Source of the DNA: a candidate division KSB1 bacterium
GTDB taxonomy: Bacteria; Zhuqueibacterota; Zhuqueibacteria; Residuimicrobiales; Krinioviventaceae
NCBI GenBank assembly: GCA_034521575.1
Contig: JAXHMJ010000005.1
Coordinates: 620,001 to 684,000 of the forward strand
Reading direction: 5' to 3'
Length of the DNA: 64,000 bases
A program made the translations under genes and the position numbers. Of this stretch, positions 1-64,000 are shown piece after piece. Within the stretch, counting starts at the first letter, position 1; each line of letters begins with the position of its first letter. The notes beneath the pieces were generated by a model. That model searched no databases. It saw only the letters and a list, made by a program, of their open reading frames with translations, and had not been told where the DNA came from.

Positions 1-7
1 GCCCTGA

Positions 8-3000
8 GTCCAAATCGGATTCGAATCCTTTGATACACGCCAAATTGATCCCAATAAACCGCCTGCCCTTGTTGAAATCGGTGAAAATTTAAGCGTCAGC
101 CTTGACGGGCTGCGTGTGAATGTTGCGTCAGAGACGGATTCTGTTTTATTTTCCGGAAATATTTACAGCCGTTTATTTGCAAATCATGACGGCTCCGCCT
201 CCAAAGCGATTCCGTTTACCGCTGATCTGAGTACAGACAGCGCTCAATTTCATCTGGACGCATCCCTGCTGAGTCAGGAAACCCTGCCCCTGGGATGCGG
301 TGAGTTCCGTGTTCTGTCCAATGGTTCACAAAGTATGCACGTCTCGGCTCCGCTCACCCGCAATATTTTTGAATTGACGATTCTGCAGGGGATCCTTTCT
401 CTGCCGCGTCTGTCTGAGGGATTTGATCTCACCCTGAACCAGCTATGCATCGACCCGGACAGCGTCAGTATTCCGGATATCAATCTGGCCTCCGGCAATG
501 AGCAGGTCCTCTCTTTGTTCGGAACAGATATTACGGTAAACGGGATATCATTCAACATCCCCTCTCCCGACCTGCTTGAGCTGCACCTCAAGGGAAGTAT
601 GCTTTTGTTCGGCAAAGATATCGGCTTTTCCGATCTCACGGTCACCACGGATTGTGCGCTGGCCAATGCAAACCTGACCGTCAATCCCGTAGACCTCATT
701 GAAGAGTCGTTGTCGCTTGATTCTCTACGTATACGCAACAGCAATTTATACGTATACGGGATGTTTACCGCTTTCAGGCCGTTTGACAACCTGGGCAGTC
801 TGTATACGATTCGCATTGATACGGAAGGAAATTGGCTTGACCCTCAGGGCAATAAACTGGCGGCAAAATCGATCAACATTCTCACGGGAGAATCCCCCGC
901 GGATGCGGGCATTTCTCTGGGCATGGCGCCGCTGAATGTGGTGTGCAAACTCGCAGATGTGAATCTGAGCTTTAACGGTCCATCCAACAAAGAAGCTTCC
1001 GGCCATATCGATATCGACATCAACAGCTACTGGCCGACCGCTTTTGAAGATGATATCAAAATCCCCATCATGGGATCGCTCAGTTTTCCGGAAACGGACG
1101 GCAGTCAGGACAACTGGCTCATCAATGAGACAAGCGTCTCCGTCATTACCCTCGCCGATTTGCTTAACCTGGAAATGAACAATATATCCGTGCAGAAAGA
1201 TTCGGTATTTGCCATTTCATTGGGTGGAAATTTTTCTTTAAACCTCCCCTCTGCTCAGCAAGATCAGGGCGGCGGCGGTGAATTCAAAGATTTCCTGCTC
1301 AAAGAGGGGACATTTGAATTCGGTCAGGTCGTCAACGTTAATATTGATATCAGCGGCGTCAATGTCCAGGTGAGCAGACTGGCATTCGGGTTTGATTTGC
1401 GCAACCTGGCCACATATGATATCAAATTTGACAATAATGAAGCATCGCTGGAGAACACCACCGTCAACCACAATGGCTTTTACCTGGTGTTCGGCGGCAG
1501 CATCAGCAGCGAACTGTACGGATTTGACGGCGGTATCGATTCACTGCTTGTATTCAAATCCACAGACCGGTTTTACACCCTGATCAAAAATGCGCATTTT
1601 TCCTATTCAGACATGATCGACGGCAGCCTGGATCTTGTCCTCGATGTCGGTCTGGACGAAGTGGATTTCCAGTTTCTCATCGGCGGTCACCTGGATGTGT
1701 CTGATATAGGATTCGCTGCCGTGGGTGAAATCAGTTACAAAAGCACCACTCTGGGAGGAAGCACATTTATGTCGCCCGGATTCGGTTTGTTTCTGGGCGT
1801 TAAATCCGGACTGAACATCACGCTGGCTCCGCTTCCGATCACCATCGAGGGCGCGGGGCTGGGTATTTTCTTTAATGCGGATTCACGGGTTGAGGAACTG
1901 GTGAGATCGCATCTCGGCTTTGAAAACGATACGGCAGACGATTCTTTCTTTGACGCCTATAACGAATATAAAAGCAACTATGCCGAGATTATGACATTTC
2001 TGGAGATCTATGCCTATGGCAGTATATCTATACCGGAACAAGCCATTATGGAAGCTCAGGTGCTGTTTACCCTGGCGACTGATAAAGTGCGGCTTGATCT
2101 CAAAGTTAACGTCCTCGGCAATGAAGAATTTAAAAAATACTGTGAACTGGGAGGATCCGGATTTATCGAAGCCGGCATACCCCAGGATTTCAGTGACTGG
2201 CCGTATGCTGCCGGCAACATCACCATTGGAATGAATGCAAAAGATCAAACCGGAGTGGACCTGATCAGCATGCCTACGCCAGGTGCGACTGAAGGTCAGG
2301 TCGAATTCTTTGTTCTCAAAAACAACTGGGCGCTGCATGGCTCCATCCAGGCAAATTTTGTCAATGCCTTTGAAACAAATTTTGAATTTTTTATTGGTCC
2401 GCCCGGATTTCTGGTTAATGCCGGAATGTCCTATTCCTTTGACGCGGTGGTCGTAAAAGTTGAAATCGGCATGGGAGTCTCGCTCTGGTATGTCTGGGAA
2501 GCGCCCACAGAATGGGGCGGTTACGGCCAGGCCTGGGTGCAGGCGACCTGTATTTCCGAAGCCTTTGCCGGGGTACGCGGTGAACTGGGCGCCGCGCTGG
2601 TCGGAGAACCGGATTTTTATATTTACGGATATGCCGAATTAACCGCCTGGTTCCTGGATTTAGAGTGGAGCAAATGCGTCTGGGTGGAATGGCGCGACGG
2701 TGATATTGACGGCGGAATCGGCGGCGATTCCCGAATGCAGGAAATCATTGCACAGGCCAGCGAAGTTTCAGACCGAATTATGGGTCAGGTGGATACCATC
2801 CAGGATGACATTGCTGAGAGCAAACGCAATGCATTTACCCAGCTCTCCCCGCATGATATTAAAAATATTATCAGTACATTGCGGTCCGGACAGGCTGATT
2901 TTTACTGGAATGATCTGAAAGAGGATGCAAATGCGGTGATAAACAGTCTGGATTATTATATGACATATGTAAGCGGAGAAGATAAAACCTATGTGCAATC

Positions 3001-6000
3001 CTGTAAAACTGTTTTTGTCAATTACAAAAATGAACTAATTCAGGCGTTTAATCCCGACAAACTCGAAGAACTCAACGCAGCCCTCGACGAGTACACCGAG
3101 GCAGTGGAAAATATGAACACGGCCCTTGCCGGTAAAGTGGCCGAGTATCAGGGTATGTATGAATCACTTGGAACCCAAATTCAACAGAACAGCTTTGCTC
3201 TGGATAGTTTACTTGCTTTTTCAGATATAGAAGGTTCACCGATTGAAAATCCCCTGCAATTGAGCATGTCGGAGGGCGGCATCCCGGACTTTAGCGTGGA
3301 CCGGGCCAGAACGAAGGACAATCAGGAAAATACTGCAAAGCTTCAGCAGAGTTTTGACACCTGGTTGATAAACGTACTGGATAAACTGGAAACCATGGAA
3401 CGACTCCGGACACAGCTGTATGCGGGATTCGGACCGGGCAGTAAAATAAGCGATATCCAGGGTGAATTCATTGCATCGCTGCTGAAAGCCGATATTATGG
3501 GAACAGCCTTGCTGGAAAAAATGAGTGAATTTCATGATTTTTATCTGACCAGAAAAGACCGGTGTGATAACCTGTATTATCAAAATATCAATGAATTCAA
3601 TAATGTGTTCAGATTCAGCCGCTGGAACCCCGCCATCGGAGATAACAACCAGCAATTCATTAATGAAGCGGTTAAACGTCGATACGACGCTCTGAAGGCG
3701 CTTGCAGGCGGTTCGATCAATATTGATCCCGGAAGCATAGACTCCTGGCTGGCTTCTGAAGAGCTGGCGACCGCCTTTTACAGCATCGTTCCTTTTTTAT
3801 TCTATGACTTTACCCTGACTAAAATGGATTCTTTATACAACGCCATGGTGCCGGCCTATGATCAGGCGTTTTGGGCCAGAAATGAAATCCATCGTGATTT
3901 TACCCTGCAAACAGACGGCATCTGGAATAAATATGCAGAAATTTCCGAGAATCTATACAATTTTTATGATACCCTGATCGATGAAGTCAAGGCCTATGAA
4001 AAGACCTATGCAACATCCGCACCTGTTTCATCTGAAGAGCTGAAAAACAGGATGGACGCGCTCAGTGATGAATTCAGTTTAACCGATTTATCGGGTTTTT
4101 CAGCCGATATTACCGATCCGCAAAAACGTTATACTCCTATCTCGGCTGATTTTAGCTGGACCGGATCCGAGGAAATCTCGGAATATGCATTCAGCATTGC
4201 AAAAGGCGGCACGAATCAGTTTCAATCGATCGGAGATCTGAATCAGTTCAGTCTTGATTTTTTCCTGCCTGTCACCTGGCCTCCCGTTCAAAAACAGGTT
4301 AATGTCCGCACCCGGGTGCGCAATAAAGCCGGTTACGAGGTGGCAGGACAAGTGGTGGATATTGATCTTGAAAAGAGTATCAATCAGTCTTCCTCTTCTA
4401 TCAGGAAGACCACTCCCTATACCAGTGATGACTATGTTATTGCATCGGTCAATTTTCCTGATAATTATGCCGGCAAGGGAGTGAATGTTTTTAAAAATTC
4501 CGGTTCACAAATTCATGTGGATTGGGATGTAAACACGAGCAAAGGTCCCAGCCCCTTTGCTGAATATCGCTATCAGGTTTACCAGCAGAATTCACCCGGG
4601 AATCCGGTTGTCAACTGGACCAGCACCGGCACTTTGAGCGAGGCCACAATACGCGATTTGCGTCTGAATGCCAACACGTCATCCCCTTATATTGTCAAAG
4701 TTGCCGGCTATGATGCCGAAGGAACCGTTCGCTGCACCAGAGAATCACCGCCGTTGTATATTAACCAGACCGCACCGCATTTTCCGGATGATATTCAAAT
4801 GCAAATCATCCGACCCTCCGGCGAAAACCGGGTCGTATTCCAGGGAAAACAGGCCCGGGACTGGTTCTCGGATGAAAACAGCCGTCCCGGTTTGTATGTT
4901 CGTATCGATACTCTGGCCGCCTATCAGTATAAACTGTACTATGAAAACCAGAATCCGGACAGCGTTTCCTGGCAGACGATCGATGGGTATGCTCTGCCCC
5001 AATATGATCATCATGCTTATAAAACAGGCGATGCTGTTCATATTGATCTCGGGGTGTTTCCCTATAAAGCGGATACAAAACTCGCCCTGCGCGCACGCAA
5101 TCTGCATGCAGCAACGGATAACGGATTCGGCCCTGTAAAAACCGTGGATCTACCCCGGCAGGAGGACGAGACACCGCCCCTGGCGCCGTCATTCGACATT
5201 GCCGGAAAAGATGAAAACGGCAATATCCTTCTGAATATTGTCTCCCCTGCCCGAGATCCGGAAAGCGGTATTGCAGGATATCAGTACAGACTTGTGAATT
5301 ATAACAATAATCAACGCAGCATACGGCGTTTCCCCCGGAACGCATTGCAGGTTGATTTTCCGGCTGATTCTGTCTATCCCGGAAAAAAACTGACTATACC
5401 TCTCAACCATGATTCTCTGAATGTGCGCGGTATGTGGGTCGGCGTCTATCTGGCCGGTGTCAATTATTCAGGCGCTCGAGGCGGCAGTGATGTTGATTTT
5501 ATCGGTTTCCCGCCCGACAAACCGGAATTGAATGCATCCTTACAACACATGTCCATACCGGGATCAGACCCTTACACGATATTGAAATTCGCAATCAATA
5601 CAGATCAGCATCCGGCGGATTTTTCAGTGAACCTGAAACTCGGTACAACTCTGAACGGCAGTGATATTGAAAGTGTCAGCTATATGTTCGGTCCCGGTTA
5701 CAGAAATGCACTGGAAAACAGTATTCGATTGCCGGACAGTTTAACCTTCAGCAGTCCGATCTACGTCACTGCACGATCTGTTTCCCGAATGCTTAACAAT
5801 CACCGGGAAAGATCAGATTCTGTCTCTGTTTTTCTCATGACGCCGGATCCCCCCATGTTCACCGAGGTGACGCAAAACGAACAAGGTTATCTGGTTATAC
5901 CGATTTCCTCGCCTGCGTTTAACGGCAGAACACCCGCTTCTTATCAATTTGAAATCCAAAACAGCTTTCGCGAAAATCAGACCGTCGCCAGAGCCTTTCC

Positions 6001-7378
6001 CCTGGACCCGCTGCAGGCTGATTTCAGCAATGACCAGATTCAGGCCGGAGAACAGCTGCAGCTTCCGGTCCTGGCAAAAGATATGGCTCCGACCCTACGG
6101 GTCAAGCTGAAAGCGTACAGTGCAGACGGCAATGTTGCCATAAATGAGGTGCGCTATACGCCTGTTCCTCCCCTGCCCCGGATTAACGGCAGCATTACCC
6201 GTCATTCGCTCTCGAAGGATTATGTACTCCGGCTGCAGGGATATTGGACGGACGCCATCATGCAAAAGAATTCAAGTATCAAGGTCTTTATCGGCAGCGA
6301 AAAAGGCAGCAATGATATTTCTGAAAAATCTCTTTACAATGCCGTCAGTTACGGCAAACAAGGATACAATATTTTCAACCTTCCGGAAGACGTAGGCGAC
6401 TATCAAGAATTGTATTTATCAGCCAGGAATGTAACCGCCGCCGGTCAAAAATCCGCCTCTTTCGATACCGTACTCAGCGTTCCGCCGCCGCTGATGTTTG
6501 ACCAGGTGGCAAAGAATGAACAGGATAATTTGATGATCCACATGCTGAGCAGCGGATTTGCCCCGGATGTAAATGTTGCCGGCTATCAGTTTGCTGTCTT
6601 TATCAATGACGAGACCAAAACGCCCATCCGGCCGTTCCCGGCCAGCTTGTCGGAATTTGACTTTACGCCGCAGCAGGTCATTTTCGGCGAGAATCTCGAG
6701 CTGCCCGTGCACATGTCCGAATTGCCGCTGCAAAAGCTTGTACTGGTTATTCTGAAAGCCATCAGCACGACAGGTGAAACATCAACCCATCAAATAGGTT
6801 ATATGCCGTATCCTCCGATTCCGGTGACAGCTTTTATTGCCCGGGATGATCAGCTGAAATTTCAGGGCAAATTTGAGAATAGTTACCTGTTCGGCGGTCA
6901 ACTGACCCTGCATTTTGCTCTGGGCTCTTTTCCCGGAGGTGATGATATCCTCAAAGGGCAATTCAGTCTCGGTACAGGCGGCTATTACAATGCCTCGTTC
7001 AGTCTAAGTGACGTTCAGGTGGGCGAGTATTATCATTTATCCAGCTGGTACCTGAAAAACAATCGGAAATCCGGAGTCTATCAAAAGCAGTTGACCGTTC
7101 CCTGCGAACCGATGTTTGTCGAGATCCGACAGCAAGATGATCAGTCCCTGAGTTTGCCGATTGTCTCCACCGGTTTTAACGGTGATCCGGAACTCAAAGG
7201 ATATCAGTTTGCGGTGGGCAGCGCATCCGGCCAGTATGATGTACGGCCGTTTCCCGCGTCTGAAACCATGGACTTTACCCCGGATCAGGTGCAGACAGGC
7301 CGGAACTTCGATCCTCCAGCAGCCGACCCTGGGCCTGCCGGAGAAATGTTTTGTCGCACTCAAAGCCGTGCACTCTAA
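8..7378 (+). CDS. Giant secreted/surface protein, 5'-partial, first fragment of a frameshifted gene
   Basis: I do not recognise a named family. The frame is open from base 8. A GTG at 116 could be called as a start, but there is no signal peptide there and protein-like sequence continues upstream, so the true start lies before the window. Roughly residues 1-830 are beta-rich and glycine-rich with repeating hydrophobic strands. About 870-1340 is helical and coiled-coil-like. About 1360-2420 holds repeated Fn3/Ig-like modules in which the phrases 'GYQF' and 'FPxxxxxxDF' recur at the same place. This architecture suggests a long extracellular or envelope-spanning structural protein. The frame ends early at 7378. 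Its last repeat resumes in another frame near 7306, so a single-base indel there splits the gene. The two genes downstream are also secreted and close, consistent with an operon. Confidence 0.75.
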   Translation, partial: VQIGFESFDTRQIDPNKPPALVEIGENLSVSLDGLRVNVASETDSVLFSGNIYSRLFANHDGSASKAIPFTADLSTDSAQFHLDASLLSQETLPLGCGEFRVLSNGSQSMHVSAPLTRNIFELTILQGILSLPRLSEGFDLTLNQLCIDPDSVSIPDINLASGNEQVLSLFGTDITVNGISFNIPSPDLLELHLKGSMLLFGKDIGFSDLTVTTDCALANANLTVNPVDLIEESLSLDSLRIRNSNLYVYGMFTAFRPFDNLGSLYTIRIDTEGNWLDPQGNKLAAKSINILTGESPADAGISLGMAPLNVVCKLADVNLSFNGPSNKEASGHIDIDINSYWPTAFEDDIKIPIMGSLSFPETDGSQDNWLINETSVSVITLADLLNLEMNNISVQKDSVFAISLGGNFSLNLPSAQQDQGGGGEFKDFLLKEGTFEFGQVVNVNIDISGVNVQVSRLAFGFDLRNLATYDIKFDNNEASLENTTVNHNGFYLVFGGSISSELYGFDGGIDSLLVFKSTDRFYTLIKNAHFSYSDMIDGSLDLVLDVGLDEVDFQFLIGGHLDVSDIGFAAVGEISYKSTTLGGSTFMSPGFGLFLGVKSGLNITLAPLPITIEGAGLGIFFNADSRVEELVRSHLGFENDTADDSFFDAYNEYKSNYAEIMTFLEIYAYGSISIPEQAIMEAQVLFTLATDKVRLDLKVNVLGNEEFKKYCELGGSGFIEAGIPQDFSDWPYAAGNITIGMNAKDQTGVDLISMPTPGATEGQVEFFVLKNNWALHGSIQANFVNAFETNFEFFIGPPGFLVNAGMSYSFDAVVVKVEIGMGVSLWYVWEAPTEWGGYGQAWVQATCISEAFAGVRGELGAALVGEPDFYIYGYAELTAWFLDLEWSKCVWVEWRDGDIDGGIGGDSRMQEIIAQASEVSDRIMGQVDTIQDDIAESKRNAFTQLSPHDIKNIISTLRSGQADFYWNDLKEDANAVINSLDYYMTYVSGEDKTYVQSCKTVFVNYKNELIQAFNPDKLEELNAALDEYTEAVENMNTALAGKVAEYQGMYESLGTQIQQNSFALDSLLAFSDIEGSPIENPLQLSMSEGGIPDFSVDRARTKDNQENTAKLQQSFDTWLINVLDKLETMERLRTQLYAGFGPGSKISDIQGEFIASLLKADIMGTALLEKMSEFHDFYLTRKDRCDNLYYQNINEFNNVFRFSRWNPAIGDNNQQFINEAVKRRYDALKALAGGSINIDPGSIDSWLASEELATAFYSIVPFLFYDFTLTKMDSLYNAMVPAYDQAFWARNEIHRDFTLQTDGIWNKYAEISENLYNFYDTLIDEVKAYEKTYATSAPVSSEELKNRMDALSDEFSLTDLSGFSADITDPQKRYTPISADFSWTGSEEISEYAFSIAKGGTNQFQSIGDLNQFSLDFFLPVTWPPVQKQVNVRTRVRNKAGYEVAGQVVDIDLEKSINQSSSSIRKTTPYTSDDYVIASVNFPDNYAGKGVNVFKNSGSQIHVDWDVNTSKGPSPFAEYRYQVYQQNSPGNPVVNWTSTGTLSEATIRDLRLNANTSSPYIVKVAGYDAEGTVRCTRESPPLYINQTAPHFPDDIQMQIIRPSGENRVVFQGKQARDWFSDENSRPGLYVRIDTLAAYQYKLYYENQNPDSVSWQTIDGYALPQYDHHAYKTGDAVHIDLGVFPYKADTKLALRARNLHAATDNGFGPVKTVDLPRQEDETPPLAPSFDIAGKDENGNILLNIVSPARDPESGIAGYQYRLVNYNNNQRSIRRFPRNALQVDFPADSVYPGKKLTIPLNHDSLNVRGMWVGVYLAGVNYSGARGGSDVDFIGFPPDKPELNASLQHMSIPGSDPYTILKFAINTDQHPADFSVNLKLGTTLNGSDIESVSYMFGPGYRNALENSIRLPDSLTFSSPIYVTARSVSRMLNNHRERSDSVSVFLMTPDPPMFTEVTQNEQGYLVIPISSPAFNGRTPASYQFEIQNSFRENQTVARAFPLDPLQADFSNDQIQAGEQLQLPVLAKDMAPTLRVKLKAYSADGNVAINEVRYTPVPPLPRINGSITRHSLSKDYVLRLQGYWTDAIMQKNSSIKVFIGSEKGSNDISEKSLYNAVSYGKQGYNIFNLPEDVGDYQELYLSARNVTAAGQKSASFDTVLSVPPPLMFDQVAKNEQDNLMIHMLSSGFAPDVNVAGYQFAVFINDETKTPIRPFPASLSEFDFTPQQVIFGENLELPVHMSELPLQKLVLVILKAISTTGETSTHQIGYMPYPPIPVTAFIARDDQLKFQGKFENSYLFGGQLTLHFALGSFPGGDDILKGQFSLGTGGYYNASFSLSDVQVGEYYHLSSWYLKNNRKSGVYQKQLTVPCEPMFVEIRQQDDQSLSLPIVSTGFNGDPELKGYQFAVGSASGQYDVRPFPASETMDFTPDQVQTGRNFDPPAADPGPAGEMFCRTQSRAL

Positions 7379-7814
7379 CGGCGTCACCGATATCTGTGAA
7401 CAGTTTTTTTATCCGCAGCCTCCGACACCGGTTGTCCGGTTACTGGGACTCTATCAGCCTGCGGAGGGCAATACAAACATTCTCAGATTTGAAGTTGAAA
7501 ACACATCGATTGACAGCAAAACAGGCCATCTGATTCTTGCTGCTTATCACGGATCCCGGCACTCTATCATTGTCACTGAGGATGGCAGGTACAGCTATCC
7601 TACCTGGTATTGGTCAATTGTTTACAATGAGAATTCACCGAATCCGGTCATAGAGTGCCACTTGACAAAATTAATGCCGATTGGCTGGGATTATTATGCT
7701 GAATTTAAAAGCGCGGATCGATATCGGGATAAAAAATCAGGCACGTATACGCTGAAATTCGTTCTGGGCTCTGATTTGAAATTACTCAATGTTGAGGTCG
7801 TTCAAGAGCAATGA
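7306..7814 (+). CDS. Giant secreted protein, C-terminal fragment after a frameshift
   Basis: This is the real continuation of the preceding giant gene, not a separate gene. In the earlier repeat the sequence after 'DFTPQQV' runs into 'LVLVILKAIS'. The matching text here, 'CFVALKAVHSNGV', lies in this frame and starts where the upstream frame becomes nonsense. It adds about 168 residues of a last Ig-like repeat and a beta-rich C-terminus ending at 7814. There is no own start or ribosome binding site. It ends 24 bases before the next start codon. I see no C-terminal sorting motif. Confidence 0.65.
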
Positions 7815-7838
7815 TCATTAGTGCAAAGGGATAACCGC

Positions 7839-9800
7839 ATGAAAGCTATTTTTTTGATATGTATGTTATTGACTTTTTCTCAATTGTATGCACAAAATAA
7901 ACAGGACTGCTATATCAGCGTCAAACAGGATACGGTTTACTTTTTCCTGAAAGAAAATCCGAAAATCGGTCAGGGATTCACGATTGAGCGCAAGAGCAGC
8001 CGGGATGACAGCTACACGAACATCTTTGATACGCCGATAGAACCTGTACTGAATCCGGTTGTGTTTGCAGACATGCTGGGCGATGATTATCATATGATCC
8101 GCAGTTCTCTGGGTTTGAATTCTCCCCAAGAAATGCTGCTGCGATTCCGCACGGACCGATTTGCAAGTATGGTTTATACCATGCTGTATCATCAGGTGGG
8201 GACTGCTTTGGGCAGGTTTTACAAGGCAGGAGGGTATGAATCCGGCGAAACTTTCAATTTCAGAATTCACATCAAACAGGATAAAGAGACCGTCCAAACC
8301 ATTGAAAAAAAAGTCACCATCTCGGACAGACAGCCGCGTCCTCCGCAAACGGTGCACATTCAGCAGAAACGGCGATCTGTGATCATCGAATGGGACTATC
8401 CCCGATGGCAGCCCGGTGACAAGGATATGGCGGTTCAGTTTTATCTCTACCGACAAACCGGAGACATGCCGTACCAGCGGCTTGATGACAAAATACTTTT
8501 ACGCCTGGATAACAATATCTATCACTATACAGACAGCGGGGTTGAAGCGGGTGTATATTATACCTATAAAATGACAGCCGTCGATGCCTCCGGACTGGAA
8601 AGCAAGCCCTCAAAGCCGACAACTATCCTGATTAAAGACCTGATCGCGCCGGCGCCGCCGCGCGGTCTGACCACCCTGATATTTGAAAACAGCGTGGAAC
8701 TGGTTTGGAATATGAGTCCGGAACTCGATACCCGCGCGTATCATATCTATCGCTGGAGAAACGTTGAAAAAGATTCTATCCGGCTCAATACATCCGGCAT
8801 TTCGTATGATCAGCCGCATTATATTGATTCAACCTGCATCATTGGTCAACAGTATTATTATGCCGTCACAGCGGTGGATACCGCCGGCAATGAGAGCCAA
8901 CACTCGAATCGAATATCCGCATTTCCGACAGACAGAACCCCGCCCGGACCTCCGCTGGAGCTACAGGCCAAACTGGAAAATTCTGCGGTAACTTTAACCT
9001 GGCGCGCCCCGGCTGATGCGGATGTGCACGGCTATCAGGTTGCACGCGGCCGACAACAAAACCGGCACTTTCAGGTTTTTTTGACTCCTGATCCGATTCA
9101 GGACAACTTTTTCGTTGATAAAGGTGACGGGCAGCATCGTTTCGTCCCCGGCCAGCGCTATTGCTATTCCGTCATTGCTCTGGACACCCTATGGCATCCG
9201 GGCGAACCGGCCTGGGTATGGATCAGCATACCGGACCACGAAGCGCCTGCGCGTCCGGGCAGTATGCTGCTGAAAAACGATGCGGGAACCGCCCTGACCC
9301 TGCAGTGGAACAGCTCCCCGTCTCTGGACGTTAAAGGATACATCGCTTACCGGGGAACCGATGCGCAGCTCGATTCTATCGGATTTTACCCGGCATCGAA
9401 AAGAGCGTTGCGGGACGATCAACTGTCCAAAGGCAAAACTTATTTCTACCAGATTGTGGCGGTGGATACAGCCGGAAACCGCAGTCAGCCTGCAGTTTCA
9501 GAAACAGTCACATTTCGCGATTACAGTCCTCCGCCGCCGGTGCAATATGTGAACGCGCAAAAGACCGAAACCGGCATACAGCTGTCCTGGGAACGAGTCG
9601 TGGATTTTGATCTCAAGGCCTACAAGATTTATCGTTCAACACTGCCGACCGGCCGGTTTACAGAAATCGCCACGCTGTCTCCTGAAACATTGAGATATAC
9701 GGATCAGCAGGGAACCAATGAATCCTGGTATTGCGTCAAAGCAGCCGATACATCGGGCAATGAAAGCAAAGTTAGCAGGCCGACACGTGCACAGGAGTGA
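7839..9800 (+). CDS. Secreted multi-Fn3 protein
   Basis: Secreted protein of 653 residues built almost entirely of fibronectin type III domains. I chose the ATG at 7839 because AAGGG lies 8 bases upstream and it gives a clean signal peptide (MKAIFLICMLLTFSQLYA, then QN). A GTG at 7821 would add six residues for no gain. After an N-terminal region of about 165 residues come five Fn3 units of about 95 residues. Each has the pattern PPxPPxxL...VxLxW...Y.IYR...YYY.VxAVDxxGNES. Its role is unknown; adhesive or scaffolding functions are usual for such proteins. It starts 24 bases after the giant protein and ends at the potential start of the TPR protein, so the three are probably co-transcribed. 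Confidence 0.85.
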   Translation: MKAIFLICMLLTFSQLYAQNKQDCYISVKQDTVYFFLKENPKIGQGFTIERKSSRDDSYTNIFDTPIEPVLNPVVFADMLGDDYHMIRSSLGLNSPQEMLLRFRTDRFASMVYTMLYHQVGTALGRFYKAGGYESGETFNFRIHIKQDKETVQTIEKKVTISDRQPRPPQTVHIQQKRRSVIIEWDYPRWQPGDKDMAVQFYLYRQTGDMPYQRLDDKILLRLDNNIYHYTDSGVEAGVYYTYKMTAVDASGLESKPSKPTTILIKDLIAPAPPRGLTTLIFENSVELVWNMSPELDTRAYHIYRWRNVEKDSIRLNTSGISYDQPHYIDSTCIIGQQYYYAVTAVDTAGNESQHSNRISAFPTDRTPPGPPLELQAKLENSAVTLTWRAPADADVHGYQVARGRQQNRHFQVFLTPDPIQDNFFVDKGDGQHRFVPGQRYCYSVIALDTLWHPGEPAWVWISIPDHEAPARPGSMLLKNDAGTALTLQWNSSPSLDVKGYIAYRGTDAQLDSIGFYPASKRALRDDQLSKGKTYFYQIVAVDTAGNRSQPAVSETVTFRDYSPPPPVQYVNAQKTETGIQLSWERVVDFDLKAYKIYRSTLPTGRFTEIATLSPETLRYTDQQGTNESWYCVKAADTSGNESKVSRPTRAQE

Positions 9801-9850
9801 ACCGGGCCTTTGAACAATGCAGCAATAGAATGCACAACACCGGAATTTTT

Positions 9851-10630
9851 ATGAAATTAAATTGTATACAACAGATACTTGCAGTCTTGTTGCTCCTGAC
9901 AGCAGTCAACGGATTTGCACAATCGCAAACAAAAACAGATGCCTATTCCATTTTTGAACGTCTCGAACACTATAAACAGAACCGTGATACGAGTCAGGCC
10001 CTGCTTTTGCAGTCAGCCGCGCTGGAATGTATCATTGCAGAGATTATAGAAAATGAACAGGCTCTCTATGCATCGATACAAGCCACAGGCGCTATTGACC
10101 TGAATTCGGAAAAAGTCTTGAAATATTCAAACAGAATTGAAAAATTAAATTTTATACTGGGAGAGGTGATCAACACATGGATCCCGAATCCGGACTATTC
10201 TTTTGAGAAACAGCTTGATCAGCTGCTGAACAAATACCCGAATCATCCGCTCCTTCTTGAACTCTTGTCGGAGCATTATGCAGAAAAAAGGATGTACACA
10301 CAGGCGGAATCAAGTTATCTCAAATTGCTGTCAATAGAGCCCCGGGATATTAACGGACAAAACGGACTGGCACAGGTTTACGAAAACACAGGACGCTATA
10401 ACAATGCCTTTCGGGTTTATATGCGGCTTGTTGAACTCGACCTGTCCCGGGAAGCATCCTACCGCTCTGCGATCAACATGGCTGAAAAGACAGACCAACT
10501 TGAAAAACTGGCAGAGAGATGGCAGCAGCTGTACCGGGCCCACAAGGACCTTGAACCGCTGAAAAAACACCTGATACTCGTCTGGAACAAACTGGGCAGA
10601 AATAAAGTCAGAGAGCTGTCAGACCAATAG
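9851..10630 (+). CDS. Exported TPR protein
   Basis: Exported protein of about 259 residues with tetratricopeptide repeats. The frame is open from a GTG at 9797 that overlaps the stop of the upstream Fn3 gene, and ATGs occur at 9830 and 9851. I prefer 9851 because it gives a compact signal peptide (MKLNCIQQILAVLLLL...GFAQ), although its ribosome binding site is weak. The C-terminal half holds TPR-like helices around 'YTQAESSYLKLLSIEPRD' and 'YNNAFRVYMRLVELD'. TPR proteins usually mediate protein contacts, here plausibly in assembling or anchoring the giant and Fn3 proteins. That role is inferred from gene order only. Confidence 0.75.
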   Translation: MKLNCIQQILAVLLLLTAVNGFAQSQTKTDAYSIFERLEHYKQNRDTSQALLLQSAALECIIAEIIENEQALYASIQATGAIDLNSEKVLKYSNRIEKLNFILGEVINTWIPNPDYSFEKQLDQLLNKYPNHPLLLELLSEHYAEKRMYTQAESSYLKLLSIEPRDINGQNGLAQVYENTGRYNNAFRVYMRLVELDLSREASYRSAINMAEKTDQLEKLAERWQQLYRAHKDLEPLKKHLILVWNKLGRNKVRELSDQ

Positions 10631-10789
10631 ACGTTCGCCGCTGAACACAGAGTTGAACAATTCAATCCCCCCTGCAGAACAATAATTGATGAAATATTTT
10701 CCTCATTTTTTTTGTAAGAATAGTCCTGTACCAACGACTAAACAGTTGAATCAGGTATGCTTGTTAATCGAATGAAAAAGGAGAACGCT

Positions 10790-11200
10790 ATGAGAACTGT
10801 ATTTTTATTTTCAATGGTGCTGGTTTTTGCTGCATTTGCTTATGCGGGCGATGACTGCTGCGGCAGCAAAGCGGAAAAAACAGGCGACATGAAAGCACAG
10901 GCCTGTGAGGTTGCGGAAGATGTGGCCTGTGAAGCCGTCAGCGTGCCGACCGCCCAGTGCGGCATGTGCGAAGCGACCATCAGCAAAGCCGTGAAAGGCG
11001 TTAAAGGCGTCAGTATGGTCAAAGTCGATGCTGAGAAAAACGTGGCCCATGTGCATTTTGACAAAAGCAAAGCATCTTTGAATCAGGTGGAACAGGCGAT
11101 TGCAAAAGCCGGTTATGACGCCAATGATGTGGAGCGCAACGAACAGGCGCACGCCAATCTGCCGAAATGCTGTCAGGTTGAAAAGGACTCGGAAGGATAA
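10790..11200 (+). CDS. Periplasmic heavy-metal-associated (HMA) domain protein
   Basis: Small exported metal-binding protein of 136 residues. The ATG at 10790 follows AAGGAG at good spacing and begins a signal peptide (MRTVFLFSMVLVFAAFAYA). The mature part has an HMA (MerP/CopZ-like) fold. The metal-binding loop is QCGMCEA (CxxC), followed by the usual 'V..V.GV..V.VD...' strand pattern and 'AIAKAGYDA' near the end. Extra cysteine pairs sit at the N-terminus (DDCC) and C-terminus (KCC), suggesting more metal sites. The likely role is binding or shuttling a soft metal such as copper or mercury in the periplasm; the metal cannot be told from sequence. It is monocistronic and followed by a strong terminator. 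Confidence 0.85.
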   Translation: MRTVFLFSMVLVFAAFAYAGDDCCGSKAEKTGDMKAQACEVAEDVACEAVSVPTAQCGMCEATISKAVKGVKGVSMVKVDAEKNVAHVHFDKSKASLNQVEQAIAKAGYDANDVERNEQAHANLPKCCQVEKDSEG

Positions 11201-11222
11201 AACACTCCTTATAGTAATGTAT

Positions 11223-11255
11223 AAAAAAAGGCTCCTCAATGTGGAGCCTTTTTTT
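11223..11255 (+). terminator. Rho-independent terminator (bidirectional)
   Basis: GGCTCC (11230-11235) pairs with GGAGCC (11243-11248) across a 7-base loop. An A-run precedes and a T-run follows, so the hairpin can end the HMA transcript on + and the HDAC-family gene on -. The same GGCTCC/GGAGCC stem is used at 14574. Confidence 0.9.
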
Positions 11256-11298
11256 ATAGATGGCGCTGTAATACTGTAACCTGTTGGAGTGAAAAAAA

Positions 11299-12309
11299 TC
11301 AACAAAACGGTTTTAAAAAGTTATAGACACATTCTCCCAGTACGTTGATATTGTATCCGCCCTCCTGACATATTAATGTCGGGATTGACAAATCTGACAA
11401 CATTCCGCCGATTTCAGTATAGTCAGATGTCTCCAGAGTAAACCCGCCTATCGGATCAGATTTGTGTGTGTCAAATCCCGCGGAAATGATGAAAAAATCC
11501 GGGGCAAATTGATTTATAGCCTTTACCGCCGTCTGTACTTTTTGCATATAAGCATGGGAATCAGATTTCAGGGGAAGGGGTAAATTCAGATTGGTCTGTT
11601 TTCCCTGACCGGCGCCTGTTTCTTGCGCATATCCCCAATAGTAGGGATACTCTACTTCTGTATCCGCATGAATCGAGGCGGTAAAAATAAATTTTCGATC
11701 ATAGAAAAATTCCTGAGTGCCGTTGCCATGATGATAATCAATATCGAGCACCGCCACACTTCCATGCTGAGATAAATATTCAGCGGCAACAGCCGCATTA
11801 TTAAAATAGCAGTAACCGCCGAACACGCGGGGACCCGCGTGATGGCCGGAAGGCCGGCACAGGGCGTAAACCGCACGTTCACTTGCTTCCAACAGGATAT
11901 CGGCCCCAAGCAACGCGCATTCTGCCGAAGCGCGCGCCACCTCAAAAGTTTTCTTCATAATGGGTGTCACCGCATCCGTACACCAGATTCCGCCCCACAG
12001 GGGATTATCCAAACGCTGGCGGAGATGAGCGCCCTCACCCGGAAACAGATCCGGATAAATTTCCTCACCAGCACGGGTGATGCTTTCGGATGTTTTTTTA
12101 ATAAAGTCATGATAGGGATGCATACGGGCAATGAGACGTTCAGGATAGGGTTTCGCAGTCACCCGTTCAAACGCATTATCGTTCAGCAAATGATGCTTGA
12201 TGGTGTTAACACGTTGCGGGGTGTCTTTGGTTTCATAGGTTTCCGGTCCCAGCTGAAACTTCCACTGAGGATTGTGCAGGTCATCATTATACTTTTCAAT
12301 CATTTTCAT
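11299..12309 (-). CDS. Histone deacetylase family / acetylpolyamine-type amidohydrolase
   Basis: Zinc-dependent deacetylase of the arginase/HDAC fold, about 336 residues. I place the start at the ATG 12309-12307. It overlaps the stop of the upstream aminopeptidase gene as ATGA and has GGAG about 8 bases before it, so translation is probably coupled. The catalytic motifs are complete: RPSGHHAG with the two catalytic histidines, GGYCYFNN, DIDYHHGNGTQ with the zinc ligands, SAGFDTHKSDPIGGF with a further aspartate ligand, and EGGYN near the end. Bacterial relatives deacetylate acetylpolyamines, acetoin-related compounds or other N-acetyl amides, and the substrate here is not evident. Its coupling to a D-amino-acid-type ligase/aminopeptidase fusion suggests an acylated peptide or amino-acid derivative. 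That is inference. Confidence 0.88.
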   Translation of the reverse strand: MKMIEKYNDDLHNPQWKFQLGPETYETKDTPQRVNTIKHHLLNDNAFERVTAKPYPERLIARMHPYHDFIKKTSESITRAGEEIYPDLFPGEGAHLRQRLDNPLWGGIWCTDAVTPIMKKTFEVARASAECALLGADILLEASERAVYALCRPSGHHAGPRVFGGYCYFNNAAVAAEYLSQHGSVAVLDIDYHHGNGTQEFFYDRKFIFTASIHADTEVEYPYYWGYAQETGAGQGKQTNLNLPLPLKSDSHAYMQKVQTAVKAINQFAPDFFIISAGFDTHKSDPIGGFTLETSDYTEIGGMLSDLSIPTLICQEGGYNINVLGECVYNFLKPFC

Positions 12310-12614
12310 TTCAGCATCTCCAAAATTCGGCCGGCAGGAATAGCGGGCGCAGAACGCTGCAACCGTCCGTTCATGCCGCGCGAACAAAACACAGCATTCA
12401 TCACGGCTTCCTCCGTGGCCTCGATCACCGCTTCATAAACGGGATTAATATGCGCATCCGAAATACACGTTAAAGTGATAAATTTTGACTTTGACAAAGA
12501 TGGACGCAAAGTACGATTGGCCACACTGAACGCAAAAATAATCTCACCGCTTGACGAAGCGGCAATCGAACCCGTACGGCCTAATCCCAATGCCGCGCGT
12601 TTGGAAATACGGTT
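12306..12614 (-). CDS. DmpA/P1 family aminopeptidase, C-terminal fragment after a frameshift
   Basis: This is the C-terminal end of the ligase-DmpA fusion, shifted into another frame by one base near 12612. The text RISKRAALGLGRTGSIA is the standard DmpA-family segment that follows 'ATDxPL..xQL'. The tail AVIEATEEAVMNAV is also typical of the family end. The stop TGA (12308-12306) overlaps the ATG of the HDAC-family gene. There is no separate start signal, so it should be read with the upstream fragment. Confidence 0.8.
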   Translation of the reverse strand, partial: NRISKRAALGLGRTGSIAASSSGEIIFAFSVANRTLRPSLSKSKFITLTCISDAHINPVYEAVIEATEEAVMNAVFCSRGMNGRLQRSAPAIPAGRILEMLK

Positions 12615-14424
12615 CGAGCTGACTGCTGAGTAAAGGAATGTCCGTGGCGATAATAACGATCACAGAGCCATCAGAATCGTCGCGTCGTCCATGCTTTTCA
12701 TATTGCTCATCCAGCCGTCGACCGATAACATTGCCTTCAACCGTCAAATGATGCATTTTGCCGAAATTTGACAGAACCAAAACACCCACCGTAAACTCGC
12801 CTTCGGTCAATGGGACTATGCGCGAAGCGGTTCCGACGCCGCCCGCAAAATCAAACGTGATCATACCGGCGCCGGCGCCGACCGATCCCTGTTGCACCGG
12901 ACCGTCAACTGCGTTTTTAATCGCTTTTACGGCATCGCCGGCTGAATTGAATCCGATACGAACATCATTCAAAAAGGAATCATCCGCCTCCCCAACAACC
13001 GGCAGAATCACATCGGTATCGATTCCAAGATCAGGATGTTTTTCCGTCATATATTGGATGACACCGTTGTGCACCCGTCCGACTGAATGTGAATTGGTCA
13101 ACAAAATAGGTGTTTCCAGCCATCCCCACTCCAGGATTTGATCCAATCCCAGCATTTCCCCCACTCCATTCAAAACGAATCCACCGGCCACCAGCCGATT
13201 CTTAAACACCCGGCTGGAAGGAATGATCGCGGTAACGCCGGTGCGAACAGCCGAAAGTCCTTCCACACCGGGTATACGCACCTCATCCTGAATGCGGGTG
13301 TAATGGCCGACTTTGACGCCTTTGACATCGGTAATGGCATTGTTCAAACCGGTCGGATAACGGCCGGGGATATGTCCCAGCTCGCGCAAAGTCGGATTCT
13401 GCCCGCTTTCAGACAATACAATCTGCCTGCGTATGTTTCGGAGCGGGATGCCAAATCGTTTTGCCGCAGATCGCAGAATCAAACGCAGCACATCCTTAAA
13501 GTCCAGTCCCATCACCGCGGCTGCCGTCATCAAAGACGCATTCGGGTGCAGACTGGGCAGTGGATTCAATTCGATAAAATAGGGATCACCATTGCGGTGC
13601 AGTCGTATATCCACTCGACCAAAATCAGGACAATTCATAGCATCAGAAACCTGTCTGACCAGCCCCAGACAGGCCGCTTGCTGCTGTTCTGATAAATCAG
13701 CCGGACAGTGTACATGCACGGCGCGTGCGGCATTTCCGCCCTGTTTCATATCATAATCATAGATATTGAATTTTGCGCCACCCTGCAGATCAAAGGTATG
13801 TTCAACAACAGGCAGCCATTGTCCGGGAAAAGCTTCCAGAAACGGGATGCTGAGTTCCTTGCCTTCTATAAATTCTTCAACCACCAATCCCGCCGGATAA
13901 CGACTCAAAAGCTGATCGATGCGCTGCTCGGCCCTGGCATGAGTTTCTACAACAGAGTCCTGAGTAATCCCCTTGCTGGAGCCTTCAGAATTGGGTTTGA
14001 TCATCAGGGGATAGGTCAGATCATCGGGAAGCTGGCGGCTGCTCTGTGTTATCAATACACCTTTGGGTACATTGATATGTTTAGAGCTAAGGACGGTTTT
14101 TGCCAGATGTTTGTCCAAATTCAAATGCAATAAAGAAGCATTGCCGCCGGTAAACGGGATATTCAATTGTTCATACAAACCCGGAAAAAACGCTTCTCTG
14201 CTACTGCCTATGGTTCCTTCGGCAACATTGAAAATAATATCCGGATTGCTGTTGAGCAGCCGTTCCACCACATCATCCGGTCTGCCGGAGACTTCAACAG
14301 GCGTAACCGTATGACGCAAGCTGGAAAGTGCGCTGCAGATTCGATCCACATCTTCCCGAGTCAGCAGTTCCGCGCTCTCTTCATTTTGGTCTGTCCGAAG
14401 GTTGAATGCGACGGTGATACGCAT
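12544..14424 (-). CDS. Fusion: D-Ala-D-Ala ligase-like ATP-grasp domain plus DmpA-type aminopeptidase (S58), frameshifted
   Basis: Residues about 1-325 are an ATP-grasp enzyme of the D-alanine--D-alanine ligase family: NVAEG, the EGSSKGI loop, VVEEFIEGKELS, and FIELNPLPSLHPNASL with the magnesium ligands. With no stop between, residues about 335-626 are a DmpA (L-aminopeptidase/D-esterase, family S58) domain: RELGHIPGRYPTG, NAITDVKGVKVGH, GGVGTASR. The Gly-Ser autoprocessing site sits in SDGSVIVIIATD. S58 enzymes cut themselves at this bond and expose the N-terminal serine nucleophile. The ATG at 14424 has GGAG 7-8 bases upstream. About 25 residues after the nucleophile the frame slips, and the end continues in 12306-12614. 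A ligase joined to an aminopeptidase suggests making and trimming of a small peptide or D-amino-acid conjugate. Confidence 0.85.
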   Translation of the reverse strand: MRITVAFNLRTDQNEESAELLTREDVDRICSALSSLRHTVTPVEVSGRPDDVVERLLNSNPDIIFNVAEGTIGSSREAFFPGLYEQLNIPFTGGNASLLHLNLDKHLAKTVLSSKHINVPKGVLITQSSRQLPDDLTYPLMIKPNSEGSSKGITQDSVVETHARAEQRIDQLLSRYPAGLVVEEFIEGKELSIPFLEAFPGQWLPVVEHTFDLQGGAKFNIYDYDMKQGGNAARAVHVHCPADLSEQQQAACLGLVRQVSDAMNCPDFGRVDIRLHRNGDPYFIELNPLPSLHPNASLMTAAAVMGLDFKDVLRLILRSAAKRFGIPLRNIRRQIVLSESGQNPTLRELGHIPGRYPTGLNNAITDVKGVKVGHYTRIQDEVRIPGVEGLSAVRTGVTAIIPSSRVFKNRLVAGGFVLNGVGEMLGLDQILEWGWLETPILLTNSHSVGRVHNGVIQYMTEKHPDLGIDTDVILPVVGEADDSFLNDVRIGFNSAGDAVKAIKNAVDGPVQQGSVGAGAGMITFDFAGGVGTASRIVPLTEGEFTVGVLVLSNFGKMHHLTVEGNVIGRRLDEQYEKHGRRDDSDGSVIVIIATDIPLLSSQLEPYFQTRGIGIRPYGFDCRFVKR

Positions 14425-14566
14425 AATAGCTCCTGTCCATGATCAAGCATGATTTTGCAAATTACGATCAAACTTTATACTGCGATTATATATAAATAAA
14501 GAGTGGCATTATTATAACATGAAAGGAGTGCAGCTATATTTCCAGTCCCGTCCTCGGAGTTTAAAC

Positions 14567-14598
14567 AAAAAAAGGCTCCCAAAAGAGGAGCCTTTTTT
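14567..14598 (-). terminator. Rho-independent terminator of ssrA
   Basis: GGCTCC (14574-14579) and GGAGCC (14587-14592) form a 6-bp stem with A- and T-runs on both sides. On the minus strand it lies just past the 3' end of the tmRNA. The stem is identical in sequence to the terminator at 11223-11255. Confidence 0.9.
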
Positions 14599-14603
14599 AA
14601 TAG

Positions 14604-14964
14604 TGGAGACGGCGGGAGTCGAACCCGCGTCCGAGAAAGCGGCCATAGCGGCCTCTACATGTTTAGCCGGATGCTTGATCTCGATCCACCGGCCTGCAAC
14701 CGACAAAGTCCGGCGGATCCAACTCTCTAAATATCACACATGATCCGAGAGCGTGGTCATGTGATCACCTGCCGTGATCGTCGTCCTTCCCCGGTTCCAG
14801 CAGGTCAAACCCGGAGAGGACGCTGGCTGCTATTACGCAGCCAGGGCGTAATTATAATTGTCTGCAAATAATTTTTGCCTCCCGGTTGATTAACGAGGTG
14901 ACCGAGACATCCTCGACATGCAGCCACTAACACCACGGATCCCGTCGAAACCCATTTCGTCCCC
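14604..14964 (-). ncRNA. ssrA: tmRNA (ssrA)
   Basis: Transfer-messenger RNA, which rescues stalled ribosomes and adds a degradation tag. The 5' end GGGGACG (from 14964) pairs with CGTCTCC at the 3' end (14611-14605). Next to the 5' end is the conserved ATGGGTTTCGACGGG block, and the 3' end holds the T-arm GGTTCGACTCC. The tag frame runs from 14865 to 14833 and reads GCA GAC AAT TAT AAT TAC GCC CTG GCT GCG TAA, giving ADNYNYALAA. That fits the usual A...NYALAA pattern. The discriminator A at 14604 is followed by CTA rather than CCA, so CCA is apparently added after transcription. The length of 361 nt is normal. Confidence 0.95.
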
Positions 14965-15096
14965 GTTTCAATGTATCGTGTGTCAGTAATATACAAACAA
15001 TTATCGCTTTTTCCAACGTCAATCTTGTAACGTAAATTCACCGTCAATTGTTCCGCTCATCCTTGGAAAAATTGTCAAAAAACCGTATCTTTTGTC

Positions 15097-15888
15097 ATGA
15101 CAAAAAATAAAAATGAAACCCATTCCCCTGATCTGCAGACCGCTCTCAAGGCTGTGCGGGCGGCCGGAGCTATTGTTAGAGAAGGCTTTTATTCTTCCGT
15201 AAACATCACCATCAAATCTGATCAATCCCTGGTCACCGAATACGATCACCGGGCGGAACAGGCTCTGATTGATATTCTGGGAGCAGAGACTCATTTTTCA
15301 ATACTCAGCGAAGAAACCGGTTCCCAGGAAAAAAAAGGAGATCATTTGTGGATCATGGATCCCATCGACGGCACCAGCAATTTCAGCCGCGGGCTGGGGA
15401 TCTGCACCGTCTCCCTGGCTTTGTTCGACAAAGACGGAGCGCGCATCGGCGTGATCGGGGATCCGCTGCGCCATGATATGTATTACGCAGAGCGCGGCGC
15501 CGGCGCGTTTTGCAACGATCAGCCGATCCACGTATCAGATATCGATGACGCGCGCAAAAGCCTGATTATTCTGGAATGCGGACACCCGCCCCGGGACCGT
15601 CAGCTGATGAGCCGGGTCTGGCGCCGACTGGCGCATTTTGACGTGCGGCAGCTCGGCTCCACGGCCTATGAGTTGTGTACCGTCGCCTGCGGCAAAACCG
15701 ATGCGTTTATCTGCGCCGGCGATCAAATCTGGGATTACGCCGCCGGCATGCTCATTGTCACCGAGGCCGGGGGACGTTTCTGCAACTGGAACGGTGAACC
15801 CTGGCAAGAGAGCAATCCGCATATCTATGCCTCCAACTCTTATATCGATGATCTGATTCTCCCCAACATACAGGACTTGCAGCAATGA
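15097..15888 (+). CDS. Inositol monophosphatase family protein
   Basis: Cytoplasmic Mg-dependent sugar phosphatase of 263 residues. The metal-binding motifs are complete: SEE at 71-73, DPIDGTSNF starting at 88, and IWDYAAG near 210 with the third aspartate. The length is normal for the IMPase/SuhB/CysQ family, whose members remove phosphate from inositol-1-phosphate, histidinol phosphate or PAP; the sequence alone does not choose between them. The stop overlaps the start of the HAD phosphatase as ATGA, so the two are translationally coupled. The upstream region shows only a weak ribosome binding site. Confidence 0.9.
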   Translation: MTKNKNETHSPDLQTALKAVRAAGAIVREGFYSSVNITIKSDQSLVTEYDHRAEQALIDILGAETHFSILSEETGSQEKKGDHLWIMDPIDGTSNFSRGLGICTVSLALFDKDGARIGVIGDPLRHDMYYAERGAGAFCNDQPIHVSDIDDARKSLIILECGHPPRDRQLMSRVWRRLAHFDVRQLGSTAYELCTVACGKTDAFICAGDQIWDYAAGMLIVTEAGGRFCNWNGEPWQESNPHIYASNSYIDDLILPNIQDLQQ

Positions 15889-16577
15889 ACCTCAGCCAAT
15901 TCAACGCGGTATTATTCGACATGGACGGCGTGTTTGTCGATACCGAACCCGTGGTGTTCGGCGTCACCCGTCAGGTATTTGATCCCATGGGCATCCACCT
16001 CACGGACGAATTCCAATACAATTTTATCGGCCATCCCACCCGTCAGAATCTGCAGATGATCGAAAAAGAGTTTCAGGTTTCACTGGAGTATGACGTGGTC
16101 ATTCGCAAATTAAAACAGCATTATGACGCGGAATTATCAATTCACGCGCTGCCGGTCACGCCGGGAATCCCGGAACTGGTGCGGTTTGCCAAGGAACAAA
16201 AGCTGAAAACAGGACTGTGCACCACTTCGCCGCAGCGCGATGTGAATGTGATTTTCAGCAAACTGGCGCAGACTGATCCGCTGTTCCGGCCCGACACGCT
16301 GTTCGATGCCATCGTCACCGGTGACCAAATCCACCTCAAAAAACCGAATCCGGAGCCCTATTTAATGCTCACAGACCGGTTGAACACTCAACCGCAGGAC
16401 TGCCTGGTCATTGAAGACTCGGAACCCGGGGTGCAGTCCGCCAGGGCGGCCGGATGCACCTGTCTGGCGTTACGGCGCTTTTACAATCATCATATGGACT
16501 TTACACCCGCTGATGAGATAGTAGAGGCGGATGACCTCTTGAGATGGGTAGCGCATCACATCAATTCTCAGATCTGA
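15885..16577 (+). CDS. HAD-superfamily phosphatase (beta-phosphoglucomutase-like)
   Basis: Cytoplasmic HAD hydrolase of 230 residues. Motif I is LFDMDGVFVDTEP, with the nucleophile Asp12 and acid Asp14. Motif II is the threonine in LCTTSP. Motif III is the lysine in HLKKPNPEPY, and motif IV is VIEDSEPGVQSARAAG. The helical cap between motifs I and II is of the beta-phosphoglucomutase/GPH type. It probably dephosphorylates a small sugar phosphate or phosphoglycolate. Its ATG overlaps the end of the IMPase gene by four bases, so the two phosphatases form a small operon. Confidence 0.9.
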   Translation: MNLSQFNAVLFDMDGVFVDTEPVVFGVTRQVFDPMGIHLTDEFQYNFIGHPTRQNLQMIEKEFQVSLEYDVVIRKLKQHYDAELSIHALPVTPGIPELVRFAKEQKLKTGLCTTSPQRDVNVIFSKLAQTDPLFRPDTLFDAIVTGDQIHLKKPNPEPYLMLTDRLNTQPQDCLVIEDSEPGVQSARAAGCTCLALRRFYNHHMDFTPADEIVEADDLLRWVAHHINSQI

Positions 16578-16822
16578 TCCCCCATCCTGCTTTTATCTCC
16601 TGGTCCTGATACCGGTACAGGAGACAATTCTTTATTGATCATATCTTTATGCCGCGGATTCACTGTATACCCACATCTATAGACCTCTCCTTTTTTATTG
16701 ATCCGCTGTTTTACCTGACTCATCCATGTAATTTACGCCTCCATCCTCTCTTTTTTTCAATTCAATATCCAACGGGTTATATTATTCTGAAATTAAACTT
16801 TAAACCCATAAAGAGGTGCATT

Positions 16823-17563
16823 ATGAAACCAATTATTTTTCTACTCATGATATTGTGTATGAATATCCCGGGTTGGACTGCCGACCCTTCAGATTTGCGT
16901 ATTTCCGCCGGAGCGGAGATGCTGGTACTGCAGTCCGCCTACTCGTTTCAGCAGAGTACCGGTATCACAGCCGCCGTTCGCGGGGACTGGATTGGTAATC
17001 TCGATTGGCAGCTTGGTGCACGGGTGGGCCTCGATCCCGCCGGTTTTGAAGCGTTTAAACGGCTTTTGGCCGCTCCGCAGCTGGGAATCTGGCAGCCGCT
17101 TGCCGGGTTCGAACTGGGACTGACCGGACGCACTGATTTTGAATCCGGTAATTACCTGCTAATGGTCGGCAATCAGCAATCCGCAGACCTGGCGCGGCAA
17201 ATGACCGCACAGGGCAACAACAACGGACTCGCCAATCTGGTCGGACTGGTGGCGCCCGGCGACGGCGCCTTTTTTCTGTCATCCGCTTTTATGCGCAGCG
17301 ATCACGGGCTCTTGTGGTACAGGGATATCCCGGCGCTGCTGTTGACAGACACGGCCAATTTCCGCAATCCCCATTATCACCTATCAACCGATACGCCGGA
17401 GACCCTAAACCCGGAATTTCTGGCGCAAAACACTCGGTCGATCCGGTCTGGGCCGCCGGGTTGCGGCTGGCGCCGCTGCGGTTTCGAAAAAACGGCATTC
17501 ATGCGTCTGTACTGGAATGTGGATACGGCATGGGGCCCTATAACGGGATTAAACTGGAGCTAA
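16823..17563 (+). CDS. Exported beta-barrel-like protein with an embedded M28 peptidase fragment
   Basis: The ATG at 16823 follows AAAGAGG and starts a signal peptide (MKPIIFLLMILCMNIPGWTA). Residues about 25-115 look like outer-membrane beta-barrel strands (alternating, aromatic- and glycine-rich). Residues about 118-215 match the C-terminal third of M28 zinc aminopeptidases: VGNQQSADLA, SDHGLLWYRDIPALLLTDTA, then NPHYHLSTDTPETL with the metal-ligand histidine. The N-terminal part of an M28 enzyme, with the other metal ligands, is missing, so catalysis is not expected. After 'PEFLAQ' this frame loses sense, and a barrel-like end continues in another frame (17431-17592). It looks like a fusion or deletion product plus a frameshift. 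Confidence 0.6.
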   Translation: MKPIIFLLMILCMNIPGWTADPSDLRISAGAEMLVLQSAYSFQQSTGITAAVRGDWIGNLDWQLGARVGLDPAGFEAFKRLLAAPQLGIWQPLAGFELGLTGRTDFESGNYLLMVGNQQSADLARQMTAQGNNNGLANLVGLVAPGDGAFFLSSAFMRSDHGLLWYRDIPALLLTDTANFRNPHYHLSTDTPETLNPEFLAQNTRSIRSGPPGCGWRRCGFEKTAFMRLYWNVDTAWGPITGLNWS

Positions 17564-17592
17564 CCGTACTGAATGTCGGTGTTGCCTGGTAA
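17431..17592 (+). CDS. C-terminal strands of the preceding barrel protein after a frameshift
   Basis: This frame reads WAAGLRLAPLRF, then 'YGMGPYNGIKLELTVLNVGVAW' split into alternating hydrophobic strands. It ends with a C-terminal aromatic residue, as outer-membrane barrels do. The competing frame to 17563 is arginine/cysteine-rich and not strand-like. I therefore read this as the true end of the gene beginning at 16823. There is no own start or ribosome binding site. Confidence 0.5.
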   Translation, partial: HSVDPVWAAGLRLAPLRFRKNGIHASVLECGYGMGPYNGIKLELTVLNVGVAW

Positions 17593-17853
17593 TCCCGGTA
17601 TTTTACAATGAATCCACGGGGGACGCTGATTGAAAAACGGGCATATTCTGATCCGTAACGCGATCGGATGTGGCAACGCGGTCAGCGTCCCTGCTGATGC
17701 TGTTTGTTGTTATCGTCTTGACAGACGATCAGAATAAAATCAATAAAAAATTTTTCTAAAATAAAATCAACACTTCTTTTGTTTTGATAGTTATACAGAA
17801 TTTTTATATTAGACAATATAACAGCGCATTGATCACAATAGGTAGTATTCAAA

Positions 17854-19902
17854 ATGAAAGAAACAATCATTGACTCTATCCGGTCTAAATTGAAAAACCG
17901 GCTGGCACACATACTTTTCAGCTGTCTCCTGTTACCCGGCCTATTGATATCCGAAAAAGCGCCGATTCGCTCCGCGTCTGAAATCGACTATCCTCCCTTT
18001 TGCTTTCAGGATTCCAGCGGTCAGGCCTATGGCTTTTCAGTCGAGTTGATGCGCAGCGCTCTTGAGGCGATGAACTATGAGGTCACCTTTCGCACCGGCG
18101 TCTGGGCAGATGTGAGGAACTGGCTGGAACAGGGCGACATAGACGCGTTGCCACTGGTCGGACGAACTCCGGAACGAGAATCGGTCTTTGATTTTACATT
18201 TCCTGATACGTCTCTGCATGGCGCCATTGTGGTGCGCGAAAACAATAAAGATATCCGCAGGTTTAGAGATTTACGCGGCAAACACGTCGCGGTAATGCAA
18301 GGGGATAATGCTAAAGAGTTTCTGCAGCGTCAAAACATTAAAATGAACATCCATTCAACCCTTACCTTTGACCAGGCTCTGCGCGAATTATCACAGGGGC
18401 AGTACGATGCCGTGGTCATACAACGACTGGTTGCGCTGCGTATTATCCAGGAAAATAATTATAAAAATCTAAACGTCATTGACAAACCCATAACCGACTT
18501 TAGACAGGATTTTTGTTTTGCCGTACAAGAAGGCGACCGGGAAACCCTGGCGCTGCTGAATGAAGGCCTTGCAATCGTCATGGCCGACGGCACCTTTCGT
18601 CATCTGCACGCCAAGTGGTTCGCGTCCATGCAGCTGCCAAAGCATCAAAGTATCATCGTCGGCGGAGATCACAACTTTCCTCCTTTTGAATACCTGGACG
18701 AAAACGGCGAGCCCGCGGGATATAATGTCGACTTGACCCGGGCCATCAGTCGGGCAACCGGACTCGACATCGAAATCCGGCTGGGCCCGTGGACGCAAAT
18801 ACGCGACGCACTGGCGGATGGAGAGATAGATGCGCTGCAGGGTATGTTTTATTCCGCCGAACGCGATCTTGATTTTGATTTTTCTCCGGCTCATACCATC
18901 GCGCATATGGTCAGCATTGTGCGACAGAAAGACAGCCCGCCGGGATCAATAGAGGAACTCGAGAACAAGGATATTGTTGTTCAACGCGGTGATATCATGC
19001 ACGACTATGTGCGCGAAAACAATATTGGCAGAACCGTAACCGCTCTGGACACCCAGGAAGATGCACTGCGGCAACTAACAGTGGGAAAACACGATTGCGC
19101 CCTCGGTTCCCGACTTGCCGCCCTTTACTGGATCAATCAAAATAGCTGGAAAAACCTGACAGTCGGACAACAGCCTTTACTGGAATACGAGTATTGCTAT
19201 GCGGTTCCTGAAAACCATCAAGCCCTGCTGGCCAAATTCACAGAAGGCCTGAACATGCTGGAGGACAGCGGAGAATACCGCCGCATTCATCAAAAATGGC
19301 TCGGGGTGTATAAAGATAACCCGCGTTCTATTTTGGATATTCTGCGATATTCCGCCTGGTTTCTTTTGCCGTTGCTCGCTATTCTCCTGATTATTTTTCT
19401 CTGGTCCTGGTCATTGCGTAAAACAGTTGCGCAACGAACCGAAGAACTGCGCAAAAGTCTGGAAACTCAACGCGCCATGCTCGCCTGTTCTCCTGTAGCG
19501 CTTTTCAGTGTTGACTCTGAGGGCAGGGTGCAGGAATGGAACGCTTCCGCGGAACGGGTTCTGGGCTGGAATGCCGACGAAACCCTGGGCAAACCGTTGC
19601 CGATAGTCCCGAAAGACAAACAGGAAGAGTTTCAAAACCTGCGCAAAAAAGTAATGAACAATCAATCACTCACAGACTTGCATGTCATACGACAAAAAAA
19701 AGACGGCAGTCGGTTTCACGCCAGTCTGTCTGTCGCTCCTGTTTATGACGCAAAAGACCAGATTATCGGCATCATGGCCTCTGTGGAGGATATCACTGGA
19801 CGTATATCGGCGAAACGCCGCATTGAGCATCTGAACCGCGTGCTGTTGGCCATCCGCGATATCAATCAACTCATTGTCCGGGAACGCGACCGCATACCCT
19901 GA
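17854..19902 (+). CDS. Hybrid sensor histidine kinase, N-terminal fragment: two solute-binding domains, TM, PAS
   Basis: First fragment of a large membrane sensor kinase. Two tandem family-3 extracellular solute-binding domains occupy about 35-260 and 265-490; the repeated sense is 'ID(Y)PPF.F...G.A.GF.VEL' and 'NFPPFEYLDENGEPAGYNVD'. A transmembrane helix follows near 497-522 (WFLLPLLAILLIIFLWSW), then a PAS domain (about 540-650, VFSVDSEGRVQEWN-like). Such receptors bind small periplasmic ligands, often amino acids or related compounds, as BvgS/EvgS-type sensors do. The frame stops at 19902 in 'RERDR', where GAF-type sensors continue with 'DTLIKEAC'. That continuation is in the next frame, so an indel near 19895 breaks the gene. 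Confidence 0.85.
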   Translation: MKETIIDSIRSKLKNRLAHILFSCLLLPGLLISEKAPIRSASEIDYPPFCFQDSSGQAYGFSVELMRSALEAMNYEVTFRTGVWADVRNWLEQGDIDALPLVGRTPERESVFDFTFPDTSLHGAIVVRENNKDIRRFRDLRGKHVAVMQGDNAKEFLQRQNIKMNIHSTLTFDQALRELSQGQYDAVVIQRLVALRIIQENNYKNLNVIDKPITDFRQDFCFAVQEGDRETLALLNEGLAIVMADGTFRHLHAKWFASMQLPKHQSIIVGGDHNFPPFEYLDENGEPAGYNVDLTRAISRATGLDIEIRLGPWTQIRDALADGEIDALQGMFYSAERDLDFDFSPAHTIAHMVSIVRQKDSPPGSIEELENKDIVVQRGDIMHDYVRENNIGRTVTALDTQEDALRQLTVGKHDCALGSRLAALYWINQNSWKNLTVGQQPLLEYEYCYAVPENHQALLAKFTEGLNMLEDSGEYRRIHQKWLGVYKDNPRSILDILRYSAWFLLPLLAILLIIFLWSWSLRKTVAQRTEELRKSLETQRAMLACSPVALFSVDSEGRVQEWNASAERVLGWNADETLGKPLPIVPKDKQEEFQNLRKKVMNNQSLTDLHVIRQKKDGSRFHASLSVAPVYDAKDQIIGIMASVEDITGRISAKRRIEHLNRVLLAIRDINQLIVRERDRIP

Positions 19903-21209
19903 TCAAGGAAGCCTGCCGCCTTTTGGTGGATCACCGCGGATACCGTTCCGCGTTGATCATATTGACGGATGAAAAAGATACGCCCGTCACCTGGGCGGCG
20001 AACGGCGCCGATACAGCAACCGAATCGATGAATGCCGCTCTCAAAAACGGACAGCTTCCTCCCTGCTGTAACAAAGCGCGCCATTCAAAGGATGTCGTGT
20101 TGTTCAGGGATGGTGAAAATTTGGCCGGAGAATGTCCGTCCGCAATGCCAGGCACAAACTCGGATTTACTGTGTTCCAGGCTTGAACACAATGAATTCAT
20201 AGCCGGCTATCTTGTCGCAAAAGTGAGACACCAGTTGGGAGTCGATTCCGAGGAACAAAGTCTTTTTGCGGATATGGCCGGTGATATTGCCTATGCATTA
20301 GGGGTAATGGAAATGGATGCGGACCGTGAAAAAATGAAAGAGGAACAAAAGTCCCTGCAAAATCAAATACTCCAAGCGCAAAAAATGGAAGCGGTCGGCC
20401 GCCTGGCTGGCGGCGTGGCGCATGATTACAATAATATGCTGAGTGTGATTATGGGTTACGCTGAACTTGCCATGGACAAGGCGGAGGACAATGAATCCCT
20501 GCGGGCTGATTTGGCAGAGATCCTGAATGCCGCGCAGCATTCCGCGGATATCACCCGGCAGCTTTTGACCTTTGCGCGAAAACAGACCACCAACCCGGTG
20601 GTTCTGGATTTAAATGAAACCGTCGAACACATGCTCAAAATGCTGCGTCATCTGATCGGAGAAAATATCAAACTCATTTGGCGCCCCAAAGCAGGCCTGC
20701 ACCCTGTTAAAACAGACCCCATCCAAATCAATCAGGTACTGGCCAACCTGTGTGTCAATGCCCGCGACGCCATTGACGGGGTGGGTGAAATCGTGATAGA
20801 AACCGACGATATCACAATTGAACGTCCCCATCTCATCAATCAAACAGAAACTGTAGCGGGACCGTTTATACAGCTTTCCATTTCAGACAACGGTTGCGGA
20901 ATGGATCCGGAAACCCGCGATAATATCTTTGAACCGTTTTTTACCACCAAAGAGGCCGGCCAGGGAACCGGTTTGGGGTTATCGACCGTCTATGGGATCG
21001 TTAAACAGAACAACGGCTTTATCGAGGTAGACAGTGAACCCGATCAGGGAACGACGTTTAAAATATACCTGCCCTGTCACAGAAGGGCCGACGATGACGT
21101 CAGCGAACAAGCCGAACACCGGATACCGCAGGGTCGCGGCGAGACCGTGCTCATTGTTGAAGATGAAGAAACCATTAGACAGCGAGCGTTAAAATGCTCA
21201 AACAGTTGA
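19896..21209 (+). CDS. Hybrid sensor histidine kinase, middle fragment: GAF, HisKA, HATPase
   Basis: Continuation of the sensor kinase after the indel near 19895. It begins [19 protein letters not shown], the standard start of a GAF-like domain after a PAS block. The dimerisation/phosphoacceptor helix contains [18 protein letters not shown] with the catalytic histidine. The ATPase domain has the N box ([10 protein letters not shown]), DNGCGMD and [12 protein letters not shown]. It then runs into a receiver domain ([11 protein letters not shown]) and is broken again near 21190 at TTAAAATG, where one more base would join it to the next fragment. Confidence 0.85.
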
Positions 21210-21505
21210 ATTATAATGTGTTTTCAGCCAACACGCCGGGACAGGCGATCGAATTGGCAAAAAATCACGCCAATACTATACACCTGCTATTAACAGATGT
21301 GGTCATGCCGGAAATGAATGGAAAAGAATTGTCAGACCACATAAAATCACTGTGCCCGACTATTCAAATATTGTTTATGTCAGGTTATACAACAAATATC
21401 ATTGCCGAACATGGTGTATTGGAGGAAGGAGTATATTTCATTCCAAAACCATTTTCGAAAAAAAATCTTGCGGACAAAGTGCGGCAGGCTCTGGATCAAC
21501 GCTAA
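21194..21505 (+). CDS. Hybrid sensor histidine kinase, C-terminal receiver-domain fragment
   Basis: Receiver-domain remainder of the hybrid kinase. [12 protein letters not shown] follows directly on the 'IRQRALK' of the previous fragment once the homopolymer slip is corrected. The phosphoacceptor aspartate is in LLLTDVVMPEMNG, followed by MSGYT (conserved Thr/Ser) and IPKPFS with the conserved lysine. The whole reconstructed protein would be about 1,215 residues. The start at 21194 is an accident of the frameshift, not a true gene start. Confidence 0.8.
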   Translation: MLKQLNYNVFSANTPGQAIELAKNHANTIHLLLTDVVMPEMNGKELSDHIKSLCPTIQILFMSGYTTNIIAEHGVLEEGVYFIPKPFSKKNLADKVRQALDQR

Positions 21506-21686
21506 ATCAATTTCATTCTCGTTGTTAAATGATGGCTGGGAACCGGTTTTTGTAAAAATGATGTGTAACACGCGGTAAAAATACGAGTACAAGGGTATAC
21601 AGAACTTTCAGGGTCTGGTCTTAATCAATTCAGGTTTGACACTTTATTATCAGAAACCGAAAACATACAAATACAAAGAGTTATCT

Positions 21687-22742
21687 ATGAAAAGCGGTTC
21701 ACGGCACAAAACCCGGAGCAGGTATTCCCGTGATAATTTCAGGGGATATTTGAAAAGCAGTCTGGCGGATGTATATGAATTTTACACACCGGCAAACCGT
21801 CGTAAAAAGGCTGAATCCCTTTGGGTTCCGTTCCGTTTCGCTTACAAATCATTCTGGTTTCTCAATGGTGTTTCGAAAAAACTGCGCTTTTCCCGTTACC
21901 GCTGGATTTTGATTACCATTTCCATTGTACTTTTTATGAATCAGTCGGGCGCCAACAACAATCCGTTCGCTTTTATCATCCTGTTCTTTGTACTGCTGCT
22001 GGAAATCCGCGACAAACTGTTAGCGCATGAAGAACTGCAGGCGGGAAACGCCATTCAGAATGCACTGATGCCGGAACAGCAGCCGGACGTGCCGGGATGG
22101 GATGTGTGGTTGTACAGTCAGCCGGCGCGACTGGTGGGCGGCGATTATATCGACATTCATCCATTTGCTGACAAATGCTGCGGACTGGCCATCGGAGATG
22201 TGTCAGGCAAAGGACTGGCGGCTGCCTTGCTCATGGCCAAACTACAGGCAAGCGTGGAAGCGCTGATCCCGCACACACCCGATATCGCCGAAATGACGGC
22301 AAAACTGAACGATCTGTTCTGTAAACCGTCTCTGAAAAGCCAGTTTATTTCCTTTTTATATATCAAAATCAACCCATCGGATAACGAGATATGCTTTGTC
22401 AACGCCGGACATCTGCCGCCCTGGATTATCCGGGACGGCGCCCTGAAAGAACTGTCAAAAGGCGACCCGGCTCTGGGCCTGCGCAGCGGACAGCGGTTTC
22501 AGATACGTTCAGAAACGCTGAGACCGGGCAATGCTTTAATCGCATTAACCGATGGATGTACTGAAATCCGAAACGAGTCGGGACATTTTATTGATGAACA
22601 TATGATTCAAAATCATATACTGGAACACGCAGATAAACCGGCGCATGAAATCGGCAATTCACTGCTCAAACATATCATTGATTTCAGGGCGGACCGGGTA
22701 CAGCATGACGACATGACTCTTATGGTTTTAAAACGAAAATAA
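21687..22742 (+). CDS. PP2C/SpoIIE-type serine phosphatase with membrane segment
   Basis: Membrane-linked PP2C-like phosphatase of about 351 residues. I use the ATG at 21687 (preceded by AAAGAG) rather than the TTG at 21636. Residues near 70-115 form a hydrophobic hairpin (ISIVLFMNQSG... AFIILFFVLLLEI). The catalytic domain follows: VGGDYIDI with metal-binding Asp, AIGDVSGKGLAAALLMA, VNAGHLPPW, and HDDMTLMVLK at the end. SpoIIE/RsbU phosphatases usually dephosphorylate anti-sigma-factor antagonists and so act in partner switching. The upstream hybrid kinase may feed into the same pathway, but only proximity suggests this. Confidence 0.88.
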   Translation: MKSGSRHKTRSRYSRDNFRGYLKSSLADVYEFYTPANRRKKAESLWVPFRFAYKSFWFLNGVSKKLRFSRYRWILITISIVLFMNQSGANNNPFAFIILFFVLLLEIRDKLLAHEELQAGNAIQNALMPEQQPDVPGWDVWLYSQPARLVGGDYIDIHPFADKCCGLAIGDVSGKGLAAALLMAKLQASVEALIPHTPDIAEMTAKLNDLFCKPSLKSQFISFLYIKINPSDNEICFVNAGHLPPWIIRDGALKELSKGDPALGLRSGQRFQIRSETLRPGNALIALTDGCTEIRNESGHFIDEHMIQNHILEHADKPAHEIGNSLLKHIIDFRADRVQHDDMTLMVLKRK

Positions 22743-22917
22743 CACCTTTTTTTAATTGAAAAACAGTTAAAATGTTAATATATTTTATCCGGGTTGCCCA
22801 TGAACCCGGCTGCAATCCACATCAATTGTCCCAAACAGCCACTAAGACAATCGATCAGCAGGAGCACAGGACATAGGGCCCCCGCTGACAAACCGGCATT
22901 AAACACGAGTACCGTTT

Positions 22918-23781
22918 ATGAACAAAAAGCACCTGACAGCCGTTCTGCTTCTGTCCTGTCCCGACCGCATCGGTCTGGTCTCCCGTATTTCTCACTTTAT
23001 TTTTGAACGCGGCGGCAATATCATTGATCTGGATGAACATGTTGATCCCGATGAACATATCTTTTCGATCCGGGTGGCCTGGGATATGAGTCAATTTACG
23101 GTTCCTACGTCGGACCTGGATGATGCGTTTGCCCCGCTGGCGCGCGAGTTCAAGGCTCGCTGGTCCATTACCTTTCTGGAAGAAAAAATCAAAACCGCTA
23201 TTTTTGTGTCCAAATACGATCACTGCCTGAATGAAATTCTCTGGCGGCACAAGATGGGCGAATACCCCATCGATCTTTCTCTCATCATCTCCAATCACCC
23301 GGACCTGCAGCCCCTGGCTGAGCATTACAAAGTCCCTTATCATGTGTTCCCCCTCAACAAAAGCAACAAATCCGGGCAGGAGCAAAAAGAACTGGCTCTG
23401 TTAAAGGAACATGGTATTGATACGGTGGTACTTGCACGCTATATGCAGATTCTGTCACCGGAGTTTGTCCGGCATTTCCCGAACAAAATCATCAACATCC
23501 ATCACTCGTTTTTACCGGCCTTTGTCGGCAGCAATCCGTATAAACAGGCATATCAGCGCGGTGTTAAAATGATCGGCGCCACCAGTCATTACGTGACAGA
23601 TGATCTTGACCAGGGGCCGATCATTGCCCAGGATATCATTCACATTACCCACAAAGATAATTTACAGGACCTGATCCTCAAAGGCCGCGATCTGGAACGG
23701 CTGGTGCTGGCCCGCGCGCTGCACGCCCATTTTGAACATCGCGTCTGGGTTCAAGGTCGAAAAACCATTGTATTTGAATAA
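22918..23781 (+). CDS. purU: Formyltetrahydrofolate deformylase
   Basis: PurU hydrolyses 10-formyl-THF to formate and THF, supplying formate for purine synthesis and balancing one-carbon pools. It has 287 residues, the normal length. An N-terminal ACT domain (CPDRIGLVSRISHFIFERGG) precedes the formyltransferase domain. The catalytic Asn-His-Asp set is seen in INIHHSFLPAF and in DDLDQGPIIAQD. The end KTIVFE matches the family terminus, so the stop is genuine. In the same frame directly after the stop lies a 35-codon cupin-like remnant. Confidence 0.95.
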   Translation: MNKKHLTAVLLLSCPDRIGLVSRISHFIFERGGNIIDLDEHVDPDEHIFSIRVAWDMSQFTVPTSDLDDAFAPLAREFKARWSITFLEEKIKTAIFVSKYDHCLNEILWRHKMGEYPIDLSLIISNHPDLQPLAEHYKVPYHVFPLNKSNKSGQEQKELALLKEHGIDTVVLARYMQILSPEFVRHFPNKIINIHHSFLPAFVGSNPYKQAYQRGVKMIGATSHYVTDDLDQGPIIAQDIIHITHKDNLQDLILKGRDLERLVLARALHAHFEHRVWVQGRKTIVFE

Positions 23782-23904
23782 AGGGAAACATTCAAACTGA
23801 AAGCCGGCGATACAATTTACTACAACTCGATTGTCCCCCATTACCTGAGCTGTGCCGGACAACAGGCTGCATCGATTTACGCCATACTCTATCTGCCTGA
23901 GTAA
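23782..23904 (+). pseudogene. C-terminal remnant of a cupin (probably XRE-cupin regulator)
   Basis: Directly after the purU stop and in the same frame are about 40 codons ending at a TAA (23902-23904). They read LKAGDTIYYNSIVPHYLSCA and then ASIYAILYLPE. This is the classic second cupin motif and C-terminal strand. No start codon or N-terminal half is present. XRE-cupin regulators are often found next to AMP-binding ligases like the one downstream, so the rest of such a gene may have been lost in a deletion that joined it to purU. The fragment is probably not expressed. Confidence 0.55.
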
Positions 23905-23918
23905 ATTGCGAGCTGAAT

Positions 23919-25562
23919 ATGTCTGAACCTGTTTTAAAGGAAATCACTCTCGGCGCCATGCTCGACACCGCCATTGTGAATTATCCCGATCATGATGCTG
24001 TGGTCTATGCAGACCGCGATTTCCGCCTGACCTATCAGGAATTCGGAAACGTCGTTGACAAACTGGCCAAAGGTTTGATGGCCCTGGGGATTGAAAAGGG
24101 CGAAAAAGTGGCGGTCTGGGCCACCAATATACCCTATTGGGTGGCTCTGCAATTTGCCACGGCCAAAATCGGCGCCATTTTACTCACAGTCAACACCCAC
24201 TACCGCAATGCCGAATTGGAATATCTGCTGCAGCAGTCCAAAGCGGAAAATCTGTTTCTCATCGACGGCTGGGGCGATATCGACTATCTGCAGACCATCA
24301 CTGAGCTGGTTCCGGAACTGAAAACCCAGCAGCGCGGTTATCTGAAAACAGACCGGTTTCCGCATCTCAAACGCCTGTTTTTCCTCGGACCGGAAAAACA
24401 TCGCGGTTTGTATTCGATTCCCGAGCTCATGGCCATGAGCGTCATGGTCAGTGACAGGGATTATCAGCAGCGGCAGGCCGTTCTCGATCCGCATGATGTG
24501 GTGAATATGCAGTATACATCCGGAACCACGGGGTTTCCCAAAGGCGTGATGCTCAGCCATTACAACATTGGCAACAACGGCTACTGGATCGGTGAATGTC
24601 AGCGCTTTACCCATCAGGACCGGGTCTGCATTCCGGTGCCGCTCTTTCATTGTTTTGGCTGCGTGCTGGGTGTACTCGCCTGTGTCAGCCACGGCGCCGC
24701 CATGGTGTTTGAAGAATCCTTTAATCCCGTTGATGTCATGTATTCCGTGGAAGCCGAAAAATGCACAGCGCTCTATGGTGTGCCCACCATGTTTATCGCT
24801 ATACTGGATCATCCCCTGTTCAATAAATTTGATTACACCAGTCTGCGAACCGGTATTATGGCCGGCTCGCCCTGCCCCATCGAACGCATGCGCCAGGTCA
24901 TCAACCGCATGCACATGCCCGAGATCACCATCGCATACGGACTGACCGAAGCTTCACCGGTGATCACCCAAACCCGGCCGGACGATGATATCGAATTGCG
25001 CGTGACTACGGTGGGTCGTGCGCTGCCGGGGATTGAGCTGAAACTCGTTGATCCGGAAACCGGTAAAAAATCTGACAGGGGTGAAATCTGCTGCCGCGGT
25101 TACAATGTCATGAAAGGCTATTATAATCAACCGCAATCCACCGCAGAGGTCATTGATGAGGACGGCTGGCTGCATTCCGGTGACCTGGGCACAATGGATA
25201 AAACCGGCTATTTGAGCATCACCGGACGCAAAAAGGATATGATCATTCGCGGCGGGGAAAACATTTCACCGCGGGAAATTGAAGAGTTTATTTACGGTAT
25301 GGAAAACGTGCAAAATGTGCAGGTCGTCGGCGTTCCCAGCTCCAAATACGGTGAAGAGGTCGGCGCGTTTATTATACGCAAACATGGCAGCGATCTTGAA
25401 CCTGAGGATATACGTGATTTCTGCCGCGGACAAATCAGCCGGCACAAGATACCCCGATATATCTGGTTTGTCCAGGACTATCCCATGACCGCCAGCGGCA
25501 AGATTCAAAAGTACAAACTGGTTGAACAGTCGGCAGAACTTTTGAAACAGCGTAAAAAATAA
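23919..25562 (+). CDS. AMP-binding acyl-CoA synthetase
   Basis: Cytoplasmic ATP-dependent acyl-CoA synthetase of 547 residues, the usual length for medium/long-chain fatty-acid ligases. The signature motifs are all present: the P-loop YTSGTTGFPKGVMLSH near residue 195, YGLTEASPV (A5), GWLHSGDLG with the AMP-binding aspartate, GRKKDMIIRGGENISPREIEE (split here across the hinge), and the C-terminal SGKIQKYKL with the catalytic lysine. It probably activates fatty or aryl acids. Its ATG follows the cupin remnant by 14 bases, so it may once have been controlled by that regulator. Confidence 0.92.
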   Translation: MSEPVLKEITLGAMLDTAIVNYPDHDAVVYADRDFRLTYQEFGNVVDKLAKGLMALGIEKGEKVAVWATNIPYWVALQFATAKIGAILLTVNTHYRNAELEYLLQQSKAENLFLIDGWGDIDYLQTITELVPELKTQQRGYLKTDRFPHLKRLFFLGPEKHRGLYSIPELMAMSVMVSDRDYQQRQAVLDPHDVVNMQYTSGTTGFPKGVMLSHYNIGNNGYWIGECQRFTHQDRVCIPVPLFHCFGCVLGVLACVSHGAAMVFEESFNPVDVMYSVEAEKCTALYGVPTMFIAILDHPLFNKFDYTSLRTGIMAGSPCPIERMRQVINRMHMPEITIAYGLTEASPVITQTRPDDDIELRVTTVGRALPGIELKLVDPETGKKSDRGEICCRGYNVMKGYYNQPQSTAEVIDEDGWLHSGDLGTMDKTGYLSITGRKKDMIIRGGENISPREIEEFIYGMENVQNVQVVGVPSSKYGEEVGAFIIRKHGSDLEPEDIRDFCRGQISRHKIPRYIWFVQDYPMTASGKIQKYKLVEQSAELLKQRKK

Positions 25563-25698
25563 ATCAACGAGTTTCATCAAGCGCCGCAGCCGCCGTTGCA
25601 TTCGAAAATTCCCCGGACTCCAACCCGACTCTTCCTGAGCAAAAACGCCCGCAATGCGCGCTACAATTTTACTCTTTATTTTATCGAATAGTTTTAAC

Positions 25699-25777
25699 CT
25701 GACAGTACGTACTCCAGTACATTCTACAGTACGACAGGCATGCTGACAGTACGTACTACAGTACATTCTACAGTACG
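25699..25777. repeat. GTAC-rich 35-bp direct repeat, two copies
   Basis: Two nearly identical 35-bp copies, 25699-25733 and 25743-25777, with a 44-bp period. Each contains three CAGTAC-type palindromic cores. They lie downstream of the acyl-CoA synthetase. They could be binding sites for a DNA-binding protein or the start of the repeat-rich island. Confidence 0.75.
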
Positions 25778-26165
25778 TTGACAGAAAGTCAAGTGTTCAG
25801 AAAAAAATACAGTTTTCAGTTCGACAATATAATTTGCGACCCGTCAAAATTAAAGCTCTAAATAGATATCTCAAAGATGCAACTCCATGAGTCAAATCCA
25901 TGTACATGCACAATCTCCACGCCAGAGGGAACAGTTAAAAACCAACCGCTAACGGCTTAATCTCATTCCTATATTTTTAAAAGGGGAAAGACTCCCCCTC
26001 GCTGCAGCCAGGCTGTCTTCCGCTCCCCCCTCTGTTTTCATATCGTGCGGCTATGGCGGAACCTGCGGACTCAGCGATGCGGAGCATCATTGTCTGAATC
26101 ATGCAAGTCGGAGGCGACAGACGTTCCCCCTGAATTGGGAACGAGATAATAGCTCCGCCTCCGTT

Positions 26166-27022
26166 GGCGCCCGGGCCGCCGATCAAAATCAATCATACAA
26201 CACAAGCGCAAAAACTCTGCTACGATCCCATTCAAACATCAACCACACAACCAAAATCACCAAACATTCCAGCCCCAACGGGACGGCATAAAAAAGCTCC
26301 GGGCAGCGCCCGGAGACCCGACACCAATCCGAATCAGAACCCCCTAACCCTCCAATACCCGAAGCGATGCCCCGGGCTGGACTCTTCACGCCTCCGTTGG
26401 CGCCCGGGCCGCCGATCAAAATCAATCATACAACACAAGCACAAAAACTCCGCTACGATCCCATTCAAACATCAACCACACAACCAAAATCACCAAACAT
26501 TCCAGCCCCTACGGGGCGGCATAAAAAAGCTCCGGGCAGCGCCCGGAGACCCGACACCAATCCGAATCAGAACCCCTAACCCTCCAATACCCGAAGCGAT
26601 GCCCCGGGCTGGGCTCTTCACGCCTCCGTTGGCGCCCGGACCGCCGATCAAAATCAATCATACAACACAAGCACAAAAACTCCGCTACGATCCCATTCAA
26701 ACATCAACCACATAACCAAAATCACCAAACATTCCAGCCCCAACGGGGCGGCATAAAAGCTCCGGGCAGCGCCCGGAGACCCGACACCAATCCGAATCAG
26801 AACCCCTAACCCTCCAATACCCGAAGCGATGCCCCGGGCTGGGCTCTTCACGCCTCCGTTGGCGCCCGGACCGCCGATCAAAATCAATCATACAACACAA
26901 GCACAAAAACTCCGCTACGATCCCATTCAAACATCAACCACATAACCAAAATCACCAAACATTCCAGCCCCAACGGGGCGGCATAAAAAAGCTCCGGGCA
27001 GCGCCCGGAGACCCAACACCAA
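26166..27022. repeat. Tandem array of about 232-bp units, three full and one partial copy
   Basis: Units begin with GGCGCCCGG at 26166, 26399, 26631 and 26861 (periods 233, 232 and 230). The last ends near 27022. Copies are almost identical; differences are single bases and A-run lengths. Each unit carries two strong hairpins: GCCCC-AAC-GGGGC, and CTCCGGGC-AGC-GCCCGGAG (26297-26315 in unit 1). Long frames on both strands across the array are a by-product of the 233/232 period and proline-rich composition, and show no protein features. The region 25563-27550 otherwise holds no gene I can support. Confidence 0.9.
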
Positions 27023-27550
27023 TCCAAACCAGAGCCCTGAAGGGGCGATATCAGCCGCAATGACCGCACAATCCCAACCTGTTGCACACAAAACTTGCAC
27101 AACCGCAACCGTTCAAGCGCGACAACTTAACAGACAATTTGTATCAAAGGTAGCAGTTAAAGGCAATCCTCATCGCCCTAATCCGATTTATACGTATAAT
27201 CTCTGATCATTTATACGTACACTTTGGCCAGTTTCACACTTTGCCATGCAGCTCCATACCATGGAACCACGAAAAAACACGAAATACTCGAAAACAGCTC
27301 CTGCTCCCACCAGATCGCAACAACTGATCCTGTATCTGACGAGGAACATCTAGTATAAGCCATATAAGCTAAAATGTATTTCAGAGAAATAATAAATGCA
27401 TATTGTAGGCTGATTTTTAACGTGTCTAATAATCTGTATACAAAAGTCAATTCGATGTTCCTACTTTCCTGTAAAAGTATTATATTTTTGTGCATAAATT
27501 AAAAATATCGCAAACTCGTTTAAAATATTCAGCTTTTCTACCCCACCCCA

Positions 27551-27847
27551 CTACTCGGGCTTGACGCTGAATTCGTGAAACGGTTTACCGGCTTTGGGTG
27601 GATTGGCCAGAGTAACGTCCACGGGTTCATCGCGTTCATATTCCTCGATATCATAAAGCGCATGAAACTGCGGCGCGCGCAGAAAGGAATCGGCATTTTC
27701 AGGATCGTTGAAATCTAAAAACTTTTTCGACAGCAGGCTGCAGGACTGGCGGCTTTTTCGCCGGTTGTCCTGATAAAAATATAACAGATATTCGAAAAAA
27801 ACGCGATCGACAAGCTGTTTGCTGGATTTTTTTGCTTTTTTCGGCAC
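27551..27847 (-). pseudogene. Type III-like restriction/DEAD helicase subunit, N-terminal remnant
   Basis: The first 60 or so residues (LVDRVFFEYLLYFYQD, SCSLLSKKFLDFNDPENADSF, LRAPQFHAL) resemble the start of large DEAD/DEAH restriction-type helicases. Those begin with a short leader and 'SFLRxPQFEAL' before the helicase core. Here the match ends and the frame closes after 98 codons with no helicase motif. The remaining several kilobases are absent, and the downstream side is plain intergenic DNA. I read it as the surviving 5' end of a deleted gene. The family assignment is from memory of the motif. Confidence 0.5.
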
Positions 27848-27860
27848 GAGACTCCTGAAA

Positions 27861-27968
27861 TCAGATTTGCAATTGCTGCAATAAATAATTTATGCGTTCA
27901 AACGCATCTCTTTGAATCCGGGAGCGGTCATCCGGATCGCTAATGGCTTTAAAATCGGCGACATGTTT
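27861..27968 (-). pseudogene. Short coding remnant upstream of the restriction-like fragment
   Basis: About 35 codons without a start: HVADFKAISDPDDRSRIQRD, then FERINYLLQQLQI and a stop (27863-27861). The sequence is protein-like and charged, in the same orientation and just before the restriction-like fragment. It looks like the end of another gene of the same decayed operon. I do not recognise the family. Confidence 0.4.
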
Positions 27969-28098
27969 GCATTTTCATTATAAAACCGTTTTCACCGAAT
28001 GGTGAAAACAGGTAAAATAGTGAAAACAGTCAATCATCAAGACAGACCTTCTCGAATATCCCGCACTCTCTCTCTGCTTGAAAAAATCAACGATTTTC

Positions 28099-28586
28099 TT
28101 AAGCAACATCCACTTCCAGCGATTCCGACAGCAAATCCGTGATCTTGACGCGGATATTGCCGGCGTCTTTGGGCACCGGATACTTGCCTTGAACCCGTTC
28201 TTTTTTCTCCGGGATATCCACCACGGACGGTTCCAGAACCGCGCCGTCGTAATAAAAATCAATCATCACCGATTCCACCAGTTGCGCCAGTTATCGACGT
28301 TTTCCTTCATAAGCGACAATTTCTGCAGCAGGTTCATGGGATAAAACTGCTCGATCACCAGTTGTCCGTCGCGAATGACCACCTGCGCCTCGGACTCGCG
28401 TTTGAACCCCAACTGCGACTTGTCGCGCAGTATATCGACAATTTCAACATTTAGCTGAAACGGTTTCAGCTGTTCCTGCAGCCGCGCTTTTAAATCCGGT
28501 TCGTGTCTCATGCAAACGATCAGCAGCCGCTCCACCGGTTGATTCGGGTTTTTGCGCGTGGCGTTTTTCAAAGGCCTTGTAATCAA
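28099..28586 (-). pseudogene. DNA methyltransferase-like C-terminal remnant, frameshifted
   Basis: The reading is RLLIVCMRHEPDLKARLQEQ ... DGQLVIEQFYPMNLLQKLSL, then after a slip near 28285: ESVMIDFYYDGAVLEPSVVD, GKYPVPKDAGNIRVKITDLL, SESLEVDVA and stop. The ending is like the C-terminal region of type III/adenine-specific DNA modification methylases that travel with DEAD-helicase restriction subunits. That pairing fits the fragment at 27551. The catalytic methylase motifs are not present, so the gene is a remnant. The first frame closes at 28266 and the second carries the rest. Confidence 0.5.
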
Positions 28587-28589
28587 ATC

Positions 28590-28737
28590 CGGTGATCAGA
28601 GAGATCGTGTGTTCCACCAGCGTCAGCGTCTTCTCCGACCCGGGACCGGCAATGATCAGCACCGGTCCTTCGGTGGTCTGCACCGCCTGCTGCTGGCTGC
28701 GGGTCAGGCGTGGATATGCCGCTGTATCCTCAATCAT
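28590..28737 (-). pseudogene. UvrD-like helicase N-terminal remnant with damaged Walker A
   Basis: The frame starts at an ATG (28737) and reads LTRSQQQAVQTTEGPVLIIA followed by GPGSEKTLTLVEHTISLIT. This is the N-terminal Q-motif and Walker A region of UvrD/PcrA-type helicases. The P-loop has GSEKT instead of GSGKT, a change expected to abolish ATP binding. After about 45 residues the helicase similarity ends and the text passes into the methylase-like remnant. Further upstream, in another frame, QGRDAQHVYLQLKEIRQQGY (28840-28780) may be one more scrap. Confidence 0.6.
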
Positions 28738-28977
28738 AGGCCACCCTGTCTAAACATGACCTGCGGGTGTCAACACACCGGCCTGCTGCCGTAGCCTTGC
28801 TGTCGTATCTCTTTGAGCTGCAAATAGACATGCTGCGCGTCCCGTCCCTGTTTTCCCGGACCCTGTTACAATGAGAAAAGCCTTCCCCGGCATTAGCGTT
28901 GGAATGTTTGGATAACATAGTGAATTGCAAGGAGCTTTTCAAGGGATTTTCGCATAAATCTTAATACTAGTGTCATG

Positions 28978-29658
28978 TCACATCTGTAGTGTCGGGTAAA
29001 GACGCTTGAGTTTTATGCGAGAATCCTTTGTTGTAAATTGCCAATTAATTTTTGCATTCATTTGATTCCGGTGATTTTCCCAAGCATAGCATTCTCGGAT
29101 CACGGTAGATATGTTGTCGATTCTCCTGTTTAGGCATTGACCATTTAAAACATTTAATTCAATTTCTGCCATATTTAACCAGCTACCATGCTTTGGAGTA
29201 AAGATAAATTGAAATCTATCGAGCAACTGTTTTGCCTTTTCTGGTGCGAATGCTTCATACAGCGAACCTGGCTTATGTGTACCATAGTTATCCATAACCA
29301 GGGTTATCCTTTTGGCTTTTGAGTAGTGGTTGGCGATTGTTTCTACAAAGCGAGCCCAATCTGTTTTGGTTTTTTTTGTTGTAACCTCGATAAACCGTTT
29401 ACCTGATAATGGCTCATTGGCGAGAAAAATATTGCAGACTCCACAGCGTTCGTATTCATAATCATACTTTGCAATACTTCCTGCAGAGGCCGCTATGGGC
29501 AAACGCGTTTCTTTTATCAATTGTTTAGGAGATTCGTCCATGCAAACAACTGGAAACTCTTTGTTGTATGACTTTTTGTAAATATCAAGAACGATTTCCA
29601 TGTTGGCGACAAAATCGCTGTTCTGCTTAGGTGGAATTACCCACCCTTTTTGCGCCAC
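28978..29658 (-). CDS. IS630 transposase, C-terminal DDE fragment
   Basis: Catalytic half of an IS630-type transposase: VVCMDESPKQLI with the first aspartate, ITLVMDNYGTHKPGS with the second, and TPKHGSWLNMAEIELNVL with the final glutamate. All DDE residues are present. The apparent GTG start at 29658 is not a true start. The sense 'SHETIRRVLKKNEIKPWRKK' (29690-29660) joins it to the N-terminal fragment through two one-base slips, one beside an 8-A run. Some IS630 elements use programmed frameshifting, but the first slip precedes the A-run, so error or decay is equally likely. Confidence 0.85.
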   Translation of the reverse strand: MAQKGWVIPPKQNSDFVANMEIVLDIYKKSYNKEFPVVCMDESPKQLIKETRLPIAASAGSIAKYDYEYERCGVCNIFLANEPLSGKRFIEVTTKKTKTDWARFVETIANHYSKAKRITLVMDNYGTHKPGSLYEAFAPEKAKQLLDRFQFIFTPKHGSWLNMAEIELNVLNGQCLNRRIDNISTVIRECYAWENHRNQMNAKINWQFTTKDSRIKLKRLYPTLQM

Positions 29659-29696
29659 GGCTTGATTTCGTTTTTTTTAGTACGCGACGAATGGTC

Positions 29697-30110
29697 TCAT
29701 GTGACAATATCGTCAACATAATTTAACTCAACAACCTTATCAGCAAGCAGCCGGAGCGACCATCGCGAAAAGCCTTCAGGAGGTTCACTGCAACTTAAAG
29801 CAATTAAATGGGCTTCAAAATCTCCATCAGCTTTTCTTTCGTAAGCGCGTTGCCCTTTGGTACCATTTAATGCAATATCGAGGCCTTGTTCAACAAAACA
29901 TTTTTTGACACGATCGATTTTGCGCATACTGATTTTTAAGACGCTGGCAACATCCTTGTTCTTTAATGGTTTGTCTTGATAGTCACCTTCATCACAGTTT
30001 AACAGTATGAGAGCGTTTAGAACCTTTTGCGATCGATGCTTGCCCTTCTGTGTTATTGAAATCAACTTTTGACGCTCTTCTTGAGTTAGAGTTACTTTGT
30101 ACTTTTTCAT
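29697..30110 (-). CDS. IS630 transposase, N-terminal helix-turn-helix fragment
   Basis: N-terminal DNA-binding part of the transposase. The ATG at 30110 is preceded by a perfect GGAGGT ribosome binding site. The helix-turn-helix is around LKNKDVASVLKISMRKIDRV, and the segment before the stop, WSLRLLADKVVELNYVDDIV, normally leads into 'SHETIRRVLKK'. Here a stop intervenes because of a one-base shift near 29695. It ends 38 bases before the C-terminal fragment. Confidence 0.85.
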   Translation of the reverse strand: MKKYKVTLTQEERQKLISITQKGKHRSQKVLNALILLNCDEGDYQDKPLKNKDVASVLKISMRKIDRVKKCFVEQGLDIALNGTKGQRAYERKADGDFEAHLIALSCSEPPEGFSRWSLRLLADKVVELNYVDDIVT

Positions 30111-30212
30111 ATCACCTCCATCAATCAATTCGTTGATGGAGTTAATATACAAATTATTTTACGACATTACAAGTGTGACATGACACTAGTGCAACTGCAA
30201 ATTCATCTCATT

Positions 30213-33164
30213 TCACTGTTTCCAATTTTTAATACTTTTCGTCCATTTGCATTGGGATTCGGAAGAAAAATAATTAACACAACCATAAAATCTATTGTTA
30301 GGATTATTCTTGATTCGTTGAACATATATTATACCGTCACAGTTTTTTTCCTGACAGGGTTCGCCCATTAGATTCTTCCCCCGCAGCAAATTGTATAATT
30401 CATATCTATCATAAACTTCTTTTGCTGTTTCTTCTCCTTTTAATCTTTTCATATATTCTGTGCTATTGTTATGACTTAGAATGTTAAGACTTCCACTCCA
30501 TTCAATTCGTTTATCAATAATCGCAATTTTCTCATGCATGTATTCTCTGAATTTTATCTTTACTCCCAGTGAAGCTACAGATTTCATGGCTTTTATTGCA
30601 TTCTGTTTCATACTTTTAGGCTGTTCGCCCGGTGGTTTTGTTATGAAAAAGACATCCACATTCTTTTCAATAAGCGCTTTTAGATTTTTAAATAGCTTCC
30701 CCGTACGATTTGTTGTGATAAAGGGACTAAAGATTATAATCTCCTTTTGCACGGACATCATATCATTAAGGAAATATGGCCAAAATTCATCATTATCACA
30801 GGATTCTATAGAAGGAGCTGGCTTTTCTGGATCAAACTTTTGGATCCATTGATCAAAGCTTTCCTCCCTGATATCATTAAATATTTCTGACGTATTTTTT
30901 ATGACACCGCTTTTTTCACAATGGTTGATGACCTTTTTCACCAAACAATCTTTGTTGAATTTATTCTGTATATAATCCTTATTGCCAACAATGTACAATT
31001 TCTTTTCAGCGCGCGTCATGGCTACATTTATTAATACCCTTGCCGACTCTTTGTTATTAAACTCGTTAATCATAGACCATCGTTTTGCACCTTTTCCTTC
31101 TACCAGATCAAAGATAATGATAGTTTCTTCTCCGCCCTGAAAACTATGCACTGTATTAATTCTAAGATTATTATCAAGAATATCTTTATCTCTGGCCATT
31201 CGCTGTATCAGTCTTGCTTGATTTTTATAGGGTGTAATAATGCCAATACTCAAGTCATGATGGTTGTGATTCGTGATCAAGGACTCTGCCAATGAAATGC
31301 ACATTGACGCACTGATCACATTAAATCGTCCCCGATTCAATTGTCCGCACCATGGATCATGCGGGGATGTATCGATAAAACAAATTGGCTTTTCACCCGA
31401 AATGCTATCATGAAATATTTTATTTTCAGTGCCGTGTGCGTCTATGATTTTATCATCATAGATATATTTTCTTGGTATTTCAGATATTAATGGGTGCATC
31501 CGGTATTGATATTTTAACAAATTTACTTTATCAGGTGTCGCTTTTTGCACATCATCCAGATTCAGAACATTAAATATATGTCGTTTTAACCATTTAACCC
31601 CAATGTCTGTATCATTTATACAGATAGGAGGAAGTTGGTTGAAATCTCCGACAATTGTTGTACCCAATTTTGCCATGGCCGCTGCCCAAAACAACATCGG
31701 CAACGGCGACATACTGGCCTCGTCAAGAACAAGCACATCAAAATCAACACCCTCCAGTTCCTTGGAGGTATAGGTTTTTGTCAACGTAGTGGCCACCAGC
31801 TTTGATTCCCATAAAATTGTTTTTCGCAACTCTTCGATTTTTTGATCAATCTCTCTTATTTCTTTAGTAATAGATTCTTTAATCCGGTTCAAAGATGCTG
31901 TTTTCTCTTTAATCTCTGTTTTATTGTGTGTATCCAGATTCAAGGCGTCTAATTTTGAAATGAATTTCTCTTTGACCGCATTGTTTAATTTTATATTTTC
32001 CTTATTATTATCCAGTAAATGCTTTAAATCGTTTATTTGAGCATTGATTTTATGTAATTTTTCACGTGAGGTCTTTATATCTTTTTCTATTTCTTCAGGC
32101 TTTAATCCATAAAATACTTTTTTAAATCCGCCAGCCTGTCTGGCTTTATGCAATTTAGTCCTTTGTTCATTCAATGTTTTGGTTATTGCTGCTTTGATTT
32201 TTGATTGATCATCAATAGTCTTGGCATATTCCTCATAGTCCTGCGTCAATTTTTCATCTTTTGTTTTTCGATTGTCAATCTCTGTAATAATGCTCAATGC
32301 GTATTCGAATAATTTACATTGTTTATCAATTCCAGCAATTTCATTTTGTAAATCAATCTTTTTGCCTCTGAGCTCCTTTGACCGCTGCTCGACAATATTA
32401 TCGATTAATACCAGGGGATAGTTTTTCTCAAAAAACCCCAGTTTTTCGGCTTTGGGAGTTCCAATTCGAACCAGTTTGCCTTCGCGGTAAAATGAATCCT
32501 TTGTCTCAGAGGCTACTTTTTCCAATGCCTGATCAACAGCATTATTGGCATGCGATACCAATAATACCCTTCGATCCAATTTTATATGGCATTCTATCGC
32601 TTTTGCAATTGTCACCGTTTTTCCCGTTCCCGGAGGTCCCCAAATGACTGAAACAGAGTCTGACAAAGATGACAAAAGTGCGTTTTGCTGAGAATCATCC
32701 AGCCCTGTATTTCCTGCAAAATTTTCATCAGACAAGATGGATTCATCATACTTTATTTTTTCACACTCCCCATTGAATAGCTTTTTTGCACGATCAAAGT
32801 TTTTTCCATTATTCAGATTTTTTTCATATTTCTTTTTTAATATTTCCAGTAAATACCAGGTATTGGTTTTCAATACAGCATTGGGTATTCTTTCACCCAG
32901 ATTTTCTGCAATAGCAATCTGCACACTCTGATCGACAACAGAAATAATAGAGCAGTCATATTCATGATCATTGATTTCAATTTTAGCAGGGGTATCATCC
33001 AGAACAATTAGAATATTTTCAACTGCAAATTGATAAATAATAAAATTAGCTGACTTTTTGATATATTTGCCCCTGAATAGCCTATAATTGTTACCGGCCT
33101 TGCCTTTTTTGAGAGCAGAAATCTCACTATCAAGCGCCTGTATAAATTCATTGATGATAGACAT
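30213..33164 (-). CDS. SF1 (UPF1/DNA2-like) helicase with C-terminal phospholipase-D nuclease domain and zinc-binding tail
   Basis: Protein of 983 residues. It has a short N-terminal domain, Walker A at 176-183 (GPPGTGKT), and a long coiled coil inserted around 260-440. Walker B follows (VLVLDEASMSPLPM), then GDFNQLPPI (motif III), IGIITPYKNQ (IV), INTVHSFQGGE (V) and VAMTRAEKKL (VI). Residues about 770-900 form a single phospholipase-D unit with the HxK signature MHEKIAIIDKRIEWSGSLN. A four-cysteine zinc-finger-like tail follows (CQEKNC...GC...C). Helicase plus PLD nuclease is typical of nucleic-acid-degrading defence proteins. It begins 76 bases after a SIR2-like gene on the same strand, so the two form an operon. 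The IS630 element lies just past its end. Base composition is AT-rich. Confidence 0.88.
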   Translation of the reverse strand: MSIINEFIQALDSEISALKKGKAGNNYRLFRGKYIKKSANFIIYQFAVENILIVLDDTPAKIEINDHEYDCSIISVVDQSVQIAIAENLGERIPNAVLKTNTWYLLEILKKKYEKNLNNGKNFDRAKKLFNGECEKIKYDESILSDENFAGNTGLDDSQQNALLSSLSDSVSVIWGPPGTGKTVTIAKAIECHIKLDRRVLLVSHANNAVDQALEKVASETKDSFYREGKLVRIGTPKAEKLGFFEKNYPLVLIDNIVEQRSKELRGKKIDLQNEIAGIDKQCKLFEYALSIITEIDNRKTKDEKLTQDYEEYAKTIDDQSKIKAAITKTLNEQRTKLHKARQAGGFKKVFYGLKPEEIEKDIKTSREKLHKINAQINDLKHLLDNNKENIKLNNAVKEKFISKLDALNLDTHNKTEIKEKTASLNRIKESITKEIREIDQKIEELRKTILWESKLVATTLTKTYTSKELEGVDFDVLVLDEASMSPLPMLFWAAAMAKLGTTIVGDFNQLPPICINDTDIGVKWLKRHIFNVLNLDDVQKATPDKVNLLKYQYRMHPLISEIPRKYIYDDKIIDAHGTENKIFHDSISGEKPICFIDTSPHDPWCGQLNRGRFNVISASMCISLAESLITNHNHHDLSIGIITPYKNQARLIQRMARDKDILDNNLRINTVHSFQGGEETIIIFDLVEGKGAKRWSMINEFNNKESARVLINVAMTRAEKKLYIVGNKDYIQNKFNKDCLVKKVINHCEKSGVIKNTSEIFNDIREESFDQWIQKFDPEKPAPSIESCDNDEFWPYFLNDMMSVQKEIIIFSPFITTNRTGKLFKNLKALIEKNVDVFFITKPPGEQPKSMKQNAIKAMKSVASLGVKIKFREYMHEKIAIIDKRIEWSGSLNILSHNNSTEYMKRLKGEETAKEVYDRYELYNLLRGKNLMGEPCQEKNCDGIIYVQRIKNNPNNRFYGCVNYFSSESQCKWTKSIKNWKQ

Positions 33165-33240
33165 GAAATGTAATATTCCGTGTATGGTTAGTGTAATCTG
33201 GATTCAATATCGGTTTTCTGTTTATGCTTATAAAATAAAA

Positions 33241-34006
33241 TTAATATTTTTCATGTGAATAATGTAATATATCATCAAGTGTTACATCAGAAAGCCATTT
33301 TTTAACAGGAATCAATCTCCCATCTTTAACCAAACCATCGTATCTATGCCACATTGCACTCTTTGAGTGACGTTTAATCGTTTCTTCAGGATTTTCATGC
33401 AAAAGAACAAGACGTTTTTTTCTGGATGATAATATCCATTGGAACAATTTCCCATTTATACCTTTATCATTCCACCCATAACCTGACATGATCATAAGGT
33501 CATGCTTTCTCATGACGTTTTCAAAAATGCAATGAATAATTGAAAAAATTCCAAAATAATAATCAGATACTTTATTCATAGTTCCGGTAAGAAATATTGG
33601 TGTTGTGTCTAGGGAATGCAAAAAAATACCATGTTCATTTTTACAATGATGATTGTCTGCATGTAAAATTGATCCGTATCTGTCAACCGTTTGTATATCA
33701 TTATTTACTTTTATTTCTTCTCGAAATCTATACCAGTTAATAGAACCATGCAATTTAAGCAAGAATATTTTTATCGAGTGATCATCAAAACAGTCTGGTT
33801 CAAACCATCTTATATCACCTTTTGCTTGACCGAATCCATCTATGAATTCCAAATTATTTTTTTCCAATTCTTTCTCTATCAGCAAATCATGGTTTAACGT
33901 TACAATGTCTAATTTATCTGCATTTTCTGCCAATTTGGGTACGAGTGATAAACCTTCTGGCTCTTTATTGGTGTAAAGAGAATGATGAACAACACAATTA
34001 ATAAAA
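33241..34006 (-). pseudogene. SIR2-like protein, C-terminal part, separated by an IS insertion
   Basis: C-terminal two thirds of a SIR2-like (SIR2_2-type) NAD-binding protein: NCVVHHSLYT, IVTLNHDLLIEKEL, FLLKLHGSINWY with the conserved 'K.HG', and MSGYGWNDKGIN near the end. 'HG' is the expected catalytic histidine region of sirtuin-fold NADases. Translation could in principle restart at a TTG at 33933, but the frame is open back to the IS boundary at 34006. If the IS and one 5-bp duplication are removed it joins in frame to the N-terminal part. It is the first gene of the operon with the SF1 helicase. Confidence 0.85.
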
Positions 34007-35732
34007 CCTAAATTGATCGATTTATAAGGGCACCAAATAAAACCGGCGCAAAATGTTGCCGGTGCCGTCTTTTTCTATTTGTTTTCATCTGAAATAACTT
34101 CTTATTACGCAATCAACCTTGCTTTTTGAACTGATTTTTCATTAAAGTCAGAGAATTATCAGTGTAACGGCATACTTCTCCCATTGTTTAGCTCTTTAAT
34201 ACGATTAATTTTTATTATGTTTTACGTCACAAATGCGGGTTCATACTCCTCAATGAATGACCATAATTTTAAAATCTTCAGGGAATCATAGACTGTCTGT
34301 GTTACCCTTAGTATAATTTTTCCGCCTGTTGTCACAATTTTGGCTGCAAAATCAATCATGATCCGACGAAAGGTATTGGGGTAAGCGGTAACTGGTACTG
34401 CTTCACAGGGGATGTCCCTTTTATATGCTTCAAAAAGAAAATGGCTGATGATCATCAAATAGTAAAAAACTCTATTCATACCGAAACGCTTAAATGGTAA
34501 CTGTTCTCTTCCAGCAAATTCTTTCTGTGATCGGTGTACTAATTCAGCTCTACCTCGACTGTGGTTTAACTCGATAATCTTTTCGGCCTTGAGATAATTG
34601 CCACTACCAGCATTGATTAGTTTTTCATCCAGCTCACTGTTTCGGCCTATATTGGTATAGATTACTGAATCCGGTTGTGCAAAATCAAATAAGAGTTGAC
34701 CATTTTCCTCAGCTTTCTGAGAGGTAAAAATACAACGGCGAAATGTCTTCCATGATTTGAGGCGATTAGCAAATTCGACAAAAGTCCATGTCTGTCTATA
34801 AGAACGAAAAGCATCATAACTAAGATTGTTAACATATTGTTTAATATCGTTATATATTTTCCCGGCACAAACATAATGAATACCAAGGCGTTGTTCAAAG
34901 AACCGAAAGTTCTGGTCATCCATAAAACCACTGTCTGTTAGCAGAATGATTGGAACATCTTTATAGCGACGTCGAATAGCTTTGACCAGACGCCCCACTG
35001 ACTTTATAAAGTCGCTGCCATGATTACAATGAACATCTCCGGCTCGGAACAGCGCATCAACAACATAAGGCCCCCAACTAATTTGCATAGGCTGGAATCC
35101 TTTTTTATTTTTATAGGTCACATTTGAGCCTTCACGCTTTTTAGCGCCGTCATTGTCGAAAACTACGCTGTCACCAAAAAGAATAACTTCTTTGGGTTGT
35201 TCAATAATAAGTCGCCAAATAAACATCTCCAACAAAAGAGACCGAAATATCATTTGCCCAACAAAACTGAACTTGCGAAACATCCTTTTGATTTGATGGG
35301 ATGTTGCCATTTGTTCCGGGCGATTTTCGAGCACGGCAGCATAGGCTTCATCGTTTTTTCGACGATCAAAAGAACAGATTGACATATCCGTACCATCAAT
35401 AAACCAAGCAAAAAGCTGTTTGACAAACTGACGGTATCCCAGTCCTTTAGAAGAGCCTTTTAAAAAGCTAAAAACGTTTTCAAATAGAGAATAGAATCGA
35501 ATTTGGTCAATATATCTAAGAAAAAACAACAGACCACCACGACCGCTAATTTTATCTTTTGTGATCTCAATTTTTGATATTTTAGGTTGCGTTGTATCGG
35601 TTTTTTTCTGCATATTATGGCTACCTTTTGGGTTTTGTTGTTATTCTTTTTATTGGTTACACAACTAAAATAATAACAAACTATTATAAACCCAAAAGGT
35701 TTTTTATTTTTTTAAAAACCGCTCAATTTAGG
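34007..35732 (-). mobile_element. IS1380-family insertion sequence, 1726 bp, inside the SIR2-like gene
   Basis: The element begins CCTAAATTGATCG at 34007 and ends with the inverted CGCTCAATTTAGG at 35732. It is flanked on both sides by the 5-bp duplication TAAAA (34002-34006 and 35733-35737). It encodes one intact transposase on the minus strand. A second inverted pair, ACCTTTTGGGTTT / AAACCCAAAAGGT (about 35630-35700), lies between the transposase start and the right end. A GC-rich hairpin (ACCGGC/GCCGGT near 34042-34065) after the transposase gene may be its terminator. Confidence 0.9.
34222..35613 (-). CDS. IS1380-family transposase
   Basis: DDE transposase of 463 residues, full length for the IS1380 family. 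Catalytic segments are VILFGDSVVFDNDG with the first aspartate, IILLTDSGFMDDQNF with the second, and NHSRGRAELVHRSQKEF with the glutamate (YREK-like region). The frame is intact, unlike the neighbouring IS630. The element may therefore be active and its insertion recent. It lies in the same orientation as the disrupted SIR2-like gene. Confidence 0.92.
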   Translation of the reverse strand: MQKKTDTTQPKISKIEITKDKISGRGGLLFFLRYIDQIRFYSLFENVFSFLKGSSKGLGYRQFVKQLFAWFIDGTDMSICSFDRRKNDEAYAAVLENRPEQMATSHQIKRMFRKFSFVGQMIFRSLLLEMFIWRLIIEQPKEVILFGDSVVFDNDGAKKREGSNVTYKNKKGFQPMQISWGPYVVDALFRAGDVHCNHGSDFIKSVGRLVKAIRRRYKDVPIILLTDSGFMDDQNFRFFEQRLGIHYVCAGKIYNDIKQYVNNLSYDAFRSYRQTWTFVEFANRLKSWKTFRRCIFTSQKAEENGQLLFDFAQPDSVIYTNIGRNSELDEKLINAGSGNYLKAEKIIELNHSRGRAELVHRSQKEFAGREQLPFKRFGMNRVFYYLMIISHFLFEAYKRDIPCEAVPVTAYPNTFRRIMIDFAAKIVTTGGKIILRVTQTVYDSLKILKLWSFIEEYEPAFVT

Positions 35733-36165
35733 TAAAAGTTAAAGAATCAGAGGCCAAAGAAGATATAGTGATTTTTCTATTAATTGGATCTTTAGAAGTT
35801 AATAAATGTTGTGATTTTTCAGAAATCTGATCCACAAACAATTGTACTGCTGGATTATCCACTTCATTTGTTTCATTTTCATAGATTTGTTGACAAATAT
35901 AATATAAATCCTCATATGTTGTTTCTGATCGATCTCTTTTCATAAAATAACTATCAGAATATTCTTTGATTATACTTAAAAATTTCTGCAAATTTTTAGT
36001 AATATCAATTTTATCAAATAAAGGAGTCGAATTAGGGCCAGAATAAAACGCCTGATCTGTATGCCTGTGCCACTTTTTATTAAAAATCGCATCGGTTATA
36101 GATTTTGTATCAGGCAGCTTGGATTTAAAAGATACGCCGGAGCCCAAAAATAATAAAGCATCCAT
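35728..36165 (-). pseudogene. SIR2-like protein, N-terminal part, cut by the IS1380 element
   Basis: N-terminal third of the SIR2-like gene. DALLFLGSGVSFKSKLPDTK is the start of the sirtuin Rossmann fold (the GAGxS nucleotide-binding loop, here GSGVS). I use the ATG at 36165, with AAAGGA about 12 bases upstream; a TTG at 36171 is an alternative. Coding continues to the TAAAA duplication at 35733-35737, then enters the IS and stops. Joining base 35733 to base 34001 restores D-S-L-T-F-I-N-C-V-V in frame and gives a 399-residue protein. Confidence 0.85.
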
Positions 36166-36251
36166 ATACAAACACTTTCCTTTGAGGATATTATATTGAC
36201 AAGCTCACTTTATTCTCACATTATGTATTGCGTTTATTGATCAAATTATAT

Positions 36252-36342
36252 CAAGCAATATTGTGCTTGGCATCTTGATAGCACGGGATAGAGTTCTATA
36301 TAAAAAAAGCACAATAATCTATACATCTGATTCTATTGTGCT
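36252..36342 (-). promoter_or_regulatory. ATTGTGCT repeats and a U-tailed hairpin upstream of the SIR2-like gene
   Basis: ATTGTGCT or its reverse occurs three times: 36260-36267, 36308-36315 and 36335-36342. The last two form a 9-bp hairpin stem (AGCACAATA/TATTGTGCT). On the minus strand it is followed by a run of seven T, as in a rho-independent terminator. It lies 143 bases before the SIR2 start and points toward it. The first copy lies within the dyad CAAGCA-N6-TGCTTG. Possible attenuator, small-RNA end or operator. Confidence 0.5.
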
Positions 36343-36907
36343 ATTAAGTTAATCCATATTATAAAACCCCACCAGACTTTCATTTGAAAATAACAAATAA
36401 CAAATCAATATGCAACTGTATTTAAAAAAAGACTCTCAAAAATTAAATAGAATATTTTGATCGATGAATAACTTGCATTCATACAATCATCCTCTTTTTC
36501 AAAAATAACTCAAATAACTATAAAGTTACTTTAAAATTTCACGTTAAATCCTATAGCATCCACTGAACACAATGGATGTTGTTAAACAATTTTACGAAAC
36601 ACTGTTTATATTAGACTTGAATGGTTTAGCGCTTGAAAAATAACAACATTTCACAACATGTCACATTCATGCTGATGAGACCGGCATAGACCTATTTTGC
36701 AAAAGGACTTGCTGCTTGACAAAGGATTTCACAGCGGAATGATGCACAGTCTGTAAAAATGGAATCATGAAAAAATGAATAAAACAGAAAGGCAAGTTAA
36801 CCGATCTGATGAACATAGGCTATAATGATTTGCGGGTGCAGAAACCTTTTTTATTTTTCAAGCGTTTTTTGTATGTTATTATGTATTTCATATGAAAAAA
36901 GGAGTCA
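36343..36907. other. Gene-free AT-rich stretch between the SIR2 gene and the toxin-antitoxin pair
   Basis: I find no supportable gene here. A few codons (HIHADETGIDLF near 36660, + strand) recall the catalytic region of IS66-type transposases and may be a scrap of one. A weak 24-codon frame MDVVKQFYETLFI starts near 36572. The composition matches the surrounding AT-rich island. Confidence 0.5.
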
Positions 36908-37132
36908 ATGATGCAACTTACTTTTGATATTCCTGAAAAAGATCTGGCTGAATTTGGCAAAGATACCATTCAACAGGAAATTGAAAAGATGTTAAAATGG
37001 CTAAAAATCAAACACTCTTTTAAAAAAATATCAGCCCATGTGCAAGAATTAGATCATTCTTCCTATTATCAGGAATTAAAAAAAATAAGAGAAGAAACAT
37101 GGCAGGAGTATAAAAAGGATATCGACCTTTGA
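36908..37132 (+). CDS. Putative antitoxin of a PIN-domain toxin-antitoxin pair
   Basis: Small charged protein of 74 residues with an ATG preceded by AAAAAAGGAG. It has an N-terminal hydrophobic strand (MQLTFDIPEKDL) and amphipathic helices rich in Lys and Glu. It overlaps the next gene, a PIN-domain protein, by four bases. Size, order and overlap are typical of VapBC-like modules, in which the antitoxin binds DNA with its N-terminus and blocks the toxin with its C-terminus. I do not recognise the exact antitoxin family. Confidence 0.7.
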   Translation: MMQLTFDIPEKDLAEFGKDTIQQEIEKMLKWLKIKHSFKKISAHVQELDHSSYYQELKKIREETWQEYKKDIDL

Positions 37133-37557
37133 AAGTCGTCCTGGATTCCAATATTTTATTTTCTGCGCTGATTAGCGGCAAAGAATCTTATATTGATATA
37201 CTAAAGGTATTGGATGTATATGTCCCTGATTTTATTTTTCAGGAATTATCCAAATATAATGAACGAATATTAAAAAAGACAAAATTAAAAACCGAGATTA
37301 GTTCCTTTGTAAGACAGCTATTCTCTGAAATCACCGTAATTCCAAAATTTGCTATTTCTAAAGAAAATTACAGAAAAGCAGAAAATCTATGTCAGGATAT
37401 TGATCCTAAAGATACGGTGTATTTAGCTTTGAGCCTTGAGTTAGATATTCCATTGTGGTCCAATGATAAAGAACTGTTAAATGGATTATCTCAAAAAGGG
37501 TATGCAAATATTATTACCACCAAAGAAATATTCAACCAGGTTCTTGGAAAGTCATAG
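37129..37557 (+). CDS. PIN-domain toxin (VapC-like ribonuclease)
   Basis: PIN-fold protein of 142 residues. The acidic active-site residues are in place: VVLDSNILFSAL with Asp6, a conserved Glu in the helix after DFIFQELSKY, DPKDTVYLALSLEL, and PLWSNDKEL with the last aspartates. Such proteins are Mg-dependent RNases acting on tRNA or mRNA. The only usable start is a TTG at 37129, overlapping the antitoxin stop, which fits translational coupling and AAGGAT upstream. The length matches the longer PIN_3 type toxins. Confidence 0.82.
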   Translation: MKVVLDSNILFSALISGKESYIDILKVLDVYVPDFIFQELSKYNERILKKTKLKTEISSFVRQLFSEITVIPKFAISKENYRKAENLCQDIDPKDTVYLALSLELDIPLWSNDKELLNGLSQKGYANIITTKEIFNQVLGKS

Positions 37558-37601
37558 ATATGTGTATTTTGCCTTGTGTTTTTTTTAAAAGAGCAGCTCG
37601 A

Positions 37602-37841
37602 ATGAATGAGCGTATTTCAATCAATCCTCAAATATGTCACAGCAAGCCTGTCATCAGTGGAACACGGGTTTGGGCAAGTACTATCCCGGGAGCACCGGCC
37701 GGTGGTAATACGTTCGAGGAAATACTTGAAGATTATCCGACCCTCTCACGTGAGGATATTCTGGCAGCATTGGAGTTTGAAAGTTTTAAGAAAATCCAGT
37801 ATCAGTTCGTCTTGTTCGTTTTTGTTCGCTGCTTAAACTAA
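37602..37841 (+). CDS. DUF433 protein with aberrant C-terminus
   Basis: DUF433 proteins are small helix-turn-helix-like antitoxins (VapB45 type) of about 75 residues. The N-terminal 60 residues match well: RISINPQICHSKPVISGTRV, GAPAGGNTFEEILEDYP, LSREDILAALEF. The last 18 residues (KKIQYQFVLFVFVRCLN) do not resemble the family end, so the 3' part has been replaced or shifted. I start at the ATG 37602, where similarity begins. No DUF5615 toxin partner follows. It is probably an orphan remnant. Confidence 0.65.
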   Translation: MNERISINPQICHSKPVISGTRVWASTIPGAPAGGNTFEEILEDYPTLSREDILAALEFESFKKIQYQFVLFVFVRCLN

Positions 37842-38429
37842 AATCAGCAGCCAACGAAACGAACGAAACGAACAATATAAATCTGTTGCGAGGGGCAAGA
37901 AAGGCAGGAAATTGTAAGAAGAAAAAAAAGAAATAAAAACTGTCAACGTTTTAGGACGATACCTCCCTCTCCCGAACCTCGAACCCCATACCCCATACCT
38001 CATCCCGCACACCACAGCCCCCATACCTCGCACCTCATACCGCATCCCACAAACCCCGAATCTCATACTCTCATACTGCTATATCCAATGTCTATAAACA
38101 AAAAACGGCCGCCAGAGGATTGAGCTGAGAATTCAAAGCCGGAGCCAAAATAATATCAACTCTACTCTTTTAGCTCCGGCCCCTCAACTTTTCCAACACG
38201 TTCAACCAGCTCTCTGTCCCAGCTTGAAGCCAGCATTTATCATTCTGCTGCGGGACTCGCCGAACTTGAAAGACGTTGTCTGTATAGTATTTTTTAAGTC
38301 CAGAGATGTTGCAAAGGGAGTGAATTTTTTTGGAACTTTTTCCTTCATCAGTGCAAACGTATCCACTCCCTTTATCGATTAATAGTCCTCCAACCCCTGA
38401 AAACCAAACACCCTATCTTTTTCATATCA
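37842..38429. other. Gene-free stretch with low-complexity CATACC repeats and inverted repeats
   Basis: From about 37975 to 38090 the sequence is a degenerate low-complexity run of units like CCCCATACCTCAT, with no coding sense. Two inverted repeats follow: GCCGGAGC (38138-38145) with GCTCCGGC (38173-38180), and AAAGGGAGTG (38313-38322) with CACTCCCTTT (38364-38373). Either may mark the 3' end of the long minus-strand locus, but neither has a clear T-run. Confidence 0.6.
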
Positions 38430-39344
38430 TCATACACCAAGAAATTTCAATATTTCATTTTTAAACGGCGCGGATGGCTGGGCGCCGAGTTTGGTAACCG
38501 ATAATGCGGCGGCTGTATTTGCAAAAACAACAGCATCAGATAACTGTTTTTTCTCTGACAAGGCTACAGCAAGTGCGCCGTTGTATACATCACCGGCAGC
38601 TGTGGCATCCACAGCTTTCACAGACTTTGCCGGTATCATACCACTAAATGATGCGTCAGATACATAGGCTCCCCTGGCTCCCATTGTAATAACAACAGTA
38701 CTCACTCCTTTTTGGTGCAGAATATCCGCAGCTTGTTTTGCACTGGGTTCATCTTGAACAGCAACACCTGTCAGGAGCTCCGCTTCAGATTCATTTGGGG
38801 TTAAAATGGTAATCAAAGACAGCAACTCATCTGAAAGAGGCTGAGCCGGAGCGGGATTCAGGATAATATCAACGCCGTGAGATTTAGCCAATTTAGCAGC
38901 AGCGACAACTGTTTCAATCGGAATTTCGAGCTGCATCACCAGGATACCGGCATCGGCAATAACCGACTCTGCTTTTTTGATATCTAGCGGTGACAAATTA
39001 GCATTGGCGCCTGAGGCCACAGCAATACTGTTTTCTCCGTCTTTTGCAACAAATATTTCAGCAATACCGGAAGGAGCATCCGGATCTTTGAAAACATAAT
39101 CAATATTAAGATTATCCTTCTTAAATCCCTCCAGGGCTTTTTCACCAAACATATCCATACCTACCCGGGTCACAAAGGCGACTTGTCCCCCGGCTCGTGC
39201 AGCAGCCACAGCCTGATTCGCCCCCTTTCCGCCTGCGGCTGTAGAGAATTTGCCACCGAGAATCGTTTCTCCCGGTTTGGGAATTCTGGGGACCTGGACA
39301 ATCATGTCCGTATTTGAACTTCCGACCACCACAATATTCATCAT
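38430..39344 (-). CDS. rbsK: Ribokinase
   Basis: PfkB-family ribokinase of 304 residues, which phosphorylates ribose to ribose-5-phosphate in the cytoplasm. Diagnostic motifs are GSSNTDMIVQVPRIPKPGET, GGKGANQAVAAAR (substrate loop), NPAPAQPL, TPNESEAELLTG, and VDATAAGDVYNGAL with the catalytic aspartate, which is the true ribokinase form. It is the last gene of the long minus-strand scavenging locus, 83 bases after a sugar permease from which it is separated by a strong hairpin. A second, more divergent ribokinase lies at 52887. Confidence 0.93.
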   Translation of the reverse strand: MMNIVVVGSSNTDMIVQVPRIPKPGETILGGKFSTAAGGKGANQAVAAARAGGQVAFVTRVGMDMFGEKALEGFKKDNLNIDYVFKDPDAPSGIAEIFVAKDGENSIAVASGANANLSPLDIKKAESVIADAGILVMQLEIPIETVVAAAKLAKSHGVDIILNPAPAQPLSDELLSLITILTPNESEAELLTGVAVQDEPSAKQAADILHQKGVSTVVITMGARGAYVSDASFSGMIPAKSVKAVDATAAGDVYNGALAVALSEKKQLSDAVVFANTAAALSVTKLGAQPSAPFKNEILKFLGV

Positions 39345-39387
39345 ATTCCACCTTTAGTTTTCAATCGAGATATTCAATGGATAAACT

Positions 39388-39416
39388 ACCGGACATTTTT
39401 TAAAAAAATGTCCGGT
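39388..39416 (-). promoter_or_regulatory. Perfect intercistronic hairpin between permease and ribokinase
   Basis: A 29-base inverted repeat: ACCGGACATTTTTT pairs with AAAAAATGTCCGGT around a single central base. It lies in the 83-base gap between the permease stop and the ribokinase start. The stem itself ends with A/U runs, so it could act as a partial terminator or RNA-stability element that lowers ribokinase expression. Confidence 0.75.
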
Positions 39417-39427
39417 AAGAGACAATA

Positions 39428-40438
39428 TCAAGCTACTCTGGCATAGATAATGAGCCCGAGACCAATGACAAAAAAGATAAACATCAATGTAATCAATGGT
39501 TTTGTGCCTTTGGGAGCGTTCCTGAATTCTTTCCAGATAAACACACCCCAAAGCGCGGCGATCATGGTCGCGCCCTGACCCAGACCGTAAGAAATCGCAA
39601 AGCCTGCTTCACCCGCTGCAATAATATTAAAAGACATACCAAGGCTCCAGATAACACCGCCCAGTATCCCGATAAGATGCAGCCGGGGGTTGCCCTTGAT
39701 AAAATAATCACGATAGGCAACAGGTTCACCGGCAACCGGTTTGCGCATCAAAATAGTGTTGAAAATAAAATTCGACAGCAAGAGTCCCACTGAAAAAACC
39801 ACCACAGCAGTATAAGGTGTCATTTTTCCGGCAACAGGATTGACAAAATCCGTGGACATGGAAGCAGCCACAAATCGGTAGAAAAATCCCATAGCCACTC
39901 CTGCGACGATGGAGAAGATCAGTCCTTTGGCCGTGGACTTTTGCTCATCTGCTCCGGAAGACAGTTTCTTATATGCCACAGCATCAAGAATGATTGCAGC
40001 CACAACGCAGGCCACACCGATAAATAAAACAACGGGATTGCCGACCGGTACGGCGATATAGTTGGTGATCACACCGATAGCCAGGGCCAACCCGATACCG
40101 ACAGGAAATGCTACGGCCATACCGGCAATATCAATGGCAACCACGAGCAGAATATTGGCAAAATTAAACACAATGCCGCCCACAAACGCGGAAGTCAATG
40201 CGCCTCCGCCGGCCTGGGCCAAATCAGGCAGAAATGAGCGGCCTGCGCTCCCAAAGCTTCCCATTGTAAAGGCCAAAATAACCGACAATAACAGCACACC
40301 CAGCGCATAATCCCAGTAAAAAAGCTGAAACCGCCACTCTTTACTGGCGAGCTTTTGAGTATTTGCCCAGGACCCCCAACACAGCATCGTGACAAAACAC
40401 ATTGCCACGGCTATTGCATAAGACTGTACAACGACCAT
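39428..40438 (-). CDS. Sugar permease of the DMT/GRP (RbsU-like) family
   Basis: Integral inner-membrane protein of 336 residues with about ten hydrophobic helices. The N-terminal FVTMLCWGSWANTQKLA motif and the internal GMAVAFPVGIGLALAIGV segment are typical of the RbsU/GlcU-like sugar permeases common in Bacteroidetes ribose loci. It probably imports ribose or a related pentose from the periplasm. It has a perfect AGGAGG ribosome binding site and follows the secreted ADP-ribosylglycohydrolase at 40457 by 18 bases, so the two are co-transcribed. Substrate is inferred from neighbours. Confidence 0.88.
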   Translation of the reverse strand: MVVVQSYAIAVAMCFVTMLCWGSWANTQKLASKEWRFQLFYWDYALGVLLLSVILAFTMGSFGSAGRSFLPDLAQAGGGALTSAFVGGIVFNFANILLVVAIDIAGMAVAFPVGIGLALAIGVITNYIAVPVGNPVVLFIGVACVVAAIILDAVAYKKLSSGADEQKSTAKGLIFSIVAGVAMGFFYRFVAASMSTDFVNPVAGKMTPYTAVVVFSVGLLLSNFIFNTILMRKPVAGEPVAYRDYFIKGNPRLHLIGILGGVIWSLGMSFNIIAAGEAGFAISYGLGQGATMIAALWGVFIWKEFRNAPKGTKPLITLMFIFFVIGLGLIIYARVA

Positions 40439-40456
40439 AGTATCCTCCTCAGCGAT

Positions 40457-41974
40457 TTAGTGTTTTGGATGAGCCGGCTTGTCATCATATACCACAACAT
40501 CATTCAGATGAACCAGCACATTCTCGTTTGTATTTTTCAGTTTAATATGAACAGTGTGATTACCTTTGGGCAATTGATATCTCCAAAACGGTGTATTTTT
40601 ACGTATCACATAGTTTGTCGGAAGCTTTGAAGTCTCGACAAGCTTTCCGTCAATATACATTTCCGCAACAAGTACAACCTCTTTTTCGCCTTTATTTTCA
40701 ACATAGCCGTTACAGGCAAAACCGATACCGTCAAACTCAAAGGATGCTTCACTCATAAACGTCTTATTCAGACGCTGCCGTTTAACCGGATAATGGCCTT
40801 CAAAACCAACTTCCAACCGAACGGCTTTAGGCTGCTGCACGGCTATGGTCACTTGTTCTTTCTTGACTTTGCCGCCGTTTTGCTTGATCAGCTCCAGAGC
40901 GTGCTTTAATGAATAGTCATAAGCATCGTTGAGGGAAATAGTGGTATAAGCAAAATCGCGGTCAACGACGCGATCAATCCCCTGTTTCCAATAGTCCGGG
41001 ATATTATCATACCCGATCATACAGCCAAGGATGCCACCCGCACTGGCGGGATTACAATCAGAATCATCACCCGCCCGGGTGCTGATCGACAAGGTCTTGC
41101 CATAATCTCCGTCGCCATACAGCAGGCCCAGCAGAATCCATGCAGCGTTGATTTTTGCATCAATATTAAACGTATTAAACACGCCATTCGGGCAGCCGAT
41201 ATCTTCGCCCCATTTTTCCTGGGTTTTGAACCAGGTCATCTTCCAGTTATCCGGATATTGGTCTGACCATTTGATTACATCCTGCATGCATTTATAAAAT
41301 TCGCTTTGTTCCGGTATAGTTTTCAATGCTTCATTCACGACATAGTCAATATCATCGGAAACAAATGCCAGTGAATACATGGCGCCCACATACACACCGC
41401 CGTACCATCCATCCCCGTAATTCATGATATGTCCGATTTTATCGGAAATTTCGGAAGCGGTATTGACCATGCCGGGTGTCATTAAACCGGCAAAATCAGC
41501 TTCAATCTGATAATCAATATCTTCCGAATGCGGATTGTGTAGCCAGTGTCCCGACTTGGGCGGCATAACACCGTTGAGAATATTATAGCGCGCCGCCATA
41601 TTTGCATGCCAGAGAGGATATTCAGCATTGGCAAAGGCTTTGGCAAAATCTTCGGCCGGGGCATCCAGTCCTTTGTCCTCAAATACCTGGACAAATGTCA
41701 AGTCCATATAGATATCATCGTACAAGCCGGGGGCATTGTCATAAAACCACTCCATCAGATCCGCATTCCACTCTATGGGCGTATAATCGTGGATGAATGT
41801 ACTGCGCCAGTCAAATTCCGTGGGACCGCCGAATGTACAGCCAATGACCTGACCGGCCCAGCCTCCCATAATTTTTTGCTTTAATTCATTCTGCGTCATG
41901 GTGACGGATTTTGCATGGATCACAGTGGTCAAAAGCAATAAACACAAAAGAAAAGAGATTAATTGTTTTTTCAT
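40457..41974 (-). CDS. Secreted ADP-ribosylglycohydrolase family protein (copy 1)
   Basis: Exported protein of 505 residues with signal peptide MKKQLISFLLCLLLLTTVIHA. The catalytic domain (about 25-400) has the DraG/ARH fold: GGWAGQVIGCTFGGPTEF, the DDxxxD magnesium motif in GLYDDIYMDLTFVQ, and RAGDDSDCNPASAGGILG near 300. Known members remove ADP-ribose from proteins or hydrolyse ribosyl bonds. A C-terminal beta-sandwich domain (about 410-505) resembles a binding module. It is very similar to copy 4 at 55150 and shares long identical stretches with it. Placement beside a permease and ribokinase suggests it frees ribose outside the cytoplasm. Confidence 0.9.
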   Translation of the reverse strand: MKKQLISFLLCLLLLTTVIHAKSVTMTQNELKQKIMGGWAGQVIGCTFGGPTEFDWRSTFIHDYTPIEWNADLMEWFYDNAPGLYDDIYMDLTFVQVFEDKGLDAPAEDFAKAFANAEYPLWHANMAARYNILNGVMPPKSGHWLHNPHSEDIDYQIEADFAGLMTPGMVNTASEISDKIGHIMNYGDGWYGGVYVGAMYSLAFVSDDIDYVVNEALKTIPEQSEFYKCMQDVIKWSDQYPDNWKMTWFKTQEKWGEDIGCPNGVFNTFNIDAKINAAWILLGLLYGDGDYGKTLSISTRAGDDSDCNPASAGGILGCMIGYDNIPDYWKQGIDRVVDRDFAYTTISLNDAYDYSLKHALELIKQNGGKVKKEQVTIAVQQPKAVRLEVGFEGHYPVKRQRLNKTFMSEASFEFDGIGFACNGYVENKGEKEVVLVAEMYIDGKLVETSKLPTNYVIRKNTPFWRYQLPKGNHTVHIKLKNTNENVLVHLNDVVVYDDKPAHPKH

Positions 41975-42026
41975 GACATACTCCTTGATAAATAATGATT
42001 AATTAGTTTATTCTGACCAAATTACT

Positions 42027-43940
42027 CTAGTCATCTATTTGAATCCAGGTTAAACGCCAGGCACCTTTTTTCTCTCCACCTGCTAAATAATAAGGTAAAA
42101 ACCAAAGCGGTTCTTTTTTCTCACGTTCAAGTTTTAAAACCGGAGCTTTGTCTTTATCTGTTGATTCTATCTTTAAATACAAAGATGGATCCTGGTCCGG
42201 CAGTTTGATCCGTTCTTCGCGCTCTTTGCCGTCAATGAGACCGTCAACAGCGTAAACCAGTGGACCCCGGGTAAAAGCGGCCCAGTTGATTTGATAGATA
42301 TCCTCTCCCCAATGCAGAGCATGTTCGAGCCGATCATGCCGTTTGACATGCATAGGAAATTCAATGGTTATCTGATCACCGTTTGTCCAATCGCGTACCA
42401 GTTTAAAAAACCCGTTTTCCCGCGTTGTTTGGTCAAGGCTCCGGTTATTAATTTTTACCGCTGCATTTTCACTCCAGGAGGGAATGCGTATAAACACAGG
42501 AAAATCAGATTCTTTTTCCAGGTTAAGCGTCAGCAAAATATTGCCATCAAACGGGAATCGAGTCTCCTGGGATATAGAAATCAAATTTCCAGTTAATTCA
42601 AGCTGTGCTGTGCTCTCGGTATACAGGTTGACCGAAATCCCGTTCTCTCTGATGCTGTAAATCATCGGTGGTATTTCCTCCAAAGCCAGAGCGCCGCTGG
42701 AACTGCAGCAGGCTCTAAAGACAGTGCGATGTCTGCAGCCGTTTTCAAAAGAGTGATAGCACCAGCCTTCGCCGTCAGGATACTGCGCACCCAGCAGAGC
42801 ATTATAGGCGGCGCGTTCGATCATGTCGACATATCGGGCTTTGCCCGTAATTTGATAAAGCTCCCGGTTCATCTGGATCCATGACATGGTATTGCAGGTT
42901 TCGACAAATCCATACGGGCTCCAGTATCCCTTGCGGTTAAACACCTCGTAATGTCCGCCCACGCCGCCCCATGGGCTCGCTCCGAGAGTCAGGTGATGCG
43001 TGGCAATGCTTTCCCAGGCCTGTTCGACCGCCGTCAGATAATCCAGATTTCCCGTTACTTTATACAATTTTGCAATTCCGGCAAGTGTCCAGCATAGCTG
43101 GTAAATTTTACCATCTCCGATTTGCTGAACATCAACATTACGGGCTAATCGTGAAACAACACGCAGTTCTGAACGCTGTTCAGCCTGTTCAATAATGACA
43201 GTTGCAAAGTCCAGGTATTTTCTGTCATTTGTTGCATGATACAGCTCAACAACAGCATCTATAAGCACGATACCGGACAAACCATAATGATTGCCGCGAT
43301 ACGCAACACTTTTCCCGGTTTGAAAAAACGTATCATATAAAAGATCTCCCATACGGACTGCGGTATTCAAAACATCCTGATCCGGCCAGTAACGGTTCAC
43401 CTCCAAAAAACCCAGTATCAGATAAGCATGATTCCAGATATCCCATGTCAGACTGAAATCCCGGCGTTCATCCGATGTGAACCGTACTGCAGGTGAATAG
43501 GTGCCAAGATATCCGTTATCATCCTGCTGCTGCATTAAATAATCAACAGTTTGTTTGATTTTATTAATCAATTCTTTGTCATCAGCTCTCACTGCCGCCC
43601 GGGAGGCCGTAAACAGCCATTTGCCCACATGTTCGCCGCGCCAGTCTGTGCCCTGGTTCGCTTTGACATTATCCGAATTTTCACAAACCGAATCCCGGCT
43701 ATAAATTTTAATCAGCCTGCCGTCGTTCCACTCGGGAAAAGTGTGCAGTCGGCCCAGCCGGCTCGCGTCTACAGCTTGTCCCAGCAGCCCGGATATACAG
43801 ACAGACTGGGGTTCCACCCATTTTATGCAGCAATGCGATTTTGGAACCCAATTCCGGGATTGTGCCCCACTTTGGTTTACAAACAGAACCAGGCCGATTA
43901 CTATACTGAATTGCAGAGTTGTAAATTTATTTATATGCAT
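42027..43940 (-). CDS. Secreted GH127-like beta-L-arabinofuranosidase family protein
   Basis: Exported glycosidase-like protein of about 637 residues. I use the ATG at 43940, which gives a signal peptide (MHINKFTTLQFSIVIGLVLF...GAQ); a GTG at 43967 is possible. The (alpha/alpha)6 barrel of the former DUF1680/GH127 family is evident: ETCNTMSWIQMNRELYQITG, YNALLGAQYPDG, ACCSSSGALALEEIPPM. The conserved glutamate and the cysteines that bind zinc in characterised GH127 enzymes are kept. The C-terminal part is beta-sandwich. GH127 enzymes release beta-L-arabinofuranose. In a ribose-type locus it may act on another furanoside. It is preceded by an ADP-ribosylglycohydrolase gene and a strong hairpin. 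Confidence 0.85.
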   Translation of the reverse strand: MHINKFTTLQFSIVIGLVLFVNQSGAQSRNWVPKSHCCIKWVEPQSVCISGLLGQAVDASRLGRLHTFPEWNDGRLIKIYSRDSVCENSDNVKANQGTDWRGEHVGKWLFTASRAAVRADDKELINKIKQTVDYLMQQQDDNGYLGTYSPAVRFTSDERRDFSLTWDIWNHAYLILGFLEVNRYWPDQDVLNTAVRMGDLLYDTFFQTGKSVAYRGNHYGLSGIVLIDAVVELYHATNDRKYLDFATVIIEQAEQRSELRVVSRLARNVDVQQIGDGKIYQLCWTLAGIAKLYKVTGNLDYLTAVEQAWESIATHHLTLGASPWGGVGGHYEVFNRKGYWSPYGFVETCNTMSWIQMNRELYQITGKARYVDMIERAAYNALLGAQYPDGEGWCYHSFENGCRHRTVFRACCSSSGALALEEIPPMIYSIRENGISVNLYTESTAQLELTGNLISISQETRFPFDGNILLTLNLEKESDFPVFIRIPSWSENAAVKINNRSLDQTTRENGFFKLVRDWTNGDQITIEFPMHVKRHDRLEHALHWGEDIYQINWAAFTRGPLVYAVDGLIDGKEREERIKLPDQDPSLYLKIESTDKDKAPVLKLEREKKEPLWFLPYYLAGGEKKGAWRLTWIQIDD

Positions 43941-43982
43941 GTGCACCACTTTTTTGATTTTTATCACACCATTCAGGAGAAT

Positions 43983-44011
43983 CCCGGGAGCCCTTGTCCG
44001 GGGCTCCCGGG
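43983..44011 (-). promoter_or_regulatory. GC-rich intercistronic hairpin
   Basis: An 11-bp perfect stem: CCCGGGAGCCC (43983-43993) and GGGCTCCCGGG (44001-44011), with a 7-base loop. It lies between the ADP-ribosylglycohydrolase ending at 44062 and the GH127-like gene starting at 43940. No T-run follows on the minus strand, so RNA processing or stabilisation is likelier than termination. Confidence 0.75.
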
Positions 44012-44061
44012 TGAGGGAGATAAGAAGTCACTCTCTCAGGTATGGTATCTCATCACTGTTT

Positions 44062-46050
44062 TTATTTCAATGTTTCATAGCCGGACAGTTCACGGTGAAC
44101 ACTTAATTCCGCGATTGACGTAAAATACGACGGTTCATCGTGCCAATGCGGCGCATGACCGGCCTCTCCAATCATCCGTACAGCTGTGGTTTGCACGGGT
44201 TCAAAAGCCAAAATATAATTTACAAAATGTGGCTTGTTATACGGGCCGGGTCGGCCCACCAGCTCGGGATAGATGACCAAATTTTCGACCGACGTCCACT
44301 TGCTATTTTGATTTAGATATTGAACATCAAGCGTAGAAAACCAGCCGCCGCTTTCCTCCATGGCTCCAGTACAAAAATTGAGAACGCCAACCGTCTGCTC
44401 ATCGCGCCATTCATAACCGTAAAAGTCCGTTTTGGGCTGGTGACTGCCGTCAATGCTGTAAAACGTAGAGCCGTCGCCATACCGGACACCGTCCCGAACG
44501 GCATCAACCGAATCTGTATAGAGCGAATAGGGTACAGAAAGCCACATGGCATCCCGGGTTAGAACATTTGTATGTCTGACATTGGAAAGAACACGAGTGG
44601 CAGACCCGGCAAGATTTCTGTTAACAACACACAATGTTAAAGTTCGCGTTGCGGATGTTTTCCCATCATCTGCCTGGATAGTGATGTTAAAAATACCGGG
44701 TTGTGCAGTTTTTCCCGTGACAAACCCGTTGTTCAAAACGATTCCTTCCGGTAATTGACCCTCGATAATTTTCCAGTCTATTGACCCTTGTCCACCTGTA
44801 ACAAAAACCGTGTAATTTACGTCCTGTCCAACCTCGATAAACGGCATCGGGGCATTCGGAAGTTCCATCGGTACAGAGAAATCAGCGGTTTGATTAATTT
44901 GATAGAACCATTGACCGTTCTTTTTTACTTTTTTTCCACCATGAGCAAGAATTATTTTTTCAGCCTGCAACGCCATGCGCTGAGCTGTCGCTCTCAATCC
45001 CACATCCGGAAGATCGTGTCGGGAAACATTTTTATAAAAATCATTAAATGGTTCCTGCCATTCCTCAATCGGGTACAACAGATCCCGCGGAATGCCGTCA
45101 ATCCCGACAATGATGGCAAGCAGACCGGACAGGGTTGCCGCCTGATTGTCGGCGTCAAATCCGATGGCGCAGGATAAATCAAGTGTTTTTTGAAAATTGC
45201 CTTCACCATACAACAGCGCCAATATACCGCACGCACCATTCAGATTGGCATTCCAGATGGTTTTCGTATCCAATGGCTCATTATGATAATAGGTCTCGGC
45301 CATTTCCTGTCGAGCCGCCTGCCAGTCATCAGGATATTTCTGATGCAGCGTTTTCATATCCTGAACCGTCTGCGCAAATCGGCTGTTCGCAGGCAGCGCC
45401 TGGACACCGATATCGATGAGTGTGTTGATATCTGATTCAAAAAATGCTGCAGCGTACATGGCACCATAATGTATCGTCGGTTCAACACCCCAGCCGTCAT
45501 TGGTAATCCTCGCCGCCCAGTCCGATTTTGCCGTCGCATAATCAATCATACCGGGCGCCGTGACGGCCCAGATTTCATTGACAAGCTGCGGGTCGATCTG
45601 AAACCAGTGCGGATTGTAGCGACGCATTCCCGTGACAGGCGGGGTATACCCGTAATGCATGGCGCCCAGGGCAGCCCGATTGGCCAGCCACACCCGGTCT
45701 CTGACATGATAAAGCCAGGACTGCGTGAGTTCACTGTATTTCGGATCCGGCCCGTATTTTTCCATTGCCAACAAATACATGTATTCAAAATCGGTATCAT
45801 CGTCTGAAAATGCACCGTTAATTTGTTCCAGACGATCCAGATTATCTCTGTAACCGTAAGGAAATTCCTCAGGTCCGGGGTCCTGAATATAGGCATTTTC
45901 GTGGGGCAGCCCGTAAATATTTCCGACAATTTGTCCCAGCCAGGACGCGTAAATTTTATTCTCGACGTCCTCCACCGGGATTTGTATTTTTTTTGTCCCG
46001 CAATTTAACAATAAAATCACGGCTGGAATCAACCAGATCATTTTCTTCAT
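44062..46050 (-). CDS. ADP-ribosylglycohydrolase family lipoprotein (copy 2)
   Basis: Lipoprotein of 662 residues. MKKMIWLIPAVILLLNC is a lipobox signal with Cys17, so it is anchored in a membrane, probably the outer one. The DraG/ARH catalytic domain spans about 25-380: SWLGQIVGNIYGLPHE, SDDDTDFEYMYL for the first metal site, and GFDADNQAATLSGLLA for the second. These motifs differ from the other three copies, suggesting another substrate. After it come an Ig/cadherin-like domain (about 405-480, PMPFIEVGQDVNYTV) and a C-terminal discoidin-like sandwich. The ATG has no strong overlap with neighbours. It is 16 bases after the stop of copy 3. Confidence 0.9.
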   Translation of the reverse strand: MKKMIWLIPAVILLLNCGTKKIQIPVEDVENKIYASWLGQIVGNIYGLPHENAYIQDPGPEEFPYGYRDNLDRLEQINGAFSDDDTDFEYMYLLAMEKYGPDPKYSELTQSWLYHVRDRVWLANRAALGAMHYGYTPPVTGMRRYNPHWFQIDPQLVNEIWAVTAPGMIDYATAKSDWAARITNDGWGVEPTIHYGAMYAAAFFESDINTLIDIGVQALPANSRFAQTVQDMKTLHQKYPDDWQAARQEMAETYYHNEPLDTKTIWNANLNGACGILALLYGEGNFQKTLDLSCAIGFDADNQAATLSGLLAIIVGIDGIPRDLLYPIEEWQEPFNDFYKNVSRHDLPDVGLRATAQRMALQAEKIILAHGGKKVKKNGQWFYQINQTADFSVPMELPNAPMPFIEVGQDVNYTVFVTGGQGSIDWKIIEGQLPEGIVLNNGFVTGKTAQPGIFNITIQADDGKTSATRTLTLCVVNRNLAGSATRVLSNVRHTNVLTRDAMWLSVPYSLYTDSVDAVRDGVRYGDGSTFYSIDGSHQPKTDFYGYEWRDEQTVGVLNFCTGAMEESGGWFSTLDVQYLNQNSKWTSVENLVIYPELVGRPGPYNKPHFVNYILAFEPVQTTAVRMIGEAGHAPHWHDEPSYFTSIAELSVHRELSGYETLK

Positions 46051-46065
46051 ATTTGTCCTATCATT

Positions 46066-46380
46066 TTATTTTTTTTCATATACAATAGCACCGTTTATAG
46101 TAATTTTACTGTCTGTTGCTTTTTCATTTTTATCACCGGTAACAACGAGTCGAAGTTCATGATCACCTTCAGGCAGCGTGACATTGTGATACAGGTAAGC
46201 AAAGGGATAGCCTTCCTGGTTGGCAAGCCAGTAATAGCAGTCAATGGTGCGGTCCAGCTCACCGTCGATGTAAATATCCGCCTTGCCATGGTCTTTATTC
46301 CAGGCTCCCTGCAAAAGAACGCCGGTGCCCGTGAATTCAAAAATTGCCTCCGCATTCTGTTCACCGGCCGTTTTTGTTGT
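46066..46380 (-). CDS. C-terminal module of ADP-ribosylglycohydrolase copy 3, behind an in-frame stop
   Basis: After the TAA of the gene at 46384, and in the same frame, the protein sense continues: GEQNAEAIFEFTGTGVLLQG, KADIYIDGELDRTIDCYYWL, LPEGDHELRLVV, INGAIVYEKK. This is the same kind of C-terminal beta-sandwich seen in copies 1 and 4 (compare 'VEMYIDGKL', 'VVVYDDKP'). The single TAA probably arose from a sense codon such as AAA. Either the stop is an error, or the catalytic part and its module are now separate. A start at 46314 is only a fallback. Confidence 0.7.
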   Translation of the reverse strand, partial: TTKTAGEQNAEAIFEFTGTGVLLQGAWNKDHGKADIYIDGELDRTIDCYYWLANQEGYPFAYLYHNVTLPEGDHELRLVVTGDKNEKATDSKITINGAIVYEKK

Positions 46381-46383
46381 TAT

Positions 46384-47643
46384 TTATGTCATTTCGAAAA
46401 AGTTATCAAATGAGGCGGTCTCCCAATTGCCTTTCCAGGTCCACGACGGATCGGTGATAGCAGACTTGTAGGAGGCTTTTAAATCAGGAAACGAGACCTC
46501 AAGATCCTTGGGCGCTTTGGGCGGCTGGACGGCAATTTCCGCAACACCCTCTTGCACATTTCCGCCGTTTTCTTTGATCAGTTGCAACGCATAATCCAGC
46601 GTGTTATCAACCACTTTATTGAAAGAATAGTCGGTAAAAATAAACAGTGAATCCGCAATAGCCGGAATACCGCCCTTCCATTCTTCCGAAATACTTGAAT
46701 ACCCGTCGCGGATACCCAGAACCGCAGCAGCATTCGACGGGTTGCAGTCAGAATCCTGACCGCAGCGGATGGAAATCTCCATGGTTTTGCCAAAATCGCC
46801 CTGCCCGTAAAGCAGGCCCATGACAATATAGGCGCCGTTCAGTTTTGCATCGATATTAAAGGGATTCAAAGGCCCGCTGATATCCGTGTCTCCCCATCTT
46901 TCTTCCAGCTCCTGCCAGGCAGCCCGCCAGTCATCGGGATATGTTTCATAGAGATCAAGAGTATGCTGAATACATTGCGCATAGCCGCTTTCAGCCGGGA
47001 TGGTTTTCAAAGCATTTTCAACAATGAGTTTGATATCCTTTTCAAAAAACGCTTCCGAATACAATCCGCATACAAACATGCCTCCGTACACACCATCGCC
47101 GTAATTCATGATATGCCCGATTTTGTCACAAAAGGCATTGGCCGTCTGCGGGAGTCCGGGACACATAAATCCGATAAAATCAGCCTCGATTTGAAAATCA
47201 ATGGCGTCCGCCCAGATATTGTACTTGGGATGCCCGGACATGGGCGGCATAATACCGTCAAAATAGTTCTTGCGCGCCGTTACATTGGCGCACCAGAGCG
47301 GATACCCGGCATTGGCAAAGGATTCCGCAAATTTTTCCGCCGGTGCGTCCATTCCATGTTCATCCATAGTCATCATAAAGCTCATTTGTACGTACATGTC
47401 ATCCTGCTCCAGCGCATTATTAATTTGTCCGTCATCCCACGCCAGTTCTTCATCATAAGTGGTTCCCCGGGCTCTGAATTCTGTGGGATAGCCATAAGTG
47501 ACACCAATCATCTTTCCGGCCCATCCGCCTGCGATTTTGTCTTTCATCACATCCACCGGGATCGTCTTTACCTCCTGTTGTGAGCATTGCATCAACATCA
47601 GAGATAAGAGCATGAGCAAGATCATTGCGACCATTTTCTTCAT
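46384..47643 (-). CDS. ADP-ribosylglycohydrolase family lipoprotein (copy 3), catalytic part
   Basis: Exported enzyme of about 419 residues. The ATG at 47643 has AGAGGAG upstream and gives the lipoprotein signal MKKMVAMILLMLLSLMLMQC with a cysteine at the end. DraG/ARH motifs: GGWAGKMIGVTYGYPTEF, LEQDDMYVQMSFMMTMDEHG for the first metal site, and RCGQDSDCNPSNAAAVLG for the second. The frame ends at a TAA (46386-46384) where the C-terminal sandwich module should begin, and that module continues in frame behind the stop. It is one of four related secreted copies in this locus. The esterase gene upstream ends 42 bases before it. Confidence 0.88.
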   Translation of the reverse strand: MKKMVAMILLMLLSLMLMQCSQQEVKTIPVDVMKDKIAGGWAGKMIGVTYGYPTEFRARGTTYDEELAWDDGQINNALEQDDMYVQMSFMMTMDEHGMDAPAEKFAESFANAGYPLWCANVTARKNYFDGIMPPMSGHPKYNIWADAIDFQIEADFIGFMCPGLPQTANAFCDKIGHIMNYGDGVYGGMFVCGLYSEAFFEKDIKLIVENALKTIPAESGYAQCIQHTLDLYETYPDDWRAAWQELEERWGDTDISGPLNPFNIDAKLNGAYIVMGLLYGQGDFGKTMEISIRCGQDSDCNPSNAAAVLGIRDGYSSISEEWKGGIPAIADSLFIFTDYSFNKVVDNTLDYALQLIKENGGNVQEGVAEIAVQPPKAPKDLEVSFPDLKASYKSAITDPSWTWKGNWETASFDNFFEMT

Positions 47644-47684
47644 TCTTTTCTCCTCTAATTTTTTGTTTTTATAAAATCTAAAAT

Positions 47685-47945
47685 TCATTTTAAAGATTCC
47701 TTCTCACCGTTTTTATCAAAATAGGGATCATAACGCTCAAATTCATGGCCCCAAATATTTCTCAGCATGACCGCATACTGTACAGCCATGGAAATACTCA
47801 TTTCTCTGCCCCAATAATCCTCTTCATGCACACCGGCTGACTGGCCATAGTGAAACGGAATATCATGCTCCATCAACAGCTGCATAAATTTATGCGCGGC
47901 CTCTATCAAATGATCTTTGGTTCCGCAATCAGGTAGATATGCGGC
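47685..47945 (-). CDS. Esterase, C-terminal fragment after frameshifts
   Basis: The rest of the alpha/beta-hydrolase at 47929. DCGTKDHLIEAAHKFMQLL and the segment around PFHYGQSAGVHEEDYW supply the catalytic aspartate and histidine regions expected after 'LPHIYL'. Two one-base slips between 47938 and 47960 would be needed to join them. One restores QLPHIYL and the other leads into DCGTKD. The stop is at 47685. There is no own start signal. Confidence 0.75.
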   Translation of the reverse strand, partial: AAYLPDCGTKDHLIEAAHKFMQLLMEHDIPFHYGQSAGVHEEDYWGREMSISMAVQYAVMLRNIWGHEFERYDPYFDKNGEKESLK

Positions 47946-48723
47946 AGCTGTCTCTGGGTACCTGCAAAACCAGTTTAAACGGATCAACAGCATCAGCATC
48001 TTGCGGTTTGACAAAGATCTGACCGTTCGGGGTCCGCTCAGGTATGGTCGAATAGCCATCAATATCAATATTATTGTAACGCGTGACTGTGTCCTGTAAA
48101 GCCTTTTCCCATATCACCCAGGGATCTTTATCGTTTTCCAATAACTCCCGCTGACCGGCTGCCCAGGTCAGGGCACCACTGTGACTGGCAATTGAACAAA
48201 AAAGCTCGGGATGCGAAAGTCCCAGAGAAATCGCGCCGAATCCGCCCATGGAAATACCATTAATCGCTCTGCCTTTTCTGCTATCAATCGTGCGATAATG
48301 GCTGTCCACATAGTTGATGATATCCTGTGTCACATGATCCGCATAATTGTTGTGCTGACCGTCTGCGGAACGCGCCCAATTAACATACCAGGAATTGCCC
48401 ACATCCACCATGACGACGATCATATCAAAACAATTCAGGTACTCGGGCACCCCCACATGCTCAAATTCATGATAATTTGAAGTCAATCCGTGGCAGAGAT
48501 AAAGAACCGGATAGTCCATACCGGATTGATCGTAACCGCGAGGCAAAACGATATTGATATACATGTCACGCTGGAGAGATTCTGAATAAAAACTGATTTC
48601 CTTAACGGGCAGCGGTTCAGTCCCGATATGACCGGGAGATTCAGTTTTATCTGCAGCATGCAGGGGGATACACACCGCTATGAGAAATAAAATGATATTT
48701 AACCTTGCCGCATCATGAATCAT
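47929..48723 (-). CDS. Secreted esterase-D-like alpha/beta hydrolase, N-terminal fragment
   Basis: Exported serine esterase of the esterase D / feruloyl-esterase-like group. The ATG at 48723 follows GAGGAAAA and begins a signal peptide (MIHDAARLNIILFLIAVCIPLHA). Motifs: YPVLYLCHGLTSNYHEF (oxyanion loop), VVMVDVGNSWYVNW, and INGISMGGFGAISLGLSHPE with the nucleophile serine. Frame is lost near 47955; the end of the domain is in 47685-47945. Such enzymes remove acyl groups from sugars and nucleosides. Beside secreted glycohydrolases it may deacylate substrates before their cleavage. Joined length would be about 345 residues, normal for the family. Confidence 0.85.
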   Translation of the reverse strand: MIHDAARLNIILFLIAVCIPLHAADKTESPGHIGTEPLPVKEISFYSESLQRDMYINIVLPRGYDQSGMDYPVLYLCHGLTSNYHEFEHVGVPEYLNCFDMIVVMVDVGNSWYVNWARSADGQHNNYADHVTQDIINYVDSHYRTIDSRKGRAINGISMGGFGAISLGLSHPELFCSIASHSGALTWAAGQRELLENDKDPWVIWEKALQDTVTRYNNIDIDGYSTIPERTPNGQIFVKPQDADAVDPFKLVLQVPRDSCRIST

Positions 48724-48773
48724 ACTGTTTTCCTCTCGCTGTTCATAATTTTCGGGACTCAACAGGCAAATCC

Positions 48774-50006
48774 TCACGGGGCTGCAGGGGAACAGCTTGT
48801 ATCAAACTGCTTCCAGCCGGTGTTCACAATAACCTCATCCACCAGAATATCATCCTGCATCAATTTCACAATCACCTTGTACGGAAAATCAAGCTGCAAT
48901 TCCGATATATCAACTTTTCCGGTATGACCCGGTATGATTTGTTGATTTTCTTCTAAAAAGGTCAGATTATCCACTGTATTGATATGCAGGGATGCATTTT
49001 CCACCGGCTGCCTGGCCGAAATGTCGAGTATTGTTCCCTTTGACTCGACCAGAAGATTGGAGGGTAGAGCCACAATACAGGACATAACATCTGTCGGTTC
49101 TTCAGGAAACGCCAGACAGGTCATTCCTTTAAAGTTTTGAGTGGGTATGGCCTTGTGATTCCAGACATCAACATAATGCCACGATTCAGGGTGGTCGACC
49201 GGCATGAACGGGCCAATCAGCCGATTGTCCAGGCTTCTGCTGATATGTTCACGGTCGAGCTGATATACCGGATACACACACTTGTTGTGCACAGGGAATT
49301 TATTGACATACACATCATCGCGAAAATCCCTGACCAGCGGAACCGGTGAGTCTGATAAATAGGCATCCCGGTTTTCGTGGATAATGCGATTGTAGCGTTT
49401 GATCATGATGCGCTCATTCCATGAATAGTTGTTGATTTCACCAAAAATATCCTCCCAGACAATAAATCCGGTGCCGTTAAACAGGGCATTGAGAATCAGC
49501 TCATCACGTTTTCGCGCACCGCGGTTGATATTGTGAACATTATGTTCCGGGATAATAAACCGGAGCAGATCCACATTCGGCATTCTGTTAGTGGCATTGC
49601 CCTGCTGGTTCCAGCTGCCGGTCACCAATTGTGCGGCATCCAGATCGGGGCGTCCTTCACTGACAAAGACATTATCAGGATTGACCGCGTCCAGTGCTTC
49701 TCGAAACATTTTATCCGATTCGTCCATGGTATCCAGAAACACACCGTCCGAGCCGATAGCTTTGGCAATTTTTGCTTCTTCTTTAAAATGGTTTTTATCC
49801 TTATTCATAATATCCCAGGGTTTGTAGGGAATAAACACCTGGACATCGCGTGCATGCGCTTTATCCACCAGTTCACGGACACCATTTAGGCCGCCGGGCA
49901 GATCCTCATACATCTCCCACTGATCGCGGCTGTCGATGCCCATACGCTGATAATCATGCCGAGAGCAGCATATAATCATATCCGCCGAAATTTGCTTCTC
50001 CTTCAT
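48774..50006 (-). CDS. Glycosidase-like TIM-barrel protein, C-terminal fragment
   Basis: Continuation of the gene starting at 50991. With one extra C removed near 49962 the text reads MLLWHDYQRMGIDSRDQWEM without a break. Barrel-like motifs follow: GLNGVRELVDKAHARDVQVF, IGSDGVFLDTMDES (an aspartate at the end of a strand, as in GH nucleophiles), VFVSEGRPD (candidate acid/base glutamate), and GFIVWEDIFGE. The last 120 residues are a beta-sandwich. The start at 50006 is not real. The stop overlaps the next gene's leader. Confidence 0.75.
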   Translation of the reverse strand: MKEKQISADMIICCSRHDYQRMGIDSRDQWEMYEDLPGGLNGVRELVDKAHARDVQVFIPYKPWDIMNKDKNHFKEEAKIAKAIGSDGVFLDTMDESDKMFREALDAVNPDNVFVSEGRPDLDAAQLVTGSWNQQGNATNRMPNVDLLRFIIPEHNVHNINRGARKRDELILNALFNGTGFIVWEDIFGEINNYSWNERIMIKRYNRIIHENRDAYLSDSPVPLVRDFRDDVYVNKFPVHNKCVYPVYQLDREHISRSLDNRLIGPFMPVDHPESWHYVDVWNHKAIPTQNFKGMTCLAFPEEPTDVMSCIVALPSNLLVESKGTILDISARQPVENASLHINTVDNLTFLEENQQIIPGHTGKVDISELQLDFPYKVIVKLMQDDILVDEVIVNTGWKQFDTSCSPAAP

Positions 50007-50991
50007 CCAGGAACCGGTTCACGTCAAATACATTGTTTTCCGGGTCATAAATATCGTGTCCGTACAGAAATGTAAAGTGGGATATCAGACGCTGCCGGTA
50101 TTTTTCCTGAACAGGACGTTTGTAAAACGTAAAATCAAAATTGGAACGAATATAGTCTTTGAACACACGGAATGCGGCATGCCAGTCTCCCCGATGCGGT
50201 GCGAATCGGCATGAAATTAACTCGGTTTGCTCTCCGGGACGTTGCGTCAATTCAAATATTTTTGATTTGAAATCTGCTTTATCCTCAAAGTCGAATTCCA
50301 GGGCTGAGGAAAGCACGTGAAAATAAAAACCCATATCTTTTTCCAGATTAAAAATATCAATGGGCATTTTCGGGTCGTAACTTTTGGTAAAATAAAAAAT
50401 GTGATCATCTGCATTGTCGATACAGAAAAAGCTGTTCTGCGTCGGGATGAGATAATGCATATCTTCACCGTTGCCCAACTGCAATTTCTGGATAAACGGG
50501 AACGTCAGCAACGTGCGTTTGGTCAGCGGATCGCGATAGGCACGGCCGCCGGTTGCCGTGTTTTTGAGGCTCACGTTCCAGGACAATTCAGAGCCGGCTC
50601 CCAGCGTAAACGTGTGGGTGATGACAATCGGGTTTTCCACATAACTCGATTTCTGTACAATAACAACAGAGACCGATTCATCTGCTTTTAAAGTCTCTAC
50701 AGTGAACAGCTGATACCCCACATCGTCAAGCCCCAGAGGATCGCGTGCCGACAGGACATTCAAAGGCGGATTTTTTTCAAAGATATCAGTACCCGTCGTT
50801 TTGTCGATACAGCCGGTTATTTGGATGCCCTTGTCCATGAGCAGAGTATATTGCACAGTTTCATTTTCGAATACAATCGTTCGCAAATTCTGCCTGTCCG
50901 GCAATAAACTCAGACGAGGGGCAGCTGAAATTTGACTCAAAAACATCAAAAAAATCAAAGAACCTAACCCAAATACTTTATATGGTCTCAT
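49954..50991 (-). CDS. Glycosidase-like TIM-barrel protein, N-terminal fragment
   Basis: Exported protein with signal peptide MRPYKVFGLGSLIFLMFLSQISA. Residues about 25-290 form a galactose-mutarotase-like beta-sandwich (QYTLLMDKGIQITGCIDKTT, TFTLGAGSELSWNVSLKNTA), as found in front of the barrel in several glycoside hydrolase families. The barrel starts near 305 (HFTFLYGHDIYDPENNVFD) and continues in the fragment at 48774 after a one-base insertion near 49962. The full protein would be about 740 residues. I cannot assign a GH family; DUF6259-type proteins look similar in outline. Its place suggests action on a sugar-containing polymer or conjugate. Confidence 0.75.
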   Translation of the reverse strand: MRPYKVFGLGSLIFLMFLSQISAAPRLSLLPDRQNLRTIVFENETVQYTLLMDKGIQITGCIDKTTGTDIFEKNPPLNVLSARDPLGLDDVGYQLFTVETLKADESVSVVIVQKSSYVENPIVITHTFTLGAGSELSWNVSLKNTATGGRAYRDPLTKRTLLTFPFIQKLQLGNGEDMHYLIPTQNSFFCIDNADDHIFYFTKSYDPKMPIDIFNLEKDMGFYFHVLSSALEFDFEDKADFKSKIFELTQRPGEQTELISCRFAPHRGDWHAAFRVFKDYIRSNFDFTFYKRPVQEKYRQRLISHFTFLYGHDIYDPENNVFDVNRFLDEGEANFGGYDYMLLSA

Positions 50992-51030
50992 TAAAAGTCC
51001 TCAAAAATTAAGTAATACTGTCTGATTCAT

Positions 51031-51825
51031 TTAATCAATATCTTGTACACAACGAAAACCAATTGATGCACTCCGGTTTAATGCAGGTGTCATCAGCCAG
51101 AATTTCGCGCGCTGATAGGTTGTAATCGGGCCACCCTGCATATACCAGCGGCTGCCTTTTGCAAAAAAGTAACTGCCGCCACGGATCCAGCAAAAGAAAT
51201 GATAACCATCGGATGAAAATGAATCTGTCCATTCCCACACATTACCTGCCATATCCATGCATCCGTAGGGACTGGCGCCTTTAGGATAACTGCCGACTGG
51301 CTTTGTAGCATCTGAATCCATATTCGCTTTATCAGGATCATAAATATTCCCCCAGGGCCAGTCAAGCCCATTCGGCCCCTGAGCTGCTTTTTGCCATTCA
51401 ACCTCGGTGGGAAGTCTTTTCTCCGCCCACTCGGCGTAGGCCTGAGCGTCTTGAAGAGAAACCCATACAACCGGATGATCACCACGTCCGCGCGGGAACG
51501 TACCATTTTTCCAGTGCTTTAGAAAATTTTCCGGCCATTGAGGTTGATAACCCGTTGCATCAAGAAACCGTTTAAAGTCTTCATTTGTCACCTCGTTCTT
51601 GTCCATGTAAAAAGCAGGCACATCTACATCGCAACTGTACCTGTACCGCATACCCTGATCATCGACAATAAGCGAATCCAGGGTCAACCCTTCCCTCCAG
51701 CGGTATTCCACATGGTATAAAAACTCGCCGGCCTCCACAAACTGCATATTATCCGGTTGCGGGTATAAAATATGGTCCGGTGACAAGCAAAATAAAACAA
51801 CCACACATAATAAAATCGACCGCAT
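51031..51825 (-). CDS. Exported formylglycine-generating-enzyme-fold protein lacking the catalytic cysteines
   Basis: Exported protein of 264 residues. The ATG at 51825 has GGAGG close upstream and starts a signal peptide (MRSILLCVVVLFCLSPDHILY). The SUMF1/FGE fold is clear: MDKNEVTNEDFKRFL, HPVVWVSLQDAQAYAEWAEK, RLPTEVEWQKAAQG, GNVWEWTD, RGGSYFF and IGFRCV. In true sulfatase-activating FGEs the stretch after RGGSW carries two cysteines that bind copper. Here that stretch is YFFAKGSRWYMQGG, with neither. It is therefore unlikely to make formylglycine, and no sulfatase is encoded nearby. A ligand-binding role like other C-type-lectin-like folds is possible. Confidence 0.85.
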   Translation of the reverse strand: MRSILLCVVVLFCLSPDHILYPQPDNMQFVEAGEFLYHVEYRWREGLTLDSLIVDDQGMRYRYSCDVDVPAFYMDKNEVTNEDFKRFLDATGYQPQWPENFLKHWKNGTFPRGRGDHPVVWVSLQDAQAYAEWAEKRLPTEVEWQKAAQGPNGLDWPWGNIYDPDKANMDSDATKPVGSYPKGASPYGCMDMAGNVWEWTDSFSSDGYHFFCWIRGGSYFFAKGSRWYMQGGPITTYQRAKFWLMTPALNRSASIGFRCVQDID

Positions 51826-51857
51826 CTTTTCCTCCACAGTATCAGAGATCATTTATT

Positions 51858-52640
51858 CTATAACGAATTACTGATTCCAACCACAATCACTGCAGCAATC
51901 AACACAGCAATCCCGTGATAAAGCATTTTTTTTGCTTTGGGTGAAGCCTGCTTCCATTCGCCTCGCCAAATCCCCCAAAGATTTCCAATCACAATTGACA
52001 ACGTGATGAACAGGGGCCAGCCCACGATCACACCCCATTGACCCAGTTTGGCTGTGCTCATACCATACAGATAAAAACTGCCAATCCACATAATGCCCAT
52101 GAGGACTGCTAGAAATAAATTGCGCTTGGTTTCTTTATTAAAAAACAGACTGGTGGTTTTTCGCCGCAGCATCAAAAATACACAGTATGCAAAATTTACA
52201 GCAAAACCGATTGTATAGAAAAGCGCCCAGACCACATTGCCGGAAAACGTGTCAGATACACCGGACAACCGGGCCGCACGGATCACGTTGGTGCCAAAAG
52301 CCATTCCCACATTGGGGAGACAGGATAGAATTCCGGCGAATATCGCAATTAAAAGTCCGCTCGCAAACGCTTTGGCATCGACTTTGGATGCCGCGGATAC
52401 AGGTGTTTTCCTGGCGCCTGCTCTGGAACACAAGACAATCCCTAAAACTGTCAATGCCATGCCGGCCAGCAGCACCAGACCTCTCGGCTGCAGCAATGTT
52501 TCAGGGAAAAATATGCTCATCGGGATAAGGGCACCAAGACTGGCGATGAGTCCCATAATAATCTGGATATCCGAGCGCCATGCCCAGTTTGTCCATACCC
52601 AGCCCGAAAAGTATGGCACCCACACCCCATCCGGCGCCAA
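51858..52640 (-). CDS. RhaT-like sugar permease, C-terminal fragment
   Basis: Seven or so hydrophobic helices continuing the permease that starts at 52869. IIMGLIASLGALIPMSIFF follows the 'LGMALGY' of the first fragment after a one-base slip near 52575. The end GVIVGWPLFITLSIVIGNLW and a lysine-rich loop match the L-rhamnose/proton symporter (RhaT) family. The start at 52640 lies in meaningless sequence and is not real. It stops 33 bases before the FGE-fold gene. Confidence 0.8.
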   Translation of the reverse strand: MAPDGVWVPYFSGWVWTNWAWRSDIQIIMGLIASLGALIPMSIFFPETLLQPRGLVLLAGMALTVLGIVLCSRAGARKTPVSAASKVDAKAFASGLLIAIFAGILSCLPNVGMAFGTNVIRAARLSGVSDTFSGNVVWALFYTIGFAVNFAYCVFLMLRRKTTSLFFNKETKRNLFLAVLMGIMWIGSFYLYGMSTAKLGQWGVIVGWPLFITLSIVIGNLWGIWRGEWKQASPKAKKMLYHGIAVLIAAVIVVGISNSL

Positions 52641-52869
52641 ACAAAATCAGTGTAATGATATCCTTGCTTTCAACGGATTGATAAATCGTCAAGATTTCAG
52701 GAATGAGCAAAAAGGCCAACAGCCAATTGAATATCAGCATTCCAAACAGGGAAAATGTGCCCCAGGAATGCTCCCATTCCCATTTTCTTGTCAATGTCAT
52801 GGGAAGAACAAAAGAACCTTGAAAAAATCCTGCAATTAAGACCAACGAAAATCCTGCGATAAGCATCAT
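52501..52869 (-). CDS. RhaT-like sugar permease, N-terminal fragment
   Basis: First three or four helices of a RhaT-type (drug/metabolite transporter superfamily) sugar:proton symporter: GFSLVLIAGFFQGSFVLPM, KWEWEHSWGTFSLFGMLIF, and GVGAILFGLGMDKLGMALGY. After the last phrase this frame loses sense and closes at 52501. The joined protein would be about 337 residues, normal for RhaT. It follows the second ribokinase by 17 bases, so permease and kinase form a pair parallel to the one at 38430-40438. The sugar is unknown; a pentose or deoxyhexose fits the neighbours. Confidence 0.82.
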   Translation of the reverse strand: MMLIAGFSLVLIAGFFQGSFVLPMTLTRKWEWEHSWGTFSLFGMLIFNWLLAFLLIPEILTIYQSVESKDIITLILFGAGWGVGAILFGLGMDKLGMALGYPDYYGTHRQSWCPYPDEHIFP

Positions 52870-52886
52870 GGCAAACTTCCTTTATA

Positions 52887-53816
52887 TTATTGGCTGATCA
52901 AGATTTCTCTTATCCTCGTCTCCACCTCTTTGCGCCAGGGATAAGATTCGATGGTTTCACGCTTTTGAGTCGAGAGAGAAGCGGTGGTAATACCCATGGC
53001 AATGGCTTGTTCAATCGGCTTGTCTTCACTCAATCCCACAGCCAACCCGGCGTTAAACGCATCTCCTGCCCCCACACTGTCAACGACCTGTACGTTCAGA
53101 GCCGGGAACATTGAAACACCGCGATGACTGGCCCAGAGCACGCCGTTTTCACCCAAAGTCAGGATGATGTTTTCGGCTCCCAGGTCCAGCAAAGCCCCGG
53201 CAAGATCTGTATTGCTGATGGGATCATCCGGCTTTAATCCCAGACACACCCGGCCTTCGGTTTCGTTCGGCGTCAATGCAAAGACACTGCTCAGATCCTT
53301 ATCCTGCATATTTACAGCAGGCGCCGGATTGAGAATACTTTTCGTATTATTTGCCCTGGCAATTCGCGCCGCTTCCAGAGCGGTATCCAGAGGAATTTCC
53401 AACGGTGAGATAATAACATCGGAAGATTCAATAATAGATTTATGCGCTTTTACATCAAAAGGCGAAAACTCATTATTGGCCGCGCTGTCTATAACAATCA
53501 GATTGGTGCCGCTTGCGCTGAAAACGATAAATCCGACTGCGGTGGGTAACGTATCAGAATACAGCACGCCTTCACTGCTGACATGTTCCGATTGCAGCAA
53601 GTCCAGGAACTGCCGGCCAAAGTTATCTCTGCCGATTTTACCCATAAATGTTGTATCCGCGTCGAGACGAGCTGCGCAGGCCGCCATATTCGATCCTTTG
53701 CCGCCGTGCGTCATATGATAATTCCGTCCCATTACAGTCTCGCCTTCCACGGGGATTCGATCCGTATCAATCACAAGAGCAACAATATAGCTGCCGACAA
53801 CGGTTACTTTGCCCAT
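52887..53816 (-). CDS. Ribokinase-like PfkB kinase (second copy)
   Basis: PfkB-family sugar kinase of about 309 residues, more divergent than the rbsK at 38430. The ATG at 53816 follows AAAGGCAGAG and begins the domain exactly (MGKVTVVGSYIVALVIDTDR). Motifs: THGGKGSNMAACAARL, NPAPAVNM, ALTPNETEGRVCLG and VDSVGAGDAFNAGLAVGL with the catalytic aspartate. The GAGD form and altered N-terminus suggest a different specificity, such as another pentose or deoxyribose. Two ribokinases of unequal divergence are also a feature of Bacteroides rus loci. Confidence 0.9.
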   Translation of the reverse strand: MGKVTVVGSYIVALVIDTDRIPVEGETVMGRNYHMTHGGKGSNMAACAARLDADTTFMGKIGRDNFGRQFLDLLQSEHVSSEGVLYSDTLPTAVGFIVFSASGTNLIVIDSAANNEFSPFDVKAHKSIIESSDVIISPLEIPLDTALEAARIARANNTKSILNPAPAVNMQDKDLSSVFALTPNETEGRVCLGLKPDDPISNTDLAGALLDLGAENIILTLGENGVLWASHRGVSMFPALNVQVVDSVGAGDAFNAGLAVGLSEDKPIEQAIAMGITTASLSTQKRETIESYPWRKEVETRIREILISQ

Positions 53817-53867
53817 CACTCTGCCTTTCTGTTGAAAAAGCCGTTCATATTTCAATCTTTTTTCTAA

Positions 53868-54998
53868 TCATATCACGCCATACATGGCCAGTATGTTTTC
53901 CACAGGGGTATCTGCCTGCAAATGATGCGACCCGGCCAGTATATAGCCGCCGTGTTCGCCCAATAGACTGGCTGTCTTTTCTACTTTATCCTTAACCTGC
54001 TCCGGTGTGGCCCTGGGCAGGAATTGCTGTACATCGATTCCGCCATGGAATGAGATGCGGCCGCCGAATTCTTTTGCCAGTTTTTCGGGATGCATATCCC
54101 GGGCTGAAGGCTGGATTGGATTCAGTATCTTTAATCCCATATCAACAAACGATTCAATCAAGGGATAAATTGAACCGCAGCAATGCATCATGGTCGGCTT
54201 GTTATATTGTGATGCAATATCAATGACCTTTTGATGATATGGCTGTATAAACTCCATATACAAATCCGGACCAATGAGCAGGCTCTGCTGAGAAGCGACA
54301 TCATCATAAAAATAGACAATATCAATCTTATTCCCTGCTGTATCCAGTACCCGTTTCAGATTCTCAAGATGGACCACAGCAATTCTGTCAAGGACATATC
54401 GAACCATATCCGGATTCAGCATCAAATCCAGCTGGAATTTTTCAAACCCATAGAGAGACCAGGCTGTCTCAAAAAAAGACCCCAGACGATAGCGGATATT
54501 ATAGATTGCGTGATCATTGAGGTCATCGATATATGCATTCAAGGTACTAAAATCCCACCAATCCGGCTCCGGCCATTTGTATGTTTTCAAATCATCAACA
54601 CTCTGTGCATTCTGCAACGGATAAGAAGCAAACTCGTCCAATTCGCCAAAAGGCGTCTTGACCTTTTTGCGATGCGCGCCCCAGATATCGCGATTGCTGC
54701 CGTCAGGCTCCATCTTGCGCCACATACCGCTTAGAGAAGAACGTTCCTGCGAAGCTGTCATATCCACAACAGATGTCTGATCCACATCGGGATGATGACA
54801 AAAATTATCATAATAGACAATCCGGCAGTCAACACCCAATTTTTCCAGAATCACTTTACGGTCCTGCGTCGAAAAATATTCTCCCAGTTTCTGCCATACT
54901 TCCGGAACCGCTGCAAAATCTTTGGGCATTCTGTCCGGTCTCCGATGATTAATCGCCTGGTTTACTCTATCTTTATGCGATGTATCCTGACCTACCAT
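53868..54998 (-). CDS. Uroporphyrinogen-decarboxylase-fold protein
   Basis: Protein of about 376 residues of the URO-D/MtbA superfamily, a TIM barrel. I start at the ATG 54998; a GTG at 55031 is possible. Motifs: DRVNQAINHRRPDRMPKD, TMMHCCGSIYPLIESFVDMG, LNPIQPSAR and GGIDVQQFLPRATPEQVKD. Members without heme-biosynthesis neighbours are often methyltransferases or lyases of unknown role, and many accompany carbohydrate-use loci in FCB and Planctomycete bacteria. The arginines that bind uroporphyrinogen in HemE are not obvious. No corrinoid protein is present here. Its role in this locus is unknown. Confidence 0.85.
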   Translation of the reverse strand: MVGQDTSHKDRVNQAINHRRPDRMPKDFAAVPEVWQKLGEYFSTQDRKVILEKLGVDCRIVYYDNFCHHPDVDQTSVVDMTASQERSSLSGMWRKMEPDGSNRDIWGAHRKKVKTPFGELDEFASYPLQNAQSVDDLKTYKWPEPDWWDFSTLNAYIDDLNDHAIYNIRYRLGSFFETAWSLYGFEKFQLDLMLNPDMVRYVLDRIAVVHLENLKRVLDTAGNKIDIVYFYDDVASQQSLLIGPDLYMEFIQPYHQKVIDIASQYNKPTMMHCCGSIYPLIESFVDMGLKILNPIQPSARDMHPEKLAKEFGGRISFHGGIDVQQFLPRATPEQVKDKVEKTASLLGEHGGYILAGSHHLQADTPVENILAMYGVI

Positions 54999-55149
54999 AA
55001 TACTATTCTTTCTGTTTTTGTAAAGCCGCACTCGTCAGATCGTTAAAAAAGCTTTTATAAAGGATTCCGGTTTTCATTTTAACCTCGATAGCAAACAGGG
55101 CGACAGTGAACAGAATGTTCAGCATCAGTCTGTTCTGTGCAGGCTATTA

Positions 55150-56700
55150 TTAAAATTCCACTCTATATGGTTTATCACGGTAAACCAGCACATTACCAAG
55201 AGCAATGACTGCCTGATCAGTGGGATTCAGAACCTTTAACCTCACCTCATGTGCTTGCATGGGTAACTGATATTTCCAGAACAGATAAAATCTGCGTGTG
55301 GTAAAATTGGTCGGCAGTGATACTGTATCATCAAGTTCACCGTCAATATACACCTCAACATCAAAGGTATAATTGTTTTCGCCTTTTTTGACCGCCTCAC
55401 CCGTTACCACAAATCCTTTGCCGTTGAATTTGAATGTTGTCTCATCCTCAAGGTCTTTTTTCAGATCAATCTTTTTGCGTGGATAATGCCCTTCAAACGC
55501 CACTTCAAGCGGCACAGTTTCGGGAGGCTGGTATGGAATAGTTACTTTGCTCTCATCCATATCACCGCCGTTTCTCTCGATCACACTCAACGCATGTTTG
55601 TACGACAACTCGTAAGCTTTATTCAGGGAAATCGTCGTATATTTAAAATCAATATCTTCAACCTCATCAAGACCCTGTTTCCAAAACTCCGGGATGTTAT
55701 CATATCCGGTAACCGTTGCCAGTATACCGCCTGCAGTCGCCGGATTGCAGTCAGCATCATCGCCGCAGCGTCCGGAAATTTCAAATGTCTTTGTAAAATC
55801 ACCATCACCATAAAGCAATCCCATGACAACCCAGGCTGCATTAATCTTTGCATCGATGTTAAAAGGCTCAAACACACCAAAGGGCGATCCGATATCCTGA
55901 GACCATTTACGATGCACCTTGAACCAGGTGTCTTTCCAGTCATCCGGATTTTCTTTATGCCATGCAATGACATCGCTGATGGTCTGAGCAAATTTGCTTT
56001 CAGGTGGAATGGTCTTGAGAGCCTCCTCCACAATGAATTCGATATCATCAGAAACAAACGCCAGAGAATACATGGCAGCCACGTACACACCGCCATACCA
56101 GCCGTCGCCGTAATTCATTATATGTCCGACCTTGTCACAAATCTCCGAGGCTGCATTGACCATACCGGGACACATAATTCCGGCAAAATCAGCTTCGATC
56201 TGAAAATCAATGTCATCCGCACAGGGATTGTTCAGCCAGTGTCCGGACTCGGGAGGTTTTATTCCGTTTAGCACGTTATTACGAGCGACCTGGTTGGCAA
56301 ACCATAACTTGTAATCCGCATTCGCGAATGCATCAGCGAACGCTTGCGCCGGGGCATCAAGCCCCTGATCTTCAAATACCTGAACAAAGGTCAAATCCAT
56401 ATAAATATCATCATACAATCCCGGCCACTCGTCAAACGTTTTTTTCAGGTAACCATCGTACCAGGGCACCTCTTTATAATCAGGTACCATTGTACTGTTG
56501 TAGACAAATTCAAGAGGTCCGCCAAAGGTAACACCGATGGTTTGCGCTGCCCATGCACCTTTAATTTTGTCCTGAAGCTCCTCTTTTGTCAGTGTAATCA
56601 TTTTGTTCGGCTGATCAAAAGGGGGCGGAAATCCCCATATTTGAAGGGTTAGGCAAATAATCATCAAAAATGCCAGACTCCCTGTGGTTGAACGTTTCAT
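55150..56700 (-). CDS. Secreted ADP-ribosylglycohydrolase family protein (copy 4)
   Basis: Exported protein of 516 residues with signal peptide MKRSTTGSLAFLMIICLTLQIWG. It is closely similar to copy 1 over the whole length, including WPGLYDDIYMDLTFVQVFED, DKVGHIMNYGDGWYGGVYV (split motif) and RCGDDADCNPATAGGILA, the two metal sites of the DraG/ARH fold. The C-terminal sandwich (about 410-516) is also shared (VEVYIDGELDDTVSLPTNF, VLVYRDKPY). Copies 1 and 4 probably arose by duplication within the locus. It follows the nucleoside hydrolase gene (start 57852, end 56812) by about 110 bases on the same strand. Confidence 0.9.
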   Translation of the reverse strand: MKRSTTGSLAFLMIICLTLQIWGFPPPFDQPNKMITLTKEELQDKIKGAWAAQTIGVTFGGPLEFVYNSTMVPDYKEVPWYDGYLKKTFDEWPGLYDDIYMDLTFVQVFEDQGLDAPAQAFADAFANADYKLWFANQVARNNVLNGIKPPESGHWLNNPCADDIDFQIEADFAGIMCPGMVNAASEICDKVGHIMNYGDGWYGGVYVAAMYSLAFVSDDIEFIVEEALKTIPPESKFAQTISDVIAWHKENPDDWKDTWFKVHRKWSQDIGSPFGVFEPFNIDAKINAAWVVMGLLYGDGDFTKTFEISGRCGDDADCNPATAGGILATVTGYDNIPEFWKQGLDEVEDIDFKYTTISLNKAYELSYKHALSVIERNGGDMDESKVTIPYQPPETVPLEVAFEGHYPRKKIDLKKDLEDETTFKFNGKGFVVTGEAVKKGENNYTFDVEVYIDGELDDTVSLPTNFTTRRFYLFWKYQLPMQAHEVRLKVLNPTDQAVIALGNVLVYRDKPYRVEF

Positions 56701-56811
56701 TATTCCTCCGTATCGTTATAAATCTATTAAATTAAAACACAGACTTTTTGTATTAGGATCATATTTTTCGCCCGTTAGCCCGGTTCATTTTCATTCAAGC
56801 CTACTCTATGT

Positions 56812-57852
56812 TTATGGTGCAAGGGTCATCAGGCGTTCGATTTCTTCTTCAATCTGTTTATCATCTTTGGGCGCGGCATATCCTCTGTGACCTTTTTTAA
56901 ACTTCCAGGTGTATCCGTTGCTCAGACTCCCTCCACCTTTCCATTTTTCATCGTAATACTCAGTCCCATATACAGCATAAAGTACAGCTACCTGATCCCA
57001 GCTGGAGCGGCCCACGTCGGGTCCCTGTTTCCATTCCAGTTCGTATGCACGTCTGACGGGATTGCTTACCGGCGTGATGGCAGTCAAAGTTTCACCCGTT
57101 ATCATCTTTCCACCCACCTGGGTGGTAACCAGAGTACCCGGCCAGGTTTCAAGTACATATTGAGTCTGATCCACAAGGCCATGCCGGGTAAAGTTAAAAC
57201 CGTCATTATGTAGACCACCCATTGCAACCAGCAGTTTGACTTTCTTTTCCACCAGGGCATAACCCTCCGGATCATTTAACAGGTCATACAAGTTATTGAG
57301 AAAACCAACACTGATAATAACAACCGAGTTGTCAGCCTGATTTTTCAGTATATGTTTATATACCGCTATCGCACAGCCTACAATATTATCAAACGGATCA
57401 TGTGGCATATCATCAACGTCAAAGTTACGCTCGTGGCTAAAGTAATCGGATGGATTCGGATCTTTAAAATCATTCGCGTAATTCTTGTAAATACCAATGG
57501 GGATGTTACCACGGTGGTAATAAGTATTGATGGCATCGATCACAGACGGCCCCAACGGATGTACTTCATTATAGCAAACGCCCAACAGGTTTACCTTGCT
57601 CTCGGTTTGCAGGCCATGTAACACGGCCAGCGCCCCAGCGTCATCCACATCCAGAGTCAGGTCTGTATCGAAAATCACGGGGATGCCGGCAACGTTTTTT
57701 TCTACTGGCTCTGCAGTTTCAGAATAAAAACCAGTGTCCGCATGTACAAGACAGCTATGAATAGCGACAATAGCGAATGCAATTAAACCTATTTTCAAAT
57801 TCGCGTTTCCTGAATTGACATTGAATATTGCTTTGCGATACAGATATGTCAT
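56812..57852 (-). CDS. Exported inosine/uridine-type nucleoside hydrolase
   Basis: Nucleoside hydrolase of about 346 residues. I use the ATG at 57852, which follows GAGGAGG. The hallmark calcium site is VIFDTDLTLDVDDAGALAVL (DTDxxxDxDDA), followed by LLGVCYNEVHPLG and VVIISVGFLNNLYDLL. An N-terminal hydrophobic segment (LKIGLIAFAIVAIHSCLVHA) acts as a signal peptide, so the enzyme works outside the cytoplasm. These enzymes split nucleosides into ribose and base. With ribokinases and sugar permeases in the same locus it is the clearest sign that ribose from nucleosides is a substrate of this system. Confidence 0.92.
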   Translation of the reverse strand: MTYLYRKAIFNVNSGNANLKIGLIAFAIVAIHSCLVHADTGFYSETAEPVEKNVAGIPVIFDTDLTLDVDDAGALAVLHGLQTESKVNLLGVCYNEVHPLGPSVIDAINTYYHRGNIPIGIYKNYANDFKDPNPSDYFSHERNFDVDDMPHDPFDNIVGCAIAVYKHILKNQADNSVVIISVGFLNNLYDLLNDPEGYALVEKKVKLLVAMGGLHNDGFNFTRHGLVDQTQYVLETWPGTLVTTQVGGKMITGETLTAITPVSNPVRRAYELEWKQGPDVGRSSWDQVAVLYAVYGTEYYDEKWKGGGSLSNGYTWKFKKGHRGYAAPKDDKQIEEEIERLMTLAP

Positions 57853-57928
57853 AGACCTCCTCACACAACCGTCCATTGTATCGGGCTGTTTTCAAGATGC
57901 TGCCATAAATCAAAGAGAAACTAAATAT

Positions 57929-57959
57929 AGGCTGCCCGGAAAACAATACCGGGCAGCCT
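57929..57959 (-). terminator. Strong hairpin between the surface module and the enzyme module
   Basis: AGGCTGCCCGG (57929-57939) pairs perfectly with CCGGGCAGCCT (57949-57959), with a 9-base loop. On the minus strand it follows the PorV-like gene by 20 bases and is trailed by ATATTTAGTTTCTCTTT. It may be a terminator, perhaps leaky, setting higher expression of receptor and surface genes than of the enzymes. Confidence 0.6.
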
Positions 57960-57978
57960 GCTGCAAAACCAAAGGTGC

Positions 57979-59007
57979 CTAGTCCATTGCAAATCCGACA
58001 CTGAACATGTGAACAGTATCCAGGCGGCCGTAATCGAGATAAGCATAATCGATACGTCCACTCATACCGCCCATATAAAAGTGAACACCGCCGCCGAGAG
58101 TCAGGCCCTGTTCATCATAGTTGAATTTGTATCCACCACGAATCGAAAGAACCTTCATGAGTTTATATTCCAGTGCGGCATGAACCCGCTCAGGCCCATC
58201 ATTCGGATGCACACCTTCCAGGTAGACTGAAAGTTCATGCGGATTATCTTCACTCGCCGGGATGGGATCGAACCCGATGCCGAGTCTGAAATTGATCGGC
58301 ATCCGCACACTCTGCGGCACACCGTAAAGCTCATTAAAGCCCGCAAATTCAGTATCCGGTCCAAAATTTCGCGCTACCATGGAGAGCCGCAGCGACTTGA
58401 AACCTGTCCGATAATAGAGGCCAAAATCGGTATTCCAGTTTTTTACCTCAGTATCGGCAAGATTTTCTTCGATATAGCTGACATTTCCACCAATGGAAAG
58501 CCTGTCTGTTACATTTCTGGCATAAGCCAGACCGATCATGACATCGCCGGCTGTAAATGTCCCCAGATCACCGCTGCGTTCGGTAGACCCGAGAAATTCA
58601 TTATAGACATTTTGGGTTCGAACCATTTCACCAATATCAAGATTAGCGAAAAACACACCAAAGTTGCCCCAGGCACCGAAATTTTTAGCCAGGGCAGCGG
58701 TCATATAGGAAATATCGGCTATGTAATTGATTTGTGTAAAACTTGCATCCAGATTTTCAACTTCCGCCATGTTGGCCGGATTGTTAAAAATGGCTGATGC
58801 ATCATTATGAATCAGGCCGCTCTTTACATCTGCCATAGCCGCAGTTCTGGCGGTGGTTGGAAGATGTAAAAACTGCCAGCCGGTTTGCCCCACTCGATTA
58901 AAATCAGGTGGGTCAATGCCCGCCATGGGATCTCTTGGTGTTTGAGCGGATAAAGACCAAGTGAATAATAATAATATCAAAACAGCAAAATAGAATTTTA
59001 TCTTCAT
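57979..59007 (-). CDS. PorV/PorQ-family outer-membrane protein
   Basis: Outer-membrane barrel protein of 342 residues with signal peptide MKIKFYFAVLILLLFTWSLS. The family phrases are WQFLHLPTTARTAAMADVKS, DASAIFNNPANMAEV and, at the end, YDEQGLTLGGGVHFYMGG, IDYAYLDYG and HMFSVGFAM. PorV shuttles cargo of the type IX secretion system to its attachment complex; related PorQ/UPF0164 barrels occur throughout FCB phyla. The next upstream gene encodes a protein with a type IX-like sorting domain, so this barrel may serve its export or display, together with the TonB receptor. Confidence 0.87.
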   Translation of the reverse strand: MKIKFYFAVLILLLFTWSLSAQTPRDPMAGIDPPDFNRVGQTGWQFLHLPTTARTAAMADVKSGLIHNDASAIFNNPANMAEVENLDASFTQINYIADISYMTAALAKNFGAWGNFGVFFANLDIGEMVRTQNVYNEFLGSTERSGDLGTFTAGDVMIGLAYARNVTDRLSIGGNVSYIEENLADTEVKNWNTDFGLYYRTGFKSLRLSMVARNFGPDTEFAGFNELYGVPQSVRMPINFRLGIGFDPIPASEDNPHELSVYLEGVHPNDGPERVHAALEYKLMKVLSIRGGYKFNYDEQGLTLGGGVHFYMGGMSGRIDYAYLDYGRLDTVHMFSVGFAMD

Positions 59008-59042
59008 CGTTCATTCCTCCGATTTTCAGGGAAAGGCTCCTT

Positions 59043-61055
59043 TTATTTGATAATCACGAATTTGCCAATCTTTTCTTCACCCTCATGACCGGGCACATGC
59101 GATTCAACGTGAAACAGATACGGTCCGGGAGCTACGAACTGCAGGTATTTATTTACCTGATAGTCACCCAGAACTCTGGACCCCCAGGGTTCATCGCCGC
59201 TGCCGTCATCATGTTCAATGGTACGGATGTGTTCACCCGCCAGTGTATAGATGCGGATGGTGCAGATAGAGGGTACATTGACAAACTCGATACGGTTGCC
59301 TTCCCCTTCTCCGGTGAGCTGACTGTGCTGAATAAATGGATTGGGATATACGCGTATGTCATCCATATTATCACTGGGATCAGTCTGCGGATAGACAGGG
59401 TCGGAATTTGCGTTCACAAGCCCACTTTCCAATGACGGTACCTCGGTCATTGTCGGATCATGCGGCCAGGGTTCATCATGTCCGGTATCGTAAGTGGTGA
59501 CACCGTAATAATAACCGACACCCAGCTGAAGACCATCATCGTTAAACGTGACAAGACCGTCTTCTATCTCCACATCGGCTAATGGAATGTCTTCCACCAG
59601 TTGCCAGGGTCCTACGTTTCGGAAAGAAGAACGATAGACCCGATAACCGGCCAGATCATTGACGTTAAAATCAGGATCGACATAGGTATCCGGGACTTGA
59701 GGCCATTGTACTTTCATGCCCAACGGCTGAGGTGTTAATACCAGCGTGTTCATACCGTTTGTCGGGGTCGGAGGCGGATCCGGGCATTCATAATCACGGC
59801 TGTACAATTCCTGTGCAGCGGCAATGTGTTTCCACAAACTATCAGCGCCGTCCGGCAGATGAGCTTCATTCTCCACGCCGCCTTCTGCAACCCGTTCAAA
59901 GTCCATCATACCGCAGGCGACAACCATGACAAATTTGAGTTCCTCTCCGGGAGGAAGATCATAAGGCCCGGTGGTGTAAAGGTAATCAATTTCTCGTTCA
60001 TACCGGGTGCGTTCAGCTATGTCAAGCCCCAGACGAGCGGCTTCTGCGTCAAGCGGCGTACCATCTTCAGCAGTCGGTGGTAAGGGCTGATCATATTCCA
60101 GTGACGCCAGGATGTAGCTATCCGGATCGAAATCGACTTCCGGATTGTCATTCATGGGATCCGGCTGAACACGATTCGATTCCTGGTTCAGATTGTTTTT
60201 ATCGACAATGTTCATATGGTCGCGTTCTGTAGGATCCGACTTTTCCGGTTTATCCAGCCAATAGTACGTAAAATACTGGGGAGCCCGGAATTCATGGTTA
60301 ATCGAAGCCGGCGCAAAAATATCAGCCGGTTCCGCCTTGTCGCTTTGAGTCAGACCGTATGTCTGAGTCACCGGATTTCCTTCAGTATCCCATAACACAT
60401 CATCATGAAAATAGAATGCTTCATGTTCAATGGACCACTCGTATTGATCATCATCTCTCCATCCGCCCGCAATCGGATTTGCGATATTAATTTCTGCAGT
60501 AGGAGAAAAACGAAAGTTGGTTATGTCATGATCACCGGTATTTTTCAAAGTATACTCGTAAATAATAAAGTCATCATATTTCGGATAACTCCACGACATC
60601 GCTTTGAAATGCATCTCTACACCATACTCGACGATAAGACATGAACCTGTGACCATTTCCTCTGCTTTCACGGAAGGATCCTGCATATTGTGATTCGTAA
60701 TCAGCTGGGAATCCTCCATAGGTGAAATATAAGTCGGATTGGGATCATAGGTCATCGTCACACGGAACGGGGTACCCGCTCCATCCACATTAGCCCATGC
60801 CATCCAGCCCGAGTGTTCACACATACCATAGTGGTCATTCAGATTGGCGCCCAGTACATGTCCGGGATAATCGAACTTGTAGTATTCTTCACCACTCAAC
60901 GTAGGCTGACCTACGGCGGATGTATTCCAGATTCTGGCCCATAATTTGGATCGGGTCAATTCTTTGTAATTGAATCCTGCTCCATAAACCTGTGTGAACA
61001 AGAGTACAATTAACAAAATGACCGTTGCGAAATATTTTGTTATTCGAATTTTCAT
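59043..61055 (-). CDS. Secreted protein with Fn3-like domain and type IX-like C-terminal sorting domain
   Basis: Secreted protein of about 670 residues. The ATG at 61055 follows GGAG and begins the signal peptide MKIRITKYFATVILLIVLLFTQVYG. The large N-terminal part (about 25-450) is beta-rich and not assigned. An Fn3-like region with 'GYRVYRSSF...YYYGVTTYDTG' lies near 480-570. The last 90 residues are a FlgD-Ig/Por-type sorting domain: VYPNPF, NVPSICTIRIYTLAGEHIRT, PGPYLFHVES and GKFVIIK. It is probably displayed on the cell surface and may serve as the ligand-binding partner of the TonB receptor in place of SusD. That last role is inference. Confidence 0.85.
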   Translation of the reverse strand: MKIRITKYFATVILLIVLLFTQVYGAGFNYKELTRSKLWARIWNTSAVGQPTLSGEEYYKFDYPGHVLGANLNDHYGMCEHSGWMAWANVDGAGTPFRVTMTYDPNPTYISPMEDSQLITNHNMQDPSVKAEEMVTGSCLIVEYGVEMHFKAMSWSYPKYDDFIIYEYTLKNTGDHDITNFRFSPTAEINIANPIAGGWRDDDQYEWSIEHEAFYFHDDVLWDTEGNPVTQTYGLTQSDKAEPADIFAPASINHEFRAPQYFTYYWLDKPEKSDPTERDHMNIVDKNNLNQESNRVQPDPMNDNPEVDFDPDSYILASLEYDQPLPPTAEDGTPLDAEAARLGLDIAERTRYEREIDYLYTTGPYDLPPGEELKFVMVVACGMMDFERVAEGGVENEAHLPDGADSLWKHIAAAQELYSRDYECPDPPPTPTNGMNTLVLTPQPLGMKVQWPQVPDTYVDPDFNVNDLAGYRVYRSSFRNVGPWQLVEDIPLADVEIEDGLVTFNDDGLQLGVGYYYGVTTYDTGHDEPWPHDPTMTEVPSLESGLVNANSDPVYPQTDPSDNMDDIRVYPNPFIQHSQLTGEGEGNRIEFVNVPSICTIRIYTLAGEHIRTIEHDDGSGDEPWGSRVLGDYQVNKYLQFVAPGPYLFHVESHVPGHEGEEKIGKFVIIK

Positions 61056-61118
61056 TGAATATCTCCTATCATAATAACCAATCAATTAACGTCATAGAGA
61101 GTGTCGGCATGAGGGGTA

Positions 61119-62774
61119 TCAAAATTCAAGGCTTAGATTAAAATACACCATCCGTTTTGGATTACTGATAGAATTGTAAAACCGCCAAACAGCTTCTTCT
61201 TCAGAACGCCAATCCTTCGGTACTTGTTGGTTTTCTTCCCAGGCATCCAATTCTTCACCGCCCAGCAGCAATCTGTCATAGTTATTAAACAGATTAAAAA
61301 TTTCCACGCCAATGACCGGTGTGACAGCACCAAGAGGAAACCGTTTTACAAATTTCAAATCAGTGCGATTGTGGGGATACCAGCGTCTGTTGTTCGGTTT
61401 TTTCAACCCTGTAAAATCCTTGGGATACCAGGTGTATTCAGGACCGGAAAAGTATTCATGGTACAGACCCACCGAAATATCACCTAAAATACCGTTCACC
61501 CATTCACCGGGTGTTACATAATTGACCTGCCCTTTGAGCACAATATTGCTCAGCCAGGTTGTTTTCCGTTCGTCATAGGTATGAGGTTGATTTGCCCGAT
61601 CTGCATTTTCGTAATACCAGCTGTAGCCGGCAGCACCACCAGAGCTCAATCCATAATCAAAGGTTAAACTGGCTGACCAGCGTTGATTAAAGAGTTTATC
61701 AGCAGTGAGTTCAATACCTCGTATATCCTTGTAAGCATTATTGGTATAAAAGATATTATCATGACCGTCATTGGCAATATTTCTGGAATGGGAGAATGTT
61801 GTAAAATTACCAGAGCCCCAGCCGGTAGAAGCAAAACCGCCGCCCGATCGATTGTATGAACTGTTGTGTGAAAAGCGGGTTAAACGGCTGGCATCTTTAT
61901 AATATGCTGTGGCCGCAATTCGAAATATATCAAAAAAGTTTTGATCATATCCGATTTCATACTGGATGGTTCTTTCATAATCAAGTCCGGGATGACCATA
62001 ATATCCCTGCCATTGATCCATACGCACAGAAGCCAAGGGAGCACTTTCATACCAGCTGGTTGGAAAACCCAATACTTTTGCCCAGGAGGGACGCTGATAA
62101 AAATGGCCGTAATTAAAGCGCAACTTGGATTCTTCCGTAATCGGGAATGACAATCCCAGACGCGGAGCGAGTGCAAACTTCCACTCAGAATTCACTGTCA
62201 TCTTGTCATTGCGCTGCCCATCGAATGCTCCCATATAATCACTGCTCACACCCGGAATATAGGCAAACCACTCTTTCTTTTCCATATAGGACTGCCAGAT
62301 GGGAGCCGTATTGGATGGCGCGCCGTCTCCGCCGTTGTGTTCCTGAAAAGCGAGCGGATCATAAATGCTCTCGGCATATTTATGCATGGCATTAAATGCA
62401 TCCATGCGCAAACCGATATTAACAATCAGGCCTTCATACTCCATTTTATCCTGGATATACATTGCCCCTTCCATAGGCGTGCCGTCGAACACATTATCCA
62501 GATGCCATACATCGCCGGCAGGAAACTCCATGTAATAATGCTCGTAATTCACATCATAAAATTTGAACTGAGCGCCACCTTTGATTTGATGAGCTTTATG
62601 AATCTGACTCGTCATATCAGCGCGTGCATTGAACACCTTGCTGTTACTGTAGTTATTCACCTGAATCTGCCGGGCTTCCAGTCGGAAATTACCGGAGAGA
62701 TCAAACCAACTGTCGCCCCAGCCCATTTGCTCGGTTGATGTTTCAAGTTTTGAATAATCCTGCAATTCAGTCAT
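61119..62774 (-). CDS. TonB-dependent receptor, C-terminal barrel fragment
   Basis: C-terminal part of the outer-membrane receptor that starts beyond the window. FLADDMTELQDYSKLE-like text joins 'LSPATFYTVQF' of the other fragment after a one-base slip near 62785. Barrel strands are typical: INEESKLRFNYGHFYQRPSW-like loops, EIGYDQNFFDIFRI, GVEIFNLFNNYDRLL and the final NPKRMVYFNLSLEF with C-terminal phenylalanine. About 550 residues. It would import large or scarce ligands with energy from TonB. No SusD follows; a sorting-domain protein and a PorV-like barrel do. Confidence 0.88.
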   Translation of the reverse strand: MTELQDYSKLETSTEQMGWGDSWFDLSGNFRLEARQIQVNNYSNSKVFNARADMTSQIHKAHQIKGGAQFKFYDVNYEHYYMEFPAGDVWHLDNVFDGTPMEGAMYIQDKMEYEGLIVNIGLRMDAFNAMHKYAESIYDPLAFQEHNGGDGAPSNTAPIWQSYMEKKEWFAYIPGVSSDYMGAFDGQRNDKMTVNSEWKFALAPRLGLSFPITEESKLRFNYGHFYQRPSWAKVLGFPTSWYESAPLASVRMDQWQGYYGHPGLDYERTIQYEIGYDQNFFDIFRIAATAYYKDASRLTRFSHNSSYNRSGGGFASTGWGSGNFTTFSHSRNIANDGHDNIFYTNNAYKDIRGIELTADKLFNQRWSASLTFDYGLSSGGAAGYSWYYENADRANQPHTYDERKTTWLSNIVLKGQVNYVTPGEWVNGILGDISVGLYHEYFSGPEYTWYPKDFTGLKKPNNRRWYPHNRTDLKFVKRFPLGAVTPVIGVEIFNLFNNYDRLLLGGEELDAWEENQQVPKDWRSEEEAVWRFYNSISNPKRMVYFNLSLEF

Positions 62775-62778
62775 ATCA

Positions 62779-64000
62779 TCAGCCAGGTAGGTAAAACTGC
62801 ACGGTGTAAAATGTAGCCGGACTCAGCGTATGCTGCCATTTCAACGTTGCCATATTAATTGTTTTTTCCTGAGGTCCTTTTAACCAATAACCGCCCCAGG
62901 GAGCATAAGCTTTGTTGTCATAGGGAGAGCGTACATCCGCATTCGGTTGCCAGCGCGCTTCCTGAGAAGATTCCATATTATTCCAATTGCTCTCGGTATA
63001 GGTCGCACTTTTATACCATCCTCTGAGCACATTCAGCGTAAGCTTTTTGTTCGAGGAAAAATAATAGTTTAATTTTGCCTGTGCGTTGTACTCTGGATTG
63101 TAAGCGTGAGCCTGCGGGAAAATATTAACACCGCGTTTATAGCGTCCGGTAAGCAACAGTGTAAAATTCTCCGTCAAGGCGCCGTAAAGTGTGCCTTCAA
63201 TTTCATGCTCGGCACGTTCGGTATAGTCGCCTAACACATCATCGGGTGTGATCTGTTCTCTGTACGTGTCCAGCAATTGATCCGCAGAGGGCACGGTTTC
63301 GCCATCCCAACCGTAGAAACGCTTGAAATAATTGGCGTAATTCTGACGTTGTGCCGGGTCCTCCAATGTACCTTCCCAGTATTCTTTGTCAAAATTTGTA
63401 TATTTCCACAAATCATCACTGTACATATTGGGGCCCCAGTGATACTGACCAGCGGGTCGCATACGATAATTGAATTTACCATGAAAATTTTGCTTTTGCC
63501 GGGAAGCTTCTTTAGTGACAACATTAACAACACCGGACATCGCATTACCATATTCAGCATTGAACCCGCCTGTCATCACTTTAACTTCCTGCATGGCCGT
63601 TGTGTTTAATCGTTGCCAGTTATCAGATAAAAGCCCACTGTTTAAAGAAGCACCGTCAACCTTGTAATTCACCTCCGAGGCCAGGCCGCCGCGAAAATAA
63701 GTGGTTTCACCGGTATTATAAACACCCACTTTTTGACTCAAGGCGCCACTTAAATCAGCAATTGGAGCTCTCTCAATGTAGCCGGCATCCATAATCTCCT
63801 GACTGCCTGTAATATCTTTATCAACCACAGGACGCTCAGAAACAATGGATATTTGTTGGCCTTCGATTACAGTGGGCTCTAATTCAAAATCAATCGTTGT
63901 TGTCTGATCCACAGCAACTCTAACATTTGTTTTTGTGACAACGGTATATCCCATCATCGTCGCACGCACCGCATAGATTCCCGGCTGCACATTAATGATG
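62779..64000 (-). CDS. TonB-dependent receptor, N-terminal part (carboxypeptidase-like and plug domains), 5'-partial
   Basis: The frame is open to the window edge (INVQPGIYAVRATMMGYTV), so the start lies beyond 64000. The first residues are the end of a carboxypeptidase-regulatory-like domain. Then comes the plug: VVDKDITGSQEIMDAGYIER, GVYNTGETTYFRGGLASEVN, VKVMTGGFNAEYGNAMSGVVN. Early barrel strands follow to 'TVQF', where a frameshift splits the gene (continued at 61119). Combined, it is a typical CarboxypepD_reg-TonB receptor. As the most upstream gene seen of the minus-strand locus, it probably lies near the promoter of the system. Confidence 0.9.
   Translation of the reverse strand, partial: IINVQPGIYAVRATMMGYTVVTKTNVRVAVDQTTTIDFELEPTVIEGQQISIVSERPVVDKDITGSQEIMDAGYIERAPIADLSGALSQKVGVYNTGETTYFRGGLASEVNYKVDGASLNSGLLSDNWQRLNTTAMQEVKVMTGGFNAEYGNAMSGVVNVVTKEASRQKQNFHGKFNYRMRPAGQYHWGPNMYSDDLWKYTNFDKEYWEGTLEDPAQRQNYANYFKRFYGWDGETVPSADQLLDTYREQITPDDVLGDYTERAEHEIEGTLYGALTENFTLLLTGRYKRGVNIFPQAHAYNPEYNAQAKLNYYFSSNKKLTLNVLRGWYKSATYTESNWNNMESSQEARWQPNADVRSPYDNKAYAPWGGYWLKGPQEKTINMATLKWQHTLSPATFYTVQFYLPG

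Follow-up and report, generated by a model that had tools for sequence, protein, structure and literature searches.

A conserved fusion of an ATP-grasp ligase and an S58 aminopeptidase, its HDAC-family neighbour and a possible link to beta-lysine metabolism

We report that a gene joining an ATP-grasp ligase to an S58 (DmpA/BapA-type) aminopeptidase is a real and conserved fusion in scattered bacteria, found in six of 1,649 genomes searched and in four phyla, a count which is a lower bound. Chance is excluded because the fusion recurs intact, with 703-720 aa, in five genomes beyond that of the window (the whole stretch of DNA analyzed here, 64,000 nucleotides from a candidate division KSB1 bacterium). 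The fusion, together with its co-occurrence with the beta-lysine N-acetyltransferase gene ablB, suggests an undescribed small-peptide metabolism.

The unit in the window and its frameshift

The features of the two-gene unit are collected in Table 1. The ligase (Dala_Dala_lig_C/ATP-grasp, 92.6 bits, cut-off 24) and Peptidase_S58 (269.2 bits, cut-off 23.9) matches share the 626-aa frame with no stop between them, as an earlier note on this DNA had read it, and the Pfam profiles bear out the three domain identities which that note had given (ATP-grasp ligase, S58 peptidase and HDAC-family enzyme). The linker is short, and in the structure model of the intact homologue L003 its residues 330-343 have a pLDDT under 50.

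Table 1. Features of the fused gene and of the HDAC-family gene (positions in the window)
Feature	Position	Strand	Remarks
Fused-gene frame	12544..14424	minus	626 aa + stop; Pfam PF07478 residues 129-316, PF03576 residues 362-613
ATP-grasp ligase domain, about residues 1-325	13450..14424	minus	KPNSEGSSKGI at 143, NVAEGTIG at 66, IELNPLPS at 284
Inter-domain linker, about residues 326-345	13390..13449	minus	boundary is the authors' reading of the alignment
S58 alpha-chain part, about residues 346-586, last residue Gly586	12667..13389	minus	
Ser587 codon, predicted autoprocessing nucleophile	12664..12666	minus	SDG/SVIVIIATD; cf. DmpA G249-S250, RG/SIIVVLATD
Remaining S58 beta-chain	12306..12663	minus	frame switch near 12.62 kb; last ~100 residues in the other frame
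Single-base frameshift region	12606..12624	minus	relative to intact homologues L003 and L084
ATGA, HDAC-family start codon over stop of second S58 frame	12306..12309	minus	
HDAC-family (acetylpolyamine-amidohydrolase-like) amidohydrolase, 336 aa	11299..12309	minus	start at 12309; PF00850 232 bits; nearest solved chain 6phr

The earlier note had taken the one frame to hold the whole peptidase and to run into the ATGA; this needs correction, as the S58 match in that frame covers profile positions 1-236 of 307 and the frame terminates at 12544. The rest of the domain (ALGLGRTGS...GRILEMLK) lies in a second frame, which alone reaches the ATGA overlap and to which the stop at 12308-12306 belongs. 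The Gly-Ser site and the conserved Asn are thus in the first frame of the window copy and Ser-Gly-Glu in the second only. The shift amounts to one base with respect to both intact homologues compared, a difference which would also be expected of a true recent pseudogene with a peptidase dead in this strain. Such a pseudogene, although compatible with any functional reading, is unlikely: conservation does not drop past the shift (68% identity to an intact homologue over query 606-709, as against 64% before it), and two other frame changes were met among the few genes of the assembly that were read closely. Because of these further changes, one near 7.3 kb of the window and the other in the N-terminal part of the genome's ablB, the frameshift is probably an assembly error.

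By eye, two hairpins with T-tracts can be discerned near 11.22-11.26 kb and 14.57-14.60 kb; they are not listed by the terminator scan, and in the combined sigma-70 and terminator scan terminators were not above shuffled expectation.

Distribution of the fusion

The five intact fusions are L003 (718 aa), L084/G044 (703 aa), L205/G821 (716 aa), L206/G1503 (707 aa) and L207/G1470 (720 aa). Fusion counts are lower bounds because thresholds were strict (1e-82 or 1e-85) in the searches of other phyla, where no more than the two top candidates of each genome were scored; the genomes are incomplete. Under the same limits, no fusion was found in 396 genomes of the Acidobacteriota. The S58 halves of all six fusions form one clade (support 100/99), and so do the ligase halves of the three fusions included in both ligase trees (100/100; the long rows L075 and L080 were dropped from the second tree), so that the fusion appears, from these trees, to be of single origin.

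The window's phylum has many stand-alone S58 genes and stand-alone ligases, a fact that might speak for orthologues encoded as separate genes and a fusion created by a missing stop, the condition under which the earlier note would have given up its reading. That explanation is ruled out by the intact fused relatives and is left with a negligible probability: no split orthologue was seen, and the clade consists entirely of fused members (six of six). The stand-alone S58 genes of the phylum were likewise rejected as split orthologues, as the fusion S58s cluster apart from them and neither a ligase nor an HDAC gene was present on the stretches retrieved around the six closest stand-alone genes. 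Two further genomes (G074 and G075) have a ligB-like gene and an S58 gene about 2.4 kb apart, separated by two other genes; these were not counted as the same system.

The HDAC-family gene adjoins the fusion at four of the six loci (G000, which is the window genome, G082, G044 and G821) and is not adjacent in the two fusions from Omnitrophota. Its coupling to the fusion, claimed in the earlier note, holds on the strength of this adjacency; the search for the fusion and its neighbour elsewhere, proposed in the same note, is what yielded the five additional genomes.

Domain families and genomic context

The closest solved sequences to the ligase half are D-Ala-D-Ala ligases (Ddl), with which it shares the fold (target TM from 0.71 to 0.86 for the Ddl matches listed) and the ATP and metal-site motifs, but identity is about 18-22% among the structural alignments listed. 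Identity as a D-alanine--D-alanine ligase was rejected, as the curated NCBIfam models score below their cut-offs (NF002378, 147 vs 243 bits; TIGR01205, 118 vs 245.65 bits). All six fusions keep the ATP-grasp motifs KP..EGSS.G, GR(V/I)D and E.N, and the catalytic residues are conserved throughout the alignment of the six. The N-terminal stretch GG...ERE.S, present in two Ddl-type rows (L077 and L082), is absent from all six, and HG..GEDG of the Ddl-type rows is replaced by N(I/V/L)(A/S)EG..G..RE; both Ddl motifs are substrate-binding motifs. The replacement motif is common to the fusions and to their closest stand-alone relatives in Omnitrophota, which are tandem genes of mostly 30-38% identity; at 55 of 60 loci they adjoin an aminomutase gene, and at the remaining five the contig breaks off directly behind the second ligase. 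Beyond the fusion clade, the ligase tree gives no resolved placement of the fused ligase with respect to these aminomutase-linked ligases.

The S58 half resembles the known members of its family (DmpA, BapA, PH0078 and the Burkholderia beta-aminopeptidase 5tzb) in sequence, in fold (target TM 0.92 to 2drh and 5tzb) and in the Gly-Ser processing site, the conserved Asn and the Ser-Gly-(D/E) motif, all three of which are present in the five intact fusions; a wider count of the D/E letter, which could not be made in 21 of 42 rows, was left unused. It differs in that the solved members and the stand-alone genes met here lack an N-terminal ligase. The closest solved sequences are 2drh, annotated as a D-aminopeptidase, and 1b65, and the family includes the beta-aminopeptidases 5tzb and BapA. 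S58 enzymes accept substrates with L- and D-amino acids as well, and the natural substrates of the family are often unclear. Gly586-Ser587 of the window matches the bond at which a DmpA-type enzyme is processed, located by N-terminal sequencing according to the available text of PMC9570944. By this similarity the fusion would cleave itself in vivo at Gly-Ser and, as the earlier note had anticipated, the ligase would stay on the first chain.

The HDAC-family protein has CRPSGHHA, DIDYHHGNGT, SAGFD and EGGYN, and with them the HH, D-H-D and Tyr motifs of the active site, which have catalytic roles. Acetylpolyamine amidohydrolases (6phr, 9gkz, 3q9b) are its closest solved relatives and retain these motifs, but the gene described here is coupled to a ligase-peptidase, and its sisters, in one clade with it (99/99, in a tree where two long rows were joined), are GNAT-HDAC fusion proteins, of which several come from aminomutase clusters.

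ablB (TIGR03827 over the cut-off) was found in all six fusion genomes. In three phyla it was present in four of four fusion genomes vs none of 60 sampled genomes without the fusion, a non-random sample made up of the 58 listed first for those phyla and two reached through loci. In the window's own phylum 14 of 82 genomes have ablB, including both fusion genomes; because this leaves 12 of 80 genomes with ablB and without the fusion, the fusion is not needed for the ablA-ablB pathway. Taken together (6/6 vs 12/140), the association gives a Fisher p of 1.5e-6, uncorrected for kinship. In the window genome both AblA (766.9 bits, cut-off 525.4) and AblB (304.8 bits, cut-off 205.1) were recognized. 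A KamA-type aminomutase gene adjoins ablB, or is one gene off, in G000, G044, G082, G821 and G1503, and in G000, G044, G045, G821 and G1503 the aminomutase gene and ablB are separated by a sodium/solute symporter gene; ORF picking dropped overlapping frames, and some genes were found by tblastn only (KamA in L215). As a rule ablAB lies at a locus separate from that of the fusion, the distance in G1470 being 5.5 kb. The link is therefore one of co-occurrence, for which a shared saline habitat or co-transfer could be alternative causes. The ablA-ablB pathway makes N-epsilon-acetyl-beta-lysine in the salt adaptation of methanogens (PMC1224877); as described in the available text of that paper it consists of two enzymes, with no ligase, S58 peptidase or HDAC.

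Proposed function and alternatives

We tentatively propose, while granting it somewhat less than an even chance, that the fusion is a bifunctional synthetase/beta-aminopeptidase which both forms and cleaves a peptide of beta-lysine or N-epsilon-acetyl-beta-lysine and is accompanied by a deacetylase. In this scheme, where we infer the substrate, the direction of the reactions and the physiological role, the unit would serve the ablA-ablB pathway encoded elsewhere in the same genomes. The N-terminal ligase would join beta-lysine or its acetylated form to another amino acid, giving a small beta-peptide that may serve as a compatible solute or as a store. The S58 domain, having cut itself at Gly-Ser with the ligase remaining part of the assembled enzyme's alpha chain, would hydrolyze this peptide from its beta-amino end when the cell has no further need of it, and the HDAC-fold deacylase would strip the acetyl group. 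The clusters in which tandem ligases occur together with an aminomutase and a bifunctional GNAT-HDAC enzyme may be a sister form of the system. One objection is that, without regulation, ligase and peptidase activities in a single chain could drive a futile cycle.

It is possible, if unlikely, that the module is catabolic instead, the S58 and HDAC-family enzymes degrading N-acetylated beta-lysine peptides or related solutes, imported or self-made, while the ligase serves another partner substrate or salvage. Two of the three activities are hydrolytic, the symporter gene beside ablB in five genomes would suit import, and acetylpolyamine amidohydrolases of P. aeruginosa support growth on acetylated amines according to the available text of PMC4784309; against this, the catalytic residues of the ligase are conserved in all six fusions, and its covalent tie to the peptidase every time suggests joint control of synthesis and hydrolysis.

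The proposed enzyme would resemble in design the glutathionylspermidine synthetase/amidase (GspSA) and the trypanothione synthetase-amidase (TRYS), in which, as far as the available texts describe them, ATP-driven formation of an amide bond and hydrolysis of the product reside in separate domains of one polypeptide (PMC6272389, PMC2784880). The fusion could be a functional analogue of the glutathionylspermidine synthetase/amidase acting on polyamine amides, with an acetylpolyamine amidohydrolase as second gene, and the two-activity logic of GspSA (PMC6272389, in part) as well as the nearest solved HDAC relatives (6phr, 3q9b) fit that idea. We consider it improbable, as the association found is with ablB and the HDAC clade includes the GNAT-HDAC proteins of aminomutase clusters. 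The architectures differ: the amidase of GspSA and TRYS is an N-terminal CHAP-type cysteine enzyme, whereas the hydrolase of the fusion is a C-terminal S58 Ntn peptidase, predicted to be autoprocessing, and its ligase is Ddl-like. No CHAP or Gsp synthetase domain was detected in the fusion at E 0.01 in the Pfam scan.

Also improbable is the D-amino-acid pathway suggested in the earlier note, or a peptidoglycan-related one, in which the ligase would make a D-amino-acid dipeptide and the S58 domain would be a D-aminopeptidase. The names of the families, with Ddl and 2drh/1b65 as closest solved sequences, are its support; the failed Ddl cut-offs and the lost or replaced N-terminal motifs speak against it, and the genomic context points to beta-lysine.

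The operon for the dipeptide osmolyte NAGGN is a further partial parallel, with an ATP-grasp domain in Ngg and a peptidase of the M42 type. As given in the available text of PMC8070244, this operon (AsnO, Ngg and an aminopeptidase; PA3459-PA3461) likewise serves a single small dipeptide osmolyte with acetylation, peptide ligation and a peptidase gene, but it is glutamine based, uses an amidotransferase, has a separate peptidase gene named glutamyl aminopeptidase and includes no HDAC. The statement in the earlier note that its author knew no described pathway of this make-up has to be qualified by the partly similar synthetase-amidases and NAGGN operon, as far as the available texts go. A literature search on ATP-grasp, aminomutase and beta-lysine gave no match, one on DmpA and ATP-grasp gave a single match (a carnosine-synthesising aminopeptidase), and a broader search gave nothing on this subject among the 12 of 39 titles listed.

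Synthetase-amidase enzymes are known for thiol-polyamine conjugates; under the proposed function the same logic would here be realized with different components, namely a Ddl-like ligase and a self-cleaving S58 peptidase. Through the co-occurrence with ablB the S58 family gains a natural substrate that can be tested, and the Ddl-like ligase genes adjoining an aminomutase gene in Omnitrophota gain a concrete alternative function. This co-occurrence also suggests that beta-lysine metabolism in uncultured bacteria extends beyond acetylation.

Occurrence and reading frame of the ligase-peptidase fusion

The fusion of an ATP-grasp ligase with a DmpA/BapA-type S58 peptidase, which the earlier note had read from one frame of the window, is real, as it is intact in five other genomes (see table). 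It was found in at least 6 of the 1,649 genomes searched: at least 2 of 82 in the phylum of the window (the window's own counted), at least 1 of 392 in that of the Spirochaetes MAG with locus L003, at least 1 of 395 in that of an Ignavibacteria MAG and at least 2 of 384 in Omnitrophota, with none among the 396 genomes searched in the phylum of an Acidobacteria MAG. Pairwise identity between fusions is 47-76%. By their S58 parts the six fusions group as a single clade (support 100/99) in a tree with 36 stand-alone rows, which include identical copies, and by their ligase parts the three fusions in the ligase tree do likewise (100/100); these monophyletic sequences therefore suggest that the fusion arose once and later passed between phyla. 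Neither a ligase nor an HDAC gene was seen on the stretches fetched around six stand-alone S58 genes from Acidobacteriota, which are among the closest.

In the frame as read, the copy in the window would lack most of the S58 beta chain. A frame other than the 626-aa one holds the C-terminal remainder of the domain (ALGLGRTGSIAASSSGEIIFAFSVAN..., continuing as far as GRILEMLK and a stop codon), and alignment of the DNA to two intact homologues puts a single-base frameshift at about 12.62 kb. Since identity to the L003 homologue is 68% after the shift and 64% before it, the segment beyond shows no decay. An assembly indel is the likelier cause, because the same assembly holds two more frame changes of like kind, one near 7.3 kb of the window and one where its ablB begins.

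Coordinates of the fusion, its neighbours and other features
Feature	Position	Strand	Length	Remarks
Fusion gene, frame as read	14424-12544	-	626 aa	
Ddl-type ATP-grasp domain	residues 129-316 of 626-aa frame			Pfam
Peptidase_S58 domain	residues 362-613 of 626-aa frame			Pfam, profile positions 1-236 of 307 only
HDAC-family gene start	12309	-		ATGA; overlaps stop of second frame
Large repeat protein	116-7814			frame change near 7.3 kb resembles an indel
tmRNA gene	14603-14964	-		tag ADNYNYALAA; just upstream of fusion
Intact fusion, L003, Spirochaetes MAG GH29			718 aa	
Intact fusion, genome G044			703 aa	
Intact fusion, genome G821			716 aa	
Intact fusion, genome G1503			707 aa	
Intact fusion, genome G1470			720 aa	
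ablA, sodium/solute symporter gene, ablB in a row	L156 7202-10802			G000:C2; ablB with N-terminal frame change
ATP-grasp/M20-like fusion	L123 6020-8751			G000:C1
Tandem-ligase/aminomutase cluster	L128 6732-12260			
Methyltransferase-ATP-grasp (Ddl-like) fusions	L134 5184-7259; L136 5732-7654; L137 6010-8010			three genomes of the window's phylum

Ligase, peptidase and HDAC-family parts

The model of the L003 fusion is of two confident domains whose mutual placement is unsettled (mean pLDDT 84.9, pTM 0.54; low-confidence linker at 330-343). With Foldseek the C-terminal domain matches 2drh and 5tzb (target TM 0.92). The N-terminal one matches D-alanine--D-alanine ligase (Ddl) structures, at target TM 0.71-0.86 and 18-22% identity among the matches listed. 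In alignment, Gly249-Ser250 of 1b65 corresponds to the predicted autoprocessing bond, which is Gly590-Ser591 in L003 and, in the window, Gly586-Ser587. The cleaved chains of known S58 enzymes remain assembled, so the release of the second half proposed in the earlier note is not expected. The note's proposal that the ligase would stay on the alpha chain is supported by the predicted site, at which L003 reads SIIVVVATDI; the beta chain of a DmpA-type enzyme starts SIIVVIATDA in an excerpt of PMC9570944.

The fused ligase retains the ATP-grasp motifs KP..EGSS.G, GR(V/I)D and E.N. Assignment as a curated Ddl was rejected, the scores being below the cut-offs (147 vs 243 and 118 vs 245.65 bits). 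Unlike the Ddl-type rows L077 and L082, the fused ligase has no N-terminal GG...ERE.S stretch, and where Ddl has HG..GEDG it carries N(I/V/L)(A/S)EG..G..RE, a motif also present in the aminomutase-linked ligases of Omnitrophota. Of 60 Omnitrophota ligase loci (relatives of the window protein among the best 80 of 179), 55 have a gene for a KamA-type aminomutase on the ligase strand and no more than 3.5 kb away; in the remaining five the contig breaks off just past the second ligase. In the window's phylum a KamA-type gene accompanies tandem ligases, joined in several genomes by a bifunctional GNAT-HDAC protein. The tandem ligases of loci L126 and L127 are exceptions, with no aminomutase gene near them.

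A conserved cluster that pairs two Ddl-like ligases in tandem with a KamA-type aminomutase occurs at L128, L132, L133 and L161, and also at L010 and other Omnitrophota loci, and some genomes add a small GNAT and the GNAT-HDAC protein; these clusters may be a second beta-lysine pathway. Single ligB-like genes of Acidobacteria and Ignavibacteria MAGs (L062, L064, L065) have as divergent neighbour a gene that, judged by eye, begins like a C39-type peptidase. The genome of the window has a second ligase-peptidase fusion, in which the partner of the ATP-grasp part is an M20-like domain; a class-I glutamine amidotransferase gene immediately precedes it, and L135 holds a relative.

The window HDAC-family protein has acetylpolyamine amidohydrolases as its nearest solved structures and retains the active-site motifs; the polyamine deacetylase PA1409 of P. 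aeruginosa also accepts a plain acetyl-lysine substrate (PMC4784309, in excerpt). GNAT-HDAC proteins occur in 10 of the 82 genomes of the phylum, and the ten proteins form a single clade (99/99) with those of the window, L003 and genomes G044 and G045; a further nine HDAC-family rows from the phylum fall outside it.

Co-occurrence with beta-lysine genes

Three context lines point toward a function: the aminomutase genes beside the ligase relatives, the clade that the HDAC shares with GNAT-HDAC proteins and, as the strongest, co-occurrence with ablB, the acetyltransferase gene of the N-epsilon-acetyl-beta-lysine pathway, which is described as a route of two enzymes, ablA and ablB, in an excerpt of PMC1224877. 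All six fusion genomes carry ablB (TIGR03827 over cut-off). In the three other phyla it is present in 4/4 fusion genomes and 0/60 sampled non-fusion genomes, and in the window's phylum 14 of 82 genomes have it, counting the two with the fusion; pooled, the counts are 6/6 vs 12/140 (Fisher p 1.5e-6, with no correction for kinship). Within the window's phylum ablB is found in 9 of 13 genomes with the HDAC subfamily against 5 of 69 others. A KamA-type aminomutase gene adjoins ablB, or is one symporter gene off, in G044, G082, G821, G1503 and the window's genome (G000), where it exceeds the lysine 2,3-aminomutase cut-off. In G1470 ablB shares the contig of the fusion, 5.5 kb from it, and the stretch yielded no aminomutase. 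The symporter of L156 may carry the acetyl-beta-lysine solute.

Proposed working and related systems

We infer a bifunctional ligase/beta-aminopeptidase for a peptide of beta-lysine or N-epsilon-acetyl-beta-lysine. The ligase would make a small peptide with either residue, the self-processed S58 beta-aminopeptidase would hydrolyse it, and the HDAC-family enzyme would remove the acetyl group, with the peptide serving as a solute or store. The analysis shows the conservation of the fusion, its domains and catalytic motifs, the coupling and the co-occurrence, whereas the substrate, cleavage in the cell and the role as solute or store are inferred from these. Against this working stand ablB without the fusion in 12 of 80 non-fusion genomes of the window's phylum, the absence of HDAC beside the two Omnitrophota fusions, and a ligase tree that does not settle the position of the fused ligase; the co-occurrence with ablB may also reflect habitat or co-transfer.

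A described osmolyte pathway, the NAGGN operon, brings acetylation and peptide ligation together with an aminopeptidase gene (PMC8070244, in excerpt). The literature searches made turned up neither an ATP-grasp-S58 fusion nor its HDAC coupling. In logic the fusion resembles the glutathionylspermidine and trypanothione synthetase-amidases, which are built from other domains (PMC6272389 and PMC2784880, both in excerpt), and we file it under the synthetase-amidases as a new form of that kind.
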